Below the pieces are notes generated by a model that saw only the letters and a list, made by a program, of their open reading frames with translations, was not told the DNA's origin and ran no database searches. Source: Hymenobacter qilianensis (GTDB lineage Bacteria > Bacteroidota > Bacteroidia > Cytophagales > Hymenobacteraceae). From it: a stretch of DNA of 64,000 bases. The translations under genes and the position numbers were made by a program. The stretch lies in contig NZ_CP060784.1 of assembly GCF_014489555.1 (NCBI RefSeq), positions 2,294,001 through 2,358,000 of the forward strand, written 5' to 3'. Shown piece by piece: positions 1 through 64,000 of this stretch (its first letter is position 1; each line of letters starts with the position of its first letter).

Positions 1-501
1 GTCGATTACGAACAGAGCAGCGGGCAGACGGCTTAGGTCGGCAACGCCACCCAATACGCGCTCCAGCTTCTCACGCTCGCGCGACATCATCAGACGCTCG
101 CGCTTTGCCATTGCAGCATAAGCGGTGTTCTCTTTTACCATCTTGTCGATGGTGGTCATCTTCTTCAGCGACTTGCGGACCGTAGCGAAGTTGGTGAGCA
201 TGCCCCCCAACCACCGATCAGTTACGAAAGGCATTTTGAGGCGCTTAGCCTCTTCCGTTACAATTTCCTGAGCCTGCTTTTTAGTAGCAACGAACATTAC
301 CTTCCGACCGCTCTTGGCGATGTTACGGATAGCGTTGGTAGCCTGATCCAGCGAAGCGAGGGTCTTGTTCAGGTCAATAATATGGATGCCGTTCTTCTCC
401 ATGAAGATGTACGGCGCCATTTTTGGATCCCACTTGCGCGTAAGGTGACCAAAGTGGGCACCCGCGTCGAGCAGGTCTTTATATGTGGTGGACTGAGCCA
501 T
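1..501 (-). CDS. rpsB: 30S ribosomal protein S2 (C-terminus beyond window)
   Basis: Structural protein of the small ribosomal subunit. Reading the minus strand from the ATG at 501 gives a protein beginning MAQSTTYKDLLDAGAHFGH, with typical S2 features: GHLTRKWDPKMAPYIF near the start, IDLNKTLASLDQA, FVATKKQAQ and RWLGGMLTNF. The frame stays open for 167 codons to base 1, so the last third (roughly 80-90 residues) lies outside the window. It follows rpsI by 18 nt in the conserved order rplM-rpsI-rpsB, so the three are probably one transcript driven by the promoter near 1462-1491. Identification is very secure. Confidence 0.97.
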   Translation of the reverse strand, partial: MAQSTTYKDLLDAGAHFGHLTRKWDPKMAPYIFMEKNGIHIIDLNKTLASLDQATNAIRNIAKSGRKVMFVATKKQAQEIVTEEAKRLKMPFVTDRWLGGMLTNFATVRKSLKKMTTIDKMVKENTAYAAMAKRERLMMSREREKLERVLGGVADLSRLPAALFVID

Positions 502-519
502 GATGAATTTCCTCTGGTT

Positions 520-906
520 TTAGCGTTTCGAGAACTGGAACGAGCGGCGGGCCTTGCGCTTACCGAACTTCTTACGCTCCACCATGCGGGGGTCGCGTGT
601 CATGAAGCCTTCTTTCTTAAGAGCCGGCCGTGATTCGGCGTCCTCGCCTACCAGCGCTTTCGAGATGGCTAAGCGAATGGCTTCAGCTTGAGCCGAAATG
701 CCGCCACCGCGCACATTTACTTTCACGTCGTACTGCCCGAGTTTCTCGAGCGTAGCGAAGGGCTGGTTCACGATGTTTTCCAGGAGTTCGTTGCCAAAAT
801 AGGCCTTCATTTCCCGGTCATTGATAGTGATATTCCCTTGCCCGGCCTGCATGTAAATGCGGGCCACCGAGGTTTTTCTTCTACCAGAGGTGTTGGAGAT
901 TTCCAT
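520..906 (-). CDS. rpsI: 30S ribosomal protein S9
   Basis: Small-subunit ribosomal protein of 128 residues, the usual bacterial length. It begins MEISNTSGRRKTSVARIYM and carries the family signature GGGISAQAEAIRLAISKAL. The basic C-terminal tail ends in RRSFQFSKR; the S9 tail reaches the P site of the ribosome. It lies 39 nt downstream of rplM, the near-universal L13-S9 pairing, and directly precedes rpsB. Confidence 0.98.
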   Translation of the reverse strand: MEISNTSGRRKTSVARIYMQAGQGNITINDREMKAYFGNELLENIVNQPFATLEKLGQYDVKVNVRGGGISAQAEAIRLAISKALVGEDAESRPALKKEGFMTRDPRMVERKKFGKRKARRSFQFSKR

Positions 907-945
907 TAAAGAAAAGTTAGAAAAAAATACGAAAGCCGTCGTGGC

Positions 946-1398
946 TTACAGTTTGTTCAAAGTGGCCTCCACGGGCTGCTGGGCAGCATGGGGGTGCTCA
1001 GCGCCTTCATACACGAACAGGCTGCGGAATTGCTCGCGGCCCAAACGGTTGTGAGGCAACATGCCGCGTACGGCGTGCTCAATCACACGAGTCGATGACT
1101 TTTCCATCACCTCACGCATGGTTTTGCGCTTTTGACCACCTGGGTAACCCGAGTGCGAGATGTAGATTTTTTCAGTCATTTTCTTGCCCGTCACACGCAG
1201 CTTGTCAGCGTTGATGACGATAACCGAGTCGCCGCAATCAGAGTTGGGCGTAAACGAGGGCTTGTGCTTGCCGCGCAGGATGTTGGCAATCTGGCTGGCA
1301 ACGCGACCCAGCGGGGCCACGCTGGCGTCAACGACAACCCAGCCCTTGTTGGCGTTGGCTTTGTTGACGGATTGCGTCTTGAAGCTCAGATGATCCAT
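946..1398 (-). CDS. rplM: 50S ribosomal protein L13
   Basis: Large-subunit protein of 150 residues. I place the start at the ATG at 1398 (MDHLSFKTQSVNKANANKGW), because this gives the normal L13 length. The frame is open further upstream to 1491, but that stretch is not L13-like and overlaps the promoter. Family motifs seen are VVDASVAPLGRVASQIA, the LRGKHKPSF segment, HSGYPGGQK and the conserved MLPHNRLGR. First gene of the rplM-rpsI-rpsB unit. Confidence 0.97.
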   Translation of the reverse strand: MDHLSFKTQSVNKANANKGWVVVDASVAPLGRVASQIANILRGKHKPSFTPNSDCGDSVIVINADKLRVTGKKMTEKIYISHSGYPGGQKRKTMREVMEKSSTRVIEHAVRGMLPHNRLGREQFRSLFVYEGAEHPHAAQQPVEATLNKL

Positions 1399-1461
1399 TG
1401 GGAAGAAGGTAAGCGGTTGGAAATGAGAATAGAACGGACCAGGGTCCGGGAAAAACGGACA

Positions 1462-1491
1462 CAAAGTTACCGCCTTTCGACTTAAATGCAA
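1462..1491 (-). promoter_or_regulatory. Bacteroidota-type promoter of rplM-rpsI-rpsB
   Basis: On the minus strand a TTG (1489-1491) is followed after exactly 19 nt by TAACTTTG (1462-1469). This fits the -33 TTG / -7 TAnnTTTG promoter of the primary Bacteroidota sigma factor. It sits about 65 nt upstream of the chosen L13 start and is the best complete promoter match in the window. Confidence 0.7.
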
Positions 1492-1654
1492 GGGTGACTA
1501 TGATATTTGTGCCTGAGCAGCACGTACTTTCAAAGAAAATAGTGACTTGTGGGGGCAATTTGACAAGCACTACTGACGAGTGATCATTGAGTGAACGGCT
1601 TACGCGATTTGCTAACCATATCAGCACCTCGCGCATTCTAAGCGGGTATTTAGT

Positions 1655-2368
1655 TTACTGAAGCTGACGCATATTTTCCACTAATACCCGGAAATCCTTT
1701 GGGTATGGTGCTTCCACGGTCACTTCTTCACCATTGAGACGAGCGAATGTGAGTTTAGCTGCGTGCAAGGCAAAACGCTTGATAAATGGCTGCTCTTCTT
1801 CGCCAGCCTTCATGTTAAATTTCTTTTTCAACGAAGACAAAAAGAACTCTTCACCCCCGTACAGCGTGTCGTTTACAATGGGTGCCTGCAGGTACATCAG
1901 GTGCAAGCGAATCTGGTGCATACGGCCAGTGATGGGCACGCACTGCACCAGCGTATGCTTAGCAAACGTTTCGAGCGTGGTGAAGTAAGTTTCAGCCGCT
2001 TTGCCTTTGTAAGCTAGTCGGGCCTTGCCTTTCGTAGTTGTCTCAATGCTGCGGTCCACCAGCTTATTATCAAAGTGATGGACGCCCCAGGCCACAGCGT
2101 GATAATTCTTTTTTACCTCTCGGTTTTCAAACTGCATGGAGAGGTGACGGTAGGCCTCCGGGTTCTTGGCCAAAGCCAAGGCACCAGACGTTTCCTTGTC
2201 AAGGCGGTGGCAGGCCTGCATATCGGAGTGATACTGGCGGGCCATGCGCAGAATGTTGGGCGCACCACCCACGCGCTCATCGAGTGTAGCTAGGAAAGGA
2301 GGTTTGTTTATGACGATGTAGTCGTCGTCTTCAAACAGGATAAGGTCTTGAAAATCGGGTTGCTTCAT
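1655..2368 (-). CDS. RluA-family RNA pseudouridine synthase
   Basis: Predicted to isomerise specific uridines of rRNA or tRNA to pseudouridine. The 237-residue protein has the catalytic RluA motif HRLDKETSGALALAK (catalytic Asp), the ENREVKKNYHAVAWG segment and the GRMHQIRLHL motif near residue 165. It has no N-terminal S4 domain, since the catalytic domain starts almost at once (LFEDDDYIVINKP). Start taken at ATG 2368 (MKQPDFQDL); the frame runs 10 codons further upstream without homology. It stands alone between the ribosomal operon and the histidine kinase. Which uridine it modifies cannot be told from sequence. Confidence 0.9.
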   Translation of the reverse strand: MKQPDFQDLILFEDDDYIVINKPPFLATLDERVGGAPNILRMARQYHSDMQACHRLDKETSGALALAKNPEAYRHLSMQFENREVKKNYHAVAWGVHHFDNKLVDRSIETTTKGKARLAYKGKAAETYFTTLETFAKHTLVQCVPITGRMHQIRLHLMYLQAPIVNDTLYGGEEFFLSSLKKKFNMKAGEEEQPFIKRFALHAAKLTFARLNGEEVTVEAPYPKDFRVLVENMRQLQ

Positions 2369-2432
2369 AACGGGCCGCAAAGGTACGAAGCAATACACGC
2401 TTTACCGCCTATGCGATAGATGACCTAATGGA

Positions 2433-3506
2433 CTAAGTCTGGGGCGCTTCCGTGGTCTTTGTCGGCTTACGCGGCTTCGCAAGCTTAAACTCCAGCGAGG
2501 TGCCTTGCCCAGCCTCACTATGCACTCGGATAGTTGATTTGTGCGCTTCTACAATATGTTTGCTGATGGCCAGGCCCAAACCCGAGCCGCCAGAATCGCG
2601 GGAACGGCTTTTGTCGATGCGATAGAAGCGCTCAAAAATGCGATTTTGGTGCTGCTTTGGGATTCCCTCGCCATCGTCGCGAACGGAAATACGGACGGCT
2701 TTGGTGGTTTCTGCCAGCATAACGGTTACGTGGCCGGCCTCACGACCATATTTTATGGCATTATCAATCAGATTGACGAGCACTTGACGAATGCGGTTGC
2801 GGTCGGCTAGCACCAAAATGCCCCCCACCGATTCATTTGACAGTAGCAATTCGAGTTTAACCTGGCGCTGGGTGGCTCTAGACTCCAGCTGCTCGAATAT
2901 CTCCCGGACAAGCTCGGCCAAATCGAATACCTGCCGCCGCATCCGAACGACTCCTTTTTCCAGTTGAGATATGGTTACCAGGTCCTGTACTAACGCATCG
3001 AGAGTATCAAGACTTGTAGCGGCTTTGCGGAGGAACTTCTGGCGCAGAAACTCATCGTCCATATCGCCATCCAGAACGGTGTGGAGGAAGCCCTGAGCGG
3101 CAAAAATGGGCGTTTTCAACTCGTGTGATACGTCGGCCAGAAACTCGCGGCGGAGTGTTTGCAGGCGTTTTAGCTCGTCTATTTCCCGCTGTTTGCGCTC
3201 CGCCATTTGCAGAATCTCTTCCCGCATACGCTTTAGTGGCTCGGGCCGAAACAGGAATTTATTCGATAGGCGCCGGAATTCCTTGCGCTTGACGTTTTCC
3301 AGGCCCGCGTAGATGTTGTTGATTTCGCGAAATATTAACGCCTCAAATGCCAGATAAACCAGTAGAAAACAAGCCGCCACCGTGATACCCGCCGCTAGAA
3401 AGGCCTGCTGAAACGGCAGCGTCGGCACCGTCCAGGCAAACGTGACGAGCACCGCTGCCACGAGCAAGGCAATCAGAATGGCAATGGAGCGGGAAGAGAA
3501 ATCCAT
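2433..3506 (-). CDS. Sensor histidine kinase, PhoR-like
   Basis: Inner-membrane sensor kinase of 357 residues. Two hydrophobic helices lie at about residues 7-27 and 33-57, with only a few residues between them, so there is essentially no periplasmic sensor domain. A linker leads to a HisKA domain with the phospho-acceptor His in FLADVSHELKTPIFAAQGF (about residue 128). The ATPase domain has the N box (NLIDNAIKY), G1 (RDDGEGI) and G2 (GSGLGLAISKHI). The partner regulator lies directly upstream on the same strand, so both form a PhoB/PhoR-like pair, transcribed regulator first. The signal is unknown; phosphate is only a family guess. Confidence 0.9.
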   Translation of the reverse strand: MDFSSRSIAILIALLVAAVLVTFAWTVPTLPFQQAFLAAGITVAACFLLVYLAFEALIFREINNIYAGLENVKRKEFRRLSNKFLFRPEPLKRMREEILQMAERKQREIDELKRLQTLRREFLADVSHELKTPIFAAQGFLHTVLDGDMDDEFLRQKFLRKAATSLDTLDALVQDLVTISQLEKGVVRMRRQVFDLAELVREIFEQLESRATQRQVKLELLLSNESVGGILVLADRNRIRQVLVNLIDNAIKYGREAGHVTVMLAETTKAVRISVRDDGEGIPKQHQNRIFERFYRIDKSRSRDSGGSGLGLAISKHIVEAHKSTIRVHSEAGQGTSLEFKLAKPRKPTKTTEAPQT

Positions 3507-3564
3507 GAGCTGAAGCGAGGTGTAGTACGGGGCTAAGACTAGCTACCGCAAGCCCAAATATAAA

Positions 3565-3592
3565 GCCGGCCCTGTAGCAGGGCCGGCTTTTT
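3565..3592. terminator. Hairpin between regulator and kinase genes
   Basis: A perfect 10-bp inverted repeat, GCCGGCCCTG-TAG-CAGGGCCGGC, is followed by TTTTT on the plus strand. It lies in the 121-nt gap between the response regulator and kinase genes, both on minus. On the minus strand the U-tract is poor, so it could attenuate kinase expression or be a terminator for antisense transcription. Confidence 0.5.
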
Positions 3593-3627
3593 ACCGGTGC
3601 AGATAAATCAAGTTCTGACTCCGCAAA

Positions 3628-4327
3628 TCATTCATCGATATTAAACTTATACCCCACACCCTTAATAGTTTGGATGTGATGGTCGCCGACTTTTTCGCGC
3701 ACTTTGCGCACATGCACATCCACGGTGCGAGCGAGTACGAATACATCATTACCCCAGATATTCTGCAGCAATTCTTCGCGGCCAAATACCTTATGAGGCG
3801 AAGCAGCCAGGAAAGCCAATAGCTCGAACTCCTTCTTGGGTAAGGATATTTTGCGCCCCTCCTGATAGACAGCAAAGCCCGTCCGATCGATGCGCAAACC
3901 GTTGATTTCGATGGTGTCCAGCACCACTTGCGGGTCTTTGTCGCGACGTACGAAGGCGGCCAGGCGGCCCATTAGGGCACGCGGCTTGATGGGCTTGGCA
4001 ATAAAGTCGTCGGCGCCGGCTTCGAAAGCAGCTACTTCTGAGAACTCTTCGGCGCGAGCCGTCAGGAAAATGATGTACGTATCCTTGAACTTGGGCAAAG
4101 CCCGTAGCTGCCGACAGGTATCAATGCCGTCGAGATGGGGCATCATCACGTCGAGCAAAACGATGTCGGGCTCGAACTGGGGGCAATTTCCAGGGCTTTG
4201 CGGCCGTCGGGGGCGGTAGCTACGTCGTAGCCTTCCTTGCGCAGGTTGTACTCCAGTAGTTCTACAATGTCCGGATCATCATCGACTACCAGAATCTTGT
4301 AGGCATTGGGGAGGCGGTTGGTTGCAC
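3628..4327 (-). CDS. OmpR/PhoB-family response regulator (frame broken)
   Basis: DNA-binding regulator of about 233 residues once repaired. The receiver domain has the acidic pocket ([17 protein letters not shown]), phospho-acceptor Asp in [13 protein letters not shown] and conserved Lys in DFIAKPIKP. The C-terminal winged helix includes [20 protein letters not shown] and ends VGYKFNIDE. The frame breaks in the G5 run 4179-4183; one extra base joins KALEIAP to [10 protein letters not shown]. There is no in-frame ATG upstream: the frame meets a TGA first. Adding one base to the G4 run at 4308-4311 would give a GTG start at 4327 reading (M)[16 protein letters not shown]; that second repair is tentative. 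Confidence 0.85.
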
Positions 4328-4431
4328 AGGACTGAGGGTTGAATCAGAAGATACTATCGACTGCAAAATTACCGGTTGTCGAGGTTAACCTAATGTTACC
4401 TTATTATGAACTACGGTGGTGGGTGGTTTTC

Positions 4432-5267
4432 TCAAGGATTGGCGCCAGCGCGAGCCACCACATTCAAGCGGTGCTTTAGGCCTTGATATTTATACATATC
4501 CACCTTCACGGCGCCTACAAACATCTCAGCCTGAATGAGTACCGGAATCTTGTTGCGGTCATCGGAAAGGTAAACAGAAACCCCATCCTCTCCGCGAAAA
4601 AGCTTATTGGGGGCATTTTGGGTACTAATCGAATAGCGCGAATGATGCCTGCCTTGGTTTCCACGGTCTCGCGGCCTTTGTACACCACGTCCATGTTGTA
4701 CACCTCATTGCTGAAAAAACCCTGCACCCGAATCACTTCGCCCACCCGCCGCTTGTCGTAGTCGAGGGTACGCAGGAAGTAGAAACCACTCACCAGATCC
4801 TGCACATTCTCAGGTATTTTGTAAGTGCCGCGCTTCACAGGGTCCTTTTCCTTCTTGCGCGACTCTACGCTGGCCATATTTTTATAATGGTCGAAGTCAA
4901 CGGTTTCACGCTTGCGGTAGGTGTTCTCCTCAATGTTGCGGTAAAACCGTTGGGGCAAGATGCTGGTAGTATCGATGAAGGTGCGCCACGTGTCGCGAAC
5001 GCGCAGGAAGAAGTCAAAAGAGCCTAGAGTTTTGCCTGTTACGGTAGCCTGGTAGCAAGGACGGTCGTTGATGCGCTGCAAAGAACTAGAAATCTCAATG
5101 GTCGCTTCAGCTGCGTTTATCAGGCCGTAATGCACTTTGTAGTGCATTTTCTCGCCCTTTATAAAGCTGGTGTTCCTAACTGTGCGCGACCCATCAGCCG
5201 GCTGCCAGGCGAACAGCGCCAGCAAAGGCAGCAAAAGCGGAATAAGCAGATACCAGCGGCGATTCAT
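4432..5267 (-). CDS. DUF3108 envelope protein (frame broken)
   Basis: Predicted secreted or periplasmic protein of 278 residues after repair. The start at 5267 (MNRRWYLLIPLLLPLLALF) gives a clean N-terminal signal or anchor helix; the frame is open upstream but without homology. The body resembles DUF3108 proteins, with ERIHYKVHYG-like and LDYDKRRVGEVIRVQ-like segments and a C-terminal DGVSVYLSDDRNKIPVLIQ part. The last part lies in a different frame: the break is in the G5 run 4609-4613, and one extra base joins VPKMPP to NKLFRGEDG. The family has no assigned biochemical role. Confidence 0.75.
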
Positions 5268-5454
5268 GAAGGGCAAACCAAAAAGTGATTCAGCTGACAT
5301 TAAGTCAAATGAAATGCCAGCAAATATATCCCTAACCCTGCGAACGACCGGCAAGACAGGACTAAGCGAAACGTCAACGCTTAAAAACGAGTTGCACGCC
5401 GGCACGGATTGCAGGTAGCACTCAACGGCTCAAGAACGCAGCTTATTGCTGAAT

Positions 5455-5487
5455 AAAAAAGCCCCCAGAAATCATCTGGGGGCTTTT
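5455..5487. terminator. Rho-independent terminator (shared family)
   Basis: AAAAAAGCCCCCAGA, a five-base loop, then TCTGGGGGCTTTT. It lies just past the recA stop on the minus strand. It belongs to the GCCCCCAG/CTGGGGGC family that recurs throughout the window, and the A- and T-tracts make it work in both directions. Confidence 0.85.
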
Positions 5488-5511
5488 CTGAATTACAAAA
5501 ACTCAGAAAGA

Positions 5512-6591
5512 CTAATCGTCGTCTTCGTCAATTGATTCATCGGTAGGAATGGCGGCCAGTGCAACAGCGGGCTCACCTTTCACCATTGCCCGAATCTTAG
5601 CTTCGATCTCATCCGCAAGCTCAGGGTTGTCGTGCAGAATGGTTTTTACACCCTCACGGCCTTGACCTAAACGGTCGCCGTTGTAGCTGAACCAAGAGCC
5701 CGACTTTGCGATGATGTTCATATCAACGCCCAAGTCGAGAATCTCGCCGACTTTGGAAATACCCTCGCCGTAAATAATATCGAACTCAACTACTTTGAAC
5801 GGCGGCGCTACTTTGTTTTTCACCACCTTCACTTTTGTGCGGTTGCCGGTTACGTTGTCCTTGTCTTCCTTGATCTGGCCAATACGGCGAATATCAAGAC
5901 GCACAGATGCGTAGAACTTCAGTGCGTTACCACCGGTGGTTGTTTCGGGCGAACCGAACATAACACCGATCTTTTCGCGAAGCTGGTTGATGAAAATGCA
6001 GCAGCAACCGGTTTTGTTGATAGTACCGGTGAGCTTCCGTAGGGCTTGGCTCATCAAGCGGGCGTGCAAGCCTACTTTCGAGTCACCCATGTCGCCTTCC
6101 AGTTCGCCTTTCGGCACCAGTGCAGCTACGGAGTCAATAACGATGATATCGATGGCACCGCTGGAAATCAACTGGTCAGCAATTTCAAGGGCTTGCTCAC
6201 CGTTGTCGGGCTGCGAAATCAGTAGGTTTTCGGTGTCAATGCCGAGCTTCTCGGCGTAGCTACGGTCGAAGGCGTGCTCGGCGTCGATGAAGGCCGCCAT
6301 GCCGCCGCGCTTCTGGGCTTCGGCAATGCAGTGCAGGGTAAGTGTGGTTTTACCGCTCGACTCAGGACCGTAAATCTCTACGACCCGGCCCCGGGGCAAG
6401 CCACCGATGCCGAGGGCAATATCAAGCCCGAGCGAGCCGGTGCTGATAGCAGGAATATCAACGACTTTGTTGTCGCTCAATTTCATGACAGTGCCTTTGC
6501 CGTAGTTCTTGTCGAGCTTGTCCAGCGTAAGCTGAAGAGCTTTCATTTTCTCGGCGTTGGCGTTGACAACTTTGTCAGTGGATGCAGCCAT
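5512..6591 (-). CDS. recA: Recombinase RecA
   Basis: DNA strand-exchange ATPase for homologous recombination and SOS signalling. The 359-residue protein has Walker [11 protein letters not shown] (about residue 74), Walker [19 protein letters not shown], the L2 loop [19 protein letters not shown] and the polymerisation and C-terminal regions in normal order. It ends in the acidic tail DESIDEDDD. Only one possible promoter is seen upstream and no obvious LexA box. It is monocistronic: a terminator follows, and the 189-nt upstream gap separates it from a divergent gene. Confidence 0.99.
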
Positions 6592-6626
6592 TAGAATGGG
6601 GTTGGGGTATAAATGCTTAGGTTTGG

Positions 6627-6657
6627 TGAAATTAGGCTTTTTAGGCCGTTTTTACAA
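6627..6657 (-). promoter_or_regulatory. Possible recA promoter
   Basis: On the minus strand a TTG (6655-6657) is followed after 20 nt by TAATTTCA (6627-6634), close to the TAnnTTTG consensus. It lies about 36 nt upstream of the recA ATG. The -7 match is imperfect, so confidence is modest. Confidence 0.4.
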
Positions 6658-6780
6658 GTCGAAATGCCGCTTCCTAGGTGTTAGTTGAGGCTGTTCTAGG
6701 TCGGCTGTGGGTAACATAGACAAGCTATATTTTGTGCCCACAATGCTAAAAATATTTGCTGATTCTGGGAAAAATAAATA

Positions 6781-7973
6781 ATGCTAAAATTTTTGTCAAA
6801 GGTAGTCATTGATACCCAGATCAAACCGGTCTTTTGGCGGGCAGCCGGCCTGTTTTTTAGTTTGTTGCTAACCAGCTTTCCGGCCGCCGCCCAGCTCGAT
6901 AATCACGCCTTTCAGTACTCATTGCCTATCAAGCCAGAGTATGAAGGCCAGCTTCGGGTGGCTGTGCAGGGGTTCTTGTTCACAAAGGATAACGAGTATT
7001 TCAACAAAATAGACGAGGGCCGCACCTATTACGGTACGCAGCTGGCGCCGCGGCTTGTGTATTTTCCCAGTGCCAACATTCGGCTGGAGGCTGGTATCTT
7101 TTTGTATAAAGACTATGGCACGTCGCGCCTGCGGCAGGTGCGGCCGGTGTTTACGGCCAAGTACCAAAAAGGCCCCCACAGCTTTCTGTTCGGCAATATT
7201 GAAGGGCACTTGCAGCACGACTACATCGAGCCGCTGTTTGATTTTGAGCGCGTGATGACTAACCGGTTGGAAGAAGGTATGCAGTACAAGCTGCAAACCG
7301 ACCGGGTGAAGCTCGACGCTTGGGTTGACTGGCAGCGGCAGCAGTACCGATTCAGTAACTTTCAGGAGCAGGTAGCCGGCGGCCTTACCTCCGAAGTCAC
7401 GGCGTATCAGGACTCAGCAGGGTGGCGGTTAGGCGTGGTGCCGCTGCAGTTTCTGGCAATGCACCGTGGGGGCAAATTGACACGATTGCGACGCCTTTAC
7501 AAACCTTGTTCAACTTCGCTACCGGCCTGCGCGTGCGACGTAAGCTGTCCGCGACTGGCTTTGTGCATGCGGTACATTTCGATGGCTACGTTACGCGTTA
7601 TACCGACTACTCTTTCACGGAAGTATTGCCCTATAATAAGGGCAACGGCTTGTATTTAAACGCCGGCGTAAATACACGTCTCTCCAACATTATGCTCAGC
7701 TATTGGTCGGGGAATGGCTTTGTCTCGCCTCAAGGCGGACGGCTGTACCAATCCATTTCCAGCACCGTCAACAACGCCGACTTTACCCAACGCCGCCGCG
7801 AATTGCTCATTCTGCGCATGTTCAGCGATTTTCACCTGCCCGGCAACGTCCTGCTGACAACTCGCTTCGAGCCTTTCTATGACTTCAATCGCCGGCAGAT
7901 AGAGTTTTCCTTCGGAACGTATCTTAACTTCAATCAGGAGTTTTTTCTGACCATGCTACGGCGAGCAGACTAA
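6781..7973 (+). CDS. Outer-membrane beta-barrel protein of unknown function (frame broken)
   Basis: Predicted exported barrel protein of 397 residues after repair. The N-terminus has a signal sequence (FWRAAGLFFSLLLTSFPAAAQ, cleavage after about residue 37). The rest alternates amphipathic strands rich in aromatic residues, such as AYQDSAGWRLGVVPLQF, and ends FGTYLNFNQEFFLTML, as expected for barrels with an aromatic C-terminal strand. The frame breaks in the G5 run 7468-7472: one more G reads HRGGQIDTIATP and continues to the stop at 7973. I do not recognise a named family. It is divergent from recA and likely transcribed alone. Confidence 0.75.
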
Positions 7974-8010
7974 TTTAAGCGCAAGCTTTTCTTTGCCTGA
8001 AAGAAGCGTG

Positions 8011-8607
8011 TCAGGGCCGATTTAGCGCGAAATGGAGAATGTCGGACTCCTTCTCTAATTTCCGGGGAGACCACAAACGCGGTTGTGGTGGCACTAGCTG
8101 AAAGCCATTCGCGACCGCGACCGCACAGCTGCGCGGGTTATCGACTCGGCAACGGATAACCAGACGATCGGCGTTGATAATAGGGCTAAAGCCGAGCTGT
8201 ACGGCCGCTGTTAGCGCCTCACGAGCGTAACCATACCCTTCGGCTTCTGAGGCGAGGTAGTAGCCGATTTCGGCCGTAACAGTTCGGGCCCAGGTAGGCT
8301 TCAGGCTAATGTCGCCCAAATATTGCCCCCCAGCCGTGCGCCAGATGCCTAGCACGAACATCCGCTTGGTGTGCCAATCCAAATCGAAAGACTCTAAGAT
8401 GCGGCCAGCATCGGCAGAAGTTTGAACGGCGGCCAAGCGGGCCGGAAAGGCTTCCTGAAGCCTAGCACGGTCCTTTCCGAGAACCGCGAAAAATGCCGCC
8501 TCGTCGGAAGGCACGTAGGGCCGCAGCGTGAGTCGGGGGTGAGCAAAGGCAAGCGGGCCGGAAAAGGAGGAAGGTCGGCGGGGTGCATAATTTGGCGCAA
8601 GCAACAA
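8011..8607 (-). CDS. GNAT-family N-acetyltransferase, RimJ-like
   Basis: Predicted acetyl-CoA-dependent transferase of 198 residues. It shows the RimJ/RimL-type order: LTLRPYVPSDEAAFFAVL near residue 30, the LGDISLKPTWARTVTAEIGYYL strand pair (about 97-118), the acetyl-CoA loop EGYGYAREALTAAVQLGF, and the CRVDNPRSCAVAVANGFQL motif typical of protein or amino-acid acetylators. The substrate is unknown. It is convergent with the barrel gene (38 nt apart), and its start lies about 150 nt from the divergent SDR gene. Confidence 0.85.
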   Translation of the reverse strand: MLLAPNYAPRRPSSFSGPLAFAHPRLTLRPYVPSDEAAFFAVLGKDRARLQEAFPARLAAVQTSADAGRILESFDLDWHTKRMFVLGIWRTAGGQYLGDISLKPTWARTVTAEIGYYLASEAEGYGYAREALTAAVQLGFSPIINADRLVIRCRVDNPRSCAVAVANGFQLVPPQPRLWSPRKLEKESDILHFALNRP

Positions 8608-8758
8608 GCTGTCCTACGCGCAAAGCCTACTCCGGGATGAAAGAAGCAGGGCAATAGTAACTCTGGGGGGCAAATGCCGTTTGTTTTAAACGGTTATCAA
8701 TCAGTAAGAAGGAGTTTTCCTTTATCAAGTACCTATTCTCAACCTAACACTAACTGCT

Positions 8759-9643
8759 ATGAAAAGAAGACTGGAAGGCAAAGTTGCCATTGTAACAGGC
8801 GGCGGCACCGGTATCGGCGAAGCTATCAGCAAACGATTTGCCCAGGAAGGCGCGGCCGTAGTGGTCGTGGGCCTCGACACGGACCCCGTGCGCGAAGTGG
8901 TAGACGAAATTCAAGCCCACGGCGGCCGCGCTATCGGCTTCCTAGGCGATATTTCCTGGCAGGAAGCCGCTGAAGAATGCGTGAAGCTGGCGATACATGA
9001 CTTCGGCAAGCTGGATATTCTGATCAATAATGCCGGCGTATTTCCCGCCACCTCTACCATTGATAAGTACCCGATTGAGGCGTTTGAGTACATGATCAAG
9101 CATAATGTGTACTCCAACTTTATGATGACGCGGGCGGCCATTCCATATTTGCAGAAAACGCGCGGCAATATCGTATCGGCCGGCTCCGAAGCGGGGCATA
9201 TGGGTATTCCGCAGAACTCGCCGTATGGCGGCACCAAAGGTTTTGTGCACGCTTTTCAGCGCGGCGTAGCCGTAGAGCAGGCTAAGTTTGGGGTGCGGTC
9301 CAATATCGTTGGTCCGGGCCCCATCGACACGGCCTGGACACACAAGGAAACCGGCCCGATGACTGCCAAAATGGAAAAGCAGACGGTGCAGGGCGTACCA
9401 ATGGGCCGCCGCGGCACTCCGGAAGAAGTAGCCAACGTCTACTTGTTCCTAGCTTCCGATGAAGCCAGCTACGTGACCGGCGCAACGTATTTCGTGGATG
9501 GCGGCGTAACGCTTTCCAAAGGTCCGCACGGCGACGAAGTACCCAGCAAGCTCCGGCAAGAACCCACCAACGGCCTCGACCTTCAGCACGAACGCGACGG
9601 CCATACCAAGGTGAAATCGGAGTATAAAGCCACAATGAGCTAG
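8759..9643 (+). CDS. SDR-family oxidoreductase
   Basis: NAD(P)-dependent short-chain dehydrogenase of 294 residues. It has the cofactor motif TGGGTGIGEAISKRF, the NNAG motif (ILINNAGVFPATS), the catalytic Ser in VSAGSEAG and Tyr/Lys in SPYGGTKGFVHA, then VGPGPIDTAW and YVTGATYFVDGG near the end. The tail after residue 255 is hydrophilic and longer than in minimal SDRs. D(T/D) after the second strand (VVGLDTDP) suggests NAD preference, but this is weak. Single gene with its own terminator; the physiological substrate cannot be inferred. Confidence 0.9.
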   Translation: MKRRLEGKVAIVTGGGTGIGEAISKRFAQEGAAVVVVGLDTDPVREVVDEIQAHGGRAIGFLGDISWQEAAEECVKLAIHDFGKLDILINNAGVFPATSTIDKYPIEAFEYMIKHNVYSNFMMTRAAIPYLQKTRGNIVSAGSEAGHMGIPQNSPYGGTKGFVHAFQRGVAVEQAKFGVRSNIVGPGPIDTAWTHKETGPMTAKMEKQTVQGVPMGRRGTPEEVANVYLFLASDEASYVTGATYFVDGGVTLSKGPHGDEVPSKLRQEPTNGLDLQHERDGHTKVKSEYKATMS

Positions 9644-9662
9644 TTCTCATTTGATACCCATG

Positions 9663-9697
9663 AAAAAGCCCCCAAAGACGATTCTGGGGGCTTTTTG
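9663..9697. terminator. Rho-independent terminator (shared family)
   Basis: AAAAAGCCCCCAAAG, short loop, TTCTGGGGGCTTTTT. It lies between the SDR gene (plus) and a convergent hypothetical gene (minus), so it can serve both. Confidence 0.85.
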
Positions 9698-9713
9698 TTC
9701 GTGCAAAATCAGC

Positions 9714-10130
9714 TTATGGGTGTTTATACTGCAAAGGGCTGCCGAGTGCCTGCTGAATGCGCATTACGTTTACCTGCCGGGCCGCCTCGTTGAAAAACTC
9801 CAAACGGCGAATCAGCATTTCCTTCACCAGCATACGTCCTTCCGGTGTGCGCATTACGGCTTTTTTGTCATCCAGAATACGCTGCATTATGGCTTCCGTT
9901 TCGGCTTCACGCTGTACGTACTGCTCGCGAAACTCAGCCAAGCGAGCCAGACCATCGGTGGTGAGGCGGAACTGAGCGCCGCCCTGATTCAGCACTTCAC
10001 AGAGGACATACACTTCCAGCGGCAGGGAAGTAGCCAACGTGGTGGTGCGCAAATCGAGGCCCGCCTGCAAGGCATCCAGAATGATAGCAATGTTGCGCTC
10101 GAATTGCTGGTAATAACCGGAAGCTTCCAT
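9714..10130 (-). CDS. Conserved-looking hypothetical protein, 138 aa
   Basis: Soluble, largely helical, charged protein of 138 residues with no signal or membrane segment. It begins MEASGYYQQFERNIAIILDAL and has a heptad-like stretch FREQYVQREAETEAIMQRIL. I recognise no family. It follows the MoxR gene by about 97 nt on the same strand and could be the last gene of the SurA-MoxR unit, which suggests but does not show an envelope-related role. Confidence 0.65.
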   Translation of the reverse strand: MEASGYYQQFERNIAIILDALQAGLDLRTTTLATSLPLEVYVLCEVLNQGGAQFRLTTDGLARLAEFREQYVQREAETEAIMQRILDDKKAVMRTPEGRMLVKEMLIRRLEFFNEAARQVNVMRIQQALGSPLQYKHP

Positions 10131-10227
10131 TTTTTCAATTAACAGTTAACACTTATCATTTAACAGCCTGTCGGCGCATCATTACACATTTTAGCCAGCC
10201 CTCGCTGATAGCCGACTGTCAAATGAC

Positions 10228-11192
10228 TTAAAGGAGTTCTTTTACAATCTGCTCCACCGAAATTCCTTCGGCTTCAGCTTTGAAATTGCGCACCAGGCGA
10301 TGACGCAAAATAGGCAGCGCCACAGCTTTCACGTCCTCAATGTCGGGCGAGTACTTGCCGTTGAGTAAGGCGTTGCATTTGGCCCCCACAATCAGGTGTT
10401 GCGAAGCCCGCGGCCCGGCACCCCATTCCAATAGCTGGGTAGCCCGCGCTGCCCCCGATCCGTGTTTGGACGGGTTTTATGCACCAGATTAACAGCATAT
10501 TCTACTACATTGTCGGCCACGGGTACGCGGCGCACCAAATGCTGAAACGCCTGGATATCATCACCGTGCAGTATTTTGCTTACGGTGGGACGATGATCCG
10601 AAGTCGTGTTCTTCACGATTTGCAGCTCCGCATCATAGCTCGGATATCCGAGCTGAATATTGAACATGAAGCGGTCGAGCTGGGCTTCGGGTAGGGGATA
10701 GGTACCTTCCTGCTCAATCGGGTTTTGAGTAGCCAGCACGAAGAAAGGCCGCTCCAACGGATAGCGCTGCCCTGCCACGGTTACCGAGTATTCCTGCATG
10801 CTTTCCAGCAAGGCCGCCTGCGTCTTAGGTGGCGTCCGGTTAATCTCGTCAGCCAGCACGATGTTGGCAAACACGGGTCCTTTCACAAAGTGAAAATCGC
10901 GCTGCTGATTCATCGTTTCCGAGCCCACAATGTCGGACGGCATCAGGTCAGGAGTGAACTGAATGCGGTTGAACGACAAGTCGAGCGAGTCGGCAATCGT
11001 CTGGATAAGCAGCGTTTTGGCCAAGCCTGGCACTCCTACCAACAAACAATGACCCTGCGAAAATACGGCTGTAAGCACAAGGCGAACCACCTCATCTTGC
11101 CCAATGATAATTTTACCGATTTCCTGCCGCAAGGCCTGGTAAGACTGAGCTAACGCGTCGGCAGCTTCTTTATCGGAAGAGAAGTTTCGCAT
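10228..11192 (-). CDS. MoxR-type AAA+ ATPase (frame broken)
   Basis: AAA+ chaperone-like ATPase of 321 residues after repair. It has Walker A GVPGLAKTLL, Walker B IVLADEINRTPPKTQAALLE, sensor 1 FFVLATQNPIEQEGTYPLPEAQ and the sensor-2 region WGAGPRASQHLIVGAK. MoxR proteins usually mature or insert cofactors into VWA-domain partners; in Bacteroidota they accompany the Bat genes. No VWA gene is adjacent here, though batD lies at 47.3 kb. The break is in the C5 run 10452-10456; one more base reads TDRGAARATQLLEWG. The start at 11192 (MRNFSSDKE) is preferred over one eight codons upstream. Confidence 0.9.
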
Positions 11193-11216
11193 GTAAGGGG
11201 AGGAGCTAGAAGCCAA

Positions 11217-11277
11217 GAGCTAGGAGTGAGAAGCTGAAACACACTGTTAGGTGTTCCTCTCCTCTCACTCCTAGCTC
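11217..11277. repeat. Inverted repeat between surA and moxR
   Basis: Perfect 14-bp arms GAGCTAGGAGTGAG (11217-11230) and CTCACTCCTAGCTC (11264-11277) separated by 33 nt. A degenerate extra copy of the AGGAGCTAG word precedes it at 11201. It lies in the 92-nt surA-moxR gap and could form an mRNA hairpin between the two coding regions. Confidence 0.6.
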
Positions 11278-11284
11278 CTAAAAG

Positions 11285-12673
11285 TTAATTAACCGCATTA
11301 AGCAGCTTACAGTCAGCGTACTGCGGATCTACTTCGATATAGACGTCGCCACGATTCTTCTTAAACCACTCATCCAGCGCCTTGTTTTTCTTCTCGTTGA
11401 GAGCAGCGGCGGCTATTTTCTGGTAGTCGTCCTGTAGGTTAGCTTGGTGGGGCGGGTTATTCGATTTCAGCCACAGAATACGCATCGCGTCCTTGCCGTC
11501 GTCGGTGCGGTAAGGCATAGGAGGCGTAATGCTACCCACTTTCATGGTATCGATCGTGAAGAAAATGGCCGGATCGATTTTATCCAGCGGCAAGTAATTG
11601 CTCCGGTCTTGGGGGTTCTGAATCAGGCCGCCGTTGCCGCTGGTGTTTTTGTCGTCGGAGAAATCCTTGGCCGCTTTAGCAAACGTGATGCTGTCGGCCA
11701 AGATGCGCTTGCGAACCTTATTGAGCTGCACAGCGGCTTCACTTACGTCGGAGGTGCCGGTAGCGGGCTTGAGCAGAATGTGGCGGGTGCTGAAGGTTTC
11801 ACCTTTGCGCTCGATGAGCTGGATAAGGTGAAAGCCAAACTGCGACTCGACGATGGGCGAGAGTTGGCCCGGCTCCAAGCGTAAAGCGGCCGCCTCGTAC
11901 TCGGGCACTAGCTCGCGGCGCTTAAAAAAGCCTAAGTAGCCGCCCTGAGCCGCCGAGCCCGGGTCTTGGGAAAACTCCTTCGCCAGCTTCTCAAAGTCTT
12001 CGCCCGCTATAACACGTGCCCGGATCTCGTTCAGCTTCGCTTGCGTTTCCTGCTTGGCCTTCTGATTTACTTGAGCAAACTTAATAATCTGGCCAACTTC
12101 CACTTCGGTGGAATAGTAAGGCAGGCTATCCTTCGGAATGCGGTTGAAAAACTGCTTTACCTCCCGAGGCGTCACGGTTACTTTGCCGGCAATCTCTTCC
12201 TGCATTTTCTGCTGAACGAGCTGCTCCTTCACCTGCGGCCGTAAATCATCCTTGAGCTGCTTGATGGGCTTCTTGTAGTACTCTTCCAGCTTCTGCTCCG
12301 AGCCAATCTGCTGCACGAAGTAGGCCATGCGCCGGTCAAGCTCACCTCTTACCTGGTCGTCTTCCACCACTACGGAGTCAACCTCGGCTTTTGCCAGCAT
12401 GAGCTTATTCAGCACAATGCTCTCCAGAATCTGGCACTTCACATCGGGAGGCAAGGGTTTGCCCTCCGCCCGCGCCAGCTCCTGCTGATAGATGTTTTCT
12501 AGGTCGGAACGCAACACAATCTGGTTGTCCAACTTCACGATAATGGCGTCTACGGTTTGGCGCCCTACTGGCCGGGCCAAGCCCAGCTGGGCGAAACCAG
12601 TGCTTACCGCACCTACTAGCAGGCCACCGCTCAACAGCGTCACACGAGCCGCCGTACGAAATAATTGAGTCAT
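11285..12673 (-). CDS. surA: SurA-like periplasmic peptidyl-prolyl isomerase
   Basis: Periplasmic foldase of 462 residues for outer-membrane proteins. A signal peptide (about residues 1-29, ending GFAQ) precedes the SurA N-domain (VDAIIVKLDNQIVLRSDLENI, LESIVLNKLML). Two PpiC rotamase domains follow: the first includes FSQDPGSAAQGGYLGFFKR and ESQFGFHLIQLIERK, the second starts at FSTRHILL and includes GNGGLIQNPQ. The second is less conserved, as in E. coli SurA. It lies between the larger PpiC lipoprotein gene and moxR on the same strand. Confidence 0.9.
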   Translation of the reverse strand: MTQLFRTAARVTLLSGGLLVGAVSTGFAQLGLARPVGRQTVDAIIVKLDNQIVLRSDLENIYQQELARAEGKPLPPDVKCQILESIVLNKLMLAKAEVDSVVVEDDQVRGELDRRMAYFVQQIGSEQKLEEYYKKPIKQLKDDLRPQVKEQLVQQKMQEEIAGKVTVTPREVKQFFNRIPKDSLPYYSTEVEVGQIIKFAQVNQKAKQETQAKLNEIRARVIAGEDFEKLAKEFSQDPGSAAQGGYLGFFKRRELVPEYEAAALRLEPGQLSPIVESQFGFHLIQLIERKGETFSTRHILLKPATGTSDVSEAAVQLNKVRKRILADSITFAKAAKDFSDDKNTSGNGGLIQNPQDRSNYLPLDKIDPAIFFTIDTMKVGSITPPMPYRTDDGKDAMRILWLKSNNPPHQANLQDDYQKIAAAALNEKKNKALDEWFKKNRGDVYIEVDPQYADCKLLNAVN

Positions 12674-12905
12674 GTAATTCAGAGAATAAGAAGCTGGACA
12701 GCAAAGAATATCCAGCCCACCGGCTACCGAAACGCGAAAAGCCGCCGGTAAATTTCAACATAAATCCCTTCTCCGGCAAAAAGCTGGGTTTGAGGCCGCA
12801 AAAGAGCGTTTCGGGGTAAAGAGACTGTGTTGCCGGCTAACGTTGCGTGACTCACTAACTTTTAGCAAGCGGTAGCCAGAGCCGTGCCTTGCCAATAGCA
12901 CGAAT

Positions 12906-12956
12906 AAAAAAGCCCCCAGAAAACAGCAGCCTTTGCTGGGCTCTCTGGGGGCTTTT
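12906..12956. terminator. Rho-independent terminator (shared family)
   Basis: AAAAAAGCCCCCAGA ... TCTGGGGGCTTTTT with an inner CAGCA/TGCTG stem. It lies in the 301-nt gap 12674-12974, downstream of the PpiC lipoprotein gene on minus, separating it from surA. The rest of that gap shows no gene; an overlapping frame there is a shadow. Confidence 0.85.
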
Positions 12957-12974
12957 TCGGGCAGCTTCGCCAGC

Positions 12975-15296
12975 TTATTTAGTTATTAGCTTGTCTACTT
13001 CCGCCTGATTGACCTGTACCGGATACTGCGTACGAAGCTGCCCCAGCCATTGCTTTTCCAGAAAGTTCTGGTAGTCGGAGGTAGCCTGGCCACGCGTTTC
13101 AGACAAGGTTTTAGGCCCGGCAGGCAGTGCTTTCTCGATGATAATGGCATAAAAGCGACCATCTTTCTGCACGGAGTAAGTACCCGGACCACGGTCCATT
13201 ACTTCATCTACCACTTTGCTGTCGCCCTTCTGGAAGCTCTGCTCTACTATCTGCACAGCCAGCGGGTTACTGGCATTCAGGCTCTCTTCCAATACAGCAG
13301 TGCTCGTGCTGGTCAGAGCGAGCAGCGCCGTAGCGGCAGCGACAGGCTTTGTAGCCGTCTTTGTACTGATACGGCTGGCCGGTGCACCTTTACCCGTCAG
13401 GTAAGCCACCACAGCCGCAGCTCGGCGCTGAGCCAAAGCCACCGGTTCACCGCGTTTTACGCGGCCAGTTACGGTAAGGCTTAGGGTCGTGTCTGACGCC
13501 AGACTGGCTGCCAAGCGGTCAAGATTGGTTTGGCTGGGGGGCAAAATTGTGGATTGGCTTGCGCGGAAAGCTACTGGGGCCGGAGTATTACGGGTAACCT
13601 CGAAGCGGCCAGTTGCCAGTTGCTTTTGAGCCTGAGTCAGCAAAGCCGGTGAGGCTGCGTTGATCATCGTGGCCTGCACGCGCGGGCCCCACTGATAATT
13701 AGCTTGATTGGCCGTGAAAAACTGCTGCAGGCCCACCGTATCCGTTAGCGCCTTCGACCACACTTTCTCGTCCATCAGCTGGAAAAGCAGAATACCGTCG
13801 CGATACTCCTTTACCAGCATGCGGTAGTCCTCATACTTGGTATCGAGGTTGGCCTTTTCAAATTCCGTCAGACTCTGATCTACATATTGGTCATACAGCT
13901 GCTGCATCACAAAACGAGGATCAGCCCCGGCACGCGGCCGCTGACTCTGCTGCACGTAAGCTAAAAAGTCTTTGATCGGATACGCTTTGCCTTTTACGGT
14001 AAACAGCGGAGCGTCGGCGCTTACGGTGGTCTCGCCTTTTTTGCGCTTGCCGCTCGGGAATTTGCTTAAAAACGTTTCTGACTTAAAACGGCCGTTTACC
14101 AGCGCTGTATCGGCCTGCGCCAGTATGGCATCACGCACGGGGGGCATTTCTGCGAACTGATTTTCCTGCCGAATGCGCTTTAAAAAGGCCGCCCGGTTTA
14201 GCTCCGAGCGCGAGTCTTTGGCTACTTTGCTTTTGAGCGTAGGAGCCATGGCCTCAAACGTGGGCACCGGCTGCTTTTCAATAAGCTTGATAATGTGCCA
14301 GCCATACGGCGTCTGAACCGGAGCCGAAATGTCGCCGGGCTTTTGCAGCTTAAACGCTACTTCCTCGAAGCTCGGAATCATGCGTCCGGTACCGAAAGCG
14401 GGCAGCTCGCCACCATTGGCCGCCGAGCCAGCATCTTCCGAAAACTGCGTTACCAGCTTGTCCCAGTCTTCACGACGACGCAAGCGGGAGTACAGCTCAT
14501 CCACCTTCTTCTTAGCCGTTACCGAGTCAGCCTTGGGCATGCCGGGCGTGGCCCGAATCATGAGGTGAGCCACTTTAATCTCGCCTTGTGCTGGCCGTAC
14601 GTCATTCACTTTGATTACGTGGTAGCCAAAGCGCGTCCGGACCGGCGCCGATACTTCGCCCGCCTTCGTTTTATACGCCACGTTCTCAAATGGATACACC
14701 ATCTGCATAGCTGTAAAGTAGCCAAGCTGTCCGCCATTATCGCGCGCCGAAGGGTCTTCCGATGCCTGACGAGCTACTTGGTTGAAGTCTTCACCGCTGG
14801 TAACGCGCTGGAGCAATGCCAGCGCCTTCTGGTAGGCGGCCAAGGTATCCTGAGGAGCCGCATCGGGAGCCACGCGCACCAGAATATGGGAAGCGCTGAT
14901 TTCCTTGCTTAGCCGGTCGTAAGCCTCCTGCACGAGCTGGTCGGTTACGCTTTTCTCCGTCAGGTAAGGCTGGGCCAGCTGCTGCTTGTAGCCGTCCAGC
15001 TCCCGCTGAAAAGCCTGCGTGGTATCGAGGCCGCGCTGCTCAGCTTCCAGTACCTTGAGCTTGAAGTTGGTGTACAGATCCAGGTATTCCGTCACGTTGG
15101 CACGGGTGCCGTAATCAGGAGCCGTGGCGTTGTTTTTCCGGTATACGTAAGCAAATTCCGAGGCTGGTACTATCTGCTTTCCCAGCGTAACCACCGCCGG
15201 TTGCTTAGCGGCGGACGTCGTGGACTTGGTAGACTGGCATCCGATGGCCAGTAGTGCGCTAGCACCGAGGCTAGCGTACAAAATGCGTTTGGGCAT
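12975..15296 (-). CDS. PpiC-type foldase lipoprotein with OmpA-like insert
   Basis: Lipoprotein of 773 residues; the lipobox LAIGC puts the acylated Cys at residue 20 when translation starts at ATG 15296. Two tandem PpiC rotamase domains lie at about 130-230 (ISASHILVRV ... RFGYHVIKVND) and 235-345 (IKVAHLMIRA ... PYGWHIIKLIEK). A C-terminal SurA/PpiD-like region follows (FVMQQLYDQYVDQSLTEFEKA). Inside it, about residues 590-650, is a stretch resembling the peptidoglycan-binding OmpA C-terminal domain (LTVTGRVKRGEP, LAQRRAAAVVAYL, GAPASRIST). The protein probably folds outer-membrane proteins; the insert could tether it to the cell wall, but that is inference. Confidence 0.88.
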   Translation of the reverse strand: MPKRILYASLGASALLAIGCQSTKSTTSAAKQPAVVTLGKQIVPASEFAYVYRKNNATAPDYGTRANVTEYLDLYTNFKLKVLEAEQRGLDTTQAFQRELDGYKQQLAQPYLTEKSVTDQLVQEAYDRLSKEISASHILVRVAPDAAPQDTLAAYQKALALLQRVTSGEDFNQVARQASEDPSARDNGGQLGYFTAMQMVYPFENVAYKTKAGEVSAPVRTRFGYHVIKVNDVRPAQGEIKVAHLMIRATPGMPKADSVTAKKKVDELYSRLRRREDWDKLVTQFSEDAGSAANGGELPAFGTGRMIPSFEEVAFKLQKPGDISAPVQTPYGWHIIKLIEKQPVPTFEAMAPTLKSKVAKDSRSELNRAAFLKRIRQENQFAEMPPVRDAILAQADTALVNGRFKSETFLSKFPSGKRKKGETTVSADAPLFTVKGKAYPIKDFLAYVQQSQRPRAGADPRFVMQQLYDQYVDQSLTEFEKANLDTKYEDYRMLVKEYRDGILLFQLMDEKVWSKALTDTVGLQQFFTANQANYQWGPRVQATMINAASPALLTQAQKQLATGRFEVTRNTPAPVAFRASQSTILPPSQTNLDRLAASLASDTTLSLTVTGRVKRGEPVALAQRRAAAVVAYLTGKGAPASRISTKTATKPVAAATALLALTSTSTAVLEESLNASNPLAVQIVEQSFQKGDSKVVDEVMDRGPGTYSVQKDGRFYAIIIEKALPAGPKTLSETRGQATSDYQNFLEKQWLGQLRTQYPVQVNQAEVDKLITK

Positions 15297-15421
15297 AAAG
15301 AAAAAAAGATGCGACACGAACAATAACTCTATCATGACCCTGAGGGCCGAGTCGTTGCCAGATGCAATTTTACGGATTTTTTTTGGCCTAACTTCAGCTC
15401 GCTATCAAACTGAGCGTGTAC

Positions 15422-15452
15422 AAAAAAGCCCCCAGCGGCTGGGGGGCTTTTT
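15422..15452. terminator. Rho-independent terminator (shared family)
   Basis: AAAAAAGCCCCCAGC then GGCTGGGGGGCTTTTT with a very short loop. It follows the end of the partner-switching operon on the minus strand. Confidence 0.85.
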
Positions 15453-15470
15453 GAAAATCAGAACGTTGGG

Positions 15471-15884
15471 CTACACCACTTTCTTGTAGAGTCGGCAAAC
15501 GTTATGGTTGCCTGAGGAAGAAAACTCCACGCGGTCCATAATGCGGTTGACAAGTGCCATGCCTACGCCGCCTTTCTTCCCAAGACGGATATGCTCCAGC
15601 AAATCGGGCTCCCGAAAGGTTGATGGCAAATATGATTCCTTGCTGTCATCCTCTATCTCAATGCCAAACATATGGTCTTCCATGGCCAGCTTGAGTTGCA
15701 GATACTGCGATTCGTTCTCCGCATTGGCATGAATGATCAGATTGGCCACAACTTCATCAACGGCCAACACAATCTGATTGATATGCAATTCGGATAAGTG
15801 GTACACAGACAGATAGGCGCTCACGAAGTCGCGTACTGTCTTCAGGTTAGCCCGGCTACAACTTATGCGAATTACGTTCTTCAT
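15471..15884 (-). CDS. RsbW/SpoIIAB-like HATPase (anti-sigma-type kinase)
   Basis: GHKL ATPase of 137 residues, expected to phosphorylate the STAS protein encoded upstream and/or bind a partner. It has the N box NQIVLAVDEVVANLIIHAN, IEIEDDSKE in the position of the G1 box and GKKGGVGMALVNRIMD as G2. There is no transmembrane or sensor domain. Last gene of the PP2C-STAS-HATPase unit, 20 nt after the STAS stop. Bacteroidota lack sigma-B, so the controlled target is unknown. Confidence 0.85.
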   Translation of the reverse strand: MKNVIRISCSRANLKTVRDFVSAYLSVYHLSELHINQIVLAVDEVVANLIIHANAENESQYLQLKLAMEDHMFGIEIEDDSKESYLPSTFREPDLLEHIRLGKKGGVGMALVNRIMDRVEFSSSGNHNVCRLYKKVV

Positions 15885-15904
15885 CCCCTCCTTACGCTGT
15901 CAAG

Positions 15905-16243
15905 CTATATAGCAGTAGCCTCCGACTCGGAAGGCACGATGGTCATCAGCGTATCTAACCCCAGAATCTCAAATACGTTGTGCACTTTTTCCTGCATGTT
16001 GAAAAATACCAATTTCACATTGGCATCTTGGAAGCGCTGTAAGTGGGAAATGAACACGCCAAGGCCAGCAGATGAAATGTAGTTCAGGCGCTGGCAATCA
16101 ATTAATACTTTCTGATAGTTCAGGATTTCGGGCTTGGTCAATTCTGTATCAAGAATCACAGAAGAGCTAGCATCTAGCTCGCCATCGAGGCTGAGCGTGA
16201 GCGTATGAGCGGTGGTTTGTTGCGTGATTTTCATAGGACCCAT
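15905..16243 (-). CDS. STAS-domain anti-anti-sigma-type protein
   Basis: Single STAS domain of 112 residues, like SpoIIAA/RsbV. The phosphorylatable serine pair is in LNYISSAGLGVFISHL near residue 57, followed by the usual KLVFFNMQEKVHNVFEILGL. It probably switches partners with the HATPase depending on phosphorylation, the phosphate being removed by the upstream phosphatase. It starts 5 nt after the phosphatase stop; an internal ATG three codons in (16234) is an equally good start. Confidence 0.88.
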   Translation of the reverse strand: MGPMKITQQTTAHTLTLSLDGELDASSSVILDTELTKPEILNYQKVLIDCQRLNYISSAGLGVFISHLQRFQDANVKLVFFNMQEKVHNVFEILGLDTLMTIVPSESEATAI

Positions 16244-16248
16244 CTACG

Positions 16249-18353
16249 TCAGACGGTTGGTTCTGGTTGGGACGCCCGGAACTTGATAACAAGCAAGGTC
16301 TGGTCGTCGTGCATTGGTTGACCACGGCTGAATTCCGCCAAATCTTCCAGAATCATATTCTTAATTTCATCGGCCTCAAGGTAATACGTACGCTCCAGCA
16401 TCTGTTGCAGTCGATCCTCGCCGTATTCCTCCTTATTTGCCCCCGCGCTTCCACAATGCCATCCGTGTAGATTACCATTACGTCGCCGGGGTTGTAATCG
16501 TAGAATTGGTTCTTAATATGTTTTTCGTAGGCGTCGTGGCGAATGATGCCCAAGCCTAAGCCCGTAGTACGGAAATACGATACTTCCTCCTTGATGGAAT
16601 GGTAATACAGCGTGTGACAATGACCGGCCCGTGCAAAAACGAAGCCACGGTTCTCATAATCTATTATATATAGCGATGCTGTAATAAAAGACGACTTTTC
16701 GAGACAGTGAACCAGCGCTTTGTTGGCCATAGCCATGAACTTGCTGGGCACCGGAAACTTCTCGCGCTCATTGCGGGCCAATGGGTTTTCCTGCATCAGA
16801 GCATGGAAAATACCTTTCATTTGCGCCATATGAAAAGCCGCCGTAATGCCCTTCCCCGACACATCACCAATCAGAATGGCGAGGCGCTGACCCGGTAGGT
16901 GCAGGAAGTCGTAAAAATCGCCCCCCACTTCCTTGGCAGCCATCGCATGTGAACTGATTTCAAACCAGTTATCAATAGGGAGGTCTTTCGGAATCAAGCT
17001 TTCCTGTACGGTAGAAGCAATCTTGAGCTCCTCCTGAACACGCTCATTCTGAATAGAAGCTGCTACCAACTGAAGGTTCTCGATGCTAAGAATCGTCTGG
17101 CTGGTGAACGTTTGCAGAATGCCCAGATTCTCACGATCAAAGCCCTGAGGCTGGTTTTTCAGCATGTACAAAGCCCCATACTGACGCTTCGTGGAGCGCA
17201 AAGGCATAACGATAAGCGACCCAAAAGGCAGACCCAAGCTGCGAAAGCCGCTACTATTCGGCAGGTCATTATTGAGATACTCAATGTGCCCCAGGTTATA
17301 ATCAGCCAGCAGCCCCCGAATGGCAGTACACTGCTCCTCCGTAATGTGGTAGCGCTGGCCTTTGTACGCTTCGTCGCTTACTTCTATATCCAGCCAGGCC
17401 GCGTCAGCTTCCACGGTTTGCACGGTAGCATCAAAGAGCATGCTGTATACGTCTTCCTCCGTTTGGCCACGCTGAATAAGCTGCGTGAGTCGCTGCAGAC
17501 TTAAAATCTCTTCCCGCTTCTGCTCAAAGACACCCGCTGTGGGCAAATTAAAAAATGTAACAAACAGCCCCATCACGGCATAGAAAGCCGCGAAAAATAC
17601 TGTAAGCAGTAAAAAAGCATGCTGAGGCTCTGGGGCTATCAGCTTAGGGTCGTACTGAATCCGTACGAAGTAGGCCACAAAAATGGTCATGCACAGTAGG
17701 ATGGCCAGTTGCATGAACACCACCTCCCACTTCTGCCGTCGGTTCAGATAGGCCACCCATTTCTGGTTGCCGCTCAGATACACGCCAAAGATGGCTAACC
17801 CACCAATAACCAGTAGCATTAGGTAGGTAGGTAACTCCCAGCCTAAAAGGCGAAGTAGCAGCGTACCACCTAATAATATCTCAAAAAGCTCCCACTCGCG
17901 GCGCAGCCGGCCCGAAGATCTGAACAGTACCAATGACCGCCACGTGTAGGTGGTGCTGGCTAGGAAGAGAATAAACAGCCCTGAGTTGATGGTATAAATA
18001 ACCGCGAAAAAGGTGCGGTCACTACTGGGCAGCTGATACTGTACGAAGCGCTCTAGTAGGTGTAAGGCTACGCAAATACTGGCCAGGATGCCTGGTCCGA
18101 GCACCAATCGGCGAAACAAGCCGACAAAATCGGTGCCTCGTAGTGGGTCGGGCTGGAAGCGGTAGTATATAAATACCCCGGCAGCAAAAACAGCTTGGGC
18201 AACCAGGGTCACCCAATCAGGTAAGGCAGATAGAGAAGCCGTTTCCGGCGGGCTAGCGCGAAGAAGCGTACTAACCAGCAGCACGACCCAGCTAAGCAGC
18301 GTAAGGGGTAATAGCGTGGCTGTTAGCCTCTGGCTAGAGGGCATAGAGAGCAA
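16249..18353 (-). CDS. Membrane GAF-SpoIIE-type PP2C phosphatase (frame broken)
   Basis: Large membrane-anchored serine phosphatase of 701 residues after repair. The N-terminal 290 residues contain about seven or eight hydrophobic helices. A coiled stretch (VFEQKREEILSLQRL) leads to a GAF domain (about 310-450). The PP2C domain has EVGGDFYDFL, IGDVSGKGITAAFHM, ARAGHCHTLYY and VMVIYTDGIVEARG, the metal-binding set. The reading frame breaks in the C5 run 16440-16444; with one more base the protein continues ANKEEYGEDRLQQML to a stop at 16249, covering the HDDQTLLVIKF end of the domain. It probably dephosphorylates the STAS protein in response to a membrane or ligand signal. Confidence 0.88.
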
Positions 18354-18719
18354 TTAAATACAAATTACGCGTAATAAGAAACAACCGGAGCAAACTGAAA
18401 GATTGAGCAAGATAAAGCCTTATAAATTAAATAGACCTTGATGTATTTCGCTCATTCACGAGACACATTCAGGATAAGGCAGTTTCGAATTGGGGCCACC
18501 TAAAGTAATCTAAATCTGGATGAGTTGATTATAGTCTGTAGAGGGCACATTATGCAATCTTCATGTCTACGTACTTATGGCAGTTTTTCGAGTACAAATA
18601 CAGGGCCTGAGTTAATTGCTGCACGCTTTCGACAAAACAAAAAAGTAAGCTGAGTAGCCATAAGAATGCCACCAGCTAATAGGCCAGTGGCATAGTATAA
18701 TTCAATCCAAACGTATGTG
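18354..18719. other. Intergenic region, no supported gene
   Basis: 366 nt between the phosphatase start and the guaB stop, more AT-rich than the neighbouring genes. It must hold the promoter of the PP2C operon; on minus a TAATTTG near 18371 is only a partial match to TAnnTTTG. A short open stretch at 18575-18719 (minus) encodes a hydrophobic segment but has no good start codon, so I do not call it a gene. Confidence 0.5.
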
Positions 18720-20216
<1,497 letters not shown>

Positions 20217-20412
20217 TTATTGCCGGGTAAAGCTACGACTAAAAGTTGGGTTACGTCGCTGAGATTGAGAATCTTCTCATTATTAAATAGTAAACAGACC
20301 TGCCGGAATGGCTTCCTGCACGCAAGCTGCACGCGTATTTATCACCGCTATACAGGTGAAGAAATAAGAACGGGAAGGCTGAAATTTAATCTGTGCAAGC
20401 AGAGAAGAAGGT

Positions 20413-22949
20413 TTACTTCAAGCCATTTTGCCGGCGAGTGCCCCGCATAGGCTCCGCTTCCAATGGATCGTCCGGCCAGTAATGTTTCGGATAACGGCCC
20501 CGCATATCCTTACGCACCTCGAAGTAGCCTGCCGCCCAGAAAGAGCGCAGATCCCGGGTGACCTGCACGGGTCGGTGGCCGGGTGAAAGCAAGTGCATCG
20601 TAAGCGGAATTTGCCCCCAGCCACTCGCGGCGTATCCAAAAGCCCAAAAACCTCCTGTAAGCGCACCGCCAGCGCGGGCGCGGCGGAGTCAGCGTAGTTG
20701 ATGCGAATGCGCGAGCCGGTAGGAACCACAACATGGGAAGGAGCCAAACGATCCAGCTCCTGACGCTGAGACCAGCCGCCGGGCAACCAGCTCAGCAGGG
20801 CTTCACTTAAATCCAGCCGGTTTACCTCAGCAATAGAGCGCACACCTGTAAGAAAAGGTCCGAGCCACTCTGATAAATGTAGTATGAGAGCCGCATCTGA
20901 CATATCAGACCACTCAGCTGGATTTAAATGGTGCAGAAAAGCCAGCCGCTCACGCAGATGCTGCGCCTCATCAGTCCAGGGCAAGCGTGCAATTCCCTGG
21001 CGTCGCAGCCCATGCAGTAAAGCTTCTTCTACGGTGGCCGGATCAGGTTGGGAAAGCGGCTGATCAGAAAGCGTAAGCGCCCCCAAACGACGCAGGCGGC
21101 GGGCAGCCACTCGCTCGGCAGCCTCATCCCAGCGTACTTCTTCCGTGTTGGTTATGAGTTCCGGGAAATGCTGTTCGAGCTCGGCGCGGTCTAGAGGAGC
21201 GGCCAGGACAGCACGCGGCGCGTTAGCATTCCCATCTAGGTGAGCCACGGCAAAAAAAACGGCTTCCTGACTAAAATGCTCGGCAGGCAATAAGGCGCGC
21301 TGGCCCGTTACGAGCCGGACGCGCTCGGGCGTTTCGCGTTGGGCTAGACGGTCGGGGTAGGCAAGGGCTGCCAGCAGGCCGGCCGTATCAGGTTCAATAG
21401 TAGAATGGGGAACATCAGCCCGATTTTGGAGCACGGCCGCTGCCTCACGTACTCTGTGCAGGGCTCCGCTATCGGGCACCAGGCCGGGCAGGGGTGCCCG
21501 ACCCGTCATCAGGGCTTCAAGACGCAGGCGCAAATCGGGTGGGGCGGGCGTGCTGTCGGCTGGTCGGAGCAGGTCGCGTTCCGTAAGTAAAGCGGCTAGT
21601 GCGCAGGCCGTGGAGCCATGTCCCGCTTCTTTGCCTCGGAGCACCAGATGACCCAAGCGAGGCACCAATCCCAAGCCAGCTAAAGCGCGGCCATGCGGCG
21701 TTGGAGGTCCGGGGGCAAAATAGCGCCCAGCCTGACCAGCAAGTCGCGGGCCTGCGCTAGCGCCGGAGCAGGCGGCGCATCAAGCCAGCGCAAAGCGGCC
21801 GGATCGTAGGTTCCCCACAGGGCCAGCTCGAGGGCAAGGCTGCTCAGGTCGGCGGTAAGTATTTCGGGGGCAAATGTGCCGGCCGGTCAGCATGCTCGGC
21901 TTCGGTCCAAAGACGCACACAGGTTCCTGGTCCTAAGCGGCCAGCCCGTCCGCGGCGTTGGTCGGCAGCGGCCTGACTCACGGGCACCGTTTGGAGGGTG
22001 CTTAAGCCCGTGCGCGGCTCGAAGTGCGGCACGCGTGCATACCCCCCATCAATTACCACTCGCACTCCTTCAATGGTCAGGCTGGTCTCGGCAATGCTGG
22101 TGGCCAGCACGATTTTGCGCCGCCCTGCCGGCGCAGGTCGAAGAGCCGCATCCTGCTGCTCAGCGGGCAACTCACCATGCAGCACATGCACATCAACCGT
22201 AGGCAACAGCGTGCCGGCCAGGCGCTCCGCCACGCGGCGCTGATCAGCCAGGCCAGGCAGAAACACCAGCACGTCGCCCAATTCATGTTGAGCCAGCGCC
22301 TCCCGAATAGCAGTCGGTACCAAGGCGGTCAGCCGCTCGGTGGGGCGGTTTCCGGCCGCCGCTACCCGACTGGGGGCAAATAATGCGTGCTGACCGGATG
22401 TTGCAGACCTGCGCTACGTACCACTGGCGCTTCCAACCAAGTGCCCAACCGCTCCGCTTCCAGCGTGGCACTCATGATAAGGATTCGCAGGTCGGGGCGC
22501 AAAACTGCTTGGGCATCTAGGGCCAGGGCCAAGCCCAAATCGGCTTGTACGCTCCGCTCATGAAACTCATCAAACAGCACGGCCGCTACGCCTTCCAGCG
22601 CCGGGTCATCTTGTAGCATGCGCGTCAGAATAACCTCCGTAGCTACTTCAATGCGGGTTTTGGCCGAAATCCGGCTTTCCAACCGCACCCGATAACCCAC
22701 CGTTTGTCCTACTGGTTCACCCAGAAGCTGAGCCATGCGCGCGGCGGCCGCCCGCGCTGCTAGTCGCCGCGGTTCGAGCACAATGATGCGACCGGTAGGT
22801 GGCATCCAAGGCGCATTTAGCAAAGCCAGCGGAACCAATGTCGTTTTGCCCGCCCCAGGCGGCGCCTGCAATACGGCGCAGTTTGTTGAGCCAAGCGTAG
22901 CAAGTAGCTCGGGTAAGGCCGCGCGAATAGGCAGATCAGGCAGTTGCAA
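20413..22949 (-). CDS. hrpB: ATP-dependent helicase HrpB (four frame breaks)
   Basis: DEAH-box helicase of 846 residues once four single-base losses are repaired; the repaired length is an exact number of codons. Motifs in order: Walker A APPGAGKTTLVPLAL, the DEFHER box, IMSATLEAERLGTWL, IVLATSIAETSLTIEGV, QRRGRAGRLGPG, then the HrpB-specific C-terminal half ending with the LLSPGHRPVQVTRDLRSFW motif. Breaks are at the five-base runs 22372-22376, 21866-21870, 21711-21715 and 20614-20618, each one base short in GCCCCC(C). The first recognised initiator is TTG at 22949; the frame is open and HrpB-like upstream to a GTG at 23040, so the true start may be there. Confidence 0.88.
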
Positions 22950-23045
22950 ATGGATGGGCTGCTTAGTAAGAATGGGAAAGTGAATAACGGCAGGCGGTCC
23001 GCTCCCCTCCTTGGTAAGGCGGGAGTTGACCGGCTTTCACCGCAT

Positions 23046-23368
23046 CTAATATATCGCCACTGTCGGGTCGACCTGTACGCTCCAAGCGTGAATGCCGCCG
23101 CGTAGGTTTAGCAGGTTATTCAGGCCATGACGATGCTGCAAATAACCCAGTGCCTGCGCCGAGCGCACCCCATGATGGCAGATCAGCACCACCGGCCGGT
23201 CGGTGGCCAGCTCTTCTACGTGCTGCGGAATATCGCCCAAAGGCAACAGCAAACTGCCTTCTATATGGCAGTATTCATACTCCTCCGGCTCGCGCACGTC
23301 CACGAGTTGCAGCAATTCGCCACGCTCCAGACGGCGTGCAGGTCTTGGGGAGTGAGGTCGGGGAGCAT
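23046..23368 (-). CDS. Single-domain rhodanese-like protein (frame broken)
   Basis: Small sulfurtransferase-type protein of 107 residues after repair. It has LVDVREPEEYEYCHIEGSLL, the active-site loop ICHHGVRSAQA with catalytic Cys, and NLRGGIHAWS at the end. The intact open frame starts at 23450 with an unconvincing leader. Adding one base to the GG pair at 23333-23334 joins the good start MLPDLTPQDLHA (ATG 23368) to RLERGELLQLVDV, which matches family architecture far better. The sulfur acceptor is unknown. Confidence 0.8.
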
Positions 23369-23467
23369 GACGTAGGGAAAGGGTTGGGCTGCCGGAAGAC
23401 GGTTGGGGGGCAAAAATAAGGGAAGCCTTGCTACCTTCGGCCTTTCCCATGGTCTAAACAACAGTGC

Positions 23468-24082
23468 GTGGCCTTATCTGATTTGTGGTCTGGCTTGATG
23501 GCCAGCAGCCCCGTGGAGTTGGCTGGGGTGATAACGGGTATAGCTTGCGTATGGCTGGCCGCCCGCAATTCCATCTGGAACTTCCCCACCGCGCTGGTTA
23601 GCTGTGCCCTCTACGTTATCGTGTTTTGGGAAGCACGCCTGTACTCCGATATGGCCTTGCAGGGCGTATTCATTGCCCTGGCATTTTATGGCTGGTACCA
23701 ATGGCTGTATGGGGGTCCGCAAGCCCAGGAGCTGCCCATAACGCGGGCCACCGCGCTCCAATGGACGTGGTTGAGTGCCGTAGCAGTGGCCTATGCCGTG
23801 GGAGTAGGCTACGCCTTGAGCGCGTACACCGATGCCGCCATTCCGTACTGGGATAGCTCTACCACGGCCATCAGCCTGGTAGCCCAAGTGCTGCTAACGC
23901 GCAAAAAGATCGAAAACTGGATACTCTGGCTGGTGGTCGATGTCGCTTATATTGGCCTGTACTGGCACCGGGAGCTTTATCTCACGGCGGGGCTGTATGC
24001 CGTGTACCTGGTGTTGGCTACCTATGGCTACCTGGAGTGGCGTCGGCTGCTGCGAGCCAACCTTCAGCCCCAAGCTGCCTGA
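23468..24082 (+). CDS. pnuC: Nicotinamide riboside transporter PnuC
   Basis: Inner-membrane facilitator for nicotinamide riboside, 204 residues with about seven transmembrane helices. PnuC signatures are WLAARNSIWNFPTALVS, ARLYSDMALQGVFIALAFYGW and NWILWLVVDVAYIGLYW. The GTG at 23468 (M)ALSDLW is used here; the ATG at 23498 is an alternative. Its TGA overlaps the ATG of the next gene by one base, indicating translational coupling with the NadR-like kinase that traps the imported nucleoside. Confidence 0.95.
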   Translation: MALSDLWSGLMASSPVELAGVITGIACVWLAARNSIWNFPTALVSCALYVIVFWEARLYSDMALQGVFIALAFYGWYQWLYGGPQAQELPITRATALQWTWLSAVAVAYAVGVGYALSAYTDAAIPYWDSSTTAISLVAQVLLTRKKIENWILWLVVDVAYIGLYWHRELYLTAGLYAVYLVLATYGYLEWRRLLRANLQPQAA

Positions 24083-24609
24083 TGCTGCGCGTCGCTATTA
24101 CCGGCCCCGAGTCAACGGGCAAATCCACGCTGAGCCGCCAGCTAGCCGAGCATTACGGCACCACCTGGGCCCCCGAATACGCCCGCCACTATCTGGAAGA
24201 GCATGGTTCGGGCTACACGCTGCACGATTTGGAGCAAATAGCCCGCGGCCAACTGGCGGCTGAAGCTACGGCCGCAGCCGCAGCGCACGAAGTCGTATTT
24301 TTTGATACTGATCTGTTGGTGATTAAAGTATGGGCCGAAGACGCGTTTGGACAGTGCCCAGCCTGGATTCAGCGCCACCTGGAGCAGCAGCGCTACGACT
24401 TGGTTTTGCTGCCCGGCATCGACTTGCCCTGGGAATTTGACCCCCTACGCGAGCACCCACACCGGCGTCATTATTTTTATGATTTATACCTGGCTGAGCT
24501 GCGGGCTTTGGGCGCTACCTATGTCGAAATAAGCGGGCCGGGTAGCCAACGGTTTGAGCAAGCGCGTAAGGCAGTAGATCTCCTGAAAAAACAAGCTCCC
24601 TCTACATGA
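24082..24609 (+). CDS. NadR-like nicotinamide riboside kinase ATPase
   Basis: P-loop kinase of 175 residues resembling the kinase domain of NadR, without its adenylyltransferase or DNA-binding parts. Walker A is GPESTGKSTLSRQLAEHYG; then APEYARHYLEE, FFDTDLLVIKVWAEDAFG and the lid region PWEFDPLREHPHRR. It is expected to convert nicotinamide riboside to NMN with ATP, trapping what PnuC brings in. It overlaps both neighbours: one base with pnuC and ATGA with the downstream epimerase gene. Confidence 0.9.
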   Translation: MLRVAITGPESTGKSTLSRQLAEHYGTTWAPEYARHYLEEHGSGYTLHDLEQIARGQLAAEATAAAAAHEVVFFDTDLLVIKVWAEDAFGQCPAWIQRHLEQQRYDLVLLPGIDLPWEFDPLREHPHRRHYFYDLYLAELRALGATYVEISGPGSQRFEQARKAVDLLKKQAPST

Positions 24610-25484
24610 TTTTTTCTCTCGAAAACGACCAGTGCCGCGTAACCGTGAACTCTCACGGCGCCGAATTAAGCAGCTTTATTCGCAAAGATCTCAGCAACTT
24701 AGAGTACATATGGCAAGCCGACCCAGCCGTGTGGGTGCGCCATGCGCCCGTGCTCTTTCCCATCGTGGGCCGCTTGCCGCTGGATACGTACCTGCACGAA
24801 GGCAAGGAGTACAAGTTACCCCAGCACGGATTTGCCCGCGACCAGCAGTTTGCTTTGCTTAGCCAAACCGGCGAGGAGCTGATTTTCAGCCTAAAGGCAG
24901 ATGAAAACACGCGCGCACTTTACCCCTTCGATTTTGAGCTGATCATTCGCTACCAGTTGCGGGGCAATAGGCTGATAGTAGGTTGGCAAGTGCATAACCG
25001 GGCTGCGGAGCAGGAATTGCTGTTTAGTATTGGGGCGCATCCGGCGTTCCGGTGCCCGTTGCTGCCCGACGAGCAGTTTGAGGACTATTATTTTGAGTTT
25101 GATCATGCCGTCAGCTTTGAGCGCCACCTGCTGGCCGGTGGTCTGCTCACGGGCCAGACCGAACCCGTGCTCAACGAACAAACCGAGCTGCCGCTGACCT
25201 ACGAGCTGTTTGCCGACGATGCGCTGGTGTTGAAAAAGTTCGACTTCACTCACCTCACCTTACGGAGCCGTACATCCGAGCGTGCCGTGCGCCTGCGCTT
25301 CGATGGGTTTCCGTATTTAGGTCTCTGGACCAAAGGCCCCGGTGCGCCTTTCGTATGCGTAGAGCCCTGGCAGGGCGTGGCCAGCACGGCCGGCGGCCCG
25401 CAGGAGCTAGCCGATAAAGAAGGCATCCTGAATTTGCCCCCCAGCCAGACATTTACCACCGAATACAGCATTACAGTGGAATAA
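24606..25484 (+). CDS. Aldose 1-epimerase family protein
   Basis: Galactose mutarotase-like protein of 292 residues (YihR/LacX-like branch). Seen: HGAELSSFIRKD, WVRHAPVLFPIVGRL, the conserved PQHGFARD (His), IGAHPAFRCPL (second His), and a C-terminal PYLGLWTKGPGAPFVCVEPW with the catalytic Glu region. It starts by ATGA overlap with the kinase gene, so it is cotranslated with the nicotinamide riboside salvage genes. A role on a ribosyl or other sugar epimer is possible but not shown. Confidence 0.88.
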   Translation: MIFSLENDQCRVTVNSHGAELSSFIRKDLSNLEYIWQADPAVWVRHAPVLFPIVGRLPLDTYLHEGKEYKLPQHGFARDQQFALLSQTGEELIFSLKADENTRALYPFDFELIIRYQLRGNRLIVGWQVHNRAAEQELLFSIGAHPAFRCPLLPDEQFEDYYFEFDHAVSFERHLLAGGLLTGQTEPVLNEQTELPLTYELFADDALVLKKFDFTHLTLRSRTSERAVRLRFDGFPYLGLWTKGPGAPFVCVEPWQGVASTAGGPQELADKEGILNLPPSQTFTTEYSITVE

Positions 25485-25508
25485 CAGAACTGCTGGTCGG
25501 CTTACACG

Positions 25509-25585
25509 AAAAAGCCCCCATGGCCTGCTCCGGGTTGCTGCGTCAGCCACGATGACAGCAGGGGAGCGGGCCGCAGGGGCTTTTA
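25509..25585. terminator. Extended terminator hairpin
   Basis: AAAAAGCCCC ... GGGGCTTTTA with a long imperfect stem between (GGCCTGCTCC paired to GGAGCGGGCC-like bases, and CTG/CAG). It ends the pnuC operon and lies convergently to the small minus-strand gene. Confidence 0.7.
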
Positions 25586-25599
25586 TTGCTTAGCTGCCG

Positions 25600-25844
25600 C
25601 TACGAGAGGAGCGGCGCAGTAGGACGACTCGGGGAAGTAGGCCGACGATTGTAGTCGGGTTCCCAGTCATTGATGGGGCGCGTGATGCCGGGGGCAAATC
25701 CAGGTCGGGTAGGCCGTCGTCGAGTGGCTCACCGCCCTCATCATCGTTATCGGTGGAGGGTGGCCGCTGGTAACGACGCCGGGGCACGACCATGAAATAG
25801 GCGAGAATGGCAAGAACCACGAGCGTATAAACAAGGCTGATCAT
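25600..25844 (-). CDS. Small single-pass membrane protein (frame broken)
   Basis: Unknown protein of 81 residues after repair. From ATG 25844 it has one N-terminal helix (MISLVYTLVVLAILAYFMVV), a basic stop-transfer PRRRYQR, then an acidic, proline-rich cytosolic tail (DNDDEGGEPLDDGLPDLDLPP). The frame breaks in the G5 run 25690-25694; one more base continues as GITRPINDWEPDYNRR to a stop at 25600. No family recognised. Confidence 0.6.
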
Positions 25845-26036
25845 GGTGGGTAATGACTGGGGTTCAACGCAGTAAGAAGACCATAGGCTCCGATGATAAA
25901 CTAACGGGGCCAGGGGTGGAGTTGTTTTCGAACGCCACAATTTTCCTGGCCGGTTAGAGCCTTCCCTAAGTTACACAGTTTTTAACTGAAAGTAAAGGCC
26001 TTAGCTACATCGGTAGGAACTATAAATCACTGGTTG

Positions 26037-26044
26037 TAACTTTG
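26037..26044 (+). promoter_or_regulatory. -7 promoter element of thiamin receptor gene
   Basis: TAACTTTG matches TAnnTTTG exactly and lies immediately before the riboswitch, so transcription would begin about where the aptamer starts. No clear -33 TTG at the expected distance. Confidence 0.6.
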
Positions 26045-26047
26045 CAA

Positions 26048-26156
26048 CGAAGTTTAGGGTGCCCTACCAACTTAACCGGTCATTTTGCCGGCAGCGGGGC
26101 TGAGATCATACCCATTGAACCTGATCCGGGTAATGCCGGCGAAGGGAACAAACGGT
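26048..26156 (+). promoter_or_regulatory. TPP riboswitch (THI element)
   Basis: Aptamer for thiamin pyrophosphate in the leader of the TonB receptor gene. The conserved parts are present in order: AGGGTGCC at the 5' side, a variable stem (CCGGTCATTTTGCCGG), GGGGCTGAGATCATACCC, then GAACCTGATCCGGGTAATG and GCGAAGGGAAC at the 3' side; GTTT/AAAC can close P1. It should lower expression of the downstream gene when TPP is abundant. No intrinsic terminator is visible before the start codon, so control is more likely at translation. Confidence 0.93.
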
Positions 26157-26224
26157 CCGCGAACGTAAAAGCCGCTCCTCCGACCCCTGGAAGGCGGTTC
26201 GTTCCACTTTTCCATCTTTCACTT

Positions 26225-28722
26225 TTGAAAAAGTACGTATTGACCGGCGCGGCGCTTCTGGCGCTAGCCGGCGCGGCATGGGCACAAGGCCCCGTGTCTG
26301 GTAGGGTAGGGTCGTTTTTGCCGCTTAACGCAGAAGTCACGTCCTTACCAGGAGCCACTATCTATCTGGACGGCCAAGCAGTAGGGCAGACAGATGACAC
26401 GGGAGGATTTATTCTGCCGGCCGTATCACCAGGTAGCCATAAGCTACGCATTACCTCCATTGGACATACGCCTTTGGAAACCAAAATCACTGGTCAAATC
26501 GCCCCGCAAACGCTGGACTTCACGTTGGAGGGAGAGTCAGTGGTTACCGGCGAAGCGCTGGTAACGGCTTCTCGGGCCAGCGACCGGACCGCCACCGCTT
26601 ACTCCAACCTCAGCCGCGAAGACCTCGACAAGCGCAACTTCGCTCAGGATCTGCCTTACCTGCTCGACCAAACGCCTTCCGTCGTCGTGACCTCCGACGC
26701 CGGCGCGGGCGTGGGCTATACCGATATCCGGATTCGGGGCACGAGCAACACGGGCATTAACATGACCATTAACGGCGTGCCGCTGAACGATCCGGAGTCG
26801 CGGGGGCATTTTTGGTGAACCTGCCCGATCTGGCTTCGTCGGTGAGCAGCTTGCAGGTGCAACGCGGGGTGGGCACCAGCCAGAACGGGGGCGCAGCTTT
26901 TGGAGCCAGCATCAACATCTCGACGCTTGATGTACGCCGCGAAGCCTACGCCGAAACCCAGAACGCCTACGGTTCTTTTAACACTTGGAAAAACAACGTG
27001 CAGTTTGGCACCGGGCTGCTTGGGGGGCATTTTACCGTTGATGGCCGCCTTTCGCGCATTGCCACCGATGGCTACATGAACCGCGCCGAGTCAGATCTGA
27101 AGTCGTATTATCTGGCTGCTGGCTACCAAGCCAAGAATACGCTGGTGAAGTTTATCACCTTTTCGGGCCGCGAGAAAACCTATCAAGCCTGGAACGGCGT
27201 GCCCGAGCCCGCTCTGACCGGCAACCGCGACCTGCTGCAAACCTACGTGGACAACGGCGAGCTTTCGACCACTGATGCTGAGCGCGTGCTGCAAGAAGGT
27301 CGCCGCTACAGCTACTACACCTACGACAACCAGACCGACAATTACCAGCAAAACCACTACCAGCTCCACCTCTCGCAGGGCCTGGGTCAGGACTGGAACA
27401 TTGGGGCGGCTTTGCACCTCACGCGCGGCTTTGGCTACTACGAAAGCTTCCGCGCCAACCGGCGGTTCTCGGCTTACGGCCTTCCCAACGTAGTGCTGGG
27501 CAACCAGACCATTTCCCGCACCGACCTCGTGGACCAAAAGTGGCTGGATAACTACTTCTACGGCGGCACTTTCGCCCTGAACTATCAGCCCAAAAATAAC
27601 GACAAGTTTGAGGCAACGCTCGGCGGGGCCGTCAACCGCTTTGATAACGACCACTACGGCGAAATTATCTGGGCCCGCTACGCTTCTACCAGCAACATTC
27701 GTCAGCGCTACTATGCCAATGAGGCCGCCAAATCGGACTACAATACCTACGCTCGCGCCACCTGGCAGGTGCTGCCCCGGCTGGGTGTGTACGGCGACTT
27801 GCAGCTCCGCCACATTGATTATAGCATTGATGGAGTGGAGGACGACCAGAACGACGTCACTACCCGCGCCAACTACACATTTTTCAACCCCAAAGCTGGC
27901 GCTACTTTCTCCCTGGCCGAAGGGCAGCAACTCTACGCCAGCTTCGCTGTGGGCCAGCGCGAGCCCGTGCGTGCCGACTTCACCGACCGCCCCGCCGGCG
28001 ACCAAAGCGCGAAACCCGAACGCCTCGAAGACTTTGAAGCCGGCTACCGCCTGAACCTATCGGACCTGAACCTGCTGACGCCGCGCACGGCGTTGCGCCT
28101 GGAGGCCAACTACTTCTACATGAACTACCGCAACCAGCTTGTTGCCACCGGCCAGCTGAATGATGTAGGCACCGCCCTGCGCACCAACGTAGCCCGCAGC
28201 TACCGCACCGGCCTGGAACTGACCGGCTTTGTGTCGGCCGACGATAAAATCAGTCTGAGTAGCACGCTCACGCTCAGCCGCAACCGCATTCTGGACTACC
28301 GCGACGTTTCTTACGACGAGGAGTTTAACCCCGTAGTTGCCGCCGAAGGCCGCACGACCACCATTTCCTATTCGCCGTCGGCCGTGTCGGCGCACACGCT
28401 GGAGGGGCAGCCGCTGAAAGGCATGCGCCTGGCGCTGCTCTACAAAACAGTGAGCCGCCAGTATCTCGACAACTCCGCCAGCGAAGCCCGCAGCATTCAG
28501 CCTTACCAAGTGCTCGATTTTCGGGTGCGCTACGCACTTGGCCCCACGTTTATGAAGGAAATAGAGCTGGCTTTGCTGGTCAACAACGTGTTCAATCGCG
28601 AGTACGCGGCCAACGGCTACACCTACGGCTACCTCGGCGCCAGCGGGCAGCAGGAAACTTTCAACTGGTATTACCCCCAAGCTACACGCAACTTCCTCGT
28701 TTCTGTGGGGCTGAAGCTGTAA
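26225..28722 (+). CDS. TonB-dependent receptor, probable thiamin uptake (frame broken)
   Basis: Outer-membrane receptor of 832 residues after repair. The start is a TTG at 26225 followed by KKYVLTGAALLALAGAAWAQ, a signal peptide. A carboxypeptidase-regulatory-like beta domain (about 30-105, TDDTGGFILPAVSPGSHKL) precedes the plug (about 115-230, with IRGTSNTGINMTINGVPLND) and the barrel, ending NFLVSVGLKL with an aromatic-rich C-terminus. The frame breaks at the GG pair 26814-26815; adding one G reads SRGHFWVNLPDLASS. The TPP riboswitch upstream argues for uptake of thiamin or a thiamin precursor. Confidence 0.9.
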
Positions 28723-28749
28723 GAGAAAATACGACCTGTTAATCGCAAT

Positions 28750-28783
28750 GAAAAAGCCCCAGAGGTATTCTGGGGGCTTTTTA
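28750..28783. terminator. Rho-independent terminator (shared family)
   Basis: AAAAAGCCCCAGA, short loop, TTCTGGGGGCTTTTT, directly after the receptor gene. Arms differ by one G/C, consistent with a bulge or a lost base. Confidence 0.82.
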
Positions 28784-28841
28784 TTCAATAAAAGTGGCGT
28801 GTTTAGAGCGTGTATGGAATTTTATAAAATCGCCGTTTCCA

Positions 28842-28892
28842 TCATGCTGAGTTGGTCGAAGCAGGCGAGATGCTTCGACCAACTCAGCATGA
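28842..28892. repeat. Palindromic repeat, TCATGC...GAAGCA type
   Basis: Perfect 22-bp inverted repeat: arms at 28842-28863 and 28871-28892 around a 7-nt spacer, reading TCATGCTGAGTTGGTCGA towards the centre. Outer imperfect arms (AGAGCGTGTAT / ATACGCTCT) extend it to about 28804-28912. It shares its ends and centre (TCATGC, GAAGCA, GCGAGATGC) with the repeat at 39187-39290. Confidence 0.8.
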
Positions 28893-28909
28893 CAACTCCT
28901 AGATACGCT

Positions 28910-29815
28910 CTACGGTTTGCGCACGCGAACCAATTGATAACGTAGGCGGCCGCGGCTAAATAGGTCGGTTGTATCCGTTTCGCTTGGGGAAACACCTACC
29001 GTGTGATGTATGGTATACAACCGTAACGTGTCGCGGCCGAAGGAAGCACCAAACGAGCTTTGTCGTTTGGAATATGTGTCAAAAATTAATTCGTCTCCCG
29101 GATTTGGACCGGTGAAATCCATCTGAACAGTATACTGGCTGAAAGGCAAACCTTTCACTTTACCATCAGACAGAAAATATGCGTTAACGGGTTGGCCGAG
29201 AGAATCGGTGCCTTGATATTGACCTGTTATCAACAATTGATTGATTGCCCTCTCAACACCACCTTGTAGGTCGGTTTTGACACTGGATTTTAGCGCTCGG
29301 TAATAGGGTATCTTGTCAACTATTCGATTCGTTTTGGCATTACGCTGAATAAAAAACAAGGTAGTATCAGCAGCAGAAATCTCATAAGATAACTCAACAA
29401 CTGTTTCCTTCTCATCTCCAAGTTGTGGTCTGAGTGATAAAGTTTTGTCGTTCTGACCGGGACGAAGAAGTAAAATCCTGCTTCCTCCTTCGTGCAAGCC
29501 GTAAGTAACACCAATCTCAACGCTGTCCACTCGAGATGAAAAGGACTCTATGTGGATAGATGAGGGCCCGGATGGAATATAATCAAAAGCTTCGGCTGGT
29601 GAGCGAGTTTGCTCCACCAACCTCCGATACTGGGAACTCAACCAATAGCCACTAATTATTGGGCTGATTGGTAGGGCAGCAGGCCTTACTGAATTTACTG
29701 TATAGTCTGTGGTTACGCTGGCAGTAGGAGGCTCCAGCGTAACAGTATCTGGTTGTTGCTGGCAAGCGAATACGCTAGTGACTAGCAGGAGTAGGAGGCT
29801 TTTCTTAAGTAGCAT
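28910..29815 (-). CDS. Hypothetical lipoprotein, 301 aa
   Basis: Predicted lipoprotein: signal MLLKKSLLLLLVTSVFAC with lipobox VFAC and acylated Cys at residue 18. The mature part is mostly beta-rich with charged turns; no family recognised. Codon use is somewhat more AT-rich than neighbours, which could reflect recent acquisition. It stands alone; its C-terminal end abuts the palindromic repeat near 28842-28892, and a 144-nt gap separates it from the permease gene. Confidence 0.75.
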   Translation of the reverse strand: MLLKKSLLLLLVTSVFACQQQPDTVTLEPPTASVTTDYTVNSVRPAALPISPIISGYWLSSQYRRLVEQTRSPAEAFDYIPSGPSSIHIESFSSRVDSVEIGVTYGLHEGGSRILLLRPGQNDKTLSLRPQLGDEKETVVELSYEISAADTTLFFIQRNAKTNRIVDKIPYYRALKSSVKTDLQGGVERAINQLLITGQYQGTDSLGQPVNAYFLSDGKVKGLPFSQYTVQMDFTGPNPGDELIFDTYSKRQSSFGASFGRDTLRLYTIHHTVGVSPSETDTTDLFSRGRLRYQLVRVRKP

Positions 29816-29959
29816 TGCCTAGGTGAATTGAATGCAGCTAACATTTAATTCACCTAGTAAGCAAATACCATAGCAATTGCTTACAATGTCTTTTATTCTA
29901 CAGTACCGTTAGTTCTTGCTGCTTGACGTTGAAATTTGTCCAATTTGAAAATCTGCCAC

Positions 29960-31699
29960 TCAAATAATCAGACGCACGCCGCCAAGCTCCGAGACGTGGT
30001 AAGGAAACTGGTCGCCGGGCGAGCCGATGAACATAAAGTTTTTAGGAATCTGCCACTCCTGCGAGAGCTTGTCAATCAGCTCCGGACCAAACTTGCCTTC
30101 CAAGGTTACAAAATCCACTTCAATCTGATCATAAGCCCGATCCAGCACATGAATATCGGTGAGCAAATCCTGCGGATACGTTTCGCCGGGCCTCAGCAGC
30201 GTCACGATTTTTAGCTTGGTGGTGAACTCATTTTCCACCACGTAAGCCATCACCTTGTTGAGGTTGGATACGTTGTCGCCCTTCGTGAAAAAGACGAATT
30301 CCTGCTGGTGCAGCTCCCGCAGCATCTGCCGCAGCTTGAGGCGCAGCAGGCGTGAAAAGCGCGGCGACTGTTCGGCAAACGAATTAGCGGCTGCCAATAT
30401 CAGATTCAGGATGCCAATGCGGTTCAGCATCACATAAATCAGCACCATGGCCGGCAGGAAATATTGTAGGAACACAATCAGGTAGTCGGGGTGAATCTTG
30501 ATGTTGCCGTACAAAGCCACCAGAATGCTGACGAGCGCCAGCGTGACGGTAAAAATACCCGCGTATACAGGCCGTGGCAGCTTGGGCCGCTTGCGCTTGA
30601 GCAGAAAGTTGCCCAGCGCGAAAAACGCCATCACCGACAAAAACGAAATGGTGTATACGCCCGACAGCGGCCCCAACTGTCCGTTGGTAATCAGCAGCAC
30701 CGATACGCACAGCAGAAAGAAGGTGATGAGAATGATATAGTTGCTCTTGGCCTTGTTTTCCTTCAGGAAGAATTGGGGCAGAATACGGTCCAGGGTCATG
30801 CGCTTCATCAGGCCGCTTACCCCCACAAAAGATGTGAGCACGGCACCACTGAGTACGGCCACCGCATCCACCGAAATCAGTGTACCCAGCCAGGTGCCGC
30901 CAGTAGTATTGCCCAGGTGCGATAGAAGTGTTTCGGTATGCTCACCCACCTCGCCCATCGGTAGCGCAGCTACGGCCAGAAAGGCAATAGCCGGGTTGAA
31001 GAAGCTCACTACGAGCCACATATTGCGCAGGGTTTTGCCAAATACGCCCCGAGCCTGCTCTTCCACAAAGTTGGCGGAGCTTTCAAAGCCCGAAATGCCC
31101 AGCATAGCCGCGCTAAAGCCAAAAAACAACGCATTCGTGATACTGCCGCCTTTCAGCGGTAAGCTAAAATTGGCGGTGAGTATATCAGTGCCATGAGTTG
31201 TTAAGTACCAAATGGCACTACCTACCAGCAAGGTGAGCGAGATAAGATGCACCAGAAAAATGGCCACCGCCACTTTCGCCGACTCCGAGATGCCCAGAAT
31301 GGTGAGCAACAGAAATAGCCCCAGCAGTCCCAGCGTAGCCCAAATAATAGGCAGGCTGTGCCACAGTGTATGTAAGTAGTGCATGGCTTCGCTGGCCGAA
31401 ATAACCGCCGTAGCCATATAGGATAGAATAGTAAGACAGGCCGCCAAGGCCGCGTTGCGCTTACTGGTCGTGTTCAGGAGCACGTTATAGGCGCCGCCAT
31501 TCAGCGGGAGGGCACCCACCACTTCGCCGTATATCTTCCGAAAAAGGAACAGCACGGCGCCCACCATGAGTAGCGCAATCCAGGCGTATTGCCCGGCGTA
31601 GGCAATGGCCAAAGCGGATACGTACAGGCACGAAGAGGAAATATCATTGCCGCAAATGGCAGTGGCTTCCAGTTCATTGAGCTTCTTCTCGTGACTCAT
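29960..31699 (-). CDS. APC-superfamily permease with C-terminal soluble domain
   Basis: Amino acid/polyamine/organocation-type transporter of 579 residues. About twelve helices are visible to residue 440, with the N-terminal unwound-helix region ATAICGNDISSSCLYVSALA and GGAYNVLLNTTSKRNA. A cytosolic tail of about 130 residues follows (FVFFTKGDNVSNLNKVMAYV ... NFMFIGSPGDQFPYHVSELG), which resembles universal-stress-like folds only loosely. Substrate unknown. Monocistronic on minus. Confidence 0.85.
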   Translation of the reverse strand: MSHEKKLNELEATAICGNDISSSCLYVSALAIAYAGQYAWIALLMVGAVLFLFRKIYGEVVGALPLNGGAYNVLLNTTSKRNAALAACLTILSYMATAVISASEAMHYLHTLWHSLPIIWATLGLLGLFLLLTILGISESAKVAVAIFLVHLISLTLLVGSAIWYLTTHGTDILTANFSLPLKGGSITNALFFGFSAAMLGISGFESSANFVEEQARGVFGKTLRNMWLVVSFFNPAIAFLAVAALPMGEVGEHTETLLSHLGNTTGGTWLGTLISVDAVAVLSGAVLTSFVGVSGLMKRMTLDRILPQFFLKENKAKSNYIILITFFLLCVSVLLITNGQLGPLSGVYTISFLSVMAFFALGNFLLKRKRPKLPRPVYAGIFTVTLALVSILVALYGNIKIHPDYLIVFLQYFLPAMVLIYVMLNRIGILNLILAAANSFAEQSPRFSRLLRLKLRQMLRELHQQEFVFFTKGDNVSNLNKVMAYVVENEFTTKLKIVTLLRPGETYPQDLLTDIHVLDRAYDQIEVDFVTLEGKFGPELIDKLSQEWQIPKNFMFIGSPGDQFPYHVSELGGVRLII

Positions 31700-31896
31700 A
31701 AAACAAGTAAAGGTAGGCTACTGAAACACCAAGGCTTGATTAAGCTACTTAACAAGGAATCACTGATGGAGGGCTTGTTGGCGTCGGTTGGGCTGAATGT
31801 AAAGATTGAAGCGGGAATCACTCTACGAGTAAAATGAATAAACGGACGGTGCGGTAAAAAAGCCCCCCACACGCCCATCTCAGAACTAGCGTGCGC

Positions 31897-32576
31897 CTAT
31901 TGCAGTAGTTTCTTGATGTCTTCCATTCTGCCGAAAAGCACAAGCGTATCACCGGCTTCAAAAACGGTATCGGGGGTTACTACGCCAATAGCCACTGGCT
32001 TGCGCTGGGGCGGCCAAATAAGTTGGTGTCATCCTTCAATCGAATGATAGTCAGTACATTAATATTGTATTTCTGGCGAAAGTTGGTCTCCTGTATCGTT
32101 TTGCCCACGTAATGCGTGGGCACTGTCGCCTGAATGATATTGTAATCTTCGGTAAGCTCTAGGGAGTCCAGAATGCCCTTCACGTCGAGACTTTTAGCGA
32201 GGCGCTCGGCCGATTCCATTTCGGGCCGGATAATCTTGTCAACTCCAATGGCCTCCAGTACTGTTTGGTGCAGGGGTGAAATAGCCCGGCCAATAAGCCG
32301 TTTCACTCGGAGCTGCTTGAAGTTGGCCACGGCCATCACCGACGCCCCAAAATCTTCTCCTATGCCTACCAGCACTACATCGGTATCGTTGATGGGCAGT
32401 GTAGAAAGGGCTTGCTGATCTTTAGCGTCGAGGCAAACGGTATGCGTAATGCGGTCTTTGTATTGATTAACCTTGGCAATATCGTTATCAACGGAAATAA
32501 CCTCGTGGCCCATTTCCGTAAGCCTAATTGATAGCGACGAGCCAAAGTAGCCCAATCCGACAATGATGAATTTCAT
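31897..32576 (-). CDS. TrkA/KtrA-type RCK regulator of K+ uptake (frame broken)
   Basis: Cytosolic gating subunit of a Trk/Ktr potassium transporter, 226 residues after repair. The RCK-N Rossmann part starts KFIIVGLGYFGSSLSIRLTE with the GxGxxG-type nucleotide motif and ISVDND (acidic, NAD/ATP ribose-binding). An RCK-C domain follows from about residue 135. The frame breaks in the G4 run 32007-32010; with one more base the end reads KPVAIGVVTPDTVFEAGDTL to a stop at 31897, completing RCK-C. It lies 21 nt after the membrane subunit gene. Confidence 0.9.
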
Positions 32577-32597
32577 GTGCGTTTGCTCAGCAGTATG

Positions 32598-34418
32598 TTA
32601 GGTAATAATAATGTTCTCGGAAGGGTAGCGGTAGTTCAGATTGTTGACCTTGCTCAATACACCAGCAATCAAAGTGAACGTACCTACGCGTCCTAAAAAC
32701 ATAGTAACAATGATGACTAGCTTGCTGCCAGTAGTCAGCTCAGGCGTCAGGTTTAGGCTCAGCCCAACGGTGCTATAGGCAGAGAAAGCTTCAAAAGCCA
32801 CTTTTAAGAGGGGTATGGTGGGATTGAAATACGCAATAAGGAGCGTAGCCAGACCAATAACCAAAAACGACAGCATCATGACGGCAAAAGCCTGCTGCAC
32901 AGATTTGCTCGGCACCTGACGACCAAACAGCTCCAACCGCTCCTTGCCACGTGCAATACTGGAAATGTTCAGGAAGGCTAGCGCGAAGGTAGTGGTCTTG
33001 ATGCCGCCGCCCGTTGAACCCGGCGAGGCCCCCACCCACATGAGCAGCAGATAAATCAGCACCAGTGGCACGCTCAGCTGAGACATATCAACGGTATTGA
33101 AACCAGCGGTGCGGGGCGTAACACCCCCAAACAAGGCTGCTACGAATTTGCCAAAACCGCTGTGTTCGCTCAGGGTATTGTTGTACTCTATAACATAGAA
33201 CAGAAAAGTGCCCCCCACAAGCAAGATGGCTGAAGTGAGCAGTACTAGCTTAGTATTCACGTTGATGATGCGCGGGATATACACGTAGCGCTCCCGATGA
33301 TATACTTGCTGCCAGCGGTTTCTGATTCTTTTCTGGAGATAACTGTAGAGGTTAAAAATGATAGGAAAGCCGAGCCCGCCGATAACAATCAGCGCAATTA
33401 CTACTAATTGCAGGCTATAGTTGAAGCGGAAATTGATGTCATATAAACCGGCTGACAGGGTCGAGAACCCGGCGTTGCAGAAGGCGGAGATGGAATGAAA
33501 GATGGCAAAGCCGATGCGGTCGTGTAGCTGCGGTATTTCTGCTGGCCCGATGGATGCATAAATGAAGCACGCACCCAGAAATTCCACCAGAAATGTAATC
33601 CAGACAATGTTGCCGATGGTGCGCATTGTGTTGCCAATGCTATCCTCATTGATAAGACCCTGCATAAAAAGCTGGTTCTGAAATGACGATGAGCTTTGGA
33701 AAAATAAAGTCAGAAAGCTGGTGAAAGTCATGATACCCAGCCCCCCGAGCTGAATCAGGACGATGATAACTACTTTGCCAAAGGTGGTAAAGTAAGTGGC
33801 CGTATCAACGGTAATCAGACCCGTGACGCACACGGCGCTGGCAGCAGTAAAAAGGGCATCGAGCGAGCTAATGCCATTTACAGTGGCTCGGGGCAGCAAC
33901 AATAAACCAGTGCCCAGCAAAATCAACAGAATAAAGCTGGCTATAAACAAGAGGGCTGGGTTGTAGCGCAGCTGATAAAAAGTAAGAGAGCGGCGGGAGA
34001 GTTCGATCAGGAACACATACAACAGCACAATCAAAATCAGAAAATCCTCTTCTAGATATCGACCCAGCCGGGTGCCTGTCAGCACAAAGTGCTCGGGAAA
34101 GAAGGTCAAAAATGCCCCATACGCCGCAAGCGAAATTAAAATACACTCCACTATCACCCATCCCCTTGGTACGCCCGACCGGTTGAGTAGAATCAGGCGC
34201 AGACTTAGAACCAGTACAAGGCCGAGCGTATACACGCCATAGAAAGTGTTGAGCGTAGCATCGGCGGCGGCTGTATGAGCAAATCCTAGGTCATACAGAA
34301 ATATGAGCAACCCACCCAGGCTCAGGTAAAATAGCACCGAATCAGCCTTGCCAATCAGCTTTGAGCGGTGCTTTTCTAGCTGGCCATCAAGGCGTTTGCT
34401 TATTTTAACACGGTACAT
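32598..34418 (-). CDS. TrkH/KtrB-family potassium uptake membrane subunit
   Basis: Ion-conducting subunit of 606 residues. An N-terminal extension with about five extra helices (residues 25-165) precedes the four-fold M1-P-M2 core. Selectivity-filter-like loops are ASAVCVTGLITVDT, SISAFCNAGFST, GGVTPRTAGFNTVDM and FSAYSTVGLSLNLTP, each with the conserved Gly. WVGASPGSTGGGIKT is the intramembrane gating loop of KtrB. Transcribed first, followed by the RCK subunit. Couples K+ import probably to Na+ or H+. Confidence 0.92.
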   Translation of the reverse strand: MYRVKISKRLDGQLEKHRSKLIGKADSVLFYLSLGGLLIFLYDLGFAHTAAADATLNTFYGVYTLGLVLVLSLRLILLNRSGVPRGWVIVECILISLAAYGAFLTFFPEHFVLTGTRLGRYLEEDFLILIVLLYVFLIELSRRSLTFYQLRYNPALLFIASFILLILLGTGLLLLPRATVNGISSLDALFTAASAVCVTGLITVDTATYFTTFGKVVIIVLIQLGGLGIMTFTSFLTLFFQSSSSFQNQLFMQGLINEDSIGNTMRTIGNIVWITFLVEFLGACFIYASIGPAEIPQLHDRIGFAIFHSISAFCNAGFSTLSAGLYDINFRFNYSLQLVVIALIVIGGLGFPIIFNLYSYLQKRIRNRWQQVYHRERYVYIPRIINVNTKLVLLTSAILLVGGTFLFYVIEYNNTLSEHSGFGKFVAALFGGVTPRTAGFNTVDMSQLSVPLVLIYLLLMWVGASPGSTGGGIKTTTFALAFLNISSIARGKERLELFGRQVPSKSVQQAFAVMMLSFLVIGLATLLIAYFNPTIPLLKVAFEAFSAYSTVGLSLNLTPELTTGSKLVIIVTMFLGRVGTFTLIAGVLSKVNNLNYRYPSENIIIT

Positions 34419-34656
34419 CTTAGTTCAACTAAAGGCTTAAGCAAACTGCCGCCCTGCAAAGAGGCTAGTGTAGGTTATAGAGCGGTAAGCCCAGCTGCTC
34501 GGGCTTACAAGCTACTTCGCAATGGATATGCGCTACGTAGTTTGGTGACGGAAAGATGAGGAATGAATTCTAGATTAGCCTGAACTCGTTCAGCTATGGG
34601 CTGTTTGGAAAGTAGATGGTGTTCTGAATGGGAAGGCCGGCCCGTCTCGAAATTTT

Positions 34657-34664
34657 TATCTTTG
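34657..34664 (+). promoter_or_regulatory. -7 promoter element of acyl-CoA dehydrogenase gene
   Basis: TATCTTTG matches TAnnTTTG exactly, 28 nt before the ATG at 34693. No convincing -33 TTG. The surrounding 274-nt gap (34419-34692) shows nothing else. Confidence 0.5.
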
Positions 34665-34692
34665 AGCTTCCCACCCCATTTATACTTCTGTT

Positions 34693-35927
34693 ATGTCATC
34701 TCAAGCCGACGTTCTCTCGCCCCAGTCCAAAGCACATACCGCCCAGAAAGGCAGCACCAACGCCGCTGGCTTCACCGATTATTTCGACCTCGACGGCCTA
34801 CTCACTGAGGAGCACAAGCTTATTCGTCAGAGCATTCGCGACTTCGTGAAGCGTGAGATTTCGCCCAGCATCGAGAAGTGGGCACAGCAGGCGCATTTTC
34901 CATCCGAAATCGTGCGCAAGTTTGGCGAAGTAGGTGCTTTTGGCCCCACTATTCCGGCCGAGTACGGTGGCGGCGGCCTCGACTACATCAGCTATGGCCT
35001 GATTATGCAGGAAATTGAGCGCGGCGACTCCGGCATGCGCTCTACGGCCTCGGTGCAGGGCTCCTTGGTCATGTTCCCCATTTATCAGTACGGCTCGGAA
35101 GAGCAGCGCCGCAAGTTTCTGCCCAAGCTGGCCTCGGGCGAATGGCTGGGCTGCTTCGGCCTTACGGAGCCCGACCACGGCTCTAACCCCGGCGGCATGG
35201 TCACGAAGCTGGAGGACAAAGGCGACTACTATGTGTTGAATGGCGCCAAGCTCTGGATTTCGAACTCGCCTGAGTGCCAGGTAGCCGTAGTGTGGGCTAA
35301 AAACGAAGAAGGCCGCATCAAGGGCGTTATCGTAGAGCGCGGCATGGAAGGCTTCACCACCCCCGAAATTCACAACAAATGGAGCCTGCGTGCCAGCACC
35401 ACCGGCGAGCTGGTGTTCGACAACGTGCGCATTCCTAAGGAAAACATTCTGCCCAACGTGGAAGGCCTAAAAGGCCCCCTGAGCTGCCTCGATTCAGCTC
35501 GCTTCGGTATTGCCTGGGGGCAATTGGCGCCGCCATCGACTGCTACGAATCGGCCCTGAAATACTCCCTGGAGCGCGAGCAGTTCGGTAAGCCGATTGCC
35601 GCTTTCCAGTTGCAGCAGCGCAAGCTGGCCGAAATGATTACCGAAATCACCAAAGCGCAGCTGATGGCTTGGCGCTTAGGTGTTTTGAAAAATGAAGGCA
35701 AAGCCACCAGCGCCCAAATCAGCATGGCCAAGCGCAACTCCGTGGATATGGCTCTGCACATTGCCCGCGAAGCCCGCCAGATTCACGGCGGCATGGGCAT
35801 CACCGGCGAATACCCCATTATGCGCCACATGATGAACCTGGAATCGGTGATTACCTATGAGGGTACGCACGATATTCACCTGCTCATCACGGGCGCGGAT
35901 ATCACAGGTATTCAGGCGTTTAAATAA
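34693..35927 (+). CDS. Acyl-CoA dehydrogenase, glutaryl-CoA dehydrogenase-like (frame broken)
   Basis: FAD enzyme of 411 residues after repair. It follows glutaryl-CoA dehydrogenases closely: GLIMQEIERGDSGMRSTASV, GCFGLTEPDHGSNPGGM, LNGAKLWISNSP, CLDSARFGIAWG, REQFGKPIAAFQLQQRKLAEM, and the catalytic Glu in VITYEGTHDIHLL. The frame breaks in the G5 run 35516-35520; one more G gives AWGAIGAAIDCYESALKY. No electron-transfer flavoprotein or lysine-degradation genes are adjacent, so the physiological substrate is inferred from family only. Confidence 0.9.
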
Positions 35928-35948
35928 TATCTAATTGTTTAAAAGAAG

Positions 35949-35979
35949 GGCCAGCTTATGTATATAAGCTGGCCTTTTT
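35949..35979 (+). terminator. Rho-independent terminator
   Basis: GGCCAGCTTA, six-base loop, TAAGCTGGCC then TTTTT, after the acyl-CoA dehydrogenase gene. Different in sequence from the GCCCCCAG family. Confidence 0.85.
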
Positions 35980-36079
35980 GCTTGGAGCGTTTTGCTAATA
36001 TGGCTTGCCATTATTACTACGTTCTTCCGTAAACCTATATTCGCTCATCTTTTACTCCTTATTTTCCGTGTGTACCGCC

Positions 36080-36415
36080 ATGGCCGCTGACTCCGCTTTG
36101 CCTTTAGTAATCCTCGAATGCCTGATTGCTGGCACCTCACATCGCGAGGGTCTGAAAGCCTACGAGCCGAACCTGCAACTGGGCCAAGAGCTAACGGTCA
36201 CGCGTGAAGCCGACAGCGCCTATGATGACTGGGCCGTGCGTGTATATACCGCTGGCCCTGAGCCGATGTGGCTGGGCTACCTGCCGGAAGGGCGCAACGA
36301 AACCGTGGCGCGCCTGCTTGATGCTGGGTTTGAGTTAGGGGGCCGCCTTACGCACAAAGCCTGGGAAGACGACTGGCTATACCTGGAAATGGAAGTACTG
36401 CTTTTGAAAAAGTAA
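36080..36415 (+). CDS. HIRAN-domain protein
   Basis: Small protein of 111 residues from ATG 36080. It fits a stand-alone HIRAN domain: ECLIAGTSHREGLKAYEPNL, LGQELTVTREADSAYDDWAV, and the conserved WLGYLPEGRNETVARLLDAG. HIRAN domains bind DNA ends or stalled forks in eukaryotic helicases; bacterial single-domain forms have no established role. The frame is open upstream to a TTG at 36005, giving a possible signal-like leader (SLIFYSLFSVCTAMA); since HIRAN is expected in the cytosol I prefer the shorter form, with some doubt. Confidence 0.75.
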   Translation: MAADSALPLVILECLIAGTSHREGLKAYEPNLQLGQELTVTREADSAYDDWAVRVYTAGPEPMWLGYLPEGRNETVARLLDAGFELGGRLTHKAWEDDWLYLEMEVLLLKK

Positions 36416-36427
36416 GTAGCTATAAAC

Positions 36428-36461
36428 AAAAAAGCCCCCAGCGCGTGCTGGGGGCTTTTTT
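36428..36461. terminator. Rho-independent terminator (shared family)
   Basis: AAAAAAGCCCCCAGC, GCGT loop, GCTGGGGGCTTTTTT between convergent genes, usable in both directions. Confidence 0.87.
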
Positions 36462-36471
36462 GTAGCCGTTG

Positions 36472-36933
36472 TTAGCGCAGTTCCTCAAAGGCATACTGGG
36501 CGTTGCTCCAAAACTCATCCAGGGCTATCAAACGAGGCTTGAAAAAGGAAATCAGCTGGGGCCAGTCGTCGCGACTGAACAGGTTGACGGGCTGCAGCTC
36601 CCGATAAATACGGCTTATGGACTGGCCGTTAGTGTCCTGCGCTGCAAGCTCCCAGGTCCAAGCTTCGCCCAGCGTTTCCTCCAGCATCGGTTTCAGTTGC
36701 TCAAACTGCTCGAAAAACAGCTGGCGGATTTCCGCGTCGGCGTGCGTAAGCTCTATGCCAATGCTGGCGCGGCGGTTGTCGGCGTGCAGGCGGAAATACA
36801 GGTTTTTGTAGCCGGATTTGTAGTTGATCCAGTTGGTCGGCGTGCCTTCGGCCGAGGGTACAGGGGCCATATATTGACCAAATGTGGTCCAGAAGGCTTG
36901 GCGTAATTGCGTAACTTCAGCTTTGCTATACAT
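36472..36933 (-). CDS. DUF4268-family protein
   Basis: Cytosolic protein of 153 residues matching DUF4268: it starts MYSKAEVTQLRQAFWTTFGQ, then WINYKSGYKNLYFRLHADNR, IGIELTHADAEIRQLFFEQF and the C-terminal WPQLISFFKPRLIALDEFW. Related domains occur at the C-terminus of some nuclease-like proteins; the stand-alone form has no known function. It has its own terminator downstream and faces the antiporter gene divergently. Confidence 0.82.
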   Translation of the reverse strand: MYSKAEVTQLRQAFWTTFGQYMAPVPSAEGTPTNWINYKSGYKNLYFRLHADNRRASIGIELTHADAEIRQLFFEQFEQLKPMLEETLGEAWTWELAAQDTNGQSISRIYRELQPVNLFSRDDWPQLISFFKPRLIALDEFWSNAQYAFEELR

Positions 36934-37133
36934 TGTTTACTTGTCACTGTGTGCGGGCTTATTCGCACGTGGTACGCAACAGGATTCGGCGCGGCCGCGC
37001 CCGCTGGTAGCAATTGAAAGGACAAAGTGCACCTTTGTTCTACATGAAGCTGGGCAGTAGGCAAGGCGCCAGGGCAAAATTTGGGGAACTTTACCGTAAA
37101 ATTGCCCCCAGCTTCGTCATTTACCGCAAATCT

Positions 37134-39125
37134 ATGCACGTTCCCATCTTCTCGGATGTAATCATCATTTTGCTGCTCTCGGTGGGCGTAATTTTGCTGG
37201 TGAGCAAGCTGCGGCTGCCTTCTATTGTGGGTTTTCTGGTTACGGGCATCGTGGCAGGGCCGTCGGCGCTGGGGCTGGTGAAGGCCCAGGGCGACGTGGA
37301 CATGCTGGCCGAGCTGGGCGTGATTCTGCTCATGTTCACCATCGGCCTGGAGTTCTCGCTCTCCAGCCTCTCGCGGCTCAAGCGGGCCGTATTTCTGGGA
37401 GGCAGCTTGCAGGTCGGCCTTACCATTGGCGCTACTTACCTGCTGGCAGTGGCATTTGGGTATTCGACGCCCGAAGCCGTATTTCTAGGCTTTCTGCTGG
37501 CTTTGAGCAGCACCGCCATCGTGCTCAAACTTCTGCAAGACTGGCTCGAGATGGAGTCGCTGCACGGGCAGGTAATACTGGCCATCCTCATCTTTCAGGA
37601 CTTGATTGTGGTGCCCATGATGCTGCTCACGCCCATGCTGGCGGGCAAGGGTGCCGGCAATCCTTGGGCCGATCTGGGCTTGCTGGCATTCAAAATCAGT
37701 GGGGTGCTGGCGCTAGTGTGGTTTGGGGCACGCTACCTTATGCCGCGCCTGCTGTTCGTGGTGGCCCAAACGCGCAGCCGCGAGCTGTTCCTGCTCACCA
37801 CCATCGGCACCTGCCTGGGCGTGGCGTGGCTGACGTCTACGGTAGGGCTTTCGCTGGCGCTGGGGGCCTTTTTGGCGGGTCTGATCATCTCCGAATCGGA
37901 GTATAGCTACGAGGCCGTCAGCAATATTCTGCCCTTCCGCGAAATTTTCGCCAGCTTCTTTTTCGTGTCTATCGGCATGCTGCTCGACGTTCGGTTTTTC
38001 TTGGAAAATCCGCTTACCATCGTGCTCATTACCCTGGCCGTTATGGCCGTCAAGCTCCTGCTCACGGTAGGCGCGGCCCTGGCCCTGCGGCTGCCCATGC
38101 GCTCCGTGCTGCTGATCGGGTTAGCCTTGTGCCAGGTAGGCGAGTTTGCCTTTATCCTGTCCAAAGTGGGGCTGGAGGCGGGCCTGATGCAGCAGCGCGA
38201 GTACCAGTATTTCCTGGCCGTTTCTATTCTGACCATGAGTCTGACGCCGCTGGTGATGCTAGGCGCCGAGCCTTTTGCCACGTTTCTGCTGCGCCTGCGG
38301 ATTTTCCAGTCGCTCGACCAAGGACTGCGCATGCAAACCGACCAATTGCCCCCCGACCAGGAGCAGAAGCTCAGCGACCATCTGGTGGTGATGGGCTACG
38401 GCTTCAACGGTCGCAACCTGGTGAAAGCCGCCAAATATGCCAAGGTGCCCTACGTAATTATCGAGACGAACCCCATCACGGTGCGCCAAGAGCGGGAAAA
38501 AGGTGAGCCTATTCTGTACGGCGACGCCTCGCAGGAACACGTGCTGGAGCAGGCCCACGTAGAGCATGCACGCGTGATGGTAGTCGCTATATCGGACCCG
38601 GCCAGCAGCCGCCGCATCGTGGTAGCCCTGCGCAAGATGAACCCCAACTCTTGCATTTTTGTGCGCACCCGTTACATCCACGAGATGGAGGAGCTGTATC
38701 GCCTCGGTGCCACCGAAGTGATACCGGAGGAGCTGGAAGCGTCCATCGAAATTTTCTCGCGGGTGCTGGCCAAGTACCTGGTGCCTATGCCTGAAATCGA
38801 CAAGCTGATTGGCGAGCTGCGCGCCGGGCGCTACGACATGCTGCGCCGCCGCTCCCTCACCGACGGCGAATGGTCGTCGATGCACATTTCCCTGGCTGAT
38901 GCCGAAATGTCGACTTTCCGCGTTTCCTCCGAAGGAGAGCTGGTAGGCAAAACCTTGTCGGAAACTGAAGTGCGGCAGCGGTTTGGGATTAGCTTGCTCG
39001 CCATTCGTCGTGGGGGGCAAATGCTGTATGAGATGACCGGTGATACGGTGATCAAGCCCGATGATACACTCTATATCTTCGGCCCGCCGGAGCGCGTGCA
39101 GGAGTTTGCCCGCAGTGCCGATTAG
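37134..39125 (+). CDS. KefB-type monovalent cation:proton antiporter with TrkA domains
   Basis: CPA2-family membrane antiporter of 663 residues. Start set at ATG 37134 (MHVPIFSDVIIILLLSVGV), where the first helix begins; upstream codons are unconserved. About twelve helices run to residue 390, including VGFLVTGIVAGPSALG, ELGVILLMFTIGLEFSLSSL and ILIFQDLIVVPMML. A Rossmann RCK-N domain follows (LVVMGYGFNGRNLVKAAK, VIIETNP), then an RCK-C domain to the end. It exports K+ or Na+ against H+; ligand gating by NAD(H) or a nucleotide is likely from the RCK domain. Confidence 0.92.
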   Translation: MHVPIFSDVIIILLLSVGVILLVSKLRLPSIVGFLVTGIVAGPSALGLVKAQGDVDMLAELGVILLMFTIGLEFSLSSLSRLKRAVFLGGSLQVGLTIGATYLLAVAFGYSTPEAVFLGFLLALSSTAIVLKLLQDWLEMESLHGQVILAILIFQDLIVVPMMLLTPMLAGKGAGNPWADLGLLAFKISGVLALVWFGARYLMPRLLFVVAQTRSRELFLLTTIGTCLGVAWLTSTVGLSLALGAFLAGLIISESEYSYEAVSNILPFREIFASFFFVSIGMLLDVRFFLENPLTIVLITLAVMAVKLLLTVGAALALRLPMRSVLLIGLALCQVGEFAFILSKVGLEAGLMQQREYQYFLAVSILTMSLTPLVMLGAEPFATFLLRLRIFQSLDQGLRMQTDQLPPDQEQKLSDHLVVMGYGFNGRNLVKAAKYAKVPYVIIETNPITVRQEREKGEPILYGDASQEHVLEQAHVEHARVMVVAISDPASSRRIVVALRKMNPNSCIFVRTRYIHEMEELYRLGATEVIPEELEASIEIFSRVLAKYLVPMPEIDKLIGELRAGRYDMLRRRSLTDGEWSSMHISLADAEMSTFRVSSEGELVGKTLSETEVRQRFGISLLAIRRGGQMLYEMTGDTVIKPDDTLYIFGPPERVQEFARSAD

Positions 39126-39186
39126 AACGGTGATAACTAAAAAGGCGATTATGCAGCCATCATGTGCCTTTGTCACAATCGAAACA

Positions 39187-39290
39187 GAACGTCATGCAGA
39201 GGCGGAGCCGAAGCATCTCGCATGTTTAGTGAGACTACTAACCTCACATCAGCACGCGAGATGCTTCGGCTCCGCCTCTGCATGACGTTC
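39187..39290. repeat. Long perfect inverted repeat, TCATGC...GAAGCATCTCGC type
   Basis: Perfect 35-bp arms (39187-39221 and 39256-39290) around a 34-nt spacer. The arm contains TCATGCAGAGGCGGAGCCG followed by AAGCATCTCGC. It shares the TCATGC and GAAGCATCTCGC parts with the repeat at 28842-28892 while the middle differs. It lies in the 299-nt gap between the antiporter and ruvB, which otherwise shows no gene. Confidence 0.9.
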
Positions 39291-39424
39291 TTCGATATAG
39301 AGGTCAATCTTATTTGCTAAAGTATTTAGTCAACATACGGTATACTAAATATTTTTACTAAAACGGGAAGCATTTTGCCCCCCAAAGCGTTATCTTCACT
39401 CAACGCCAAACTTAGTATTACGCC

Positions 39425-40477
39425 ATGCGCGAAGCTTTTCTCACTGGTGGCAACGACCACATGGACCCCTCCGAGAAGGAGATTGACAAGGCGCTGCGGC
39501 CGCTCAGCTTCTCTGACTTCACGGGTCAGGATAAAATCGTCGAGAACCTGAAAATATTCGTGGCGGCTGCTCGTCGGCGCGGCGAGGCCCTCGACCACGT
39601 TCTGCTGCACGGACCTCCTGGTCTGGGCAAAACCACTTTGTCGCACATCATTGCGGCCGAGCTGGAAGCGGGTATCAAGATGACCAGCGGCCCGGTGCTT
39701 GACAAGCCTTCCGACCTGGCCGGCCTGCTGACCAACCTGGAGCCCAACGACGTACTCTTCATCGATGAGATACACCGCCTGAATCCGGTAGTGGAAGAGT
39801 ACCTGTACTCGGCCATGGAGGATTACCGCATCGACATCATGCTCGATTCAGGTCCGAATGCGCGCTCCGTGCAGATTTCGTTGTCGCCATTTACGCTCAT
39901 CGGGGCTACTACGCGCTCCGGCTTGCTGACCTCACCGCTCCGGGCGCGTTTTGGTATCAATGCCCGCCTGGAGTATTACGATTCGGCTTTGCTAACCAGC
40001 ATTGTGAAGCGCTCAGCCGAGATTCTGAATACGCCTATTCACGACGATGCAGCTTTCGAAATTGCCCGCCGCTCGCGTGGTACGCCGCGTATTGCCAACA
40101 ACCTGCTGCGCCGTACCCGCGACTTTGCCCAGATAAAAGGCACCGGCACCATCACCGTGGACATCGCCCAGTTTGCCCTCAACGCTCTCGACGTAGACCA
40201 GAACGGCCTCGACGAAATGGACGTGCGCATCCTGACCACCATCATCGACAAGTTTAAAGGTGGCCCGGTGGGCTTGAGCACTATCGCTACGGCCTGCTCC
40301 GAGGAGTCGGAAACTATTGAGGAAGTGTACGAGCCCTTCCTGATTCAGGAAGGCTACATCAAGCGCACCTCCCGAGGCCGCGAAGCTACAGAAGCTGCTT
40401 ACCGGCACTTGGGTAAGCTCATGCCGCAGCATCTGCGCGGCAACTCGCCCGGCGACTTGTTTGGAGAGCCTGTTTAA
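39425..40477 (+). CDS. ruvB: Holliday junction branch migration ATPase RuvB
   Basis: AAA+ motor of 350 residues that drives branch migration with RuvA. Walker [16 protein letters not shown], Walker [18 protein letters not shown], sensor 1 [20 protein letters not shown] with arginine finger context, and sensor 2 [18 protein letters not shown]. The C-terminal winged helix contains [21 protein letters not shown]. Intact and of normal length; ruvA and ruvC are not in the window. Confidence 0.98.
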
Positions 40478-40503
40478 TTGCGTTTTCGCTGTAAGCAGTA
40501 AAG

Positions 40504-40544
40504 AAAGAGCTGAGAAGCATCTTGAGATGCTTTTCGGCTCTTTT
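40504..40544 (+). terminator. Rho-independent terminator of ruvB
   Basis: AAAGAGCTGAGAAGCAT, short loop, ATGCTTTTCGGCTCTTTT; the arms pair with two G-U pairs and end in a U-tract, 26 nt after the ruvB stop. Confidence 0.75.
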
Positions 40545-40595
40545 GCTTGCAAGATATTTGTCGCTGGTGCCTGCAAGCTTGGATAGTAGCGTAAA

Positions 40596-40649
40596 GCAGG
40601 CTTATTTGATATGCTACCCGCTATTCACGTAGCCTGCCAGTAGCGGGTA
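40596..40649 (+). other. Interleaved inverted repeats beside the cassette
   Basis: Two perfect pairs cross each other: GCAGGCT (40596-40602) with AGCCTGC (40631-40637), and TACCCGCTA (40615-40623) with TAGCGGGTA (40641-40649). They end 8 nt before the cassette boundary at 40657/40658. They may fold as alternative hairpins or a pseudoknot and could mark the receiving site for the cassette. Confidence 0.55.
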
Positions 40650-40657
40650 TCTAAATG

Positions 40658-41793
40658 TTGGTGGCAATTATAACAGACATACTGCAATGATAATAAGACA
40701 AGTAATAATTTTAGTTATGACAATCTCTATTTTGACGAGTTGCAGACGCGGCTACAAGATTGAAGACGACAAAGTTTATTATGAATCTTGGAATGAAGGA
40801 AGTGGTCAAAACAAGCGAATAATTGAACAAGCAGACGCAAAGACTTTTAAAGAATTAACTTTTGACTGCGATTGCGGCTTTAAGTTTGGTAAAGACAAAA
40901 ATCATCTGTTTATAGACGGAGAACTTATAAAAAATATTGACCCAAACACTTTTAAGTTTATTGGAAATTATATTTTCCGTGACAAAGACTCAGCATATTT
41001 TTTTGGTTTTTATAATAACTTAAATGATTGTGTAATTAAGGGTGTTAATCCAAGCAAAATAAAATTGATTAAATATCCTTGGGCAAAAGCGGATAATTTT
41101 TTAATCCATGGAGGAGATATTGTAAGTATTGACGATATAAATGAATTTGCTCCTATTGACGATGATTGGGGAAAGACAAAAAAATACATTATTAATAACA
41201 ATCAAATTTTATACGGAGCAGATGTAGAAACTTTTAAAATCACAAGTGCTTTTCAAGGTAAAGACAAAAAAATTAATTACGAGTTCGGTATTATTAATGA
41301 AGACGATTTTAAAAAGATAAGTTTTAAAACCTTTGATTTTGTCAATAAAGATTTCTGTCGAACCGAACCGATTGTGTTTGTTGATGTTTACGACAGTTTA
41401 GTTTCATATATAGAAGATAAGAATGAACCTATCGAGATTGTTGAAAAGCTTAAACAAATGGGTTTTATATTGAATAATACGATGTATCTAGATTGGGGTG
41501 GAGAATCAAAAATGATCAGGGCTTCTATGATAAGTAGTAAATGTAATTGTATCGTTGAAAAACTTTACCGTTACGATTATGGAAAACCTTCTGAAACAAA
41601 AAACATATTTAAAGTGACAGAAAGAATTTACTGTGAACCGAGAGAGAAATAGAATAGGAATAACTGCCACCAACAAGGGTTTTGCAATAGTGGGGCGAAA
41701 CTGCAAAGTTCAACGGTAGTTCTTTGAGTCAATTGTTGTACAAAATTGAAGATTTGTGTTTCGATTACCCCACCATCGCAAAGCCCCGAGACG
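40658..41793 (+). mobile_element. Integron-like single-gene cassette, AT-rich
   Basis: 1136-bp unit with one gene packed edge to edge: the gene starts 29 nt inside the left boundary and ends 12 nt before the terminal hairpin. Base composition is far more AT-rich than the flanks. The left end GTTGGTGGCA (40657-40666) is the exact reverse complement of TGCCACCAAC (41665-41674), the outer left arm of the hairpin. In a circle the right end ...GAGACG would join TTGGTGGCA and complete the hairpin, the logic of an integron attC site. Boundaries are placed between G and TT at GTT on both sides, by analogy. No integrase is in the window. Confidence 0.7.
40687..41652 (+). CDS. DKNYY-like cassette-borne lipoprotein
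   Basis: Protein of 321 residues. The N-terminus MIIRQVIILVMTISILTSC is a lipoprotein signal with the acylated Cys at 19. The body consists of repeated units of the type DKNxVYY: KIEDDKVYYE, FGKDKNHLFIDGELIKNIDP followed by TFKF, IFRDKDSAYFFGFY, each with a D(P/A)xTFK turn. This fits DKNYY-domain proteins, whose function is unknown. Codons are strongly A/T-ending, unlike every neighbouring gene, consistent with import in the cassette. No promoter is obvious inside the cassette, so it may depend on read-through or be silent. Confidence 0.8.
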   Translation: MIIRQVIILVMTISILTSCRRGYKIEDDKVYYESWNEGSGQNKRIIEQADAKTFKELTFDCDCGFKFGKDKNHLFIDGELIKNIDPNTFKFIGNYIFRDKDSAYFFGFYNNLNDCVIKGVNPSKIKLIKYPWAKADNFLIHGGDIVSIDDINEFAPIDDDWGKTKKYIINNNQILYGADVETFKITSAFQGKDKKINYEFGIINEDDFKKISFKTFDFVNKDFCRTEPIVFVDVYDSLVSYIEDKNEPIEIVEKLKQMGFILNNTMYLDWGGESKMIRASMISSKCNCIVEKLYRYDYGKPSETKNIFKVTERIYCEPREK

Positions 41794-41797
41794 TTAG
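41665..41797 (+). repeat. attC-like hairpin at the cassette end
   Basis: Imperfect long palindrome. Left arm: TGCCACCAAC, then AAGGGTTTTGCAATAGTGGG and GCGAAAC (to 41701). Right arm: GTTTCGATTACCCCACCATC (from 41758), GCAAAGCCCCGAGAC and GTTAG (41793-41797). Inner pairing of GCAAAGTTCAA (41703-41713) with TTGAAGATTTG (41746-41756). The outermost 5 bp are CCAAC/GTTAG in the integrated form and 10 bp perfect in the inferred circular form. Arms are interrupted by unpaired bases on one side, as in attC sites. Confidence 0.7.
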
Positions 41798-41863
41798 AAG
41801 TGTATGTAATGATAGGTACACAATTTCCTTCGCTATAATCAGCCGCTACTGCCTAACTATTGG

Positions 41864-41897
41864 AACGCTCCGCTACCGGCGGGGCGTTTCGTTTTTT
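41864..41897 (+). terminator. Terminator-like hairpin upstream of queG
   Basis: AACGCTCCGC, five-base loop, GCGGGGCGTT (with one A-T/G-U mix), then TTTCGTTTTTT. It lies just beyond the cassette and 17 nt before queG; it may end transcription coming from the cassette side. Confidence 0.6.
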
Positions 41898-41914
41898 CAG
41901 CCAACCTTTGCCTG

Positions 41915-42904
41915 ATGCTTGTCTCCGACCTTATCCGCTCCGAACGAACTGCCTTTATTAAGCGTCGGGCGGCGGAGCTGGGCTTTATGTATTGCGGCAT
42001 CTCGAAGGCGGAGTTCTTGGAGGAAGAAGCGCCCCGCCTCGAAAACTGGCTCAACCGCCAGATGCACGGGCAGATGGGCTACATGGCCAACCATTTCGAC
42101 AAGCGCCTCGACCCGCGCCTGCTCGTAGACGGTGCCAAGTCGGTGATTTCGCTGCTGCTGAATTACTACCCCGCCGAGGAAGACCAATTGCCCCCCGACA
42201 CACTGCAAATCAGCAAGTACGCCTACGGCCGTGATTATCACTTCGTCATCAAGGACAAGCTCAAAACCTTGCTGGCCGATATTCAGCAGGAGATAGGCGA
42301 AGTAGGCGGCCGCGTGTTTGTCGATTCGGCGCCGGTGATGGATAAGGTGTGGGCCAAGAAAAGCGGCCTGGGTTGGGTAGGCAAAAACTCCAACCTCATC
42401 ACGCCCGGCGTGGGCAGCTTCTACTTCATCGCCGAGCTGATCATCGACCTTGAATTGGAGCCAGACGGTCCCATCAAAGACTACTGCGGCACCTGCCGTA
42501 AGTGCATGGACGCCTGTCCCACCGATGCCATTTCCGACCCATACGTGGTGGATGGCAGCAAATGCATCAGCTACTTCACCATCGAGCTAAAGGACCAGAT
42601 TCCGACGGAGGTGGGGGGCAAATTGGGCAACTGGGTATTCGGCTGCGACATCTGCCAGGACGTGTGCCCCTGGAACCGCTTCGCTAAGCCGCATCAGGAG
42701 CCGCAGTTTCGGGCTCACCCCCAGCTTAAGGAAATGAATACCAAGGACTGGCAGGAGATTACCCACGAGCTGTTCACGGAGTTGTTTCGGCAGTCGGCGG
42801 TGAAGCGCACGGGCTACGCCGGCCTGACGCGCACGATTCAGTTTGTCACGGAGCCCCAAGCCGATTTTCTATACACGGAAAAAGCCCCCCGCGAGGATGC
42901 CTGA
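41915..42904 (+). CDS. queG: Epoxyqueuosine reductase QueG
   Basis: Cobalamin-dependent iron-sulfur enzyme of 329 residues for the last step of queuosine tRNA modification. Two 4Fe-4S motifs: [15 protein letters not shown] (about 190) and [12 protein letters not shown] (about 247). Also seen are [35 protein letters not shown] and [14 protein letters not shown]. The length suits the short form without the C-terminal HEAT repeats. The stop codon lies inside the 5' arm-loop of the terminator. Confidence 0.96.
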
Positions 42905-42928
42905 GTGGCTGCTCGCGGGGGCTTTTTT
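42879..42928 (+). terminator. Terminator overlapping the queG stop codon
   Basis: AAAAAGCCCCCCGCGAG, loop, CTCGCGGGGGCTTTTTT. The 5' arm encodes the last residues (EKAPREDA) and the TGA at 42902-42904 sits in the loop. Confidence 0.88.
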
Positions 42929-42947
42929 GGGTACTCTTTACTCTGCT

Positions 42948-43136
42948 TTAGGCAGCTTGGGCAAAAACGCGGTTGAGTATGCGCTGATAGATGCTCGCGA
43001 ACTGCTCGTAGCACCAAGTTTTTAATTGCATTAACTCCTCTGGCATAAGCATGCGCAAGGCCTTCCGCAGCTCTTTCTCAAATAGGATTTTGTCGAAGCT
43101 TACTTTAAGCAGAATGGTTTTCGCATATTCCAACAT
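42948..43136 (-). CDS. Small conserved-type protein, 62 aa
   Basis: Short helical protein from ATG 43136: MLEYAKTILLKVSFDKILFE, then a charged LRKALRMLMPEEL segment and WCYEQF, ending VFAQAA. The frame is open upstream but those codons look non-coding. The style (acidic-basic amphipathic helices, one conserved Cys-Tyr pair) is familiar from small Bacteroidota proteins without a name. Function unknown. Confidence 0.65.
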   Translation of the reverse strand: MLEYAKTILLKVSFDKILFEKELRKALRMLMPEELMQLKTWCYEQFASIYQRILNRVFAQAA

Positions 43137-43324
43137 CGCAATGAATAGTAATAAAGGTGGGTGGTAAAGGGTAGGACAAGAGGGGTTAGAGGTATACGAA
43201 AGCCATATGAAAAGGCTTACTCCGGGGGGCAAAAGGGTTACTATATTTTTAAACAGTCCAACGCCAGTAAAGTATAGTACCAAAGATAAGATGTACCCTA
43301 ATCGGGTTGCAAGCTCATGGACAA

Positions 43325-43351
43325 AAAAAGAGCGACGTAAGTCGCTCTTTT
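43325..43351. terminator. Rho-independent terminator
   Basis: AAAAGAGCGAC-GTAA-GTCGCTCTTTT, about 45 nt past the end of the ferritin-like gene on minus; A/T flanks on both sides. Confidence 0.85.
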
Positions 43352-43396
43352 GAAGTAGATTAAGTATAAGAATGGGGTTTATCAGTAACTCTCTCG

Positions 43397-44278
43397 CTAG
43401 TACGTGAAAATACTTACCAGTGAGGTAGCCGTGCTGGCTGGGATGGGCTCGTCGAAGGCTTCGGCCACTTTTGCCACTGCTACCACTGTATTTAAAGGGG
43501 CCTGATCGAAGGGCACCTGCCGGAGACCCGCCACAAACTGGTTAACCAAACCCTCGCCCGCATATACGGCGTCGGTTTTGCCGGCTACCGCGATGCTGGT
43601 ATCGGTGGGGCTCACCCAACTCTTCACATTTGCCCCCCGCGCCCGCCGCATACTACGAATATGAGCCGCGTGCCGAGCCTCCACGGAGTGAATACGCAGA
43701 GCTGCTTCCAGCAAGGAGTTATCCGTTTGCAGAAAACCAACCTGCCCTTTGTAGGCTCGTACGCCGGCATCTTCCAGGGTCTGGGCTACTTGCAGAAACG
43801 TATCGAAATTGGTAAACACATCTGCAAACAGGGCGGGCTGAGCGCCATTCTTGCTGCCTGTAAAGTCGAAGCGGGGCTTGGTGGGCAGTGTGCCACCCGA
43901 GGCCTGAATAACGCGCTCCAGGAACCGCACATGCTGCTGCTCGTGGCGATAGATGGTTTCGATAGCGGGGCGTGTGCCGGCCGGAAAAAAGCTGGCAGGT
44001 ACGCTGGGCGCCCCAGCCACCAACCCCAGGGCGCGGGCGTAAAACTCGCTCTCCAGGTATTCCAGCACAAGCGCGAGGTTCAGGGAGTCGAGGATAGTGC
44101 GGATGTCGCGGGCCTGGGCTGGCATAATGGCCGTGCCTAAGGCCACCGGCAACGCCGCCAGCGCCGCCTTCCGGCCTAGCTTGCTCAGGGGGGCAAAAGC
44201 GGCCTGCCGCGAGCTCAGGCGGTCGTATAGGGTAGGATCAACTTCGGCCAGATCGGCGAGGAGTTTGAGAATATTCAT
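43397..44278 (-). CDS. Ferritin-like domain protein (pair member B1)
   Basis: Ferritin-like four-helix protein of 293 residues, with E/H residues on successive helices: LVLEYLESEFYARAL, ETIYRHEQQHVRFLERVI, TFLQVAQTLEDAGVRAYKG and IHSVEARHAAHIRSMRR. These match the di-iron-type ligand pattern (E...EQQH...E...EARH). The N-terminal part (NILKLLADLAEVDPTLYDRL, then AALAALPVALGTAIMPAQA) looks like an unusual leader with a hydrophobic, probably export-related segment. Partner of the gene at 44302-45015, 23 nt upstream. Iron binding is inferred from family; the true activity is unknown. Confidence 0.85.
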   Translation of the reverse strand: MNILKLLADLAEVDPTLYDRLSSRQAAFAPLSKLGRKAALAALPVALGTAIMPAQARDIRTILDSLNLALVLEYLESEFYARALGLVAGAPSVPASFFPAGTRPAIETIYRHEQQHVRFLERVIQASGGTLPTKPRFDFTGSKNGAQPALFADVFTNFDTFLQVAQTLEDAGVRAYKGQVGFLQTDNSLLEAALRIHSVEARHAAHIRSMRRARGANVKSWVSPTDTSIAVAGKTDAVYAGEGLVNQFVAGLRQVPFDQAPLNTVVAVAKVAEAFDEPIPASTATSLVSIFTY

Positions 44279-44301
44279 AACGCGGGAGTAACCGAAGACG
44301 C

Positions 44302-45015
44302 TTAGCCGGGCAGGCTGGCCGCCGAGACAGTAATGTTGAGAAAAGTATTTACCACGGCTATTACCTGAGCAGGCGACTTAGCCGCATCGAGCCCATCAAG
44401 CGCGCTGCCATCATTGGCAACTACATCGGCCGCAGCGAAGGAGTTAGGCAGAGCCAAATCACGGACCAGGGCAGCGTGGCGCGCTTCTACTGACGCTATT
44501 TTGCCCGCGATGCCCAAGTATACCGGATCGGTGAAAAGCTTGCCGGCGCCGTTATAAGCAGCTACCCCCAGGTCCTCCAGGGTTTGGGCGGCGGCAAATA
44601 CACCGGCGCGCGTGGTGAGCGTAAGCGAGCCGAAGTTAAATACAGCCGTACCGATGGCGCTCGTGCCCAGCGCAAACTTGAAGAACTCGCGGTGAATAAC
44701 CTCGTGGTCGCGCATATCGGTGAAGTAGGCCAACTCAGCGGCCGGCATATCGGCGGGGGGCGTGGCTACTACTTTATCGTAGAAAGCGGCCTCCAATTGC
44801 TCCAGCAGATAAGCATAGTTGAGCAGGCCGGTGTCGCCGGTGCCGAGAGTAAATGCCTGTTCGGGCGAAACCTCCGGGTTTTCGTCATCCTTGTCGCAGC
44901 CCGCCAATACCAAAGCTGATGATGCAGCCGTAGCGCCGGCTACTCTGAAAAAAGTACGTCTGCGCACCGGTCGCGCCGAAAACAGGCGAGAGAAAGAAGT
45001 AGATTTCGTATCCAT
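44302..45015 (-). CDS. Ferritin-like domain protein with Tat/lipoprotein-like leader (pair member A1)
   Basis: Ferritin-like protein of 237 residues. The leader has RRRTFFRVAGATAASSALVL then AGCDKDD: a twin-arginine-like pattern followed by a lipobox-like AGC. The domain has LLNYAYLLEQLEAAFYDKVV, MRDHEVIHREFFKFAL, AAQTLEDLGVAAYNGAG and IASVEARHAALVRDLAL. It is the first gene of a two-gene unit with 43397-44278 and a paralogue of 46254-47021. Confidence 0.86.
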   Translation of the reverse strand: MDTKSTSFSRLFSARPVRRRTFFRVAGATAASSALVLAGCDKDDENPEVSPEQAFTLGTGDTGLLNYAYLLEQLEAAFYDKVVATPPADMPAAELAYFTDMRDHEVIHREFFKFALGTSAIGTAVFNFGSLTLTTRAGVFAAAQTLEDLGVAAYNGAGKLFTDPVYLGIAGKIASVEARHAALVRDLALPNSFAAADVVANDGSALDGLDAAKSPAQVIAVVNTFLNITVSAASLPG

Positions 45016-45155
45016 AAAAGCGAAAGAATCAATCTAAAAAAGCCCCCAGAAGCCAAAGCGGGCACAGCACAAGCAAAGATAGCCCGATAAGCCAACTCCG
45101 GTTAGGGGTAGGAGCCGGCAAAGCGATAAAGTGTTGCATGGTGGAGCTAAAAAAC

Positions 45156-45186
45156 AAAAAAGGACGACCCGTAGGCCGTCCTTTTT
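45156..45186. terminator. Rho-independent terminator
   Basis: AAAAAGGACGACCC, short loop, GGCCGTCCTTTTT, downstream of the ferritin-like gene at 45212 on minus. It splits the four ferritin-like genes into two transcription units. Another one-armed AAAAAAGCCCCCAGA lies nearby at 45036. Confidence 0.85.
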
Positions 45187-45211
45187 CAGGAAATAACTGT
45201 GAGAGCAGCGA

Positions 45212-46204
45212 CTAGATGAACGTGCTGCCAGTGATTACGAACGTACGAGCGATGTCCGATACAACTGGTACAGGTAGCGCCTCATCGAAGGCTTCGGAGA
45301 AAGCAGCCGCTGGGAAGTTTAAGGAGGCTAACGCCGTTTGTAGATTCACTCCACCTTGGGTCACATTTTCTTCACCGGGGAAGGTGATAACAGCAGGCGT
45401 ATAAGCTGGCGCAGCGCCCATAGCGTATACTGGGGCCGTTTGTGCTGGGGCTGGTCCGCCGCCGTCGTTGCCGGAAACCCAGCTCTTTGGCGAAGCGCTA
45501 CGGTCGGTGCCGGCAGCTGCGGTTTGCGAAGCGGCGTTGTTCATAGCACCGGCACGTCGCATCGTGCGGATACGCGAAGCATGACGAGCTTCTACCGAGT
45601 GAATATTCAGGGCAGCGGTTAGCACGTCTTTGTTGCTGGCCAAGTAAGGAGCACCACCTTTATAGGCACGTACGCCTGTATCCTCTAGCGCTTGAGCTAC
45701 GGCTAGGAAGGTGGCAGGAGCAGTAAATACCGTGGCAAACGGACCACCGGCTGCACCTTTGCCACCCGTAAAGTCGAAGGTATTGGCGGCTGGGGCAGCA
45801 ATGGCGTTGGTGCCGAGGGCCGTGCGCAGGAAGGCTACGTGCGCGGTTTCGTCGTTACGAATTTTCTCCAGGGCCGCCAGGTTGGTGGCGCTGAAGCCAG
45901 CACGCAGGGCAGTTTGTGCAGCGGTAGCCGTAGCGCCCATTGCGCCGAGGCCTTGGTTGTAAAAGGCGGCCTCCAGATATTCCAGCTTCAAAGCGAAGTT
46001 GAGAACATCATTTACGCCGGGCGCCATGCTGGTTTGAGCATATGCCTTGTTCAGAACAGCACCGAACGCCATTGGAACGGCGGCGGCAGCCAGAGTTTTG
46101 CCCATGCCGCTCATGTGCTTGAAAATGCTGCGGCGGGAGTCAAGACGATCGTACACCTCAGGGTCTACTTTCTCGATTTCAGAAATTATTTGGAAGATGT
46201 TCAT
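45212..46204 (-). CDS. Ferritin-like domain protein (pair member B2)
   Basis: Paralogue of 43397-44278 with 330 residues. It begins MNIFQIISEIEKVDPEVYDR and has a hydrophobic stretch TLAAAAVPMAFGAVLNKAYA. Domain helices: FALKLEYLEAAFYNQGLG, LEKIRNDETAHVAFLRTAL, TFLAVAQALEDTGVRAYKGG and IHSVEARHASRIRTMRR. About 40 residues longer than its paralogue, mostly in a Gly/Ala/Pro-rich linker after the domain. It lies 49 nt after 46254-47021 on the same strand. Confidence 0.86.
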   Translation of the reverse strand: MNIFQIISEIEKVDPEVYDRLDSRRSIFKHMSGMGKTLAAAAVPMAFGAVLNKAYAQTSMAPGVNDVLNFALKLEYLEAAFYNQGLGAMGATATAAQTALRAGFSATNLAALEKIRNDETAHVAFLRTALGTNAIAAPAANTFDFTGGKGAAGGPFATVFTAPATFLAVAQALEDTGVRAYKGGAPYLASNKDVLTAALNIHSVEARHASRIRTMRRAGAMNNAASQTAAAGTDRSASPKSWVSGNDGGGPAPAQTAPVYAMGAAPAYTPAVITFPGEENVTQGGVNLQTALASLNFPAAAFSEAFDEALPVPVVSDIARTFVITGSTFI

Positions 46205-46253
46205 AACTACAAGTCAATGATTGAGTGGGGATGAAGACTACAAGCAACCTGCT

Positions 46254-47021
46254 TTAAACAAGGCCGGAAACATTCAGCTTAGAGCCTTCAGCCAAGAAGG
46301 TATTGGCTGCCGCTACAACCTCTGTTGGGGTTTTAGATATCTCTAAACCGCTGGAGTTAATCACATCGGTTCCAACGAAATTGCCTTCCATCAGCAAGTC
46401 ACGGATGATGGCAGCGTGACGGGCTTCTACCGAAACGATTTTGCCAGCTAGCAGCAAATAGAGAGGGCCGTTGCCAGTAGTAGAGATAAATCGGCCGGCA
46501 CCATTGTAAGCCGATACGCCTAAGTCTTCGAATGCCTTGGCGGCACCCAATACACTAGCCCGATCATTAAAGTTGATAGCGCTGAAGTTTGGAGTGAGGT
46601 CCTTAATAATAGCCGTTGGCGCTGCGCCGGTAATAGCGGCCTTAAAGAACTCGCGGTGAATAACTTCGTGATAATAGAGGTCGTCCAGAATTTGACGCTC
46701 TGCGCTGCTAGCATTCAGGCCAGTATAGTAAGAGCCCGTCCGCAGCTGCGTATAGAATGCCGCTTCTAGTTGCTCTAAGGCATAGGCATAGTTCAACACG
46801 CCAACATCACCTGAACCTACATTGACGGTGGTAGCACCGGGAGTAGGAGCTGGAGGCGTTGGATCGGCGAATACATCATCGTCGTCGCAACCCGATAGAA
46901 GTAAAGCCGTGGCGCCAGCCGTAGCACCGGCATACATGAAGAATGAGCGACGCTTGATGGGCACGTATAGCGGCTTATCAAAGCCAGTGTCGTCTCCGCC
47001 TGCTTTGGTGATTTTGGACAT
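46254..47021 (-). CDS. Ferritin-like domain protein with Tat/lipoprotein-like leader (pair member A2)
   Basis: Paralogue of 44302-45015, 255 residues from ATG 47021 (MSKITKAGGDDTGFDKPLYV). The leader has KRRSFFMYAGATAGATALLL then SGCDDDD, again arginines, a hydrophobic run and a Cys followed by Asp residues. Domain: VLNYAYALEQLEAAFYTQL, LYYHEVIHREFFKAAI, AAKAFEDLGVSAYNGAG and IVSVEARHAAIIRDLLM. First gene of the second pair. Confidence 0.86.
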   Translation of the reverse strand: MSKITKAGGDDTGFDKPLYVPIKRRSFFMYAGATAGATALLLSGCDDDDVFADPTPPAPTPGATTVNVGSGDVGVLNYAYALEQLEAAFYTQLRTGSYYTGLNASSAERQILDDLYYHEVIHREFFKAAITGAAPTAIIKDLTPNFSAINFNDRASVLGAAKAFEDLGVSAYNGAGRFISTTGNGPLYLLLAGKIVSVEARHAAIIRDLLMEGNFVGTDVINSSGLEISKTPTEVVAAANTFLAEGSKLNVSGLV

Positions 47022-47075
47022 GAGAAAAAAATTAGGGTGAAAAGTGAGGAAAAGTTTGGGCAATGGCTTTCCAGC

Positions 47076-47097
47076 ACGCCTGTGCAGGCGTTTTTTT
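47076..47097 (+). terminator. Hairpin with T-tract in the 5' leader of a ferritin-like gene
   Basis: ACGCCTG-TG-CAGGCGT followed by six T on the plus strand, 55 nt upstream of the 47021 start codon. In the minus-strand leader RNA it is a hairpin preceded by A residues, so it is not a terminator for that gene; on plus it has no known upstream gene to end. Confidence 0.5.
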
Positions 47098-47265
47098 GTA
47101 ATAATCTTAGAAAAGGAGATTATTTAAACACCACTTACGGCTCAGTTCACAGATCGGATTGCGTTAGGTGGTTTTATTTTGTGTAAGTTTTTGTCATAAA
47201 TGTTAAACAAAACAGCGGTTCAGTTGCAAAACATGGGGCTGCTGGCACTAAACCCACTTTCTGCG

Positions 47266-47273
47266 TAGCTTTG
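47266..47273 (+). promoter_or_regulatory. -7 promoter element of batD-like gene
   Basis: TAGCTTTG matches TAnnTTTG exactly, 20 nt before the ATG at 47294, implying a very short leader. No -33 TTG at the right spacing. Confidence 0.5.
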
Positions 47274-47293
47274 ATAGGTTGTCTTGTGATGCT

Positions 47294-48806
47294 ATGCTCA
47301 GTCGTTGGTTTGCTCTTTGGGGGGCTTTTTTTCTGGTTTTGCTGGTCGGAGAGGGCGTTCAGGCGCAAGCTCCTGACCCGAAGGCGCGCATCATTCTGGG
47401 CAAAGCAGAATTCCCAATCAATGAATACTACACCATCAGCTTTAGCCTGAGCGGCGCGCCGTTGGAGCGCTATTCAGCCTTCCCCGATCTGGAAGGATTT
47501 AAAAAGAGTGGCAAATCGAGCACCACTACCACCCGTATTGTGAATGGGCAAAGCTCGTCGGAGCTGACCATCACGCAACGCTACGCCGCTTATGATGAGG
47601 GCGAGTTTGTGGTGAAGCCTTTTACCATGACCGTCAATGGCCTGACGGTGCGCTCAGTGGGCGCCACCCTGACCGTAAAACCCCAGCCAGCCACCGCCTC
47701 GGCCCCCGGCACATCCGCTACGCCGGTCCCAGCGCCCGCCCAGGAGGCACCGGGCATCGGCCTGCTGGATCAGTTGTTTGGCAAGCCTAAGCCCCAGGAA
47801 TATGTGGAGCCCAAGGACAACGCTTTTCTGGCTTTGGTACCCGACAAAACGACCATTTTTACGGGGGAAGGCGTGCATGTTGGCCTGTACTTCTACCTGA
47901 CGCCCGCCGACCAGGGGCTGCTGGCCTTTCACAACTTTGCCGGTCAGCTCCCCGATATTCTGCGCCAGCTGCGGCAGCCTACAGCTTGGGAAGAGTCGTT
48001 CAACGAGCAGGAGATTTATCCCGAAACAGTAGTAGCGGGGGGCAAAACCTACTTGCGCTACCGCTTGTATGAGGCAGAATTTTATCCGCTCAATGCTCAG
48101 CCTTTAGTGTTTCCGGAGGTGGCTTTGCAAATGATAAAGTACCGCATAGCCAAAAAGCCCGAAGCGGGCCTCGACAACCGGCTGGCAGGCTACAAAACCT
48201 ACCGCACCACGGCCCGCACTATTCCGGTGCGGGTGCTGCCGCCTCATCCGCTCCGCGACCAGGTGCCGGTGGGCAATTATCAGCTGCGGGAAGCTATCGA
48301 CCGCACTGCTTTCCGCACGGGGCAGCCATTTACTTACTCCTTTATCGTGGAAGGGAGGGCAACCTAACCACACTAAATGCCCCCCAGGCGTCGCAACCCG
48401 GGCCCGGGCTGGAAATTTACGGGCCCGATGTGCAGCAGGAGCTAAAGCGCCAAAGTGGGAGGGTAGGCGGCAGCAAGCTGTTTCGCTACCGCCTCGTGCC
48501 AACCAAGCCGGGTCCAGTGCCGCTTGATAGCTTGTTTTCGCTTATTGTTTTCAATCCGACTACAGCCCGCTACGATACGCTGCGGCCCGAAATTGCCCCC
48601 CAGGTGCAGGGACAGAAGCAAGCCGGAGCCGCCTTCCACGCCCGCCCCGACGATCCTTTCTATGAGCAGGTGCTGACTTCCGCCGATAATACCTTGCAGC
48701 CGGTGGATGCGTATGCCGCCGTGCGCCGCTACGCCAATATCATTCTGGGGCACTGATTATTCTGGCGGGAATAGGCTGGTGGCGCGGTCGCCGAGTGGAG
48801 CCTTAA
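47294..48806 (+). CDS. batD: BatD-like protein (two frame breaks)
   Basis: Exported, membrane-anchored beta-rich protein of 504 residues after repair, of the BatD (oxygen tolerance) family. Signal peptide MLSRWFALWGAFFLVLLVG; then ARIILGKAEFPINEYYTISF, the FPDLEGFKKSG segment and RYAAYDEGEFVVKPFTM. It breaks at the G3 run 48353-48355 (repair reads FIVEGEGNLTTLNAP) and again at the G4 run 48747-48750 (repair reads IILGALIILAGIGWWRGRR, a C-terminal anchor). BatD is normally encoded with MoxR and VWA proteins; here it stands alone before aroC. Confidence 0.85.
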
Positions 48807-48964
48807 TGCCTTATGAAAGTGAATCGGCGGCGCAGGCTTAAGCAGGTAAGCTGGACTAAACTTGCCTCGCGTCTGACCAGCCCGGGCGCTGCTTTGTTAG
48901 TAGCTTTGAGGCCACTTTCGGTTCAGCTTTTGAGGTCAGGCTTCTAACTCCTAGCGTATTTCAC

Positions 48965-50042
48965 ATGAGTAACTCTTTCGGTAAGCTATTTCGAATCACC
49001 ACATTCGGGGAGTCGCACGGGTTGGTATTGGCGTAATAATAGATGGCTGCCCGGCTGGTTTGGCCGTTACCGCCGATACAATTCAGACGGCGCTGGACCG
49101 GCGGCGGCCTGGCCAATCAGACCTGACTACACCCCGCAGCGAGGCCGATAAGGTCGAAATTCTATCCGGGTTGTTTGAAGGCAAAACGACGGGCACGCCC
49201 ATTAGCTTGCTTATCCGCAACCAGGACCAGGCCAGCCACGACTACGCCCACGTAGAGCACGCCTACCGCCCTTCGCACGCCGATTATACCTACGATATGA
49301 AGTATGGTCGCCGCGACTATCGGGGTGGAGGCCGCAGCTCGGCCCGCGAAACGGCGGCCCGCGTGGCAGCCGGTGCCGTGGCCGCTCAGCTTTTAGCTCA
49401 CTATGGCATTGTGGCGCAAAGCTACGTGTCGCAGGTGGGGGCCGTAGCCGTGCCTGTAGGGTATGAGCAGCTCAATCTGAATCTGATAGAAAGCAACGCC
49501 GTGCGCTGCCCCGACCCGGAGACGGCCGAGCGAATGATGAGCCTCATCCGCCAGACCCGCGATCGGCAGGATACCGTGGGCGGACTGGTAACGGGCGTGG
49601 TACGCGGGGTGCCTGCTGGCTTGGGTGAGCCCGTATTTGATAAGCTACACGCTGAGTTGGGCAAGGCCATGCTCAGCATCAATGCCGTGAAGGGCTTCGA
49701 ATACGGCTCCGGATTTGAGGGTACGCTGCTATTCGGCTCAGAGCATAACGACGCCTTTTATACCGATGAAGCTGGCGCCGTGCGCACCCGTACTAACCAC
49801 TCGGGAGGCATTCAGGGGGGATTTCGAATGGGCAGGATATTTATTTTCGGGTGGCCTTCAAGCCCGTAGCGACCATTTTGCAGCCCCAAACGACCATCAA
49901 TGACCAAGGCGAGGAAATTACGCTGGCCGGTAAAGGCCGCCACGACCCGTGCGTGCTGCCCCGCGCCGTGCCCATCGTGGATGCCATGACCAACTTGGTG
50001 CTGGCGGATATGCTGCTGCGCAGCCGGGCTAACAAGGTATAG
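48965..50042 (+). CDS. aroC: Chorismate synthase (two frame breaks)
   Basis: Last step of the shikimate pathway: EPSP to chorismate using reduced FMN. 359 residues after repair. It starts [19 protein letters not shown]; then [47 protein letters not shown], and [16 protein letters not shown] near the end. First break at the G3 run 49019-49021 (repair reads [15 protein letters not shown]); second in the G6 run 49815-49820, which should be seven (repair reads [19 protein letters not shown]). An essential enzyme is unlikely to be twice broken in the living genome. Confidence 0.95.
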
Positions 50043-50102
50043 CGTAGGAACAGTGACGCGCGACGTAAAACGCGGTGGCCCCGGCATTCCCTGCCGTTTT
50101 GG

Positions 50103-50110
50103 TATCTTTG
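50103..50110 (+). promoter_or_regulatory. -7 promoter element of the NifU-like gene
   Basis: TATCTTTG matches TAnnTTTG exactly, about 105 nt upstream of the ATG at 50215. Confidence 0.5.
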
Positions 50111-50214
50111 CAACATCCAGCGGGCGTCGGTGGTTTTAGCTCTAACAGGCTAGCAATTCACCGTTAACCTGCGTAATTTCTCTTCGTATTCTCGCTTTTA
50201 AGCCCTTCAACCTT

Positions 50215-50837
50215 ATGGCTGAACTAACTGCCCCGGCCGCTCCGGTTTCTATATACGCCGAAGCCAGCCCCAATCCCGAATCCATGAAATTCGTGCTCAA
50301 CACCCAGTTCCTCAGCGAAGGGTGAGCGTGGATTATCCTAACCTGGAAGCTGCGGCGAACTCCCCGTTGGCGCAGGAGCTGTTCAACTTCGACTACGTGG
50401 GTCGTGTGTTCATTGCGGCCAACTTTGTTACGATCACCAAGACCACTGATCATCAGTGGGCACACCTCATTCCGGAGCTTCGCAGCTTCTTGAAGTCGTA
50501 TGTAGAGGCGGGTGGTCCTATCTTCCTCGTTGATCCGGCGGCCGAGCAGAAGGCCGCGCAGGAAGAGGCCGCCAACGGCAGCCACTCCGAGCAGGATCAG
50601 CAAACGAGCCAGAAGATTATTGACTTGCTCGAAAATTACGTGCGCCCAGCTGTGGAGCAGGATGGAGGCAATATCACCTTCAAAAGCTACCAAGATGGCA
50701 TCGTGACCGTGAACCTACAGGGTTCGTGCTCCGGTTGCCCATCGGCTACTGTGACGCTCAAGTCGGGTATCGAAAACCTGCTGAAGCGTATGGTACCCGA
50801 GGTAAAAGAAGTAGTAGCCGAAGGCATTACGATCTAA
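50215..50837 (+). CDS. NifU-like Fe-S scaffold/carrier (frame broken)
   Basis: Iron-sulfur carrier of 207 residues after repair. The N-terminal half is the Nfu_N (Scaffold protein Nfu/NifU N-terminal) domain: NPESMKFVLNTQFLSEG, AQELFNFDYVGRVFIAANFV. The C-terminal NifU-like domain has RPAVEQDGGNITFKSY and the cluster-binding CxxC in LQGSCSGCPSATVTLKSGIE. The break is at the G3 run 50330-50332; one more G reads SEGVSVDYPNLEA. It probably delivers 4Fe-4S clusters to client enzymes. Confidence 0.92.
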
Positions 50838-50848
50838 CAAACCGTTCA

Positions 50849-50909
50849 AGTTTACCAACATAAAAAAGCCCCCAGAATATTTCTGGGGGCTTTTTTATGT
50901 TGGTAAACT
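50849..50909. terminator. Perfect 29-bp bidirectional terminator
   Basis: Two perfect 29-nt arms (50849-50877 and 50881-50909) around the 3-nt loop TAT. The core is AAAAAAGCCCCCAGAA/TTCTGGGGGCTTTTTT, extended by AGTTTACCAACAT/ATGTTGGTAAACT. It separates the convergent NifU-like and secDF genes and ends 4 nt before the secDF stop. Confidence 0.93.
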
Positions 50910-50913
50910 AAGC

Positions 50914-53907
50914 CTAGCGCGTAGCTGTCGAGGTTGAGAGCTTCGACGCGTCAGTGTCAGGGGTATCGGTAGCCAGCGGATCATGATGACGGCGCTCCTT
51001 GCTGCCATAGGTATCCAACACAAGTGGAGTAGCAATAAACAGCGTCGAATAGGCACCCACAATTACACCTACAATCATGGAGTAAGAGAAGGAGCGCAGG
51101 GTTTCACCACCAAAAATGAACAACACGATTACTACCATCAATACGGTAGCGGCAGTGATAATGGTGCGGGAGAAGGTGCTGTTCAAAGCCGGATTCGCTA
51201 CCTGAGCAAACGTCAGCTTGGGGTTCTCCGCCAAGTATTCTCGAATACGGTCGTAAATAACTACAGTATCGTTGATTGAGAAACCTAGAATAGTAAGCAC
51301 CGAGGCCACGAACACTTGGTCCATTTCGTAGGTGACACCGAACAAACGAGCAATCGGGAAAGCCACGATTACGATCAGTACGTCGTGCAACAGAGCAACA
51401 ACGGCCGCCATAGAGTACTGCCACTTCTCGAAGCGGAACAGCACGTACACGAATATGCCAATAACAGATAGCAACAGGCTAACGACCGATGACTGCTTAA
51501 TGTCGTCGGCTACCGTAGCGCCTACTTTCGAACTGCTCTTGATAACTGGGTTAGCTGATGCGTACTGGCGCAGACCTGTTTTTACAGCTTGTTCTACTTT
51601 CTGGTCAGCTTCCGTGCTCTCGTCGTTGGCCAAATAGCTGGTAGTGATGCGCAGGCGATTGGGAGCACCAAAGGTTTTCACTTCGGTGCCTGCGCCCTCT
51701 AGCTCATCAGCAAGCCCAGCCCGTACATCGGAGGCAACCATGTCTTTGTTGAAATCGACGGTGTAGCTGCGGCCGCCACGGAAATCAACTCCTAAGTTTG
51801 GTCCACCCTGAATAGCCATCAGCACAAAGCCAAATACGATAACAGCCGTGGAGGCCACGTAGGCAATCTTACGCTTGCCCACAATGTCAAAGTTGAAGGC
51901 CTTATTCAGGTTGAGCGAAAGAGGTCCCCTAAAAGATAAGTTGGATGTTTCCTTCCCTTTGATCATCCAATCGATGATGAGATGAGAAAGGAAAACAGCT
52001 GTCAGGAATGAGGTAAGTACACCAATACCGAGCGTAATAGCGAAGCTTTGTACCGGACCCGTGCCGAAGAAACCCAGAATAAGGGCAATAAGCAGCGTGG
52101 TAATGTTGGAGTCGAAGATAGCTGAGAAAGCAAGGCTATAACCTTTATTAACCGCATCCTGAATACTCAGGCCTGCCTGTAACTCCTCTCGTATCCGCTC
52201 GAATATCAGTACGTTGGCGTCAACGGCCATACCAAACGTCAGTACCAAACCGGCAATACCAGGCAGGGTAAGTGCAGTGCCAAACTGAGCCAGTACACCC
52301 AATACCAGGAAGATGTTGAAGATGAGGGCCAAGTTAGCTACCATACCAGCTCTACCATAATAAAGGCCCATGAAGACGATGATGATGACCAAGCCAGCCA
52401 ATGACGAGTACAAGCCTTGAGCAATAGCTTCTTTACCTAGCGATGGACCAACAACGGCCTCTTCTACAATGCGCGTAGGAGCAGGCAGTTTACCAGCCTT
52501 CAGTACATTGGATAAGTCTTGGGCTTCTTCAATCGTGAAATTGCCGGAGATGCTAGAATTGCCCCCCGAGATTTCAGCCTGAACCACCGGAGCCGAATAC
52601 ACATTGTCATCGAGCACGATGGCCACCTGACGGCCTACATTGGCGGCCGTTAGTTTCTGCCACCGGCGGGCGCCAGTGGGGTTCATTTGCATCGATACCT
52701 CAGGGCGACCACCCTGGTCGTAATCCTGGCGGGCGTCGCTTACTACTTCGCCACCCAGGGGCGCTACGGCATCAGTCGTTTTGCGAATAGCGTAGAGCTG
52801 CAAATATTCCTGCTTGTCTACTACGGTGGGCTTCACATCCCACAAAAACTTCAGGTTGGGGGGCAAAACTGCTTTGGCTTCCGCGCTGGCCAACAGGTCA
52901 TTTACACGGGCTGTGTCACGTACATTGGAGCCTAGTGCGCCTGGCATCGTGAACAAGCGGGCCAACAGGCTGCTTTGCTGTAGGTTGGTGGTGTCGGTAG
53001 TGGCAGCGGCTTTTTTCTTGGCAAGCTGGCTGGCCAGCGAGGTAGAGTCGCCAGTGGCGGCGGTAGCAGCAGTGTCGGTAGTGGCGGCAGCAGTGGCAGC
53101 AGGCTTGTTAGTAGCATCTTTCGCTACCAGCACTTCATTCAGCTGATTGAGGTAGGGGGCAAATTCATCGTTGCGCCACACTTCCCAGAACTCCAGCTTG
53201 GCCTGGCCTTGCAGCAGTTTACGCACACGCTCAGGGTTATCAACGCCGGGCAATTCAATCTGAATGCGGCCCGTGCCTTTCACCCGCTGAATGTTGGGCT
53301 GATTTACACCAAACTTGTCAACGCGGGTGCGCAGGATGTTGAAAGAGCGGTCGATAGCTTCTTCTACTTCCCGGTCGATAGCACCAATAATCTGGGGATT
53401 CGTGGAGTTGATGTCAATGCCACGGCTCTTGTTGGTGGTGTTTGCGAAAATGCGAGCCAGTTTGCCATCAGGCGCAATCGAACGATATGCCTGAGCAAAC
53501 AACGACGTGAATGGCGTGCCCGAGTTAGTCTTTTGCAACTCCTGAGCCTGAGCCAACGCTTTGGTGAAGGCTGGATCTTTAGAGTTGCCGGACATGGCCC
53601 GTACAATCTCAACCGGCGATACTTCCAGCGTTACGTGCATGCCGCCTTTCAAGTCAAGGCCAAGGCCCAACTCGCTCTGGCGCACATCCTTATAAGTGTA
53701 GTCTACACCCAGTACATTAATGACTGGCGCGCGCCATACCGAGTCGAGGTAGCGCTGACGCTTCAGCTGGTTTACCTGCCCGTTGCGAGTGGCATAGGTT
53801 TCGGCCTGCTGCTGCACCCGGCGAGACACCATGGTGAACGACAGGAAGTAAATGCACAACACCGATACAATAAGGGTGAGGGCGATAATAAGTCCTTTAT
53901 TACGCAT
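50914..53907 (-). CDS. secDF: Fused protein translocase subunit SecDF
   Basis: Inner-membrane RND-type protein of 997 residues that uses the proton gradient to pull exported proteins. SecD half: first helix at 7-26, GLDLKGGMHVTLEV, a long periplasmic head with an Ala/Thr-rich low-complexity insert (about 275-320), then FGMAVDANVLIFERIREEL. SecF half: NLGVDFRGGRSYTV, ILGFSINDTVVIYDRIREYL, and the C-terminal helices. The fusion is usual in Bacteroidota. The start MRNKGLIIALTLIVSVLC at 53907 is the first ATG before a helix. Confidence 0.97.
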   Translation of the reverse strand: MRNKGLIIALTLIVSVLCIYFLSFTMVSRRVQQQAETYATRNGQVNQLKRQRYLDSVWRAPVINVLGVDYTYKDVRQSELGLGLDLKGGMHVTLEVSPVEIVRAMSGNSKDPAFTKALAQAQELQKTNSGTPFTSLFAQAYRSIAPDGKLARIFANTTNKSRGIDINSTNPQIIGAIDREVEEAIDRSFNILRTRVDKFGVNQPNIQRVKGTGRIQIELPGVDNPERVRKLLQGQAKLEFWEVWRNDEFAPYLNQLNEVLVAKDATNKPAATAAATTDTAATAATGDSTSLASQLAKKKAAATTDTTNLQQSSLLARLFTMPGALGSNVRDTARVNDLLASAEAKAVLPPNLKFLWDVKPTVVDKQEYLQLYAIRKTTDAVAPLGGEVVSDARQDYDQGGRPEVSMQMNPTGARRWQKLTAANVGRQVAIVLDDNVYSAPVVQAEISGGNSSISGNFTIEEAQDLSNVLKAGKLPAPTRIVEEAVVGPSLGKEAIAQGLYSSLAGLVIIIVFMGLYYGRAGMVANLALIFNIFLVLGVLAQFGTALTLPGIAGLVLTFGMAVDANVLIFERIREELQAGLSIQDAVNKGYSLAFSAIFDSNITTLLIALILGFFGTGPVQSFAITLGIGVLTSFLTAVFLSHLIIDWMIKGKETSNLSFRGPLSLNLNKAFNFDIVGKRKIAYVASTAVIVFGFVLMAIQGGPNLGVDFRGGRSYTVDFNKDMVASDVRAGLADELEGAGTEVKTFGAPNRLRITTSYLANDESTEADQKVEQAVKTGLRQYASANPVIKSSSKVGATVADDIKQSSVVSLLLSVIGIFVYVLFRFEKWQYSMAAVVALLHDVLIVIVAFPIARLFGVTYEMDQVFVASVLTILGFSINDTVVIYDRIREYLAENPKLTFAQVANPALNSTFSRTIITAATVLMVVIVLFIFGGETLRSFSYSMIVGVIVGAYSTLFIATPLVLDTYGSKERRHHDPLATDTPDTDASKLSTSTATR

Positions 53908-54048
53908 ACTAATAAGTTGATTTGTTACTGTGCTATTGTGCTGAGTACTCTAACTGCTGTTTCTCTACTGAAGCGGATTGGCGAAAGCGATAAGCACCCG
54001 GCACTAGCGGCGCATCAGCTTTTTATTCAGTAGAAAGCAGCGACACAG

Positions 54049-54413
54049 CTAGGGCGCCTGTGGCGAGAGCGCGGCCAGAAGCAGGCGGGCGCGGAAAAAA
54101 TCCGGCAAAGCACCGGGCTGGGGGGCAAATTTCAAGGTCTTCGCCAGCAGGCGAGGCCAGGTAAGCGGCACGGACGCCGGAAACCAGGCGTCGGCGGCGG
54201 GAGCCAGCCAAACGGCCACGCTGCTCGTCGCTTCCAGAGTTACTTTCTGCTTTACTACGGCTGCCTTCGGGCCGCACCAATACGCGCCATTTGCCCCCCA
54301 GGTACCTGCAGCGTAGTCACCGTCCGATGGTTTAGCCCCAACACAAACAGCAGCGTAGCCGCGAGCAGCACGAAACGGAAATGAGCTAAAAAAGTGAGAC
54401 GAGCAGAGACCAT
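54049..54413 (-). CDS. Membrane-anchored hypothetical protein (frame broken)
   Basis: Unknown protein, 121 residues if repaired. From ATG 54413 it has one helix (FRFVLLAATLLFVLGL). The open frame ends early after the C6 run 54294-54299. Adding one base gives a continuous sensible sequence (VVKQKVTLEATSSVAVWLAP ... LPDFFRARLLLAALSPQAP) to a stop at 54049. The choice of frame rests only on protein-like composition. No family recognised. Confidence 0.5.
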
Positions 54414-54566
54414 TAGCAAACTAAACGCTACAAATATAGCCATTTGGGCTGCGCTGCCCAAAGTCACTACATTCAGAAGGACTATTTTAATCGCTAAATG
54501 CAACTGCTGCTACCTCTAAGTGAGTCAAAGCACGCCTTCATAAACACTGCTTTATGGCCGCTACAA

Positions 54567-54604
54567 ACAGAAAGAGCGCAGCTAGCTAGCCGCGCTCTTT
54601 CTGT
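54567..54604. terminator. Rho-independent terminator
   Basis: ACAGAAAGAGCGC, AGCTAGCTAGCC loop, GCGCTCTTTCTGT; 13-bp perfect arms, 20 nt past the udk stop on minus. Confidence 0.82.
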
Positions 54605-54624
54605 GTATTGACCTATGAAAAAGA

Positions 54625-55257
54625 CTACTCCTGATGGGCTGCCGCTACTTTGGTGCGCAAAAACGACACGAGTACTTCAAGGCCTTTGTCGAAATGCCGA
54701 TTGTTGGGAATCACGATGTCGGCGTCCTGCTTGAAGGGCTTGATATATTTCTCGTACGTAGGCGCTACGTGGTTGGTGTAGCGGTACAGCACATCTTCTA
54801 GATCGTAACCTCGCTCATCCCGGTCGCGCACAATGCGGCGCTGCAATTTCACGTGCTCACGGGCATCGATGTACACCTTCAGGTCGAGCAGGCGAGCGAC
54901 TTCCTCGAAGTAAAAAACAAAAATGCCCTCCACCACGACAATCGGGGAAGGGCGAAACACCAGCTCTTTGGGCTGAACATTCGGGTTGTTGAACGTGTAC
55001 TCCGGGCGCCGAACCTCCAGTCCCTGACTGATACGCAATACATCGGCTGCGTAAGCCGCCGAGTCAATGGAGGAAGGCAAGTCGAAGTTAGTGACGCCGT
55101 TGGGGTCAACCAGCTGGCTTTCACGCGGGTGGTAATAGTTGTCCTGAGATATCAGGCAGATATCATCTTCAGGAAAAGAAGCGAGCAAACGGCGCAGAAA
55201 CGTGGTTTTGCCAGAGGCGCTGCCACCCGTAATACCGACGATGAAAGGATGTTGCAT
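54625..55257 (-). CDS. udk: Uridine kinase
   Basis: Pyrimidine salvage enzyme of 210 residues, phosphorylating uridine and cytidine. P-loop GITGGSASGKTTFLRRL, then the ISQDNYYHP and NFDLPSSID motifs, VVVEGIFVF and VYIDAREHVKLQRRIVRDRD. The start at 55257 (MQHPFIVGITGG) gives the usual length; the open frame upstream is not conserved. Likely single gene. Confidence 0.95.
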   Translation of the reverse strand: MQHPFIVGITGGSASGKTTFLRRLLASFPEDDICLISQDNYYHPRESQLVDPNGVTNFDLPSSIDSAAYAADVLRISQGLEVRRPEYTFNNPNVQPKELVFRPSPIVVVEGIFVFYFEEVARLLDLKVYIDAREHVKLQRRIVRDRDERGYDLEDVLYRYTNHVAPTYEKYIKPFKQDADIVIPNNRHFDKGLEVLVSFLRTKVAAAHQE

Positions 55258-55463
55258 GGGGTGGGAAAGCGGCCCGTACCAGCAGGGCCAACCGTGCAAA
55301 ATTAAGCAAAATGACGCCAGCGTTACGTCTTTTTGAAAAAACGTGGTTGAGTCGGGCTAGCGGTGTCTCTGTAATAAAATTGTTGAAAGGCCCCGTAAGT
55401 ATCAGCTAGCGAGCAGAGAAACTCACGCTGGGGGCATTTTTCGCTGAAAATAGCAAGCCTGAT

Positions 55464-56048
55464 TTAGCTCTCTCTTTCGGCCAGAAACGTTATCAACTGC
55501 CCCACTGCCCGACCCCGATGGCTCAGACTATTCTTCTGCTCGGGTGTCATTTCAGCAAACGTCTGGTGGTGACCAGTAGGCTCAAAGATGGGGTCGTAGC
55601 CGAAGCCAGCTTGTCCGCGTGCTTCTTCCACAATGCGGCCCTCCACTACGCCGTTGAACTCCTGCCACTCTCCATTGGGCAGCACCAGCGCAATGACGGT
55701 GCGGAACTGGGCACTACGGTCTGCCGTGGGGGGCAAATCTTGAAGCAGTTTGGCCATGTTGTCGGCAGCGTTGCGCTGGGGGCCAGCATAGCGGGCTGAG
55801 TATACACCGGGCGCGCCACCCAACGCATTTACCTCCAGGCCGGTGTCGTCGGCGAAGCAAGAGGTTTGGTAGTGCTGCCACACGTACTCAGCTTTTTGCC
55901 GGGCATTGCCCGAGAGCGTATCCTGGGTTTCGGGCAGCTCTTCGTGGCAGCCAATATCCTGCAAACTCACCAGCTCAATCGTCGAAGGCAGTAAGGCCCT
56001 GACTTCGGTAAGCTTGTGCTCGTTATTGGTGGCAAAACAGATACGCAT
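55464..56048 (-). CDS. rdgB: dITP/XTP pyrophosphatase (RdgB/HAM1)
   Basis: House-cleaning enzyme of 194 residues that hydrolyses non-canonical purine NTPs. It starts RICFATNNEHKLTEVRALL; catalytic and Mg-binding CFADDTGLEVNALGGAPGVY; substrate loop GQAGFGYDPIFEPTG; and C-terminal LSHRGRAVGQLITFL. All family landmarks are present and the frame is intact, including an in-frame GGGGGGCAA word at 55727. Confidence 0.96.
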   Translation of the reverse strand: MRICFATNNEHKLTEVRALLPSTIELVSLQDIGCHEELPETQDTLSGNARQKAEYVWQHYQTSCFADDTGLEVNALGGAPGVYSARYAGPQRNAADNMAKLLQDLPPTADRSAQFRTVIALVLPNGEWQEFNGVVEGRIVEEARGQAGFGYDPIFEPTGHHQTFAEMTPEQKNSLSHRGRAVGQLITFLAERES

Positions 56049-56109
56049 ATAATTGAATGAAAGTGTGTGTCAAGAACCTGAACAGAGCCGGTAGTGGAAA
56101 CAAGAATGA

Positions 56110-56490
56110 TTATCGAAACATCATCCTGATACTGCGCCAGGCCTGCTCCAGCTCTTCAGAAACAGAATTCCAGAACTGAAGCAAGCCGGTCTGAGTGTTT
56201 TTTTGATTCTGATCACCGGATAACTTGTTGGCTTCCGCACGCAAAGCGCTGGAGTCGGTTGCGCTGGGCAAATAGAGCTTGCGCCCATGATTAGGTGCTG
56301 CTTTTTCGGCGGGAAACTGATACGCCAGTGCCCCTGGGGCAAAGGGCAAGGGCTGAGTCATAGCCGCTGCATATTGAGCATTAGAATAAACCGGACTAGC
56401 TGGTGGCAAAGTGGAAAAGCGCAGCTGCAAAGCAAGCGTAACCAAGAGCAAACCAGATGAATACACCATAAATGTATACTGAAAACGCAA
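56110..56490 (-). CDS. Hypothetical membrane-anchored protein, 126 aa
   Basis: One N-terminal hydrophobic helix (FMVYSSGLLLVTLALQL) then a hydrophilic, Pro/Ala-rich region and a C-terminal amphipathic helix (WNSVSEELEQAWRSIRMMFR). Probably exported or anchored in the inner membrane. No family recognised; 61 nt upstream of rdgB on the same strand, so possibly cotranscribed. Confidence 0.55.
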   Translation of the reverse strand: MRFQYTFMVYSSGLLLVTLALQLRFSTLPPASPVYSNAQYAAAMTQPLPFAPGALAYQFPAEKAAPNHGRKLYLPSATDSSALRAEANKLSGDQNQKNTQTGLLQFWNSVSEELEQAWRSIRMMFR

Positions 56491-56594
56491 TAAGGATAGT
56501 GCTCAAAACTAATCAAAAACCGCTAGTATGCTCACGGTAAGGCGTAAGGCGTAGGAAAAGCCCCCCACAAGTTTTTAATTTCAAACGGAACGCG

Positions 56595-56602
56595 TACTTT
56601 TG
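56595..56602 (+). promoter_or_regulatory. -7 promoter element of rpmE2
   Basis: TACTTTTG matches TAnnTTTG exactly, 55 nt before the L31 start codon. Confidence 0.55.
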
Positions 56603-56656
56603 CAATCCCTTCCGCAAAATCGGCAGGCATAGAAGGTTTTAACGGTATTTCCGACC

Positions 56657-56902
56657 ATGAAAAAAGACATCCATCCCGAGTACCGCGAAGTCGTGTTTCA
56701 GGACACTTCCAGCGACTTCAAATTTATCACTCGCTCCACGATGAACTCTACCGAGACCATCACAATGGAGGATGGTAAGACTTATCCAGTTGTAAAAGTG
56801 GAAGTTAGCAGCGCTTCGCACCCTTTCTACACTGGCAAAAACGTATTTATTGACACTGCTGGCCGCGTGGAGAAGTTCCGCACCCGCTACCAGAAGAAGT
56901 AG
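56657..56902 (+). CDS. rpmE2: 50S ribosomal protein L31, type B
   Basis: Large-subunit protein of 81 residues: [59 protein letters not shown]. It lacks the CxxC zinc motif of type A L31, so it is the zinc-independent B form. In many bacteria the B form replaces the A form under zinc limitation; in Bacteroidota it is often the only copy. Confidence 0.97.
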
Positions 56903-56958
56903 TCATTCGGTTATCAGTTCTGCGTTGCCAATGGTGGCGACTTCAAGAACCAAGTAGT

Positions 56959-56992
56959 AAAACTCCCACTGGCATGTCTGGTGGGAGTTTTT
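56959..56992 (+). terminator. Rho-independent terminator of rpmE2
   Basis: AAAACTCCCAC, loop, GTGGGAGTTTTT; perfect 11-bp arms and a U-tract. Confidence 0.87.
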
Positions 56993-57081
56993 ATTTGTGC
57001 CAACTTGCCGACGAATACATCTGGGATCCAAATTGCCCCCAGTCCTGACAACCGATCAGTGACACCTGTCATCAAAAAGCT

Positions 57082-58311
57082 ATGCACGTCCTACTCTTCG
57101 ACGATCCTGCTATTCGGCCGCGCCTGTTGCCCTTCACATTCACCCGGCCCGTAGCTGCCCTGCGTTGCGGCATCCTGACTATCGCCGAAAAGTGGCAGCA
57201 TCGGCTAAGCCAGGAGGTTTTTTACCTGACCGAAGCCTACCTGCAAGCCAAGTTTCCGGTTGGGGCGGTAAGCGGCCCAGCCTTGGTAATTAATGGTGCC
57301 GTGCTGCCCGATGACTTATTGGCGCGACAGGTGCAAAATTTGCCCCCCGGACAAGCTCTCGTCGATGGCGATTTGCTGGTGGCTGCTCATCTGCCCGACG
57401 CCAGCAAAGTAGCTGAGCTGATTCAGGATGGCTTAGCCAGCACCACCGAAGTAGCCGAGCCCGTCACGTTAATTAGTGAGTTGTGGCACCTGTTTCTGCG
57501 CAATGGCGCCGAGATTCGGCAGGATTTCGACTTGCTTACTCGTGGCCGAAAGTCAGAGCCCATTGGTGATGCGCATACCATCGTGTACGGGGCCGAAAAC
57601 ATCTTTATTGAGCCCGGAGTGAAGATTCGGGCGGCCATTCTGAACGCGGAAGATGGTCCGATTTATCTGGGCAAAAACTCCCAAGTCCACGAAGGTGCTA
57701 TCATAAAAGGCCCCCTGGCTTTGTGCGAAGGCTCCCACATCAACCCAGGCGCCAAAATGCGCGGCGACAACACCGTGGGGCCATACTGCAAAGTGGGCGG
57801 CGAAGTGGGCAATTCTATCTTTTTCGGCTACGCCAACAAAGGCCACGACGGCTACCTGGGCAACTCCGTGATAGGAGAGTGGTGCAACCTTGGCGCCGAC
57901 ACCAATACTTCCAACCTCAAGAACAACTACGCGCCGGTTAAAATCTGGAGCCACGCAGCGGGCCGTTTCGTGAATACGGGCCAGCAGTTCTGCGGCCTCA
58001 TGATGGGCGACCACAGCAAGTGCGGCATCAACACGATGTTTAATACCGGTACGGTGGTAGGCGTGGGGGCCAATATTTTCGGGGCAGGGTTTCCGCGCAC
58101 GTTTATCCCGAGCTTCAGTTGGGGTGGCTCAGCCGGCTTCGAAACGTTTAAGCTGCCCAAAGTAGCCGAAGTGGCCGAGCGCGTGATGGCTCGGCGCCAA
58201 CTGGAATATGACACCACGGAGCAGGCAATAATGCAGCATGTATTTGAGGCAACGGCCAAGGATAGAGTGTGGGAGAAGGCTGGTGGAATACAGCCATCAG
58301 TTATAGAATAA
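57082..58311 (+). CDS. GlmU-family sugar nucleotidyltransferase-like protein
   Basis: Protein of 409 residues with an N-terminal part lacking an obvious full nucleotidyltransferase signature (LLFDDPAIRPRLLPFTFTRP replaces the G-x-G-T-R loop) and a C-terminal left-handed beta-helix of hexapeptide repeats (from about 185: IVYGAENIFIEPGVKIRAAI, GPIYLGKNSQVHEGAIIKGP, GYANKGHDGYLGNSVIG). It resembles the GlmU-like proteins widespread in Bacteroidota, whose substrate is not established. Followed by holB after 21 nt. Confidence 0.82.
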   Translation: MHVLLFDDPAIRPRLLPFTFTRPVAALRCGILTIAEKWQHRLSQEVFYLTEAYLQAKFPVGAVSGPALVINGAVLPDDLLARQVQNLPPGQALVDGDLLVAAHLPDASKVAELIQDGLASTTEVAEPVTLISELWHLFLRNGAEIRQDFDLLTRGRKSEPIGDAHTIVYGAENIFIEPGVKIRAAILNAEDGPIYLGKNSQVHEGAIIKGPLALCEGSHINPGAKMRGDNTVGPYCKVGGEVGNSIFFGYANKGHDGYLGNSVIGEWCNLGADTNTSNLKNNYAPVKIWSHAAGRFVNTGQQFCGLMMGDHSKCGINTMFNTGTVVGVGANIFGAGFPRTFIPSFSWGGSAGFETFKLPKVAEVAERVMARRQLEYDTTEQAIMQHVFEATAKDRVWEKAGGIQPSVIE

Positions 58312-58332
58312 CTAAACCAAGCGACTACGTTC

Positions 58333-59466
58333 ATGCGCTTCGCTGAAATTCCGGATCAAACCAAAGTCAAGCAGGTGCTGGTGCAGTCGGTGCAGCGGCA
58401 GCATGTGGCGCACGCGCAGCTTTTTCGGGGCGCTGAGGGCTCAGCCGCTTTGGGACTGGCGCTGGCCTATGCTACATTTCTGAACTGTGAGGGCCGTACC
58501 CCCGCCGATGCGGATTCTTGCGGGAAGTGCCCGGCTTGTCAGAAGATGGATAAGCTGATTCATCCCGATTTGAATTTCATAGTGCCCGTCACGAGCACCA
58601 AGCAAGTGCCGAAGGATGCGGTCAGCAGTAAGTTTGCCGCCGACTGGCGCACCTTCGTGCTGGATAATCCTTACCAGGGACTCAATGACTGGATGCAGCA
58701 CATTGGGGCTGAGAACAAGCAGGGCAGTATTTCCAAGGAGGAAAGCCTGCAGCTACTAAAGCTGGTATCACTGAAATCGTTTGAGGGGCGCTTCAAAATC
58801 GTGATAATCTGGCTGCCTGAGCTGATGCATCCGGCTGCCTCCAACGCCGTGCTGAAACTGCTGGAAGAGCCGCCGGCCGCCACTATTTTTCTGCTGGTAA
58901 GCCACGCGCCCGAACAGCTCCTGCCCACCATTATCAGCCGCGTGCAGCCCGTAGTGGTGCGCCCATTCACCGAAGATGAGCTGACGGCTTATCTGCACGA
59001 TGAACAGCACATACTTGAGGCCAAAGCCCGCCAGCTCGCCCAGATAGCCGATGGCAACCTCGGGGCCGCCCTTGCCGCTCGCACCGCCCCCGACAACGAC
59101 TACTTCGCCTTTTTCACCGAGTGGATGCGCCTGTGTTTCCAGGACAACTTTGCCAAAGTGCTGGAAAAAAGCGACGAGTTTCAAAAAATGGGCCGCGAAA
59201 ATCAGAAGGAGTTTTTACATTACGCCCTCGGATTACTGCGCAAAGTGTTGCTTTACGGCCTCGACGCACAGCTAATCCCGCATCTGCCCGCCGCTGAGCA
59301 GCAGTTCGTAACGCGCTTCAGCCGCTTTGTGCATCCCGGCAATGCTGAGTCCATTACCACTGAGCTGAACGATGCTCACTACCACGTGGAGCGCAACGCC
59401 AATCCGCGCATGGTGTTCGTGGACACCTCTTTGCGGATAGCTGAATTGCTAAAAATGCCTGTTTAA
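58333..59466 (+). CDS. holB: DNA polymerase III delta' subunit-like clamp-loader ATPase
   Basis: Clamp-loader subunit of 377 residues. It begins RFAEIPDQTKVKQVLVQSV; four Cys form a zinc module (FLNCEGRTP, SCGKCPACQKMD). ASNAVLKLLEEPPAATIFLL and the SRC-like arginine motif LLPTIISRVQPVVVRPF are typical. The P-loop position reads GAEGSAALGLALAYA, without the GKT, so this subunit probably does not hydrolyse ATP, as for E. coli delta'. Likely cotranscribed with the GlmU-like gene. Confidence 0.9.
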   Translation: MRFAEIPDQTKVKQVLVQSVQRQHVAHAQLFRGAEGSAALGLALAYATFLNCEGRTPADADSCGKCPACQKMDKLIHPDLNFIVPVTSTKQVPKDAVSSKFAADWRTFVLDNPYQGLNDWMQHIGAENKQGSISKEESLQLLKLVSLKSFEGRFKIVIIWLPELMHPAASNAVLKLLEEPPAATIFLLVSHAPEQLLPTIISRVQPVVVRPFTEDELTAYLHDEQHILEAKARQLAQIADGNLGAALAARTAPDNDYFAFFTEWMRLCFQDNFAKVLEKSDEFQKMGRENQKEFLHYALGLLRKVLLYGLDAQLIPHLPAAEQQFVTRFSRFVHPGNAESITTELNDAHYHVERNANPRMVFVDTSLRIAELLKMPV

Positions 59467-59553
59467 GCCCTGTAAACGCGCAAAATACAGTTTGCTAATT
59501 AGCTATAGCTGCTGCTAAACCAGCTATAGTCATGGCGTTGGTGAAGGCATTTG

Positions 59554-59561
59554 TAGCTTTG
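59554..59561 (+). promoter_or_regulatory. -7 promoter element of hemC
   Basis: TAGCTTTG matches TAnnTTTG exactly. Transcription would start near 59568, leaving a leader of about 120 nt before hemC. No -33 TTG at 17-23 nt. Confidence 0.5.
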
Positions 59562-59563
59562 CA

Positions 59564-59623
59564 TATCCTCACGGATGGGGGTTGGTAAAAGCAATCCGAG
59601 GATAGCTATGCTGATCTTACCAA
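59564..59623 (+). promoter_or_regulatory. Possible structured leader with pseudoknot upstream of hemC
   Basis: TATCCTC (59564-59570) pairs with GAGGATA (59598-59604); inside it GGAT (59573-59576) pairs with ATCC (59594-59597). The 17-nt loop carries TTGGTAA (59582-59588), which pairs perfectly with TTACCAA (59617-59623) downstream, forming an H-type pseudoknot. It sits between the predicted transcription start and the hemC start. No known riboswitch class was recognised. Confidence 0.4.
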
Positions 59624-59688
59624 TGTCTGACGGATTCAAAAATGCCCCCAGAAAGCTTTAATGAGTTGTATTTAATATAAATAGTTAG

Positions 59689-60657
59689 TTGAAAACTACG
59701 CTCTTCGATCGTCCCATCCGCATTGGTACCCGTGGTAGCCGATTGGCGCTGTGGCAGGCTAACCACGTAGCGGCCTGCCTGGAGCGGGAGTTATTTCAAA
59801 CCGAAATCGTCATTATCACCACCAAAGGCGACGTGGTGCTCGATCGCTCCCTCGATAAAATCGGGGCGAAAGGCGTGTTCACGGAAGAGCTGGAGGAAAG
59901 TCTGCGCAATGGCACTATTGATATCGCGGTACATAGCGCCAAGGACGTGCAAAGCACCATTCCGGATGATCTGGAACTGCTGGCCTTCATGGAGCGGGAA
60001 AAGGTGAACGACGTAATCGTCAGCTTTGACCCCGGCTTCTCTCTACAGCAGCCAAACATTGTACTGGGTACCAGCAGCACACGGCGCCGATCCATGCTTA
60101 AGCGCTATTACCCTGACATCATCACCGCGGAGGCGCGCGGTAACCTGCAAACCCGTTTGCGCAAGCTGGAAGAAGGCCAATATGATGCGCTGGTGCTGGC
60201 GTTTGCCGGCGTGCACCGCATGGAGTACGACCACCTGATTACGCACGTGCTGCCCGAAACCCAGTTTGTGCCGGCGGCCGGCCAGGGAAGCGTTGCAATT
60301 GAGTGCGCCAAGAACCTGGATTTAGGACGTAAAGTGGCTATCCAAGGTATTCTGGACCACGCGGACACGCACGCTTGCCTACGCGCCGAGCGAGCGTTTC
60401 TGCGCACCATGGAGGGCGGCTGCAGCATTCCATCCTTTGCCCTGGCTACCTACACCGATGAAGGCCTGCTTCAGCTCCACGGTGGCCTCATTAGCCTCGA
60501 TGGGCAGCAGTACGTAGAGGAAATCAGCGCCATCACCGACGTAGATCAAGCGGAGACTATGGGCGTCAGCTTGGCCGAAACGGTGCTTAGCCGTGGTGGC
60601 AAGCAAATTCTGGCTGAGATTCGCAGTCATCGGGAGTCGGAGTCAAGTACGTTTTAA
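59689..60657 (+). CDS. hemC: Porphobilinogen deaminase (hydroxymethylbilane synthase)
   Basis: Condenses four porphobilinogens to hydroxymethylbilane in heme synthesis. 322 residues, beginning at a TTG start, (M)KTTLFDRPIRIGTRGSRLAL; no nearer ATG fits. GVFTEELEESLRNGTIDIAVH with SAKDV, LGTSSTRRRSMLKRYYPD, ARGNLQTRLRKL, and the dipyrromethane cofactor Cys in MEGGCSIPSFALA are all present. It stands apart from other heme genes here. Confidence 0.97.
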   Translation: MKTTLFDRPIRIGTRGSRLALWQANHVAACLERELFQTEIVIITTKGDVVLDRSLDKIGAKGVFTEELEESLRNGTIDIAVHSAKDVQSTIPDDLELLAFMEREKVNDVIVSFDPGFSLQQPNIVLGTSSTRRRSMLKRYYPDIITAEARGNLQTRLRKLEEGQYDALVLAFAGVHRMEYDHLITHVLPETQFVPAAGQGSVAIECAKNLDLGRKVAIQGILDHADTHACLRAERAFLRTMEGGCSIPSFALATYTDEGLLQLHGGLISLDGQQYVEEISAITDVDQAETMGVSLAETVLSRGGKQILAEIRSHRESESSTF

Positions 60658-60738
60658 GCTGATTCAGCCTGAAATGCGAATTCGGCATTTGATAAACCAT
60701 TCTAATTTCAACCAATTACGACTACAGTTTTTAGTGTC

Positions 60739-61379
60739 ATGAATAGTAATTTCCGCGTTTGGACGTTGATTTCGGCTTTTTTATTTCTTCTTTCCCCTGT
60801 TATTCAGGCTGAAAAAGTCCCCCGCAAAAGCAAAAAAGACCAGGTAGTCACGATCAATACCAATCTGGGTGAAATAAAGCTGATTCTCTTCGATCAGACT
60901 CCTCAGCATAAAGCCAACTTTTTAAAGTTGGCTGAAAGCGGCTTCTATGACGGCACAACCTTTCACCGTGTTATCCGGGACTTTATGATTCAGGGGGCGA
61001 CCCCAATACCAAAGACACCGATCCTAACAATGACGGTGCTGGTCAGCCTGATGCTGCTCCTATTCCGGCCGAAATTCGGCCTGAGCTACCGCATAAGTTC
61101 GGGGCGGTAGCTGCCGCTCGTCAGGGCGACTACATAAACCCTACCCGCGCCAGCAGCGCCTCGCAGTTTTATATTGTTCAGAATCATCAGGGTACCAAGC
61201 ATTTGGATGGTGCTTATACAGTATTCGGGCAGGTAATTAGTGGGTTGGATATAATCGACAAAATTGCCGCCCAGCCGACCGGCCCCCGCGACCGGCCCAC
61301 CACCGATGTGAAGATGACAGTGAAGGTGGATAAGCTGAAAAAGAAGAAAATCACGCAGCTCTACGGGTACCAATACTAA
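60739..61379 (+). CDS. Cyclophilin-type peptidyl-prolyl isomerase (frame broken)
   Basis: Secreted or periplasmic cyclophilin of 213 residues after repair. Signal peptide to about residue 24 ([11 protein letters not shown]). Cyclophilin motifs: [39 protein letters not shown] (catalytic Arg), [12 protein letters not shown] and [20 protein letters not shown]. The frame breaks in the G5 run 60993-60997, which should be six; repair reads [20 protein letters not shown]. The insert after it is the divergent-loop type seen in Bacteroidota cyclophilins. Confidence 0.9.
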
Positions 61380-61409
61380 GATTTCCCCCGCTATAAAATC
61401 CATTCGTGT

Positions 61410-62315
61410 ATGCGTATTCTACTCACCGGTTCTAATGGGTTATTAGGCCAGAAACTGGTTGAATTGCTTCGGCAGCAACAGGGCGTCGAAATCATTGCCA
61501 CTTCGCGTGGTGCCAACAAGCTGGCAGATCATTATCCCGACCTCCGCTTCGTGCCACTGGATGTAACCAACCGTGCTCAGGTACAGCAGGTGCTAAGCAC
61601 CGAAAAACCTACGCACGTTATTCACACGGCTGCGATGACCAATGTGGACGAGTGTGAGTTGAACCGGGAGTCGTGCTGGCTTCAGAATGTGACGGCCGTA
61701 GAGCACCTCGTGGAGGCCTGTGAGCAGCATCAGGTTCACCTTACCCATGTGAGCACTGACTTTATATTCAGCGGCGAAAAAGGTCCCCTGACAGAGGAAG
61801 AAGCACCCGGCCCCATCAATTTTTATGGAGAAAGCAAGCTGGCCGCCGAACGGGCGGTGCAAGCCAGTCATGGCTCTTGGGCCATTGTGCGTACGGTGCT
61901 TGTCTATGGCATCGTGCATGACTATGGCCGCACCAACATCGTGCTCTGGGTGCGCGATTCGCTACGCGCCGGGAAAGAGATTAAAGTTGTCGACGACCAG
62001 TTCCGCACGCCTACTTTAGCCGAAGACTTGGCGCAGGGTTGTTGGCTGGTGGCACAGCATAATGCGACGGGCATCTACAATATCAGTAGCAGCGAACTGC
62101 TGACGCCCTACCAGATGGCCTTGCAGGTGGCCGATTATTTTGCACTCGATAAGTCGCTGATTGTAAAAGCCGATGGCCGTACGTTTACGCAGCCGGCCAA
62201 GCGTCCTCCGCGCACGGGCTTCATCATTACCAAAGCCCAACGCGACCTAGGCTACAAGCCACACACCTTTCAGGAAGGAATAGCCTTGCTGGCCCGCCAA
62301 ACGGGAGAGGCATAA
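61410..62315 (+). CDS. RmlD-like SDR oxidoreductase (dTDP-4-dehydrorhamnose reductase family)
   Basis: NAD(P)H-dependent extended SDR of 301 residues. Cofactor motif RILLTGSNGLLGQKLVELL; VIHTAAMTNVDECELNRESC, characteristic of RmlD; STDFIFSGEKGP; the YxxxK catalytic pair in NFYGESKLAAERAV; and VVDDQFRTPTLAEDLA. No other rhamnose genes (rmlA, B, C) are nearby, so a different sugar or tRNA-related role is possible. 30 nt after the cyclophilin gene on the same strand. Confidence 0.85.
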   Translation: MRILLTGSNGLLGQKLVELLRQQQGVEIIATSRGANKLADHYPDLRFVPLDVTNRAQVQQVLSTEKPTHVIHTAAMTNVDECELNRESCWLQNVTAVEHLVEACEQHQVHLTHVSTDFIFSGEKGPLTEEEAPGPINFYGESKLAAERAVQASHGSWAIVRTVLVYGIVHDYGRTNIVLWVRDSLRAGKEIKVVDDQFRTPTLAEDLAQGCWLVAQHNATGIYNISSSELLTPYQMALQVADYFALDKSLIVKADGRTFTQPAKRPPRTGFIITKAQRDLGYKPHTFQEGIALLARQTGEA

Positions 62316-62318
62316 ACG

Positions 62319-62352
62319 CAAAAAACCCGCGGGCAGAACCTGCGGGTTTTTT
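62319..62352. terminator. Rho-independent terminator
   Basis: AAAAAACCCGC, loop, GCGGGTTTTTT directly after the RmlD-like gene. Confidence 0.87.
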
Positions 62353-62431
62353 AACACACCTATTGCAACAACCTTTATTGTTTCGGCAGCGCCGCGAGCA
62401 AATGCCGCGTGCCGAAACCATTTATTTTAAT

Positions 62432-62653
62432 TTACCAATTGCCATCCGTTGCTGAGGCGACCATGCCTACAAGCAAATTGCCAACTATAACTGCCCGTCC
62501 ACTGCGTAAAGCAGATTGTGCCACAGCATAGGGAACCAAGTCTCCATCAATAGTTTCAAAATCAGACATCTGCGGGGCCGATTGCCGCGCCATTTCTATC
62601 AATAAGTAACGCAAAGCGTACCCCTGACGACGTTTCAAAAGTAAAGAGGGCAT
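62432..62653 (-). CDS. Hypothetical protein, 73 aa
   Basis: Short soluble protein beginning MPSLLLKRRQGYALRYLLIE and ending VGNLLVGMVASATDGNW. No family recognised. Codon use is ordinary for the region. Small size and lack of context keep confidence low. Confidence 0.45.
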   Translation of the reverse strand: MPSLLLKRRQGYALRYLLIEMARQSAPQMSDFETIDGDLVPYAVAQSALRSGRAVIVGNLLVGMVASATDGNW

Positions 62654-62980
62654 AAAATCTTAGATCAGGCAAGCGGAGTAAAAACCGGTAGCGCTTCCAG
62701 GCGCTATCCGATCTTCGTTACAATAGTACGACCGCAACAGGCCTCGATGAAAGGAACACAAACCTGCTTTTGTGACTTGAACTATTTGAATATTTTTTAC
62801 TTATTCTTCTTTATGCTATCGCTGATAATTGCTTGGTTGTAGCGATATCTGGCCTTTTATGAGGTTTTAATGAATTTGAGACTTTACAATTGGAGAATGA
62901 TGCTACCAAGCCCCTTTTTGCTATATATCTTCCAGAAAGGAATAATTAGTCGCTTTTTGTGACATATGAAAAAATATATA
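62654..62980. other. AT-rich intergenic region, no supported gene
   Basis: 327 nt with a short hairpin (GTAGCGC/GCGCTAT near 62687-62706) and long A/T runs. No open frame of convincing composition and no clear promoter; it separates the 73-aa gene from the 3' end of the permease gene. Confidence 0.5.
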
Positions 62981-63983
62981 TTATGCAGAAATTCTGTTAG
63001 TAGTGAGTTGGCGAAGCGCTAATGTGGTTCCGGCTAGTACAAAGGCAGGAAAAATAACCAGCCACCAAGCGGTCGGGTCAAGACGTGCGGCGGCTAAGGT
63101 GCGGCCCCAACTAGGCATTTCGGATGGCAGACCCACCCCGAGAAAGGAAAGTGTGGTTTCTAAACCAATGAGGGCGCTAAGGCTGAGAGGAAAGGCTGTG
63201 CGCACCGTTCGCCAAGCGTTTGGCAATGCATGGCGCCACAAAATTTGCCCCCCAGACAAGCCAATAGCCCTAGCTGATTCGATGTAGGGCAGAGCACGCA
63301 CCCTCAAAAGCTCTGCCCGAACCAAGTGAGCTGGTTCGGGCCAATAGGTAAAGGTCAAGAGCAAAAACAGGCCTGTCAAGGAAGAATCCAGCACGGCAGC
63401 TAACGCCAGAATAAGCACCAAACGAGGCACGGAAGCCAGCAACGATGCTGCCCCTAGTACCAGACGATCAGTCGGTAAAGGCCAAGAGCGCTGTAGCATA
63501 GGTATGCGCATCAGCGGCTTGCTCATGACGGTTGCTGCCGTTAAGACCAAAAGAAAGGGCCACCAAAGCTGAGTGAAACCAGAGGCTAATCCTACTGATC
63601 CCAGAAGCAGCAAACCCGTTATCAGCCAGTATATAATGGGAATACGAAGCCCGGAATTACCCCAGAAACCGGCTGCGCTGCCCAGAAAAGTGCCTAAAAC
63701 AGTTGCAGCAAAGGCTGCCGGCAAGCTCACCAATAACGCGGTGCGAGCTCCGTACACCAAAGCTGTTAACACATCGCGACCGAATCCATCAGTACCCAGC
63801 CAATGACGAGAAGGATTAACGCCATTGGGGGCCAAAATGGAGGCTGGCTTATATTGTTTAAGTCAACAGAATCGGGAGAAAAAGCCAGGGGAGCCACGGC
63901 GCCAGTAGGCCAACACTGGCTATCAGCAGCAGCCAGCCAATTGCAATTATCTGCACAGCAGAGCCCTTTCTGTGCAGTCTCAT
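62981..63983 (-). CDS. OppC-like ABC transporter permease (two frame breaks)
   Basis: Inner-membrane permease of 334 residues after repair, of the dipeptide/oligopeptide/nickel type. N-terminal helix from ATG 63983 (MRLHRKGSAVQIIAIGWLLL); the conserved HWLGTDGFGRDVLTALVYG; several helices; and the EAA-type loop PYIESARAIGLSGGQILWRH followed by LPNAW. The long open frame begins only at 63835. Adding one base to the G4 run 63888-63891 and one to the T3 run 63857-63859 joins the N-terminal helix through PLAFSPDSVDLKQYKPASIL. Its partner permease and ATPases are not in the window. Confidence 0.85.
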
Positions 63984-64000
63984 GCCTGCAAGCGAATCCT

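Follow-up and report, generated by a model that had tools for sequence, protein, structure and literature searches.

The window analysed here, a stretch of 64,000 nucleotides from Hymenobacter qilianensis (contig NZ_CP060784.1), contains an AT-rich, single-gene unit lying between two host genes whose labels were assigned from the sequence, namely an upstream gene whose product we take to be RuvB and a downstream gene that we take to be queG-like. The features of the locus are as follows.

39425..40477, + strand: ruvB, host gene 5' of the insertion (ORF list)
40579..40657, + strand: attI-like site without integrase (orphan attI), ending at the crossover G (covariance model R2)
40657..40666, + strand: R' box GTTGGTGGCA, crossover between G40657 and T40658
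40658..41793, + strand: cassette, 1136 bp cut to cut, GC about 0.30
40687..41652, + strand: single cassette gene, DKNYY-family protein, 321 aa (ORF list, Pfam match)
41665..41674, + strand: R'' box TGCCACCAAC, opening the terminal hairpin
41665..41795, + strand: attC-like hairpin, R'' to the GTT of the right edge (DNA fold, covariance model R1)
41793..41795, + strand: right edge G^TT
41915..42904, + strand: queG-like host gene 3' of the insertion (ORF list)

Read directly from the sequence, both edges of the unit are G^TT, the left as ...tctaaatG^TTGGTGGCA with its G at 40657 and the right as ...gagacG^TTAG with its G at 41793. Over 10 nt, GTTGGTGGCA (40657-40666) and TGCCACCAAC (41665-41674) are exact reverse complements of each other. 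GC content, taken in windows, is 0.28-0.31 inside the unit vs 0.55-0.58 on either side. The unit is filled by one ORF (40687-41652, +) of 321 aa, whose product matches the DKNYY family PF13644 with 46.3 bits, above the Pfam gathering cut-off of 25, and in our own reading has a lipoprotein-like start (LTSC). Its ATG lies only 29 bases past the cut, and from this position we infer that the gene probably has no promoter of its own. Folded as single-stranded DNA (minus strand), the terminal hairpin reaches -24.3 kcal/mol, where shuffled sequences average -12.9 (z -4.19; 0 of 200 shuffles equally good), and it is followed by GTTAG and no T run. The core box GTTGGTG does not fit GTTRRRY, the classical core consensus of integrons. 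A scan of 40400-42000 against Rfam returned nothing close to any gathering score, and an exact pattern for the start of the hairpin had no matches in viral contigs.

An earlier note, made without database searches, had described a 1136-bp AT-rich one-gene unit with complementary ends and a GTTAG right edge. Direct reading upholds this description, except that the start it gave leaves the first G of the box (40657) one base outside. Farther along the window, positions 43397-47063 (minus strand) hold two similar-looking tandem gene pairs (293, 237, 330 and 269 aa), perhaps a duplicated pair.

An insertion absent from the same place in relatives

A ruvB match at E<=1e-100 was present in 60 of 61 genus genomes, and at each of the 30 ruvB loci that we read from among these 60 genomes, queG lay behind ruvB. 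The ruvB-queG gap of the 29 other Hymenobacter genomes consists of other DNA, measuring only 79-144 bp in 13 of them, and the attC and attI models gave no significant match there in any of the 29 (best other E 0.45). The window cassette and the attI-like stretch preceding it are an insertion, absent from this place in relatives.

The DKNYY gene is rare, with matches at 1e-10 in 3 of 395 phylum genomes including the window's own. A genome from another family of the same class (G348) encodes a homologue with 79% amino acid and 85% nucleotide identity, in a cassette that has the same start box and R'' box as the window and lies within an array, preceded by a hairpin and followed by another cassette; a further copy, in another genus of the window's family (G014), has a start box differing by one letter. 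By BLAST, relatives of the window hairpin occur in 11 of 200 family genomes, again counting the window's own. The window hairpin is 87-92% identical to hairpins at L002-L005 and L012, whose cassettes hold other genes, and where the same DKNYY gene occurs elsewhere, the box is kept and the hairpin interior is different. The hairpin interior (window 41675-41792; L331, L009, L002, L004 and L012) thus seems to be exchanged independently of gene and box.

A family of cassettes with covarying ends

The covariance model R1 was built from 22 hairpin sites, over which 15 of 21 helix pairs have changed on both sides. Its consensus has unpaired columns within the stem and a spacer of 2 vs 6 nt. R1 matches sites in 115 of 200 family genomes, the window's own included, and many listed sites lie far from the integrases found. 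The window hairpin scores 126.6 bits, a value that is not evidence because this hairpin was among the training rows; it is the single R1 match in its genome (strict filters; 16 of 708 candidates scored).

In another genome of the genus (G134), two hairpins lie in tandem directly behind a tyrosine recombinase gene, and 18 of 20 loci searched behind close relatives of this integrase gave cassettes. A scan of named genomes yielded 80 integrase loci; 19 were too short to test, the 61 with >=400 bp behind the integrase were given a first look, 31 of those were passed to a chain search, and the other 30 showed nothing that was taken further. Altogether 30 loci yielded 65 cassettes in the chain search (15 of 18 Hymenobacter-type loci and 15 of 62 others), always directly behind the integrase. 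Arrays range from 8 cassettes in a row within 8 kb in Flavobacterium amnicola, the maximum, through 4 in F. cellulosilyticum and 3 in a Sphingobacterium bin to 1 in Sediminibacterium.

Among the 65 cassettes, start and hairpin are exactly complementary over 9 nt in 54, and yet there are 46 distinct kinds of start box, composed of GTTR and 5 variable nt; GTTRRRY fits only 4. Hairpin length is 126-130 or 191-194 nt in 44. Because the chain search tolerated up to 2 mismatches and includes some weak links (hairpin energies as poor as -9; 2 mismatches in two cases), we trust a separate box test over the chain count. We also rely on this stricter test because a loose search for start/hairpin pairs at every GTT near the integrase placed 17% of 113 control stretches under -18. 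In the box test, hairpins were found without looking at the box, and 28 of 31 loci gave one (L098, L133 and L137 did not and are outside the 28; L098 also lacks a chain). Own-box matches amounted to 140 of 168 positions, with 18 of 28 loci exact, compared with a mean of 78 and a maximum of 107 in 10,000 shuffles. For the 15 Hymenobacter-type loci, 75 of 90 positions matched and 10 of 15 loci were exact, vs a mean of 43 and a maximum of 64 in 100,000 shuffles; 14 of these starts were taken from the attI rule and one (L094) from the first look. The 15 non-Hymenobacter starts, of which 13 gave a hairpin, came from the best first-look match and are not independent. What is conserved is the pairing of the box with R'', not the sequence of the box. 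Given the variety of start boxes, sequence-specific recognition of the box in double-stranded form is unlikely.

In cassettes of <=1600 bp (n=55), the longest ORF runs in the array sense in 52 and the median coding fraction is 0.91. Pfam matched something in 10 of 20 proteins picked from these 55, including an Mrr restriction enzyme, a Fic protein and two ankyrin proteins. Cargo at L105:9261-10175, L109:9286-9666, L092:9225-10055 and L088:9236-10297 comprises an Mrr-type endonuclease, Fic, HEPN and ankyrin, the HEPN match being weak and under the Pfam cut-off.

Two side observations concern the wider set of loci. In another genus of the family (L217, L218, L219 and L222), much shorter hairpins, roughly 60-70 nt by eye and ending in GTT, lie 5' of cassettes and could conceivably form a second attC size class. 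The 19 of 80 integrase contigs that end within 400 bp behind the integrase match (L093, L110, L116-L118, L127, L130, L141, L143, L144, L149, L151, L154, L157, L158, L161, L163, L164 and L167) might fit a picture in which repeated attC sites break assemblies, again only a possibility.

An array integrase without the IntI insert

The array integrase of G134 (L088:8001-9083) is a tyrosine recombinase of 361 aa. Close relatives (69-84% identity) occur in 15 further genomes of the 200-genome family sample, with only pieces in G190, and the complete set of six catalytic positions (R, K, H, R, H, Y) is invariant in an alignment of 17 sequences. The protein scores 189.4 bits against the IntI model TIGR02249, under its cut-off of 265, and 185.1 bits against the XerA model NF040815, under its cut-off of 220. 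Its alignment to the integron integrase of PDB 2a3v falls into two pieces, between which ~60 residues of 2a3v are skipped vs 18 of the query. Measured in 21 array integrases, the spacing from the catalytic K to HxxR is 64-65 residues, whereas 12 of 14 IntI proteins have 106; in Escherichia coli it is 68 for XerC and 72 for XerD. For 7 of 28 array rows the pattern gave no spacing, and stray values turned up in two other rows (5 in a row without an array, 37 in an IntI row), which were taken as a second match of the motif. The array integrase is without the insert of ~41 residues, termed I2, of IntI.

In a phylogenetic tree, the 14 IntI proteins form one clade (100/100) and the array integrases fall outside it. 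Bacteroidota proteins with and without arrays surround the IntI clade; support for its precise position is weak (86/36, 86/45), and the tree is rooted arbitrarily. L109, L153, L161 and rows <280 aa were left out of the tree, and every second IntI locus was taken. An AlphaFold model based on a 55-sequence alignment (pLDDT 87.4, pTM 0.64) replaced an earlier run with 13 close sequences (pLDDT 59.4). When residues 84-360 of the model were compared with known folds, the nearest was XerA (Z 23.0), with an rmsd of 15.8 that suggests a different domain arrangement; 2a3v gave Z 22.2 with an rmsd of 3.3 over 272 residues. Residues 1-63 of L088:8001-9083 form an extra N-terminal part, predicted as beta-beta-alpha-beta-beta-alpha and barely covered by the PDB comparison.

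No such integrase was found in the window's genome, which is 93.94% complete (0 matches at 1e-60), and TIGR02249 gave only pieces under cut-off there, which we read as Xer-like. Two Xer-like genes of this genome (L027 6205-6915 and L028 2078-2749), which by our own reading we take to be the XerD- and XerC-like genes, appear split by frameshifts. Within the window, the ORFs at 26042-26818 and 26812-28722 look by eye like one gene, and it is possible that the assembly holds indel errors. Canonical IntI above the cut-off was present in 105 of 395 phylum genomes, only one of which (G236) belongs to the window's class; the count does not give the share of the 395 that this class represents. Two broken-up copies of the integrase, each with an attI-like site, were seen on Hymenobacter volaticus plasmid NZ_CP095066.1 (L085), and distant relatives of the integrase on Chryseobacterium plasmids.

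attI sites with and without an integrase

The layout in Hymenobacter runs from the integrase stop through attI to ATG^TT and on into AT-rich cassettes, with 97-123 nt between the end of the integrase match and the attI crossover behind it (130 in a single case, where the match ended early). In sequence, this attI looks like a pair of inverted repeats with arms that vary from one species to another. A covariance model, R2, was trained only on 19 attI sites behind an integrase. It matches the window at 40579-40659 (27.9 bits, E 2.2e-5), with the last matched position in GTT; this is the listed one of two R2 matches in the genome. The window site is degenerate, its 27.9 bits standing against about 70-111 for listed integrase-side sites, which are mostly training rows. 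R2 also finds held-out orphan attI sites before lone cassettes (L200, L202, L207, L210, L212 and L229), again with matches running into the crossover GTT. In 15 non-Hymenobacter array loci, R2 found nothing at E<0.05 (best 0.051, minus strand of L139), so that, with this model, the attI can be recognised in Hymenobacter alone.

R2 matches occur in 72 of 120 genus genomes, with up to 10 in one genome, some counted on both strands. We read 40 attI matches lying away from a whole integrase, namely the window's and 39 chosen from the top of the list; integrase-side sites were passed over, as were some close to the end of a contig. The DNA behind each of the 40 is AT-rich (GC 0.24-0.41), and that before it has a higher GC (0.47-0.65). 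In 25, exactly in 20, the site is followed by a cassette that has both box and hairpin; the count allows one mismatch from a single GTT, and the 5 that rest on one mismatch may in some cases be due to chance. Judged by the AT-rich DNA behind them, none of the 40 sites is empty, which is not what a simple docking-site picture would predict. Integrase remnants lie within 400 bp upstream of 13 sites. None were seen at the other 27, and loss of the integrase is therefore unproven for most orphan sites, the window's included. The orphan attI ranked closest to its own genome's attI in only 4 of 18 cases, so that a match to the resident integrase is not supported. The data allow two readings of the window site, a decayed integron and an attI that travelled with its cassette, and do not decide between them.

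A proposed origin and its rivals

Our preferred explanation, which we consider likely, is that the window holds one cassette of a Bacteroidota integron system at an orphan attI, recombination itself being inferred and not shown. A tyrosine recombinase of the family found in other Hymenobacter, with a XerA/IntI-like fold and no IntI insert, would excise and insert promoterless single-gene cassettes that move as circles. In the circle, the cassette start (R') would complete the hairpin site opened by R''; the enzyme would then cleave the folded attC strand between its G and TT and link it to a double-stranded attI at the ATG^TT end. Later loss of the integrase in the window's lineage would have left the cassette stranded, as is suggested by the lack of any such integrase gene found in the genome. 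The boundaries, the complementarity and covariation of the ends, the arrays behind the integrase, and attI with its orphan copies are shown by sequence, as are the absence of the unit at the same place in relatives, the occurrence of the same gene in a remote array and the missing IntI insert. From the parallel with integrons we infer that the insert-less integrase carries out recombination and that attC acts in a folded, single-stranded form; that the orphan attI arose through integrase loss is likewise an inference. We saw no recombination event, circle or read junction.

The rival closest to this explanation, departing from it only in the last step, is that attI and cassette arrived jointly as a small mobile unit, for example by transposition or through an aberrant cut within attI. 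It is favored by the absence of any attI-like site or hairpin between ruvB and queG in 29 relatives, by the lack of empty attI among 40, by the finding that orphan attI sites are nearest to their own genome's attI in only 4 of 18 cases, and by the existence of cassette-borne attI fragments in class 1 integrons (PMC12901181). Against it, pieces of an integrase persist no more than 400 bp upstream of 13 of the 40 orphan sites, suggesting decayed whole integrons, and we regard joint arrival as a serious contender that falls short of an even chance. We think it unlikely that a canonical IntI moves the cassettes in trans and that the insert-less neighbouring recombinase is a bystander. The I2 insert is indeed stated to be necessary for cassette capture (PMC7790495), and canonical IntI is found elsewhere in the phylum (105 of 395 genomes); however, just one of these 105 (G236) falls within the window's class, the insert-less integrase lies directly before arrays at 30 loci, the Hymenobacter attI varies with the species, and the boxes mostly do not read GTTRRRY.

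Also improbable is Xer-type recombination of double strands, in which the hairpin would be a pair of inverted enzyme sites that never folds. XerC, XerD and XerA, relatives of the enzyme, act on double-stranded DNA, and XerA is the best structural match, but the box is free to vary (46 kinds in 65) while its pairing with R'' is kept (54 of 65 exact, and the independent box test), and helix pairs have changed on both sides at 15 of 21 positions. Insertion outside integrons at sites of the attG type has been described (Loot et al. 2024, cited in PMC12444791 and PMC12901181), which would allow a cassette in a chance genomic site whose flank resembles attI by coincidence. We consider this very unlikely, as the window flank is the listed R2 place of its genome with a match extending into the crossover GTT, and the same holds for the lone cassettes at L200, L202, L207, L210, L212 and L229. 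Finally, the unit could be an AT-rich gene with a terminator-like hairpin, acquired in some other way and no cassette at all, since a hairpin after a gene is commonly a terminator. This terminator-only reading was rejected and is all but excluded: the complementarity of the ends covaries between cassettes, arrays exist, and GTTAG rather than a T run follows the hairpin.

On the preferred reading, the proposals of the earlier note fare as follows. Its claim of an integron-type cassette with non-classical boxes held, many AT-rich single genes sharing the same end logic and only 4 of 65 fitting GTTRRRY. So did the absence of a local integrase, for the window's genome, with the correction that an integrase exists in relatives, directly upstream of arrays. 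The unit landed as a singleton, as claimed, at an orphan attI-like site and not at a chance site, because the 5' flank is an attI-like site such as lies behind the integrase in other Hymenobacter. The suggestion of a possibly distinct Bacteroidota system is supported, the recombinase family not being canonical IntI; circle formation and folded-strand recombination remain inference. The covariance-model search for the hairpin that it proposed has matches in 115 of 200 family genomes, while its fixed search tag (hairpin arms plus GTTGGTGGCAATTATA) would miss most members because the box differs between cassettes. Neither outcome that it named as refuting was met: the sequence is not conserved in place in all relatives, the gap lacking the unit in 29 genomes, and a mere terminator without end complementarity in other copies is contradicted. 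The objection of chance fails because the same complementarity recurs with different letters in many cassettes.

Relationship to integrons and other known systems

The system resembles the IntI integrons (TIGR02249) in that, in the window's relatives, an integrase gene is followed by attI and then by a tandem, same-orientation array of single-gene cassettes, in its G^TT edges and hairpin attC completed by the start of the next cassette, and in the additional occurrence of lone or orphan cassettes. Unlike those integrons, it has an array integrase that lacks the ~41-residue insert, scores under the family cut-off and carries an extra N-terminal part; boxes of GTTR and 5 variable nt instead of GTTRRRY; hairpins of 126-130 or 191-194 nt in 44 of 65 array cassettes; and, in Hymenobacter, an attI of two inverted repeats with species-dependent arms. 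The classical criteria that are met include an attI beside the integrase with G^TT (in relatives; the window site has no integrase), complementary R''/R' ends and tandem single-gene arrays (again in relatives; the window has one cassette). An IntI-type integrase with I2 and the consensus GTTRRRY were both tested and are not met, and for this reason we place the system outside the classical family, in all likelihood as a variant of integrons.

The closest fold is that of the XerA or archaeal-type Xer proteins (NF040815; PDB 5hxy, 4a8e; Z 23.0, 185.1 bits with a cut-off of 220). Xer recombinases resolve chromosome dimers at dif, whereas the array integrase gene precedes attI and cassette arrays and encodes an extra N-terminal part. 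An ‘integron-like’ subgroup of tyrosine recombinases has been described (PMC8138268), with no link of its insert-less members to attI or arrays in the sections bearing on it. CALINs and attG-inserted cassettes likewise are cassettes without a local integrase. Unlike the window, with one cassette behind an attI-like site, a CALIN needs >=2 attC sites (PMC9024848), and with one R1 match in the genome this criterion is not met. The IntI-specific domain has been called defining and necessary (PMC9668308), and the I2 helix has been presented as a requirement for capturing cassettes and as the innovation behind the ability of integrases to recombine folded single strands (PMC7790495). The IntegronFinder 2.0 study names one complete integron in Bacteroidetes, in Salinibacter ruber M1 (PMC9024848). 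We found no prior description of insert-less integrases with cassette arrays in the literature searched, outside of which lay preprints and most subscription journals.

Implications

A bolder reading is that the window's class runs an integron kind of its own that has been largely overlooked. It has three parts: folded attC hairpins would be recombined by a XerA-like integrase that lacks I2 and has a beta-beta-alpha-beta-beta-alpha part at its N terminus (residues 1-63); orphan attI-plus-cassette units would be scattered over chromosomes; and acquisition of the insert by a member of this family may have given rise to canonical IntI. We lean towards this reading with no great margin, and the leaning applies to the three parts jointly.

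Surveys using IntI models and the classical attC consensus seem to miss cassette traffic in Bacteroidota, as R1 matches in 115 of 200 genomes of one family indicate. With arrays, attI and covarying hairpin ends present in a natural family that lacks I2, the claim that I2 is necessary becomes directly testable, and the insert-less family may, as one possibility, be a living proxy for the state of integrases before I2.
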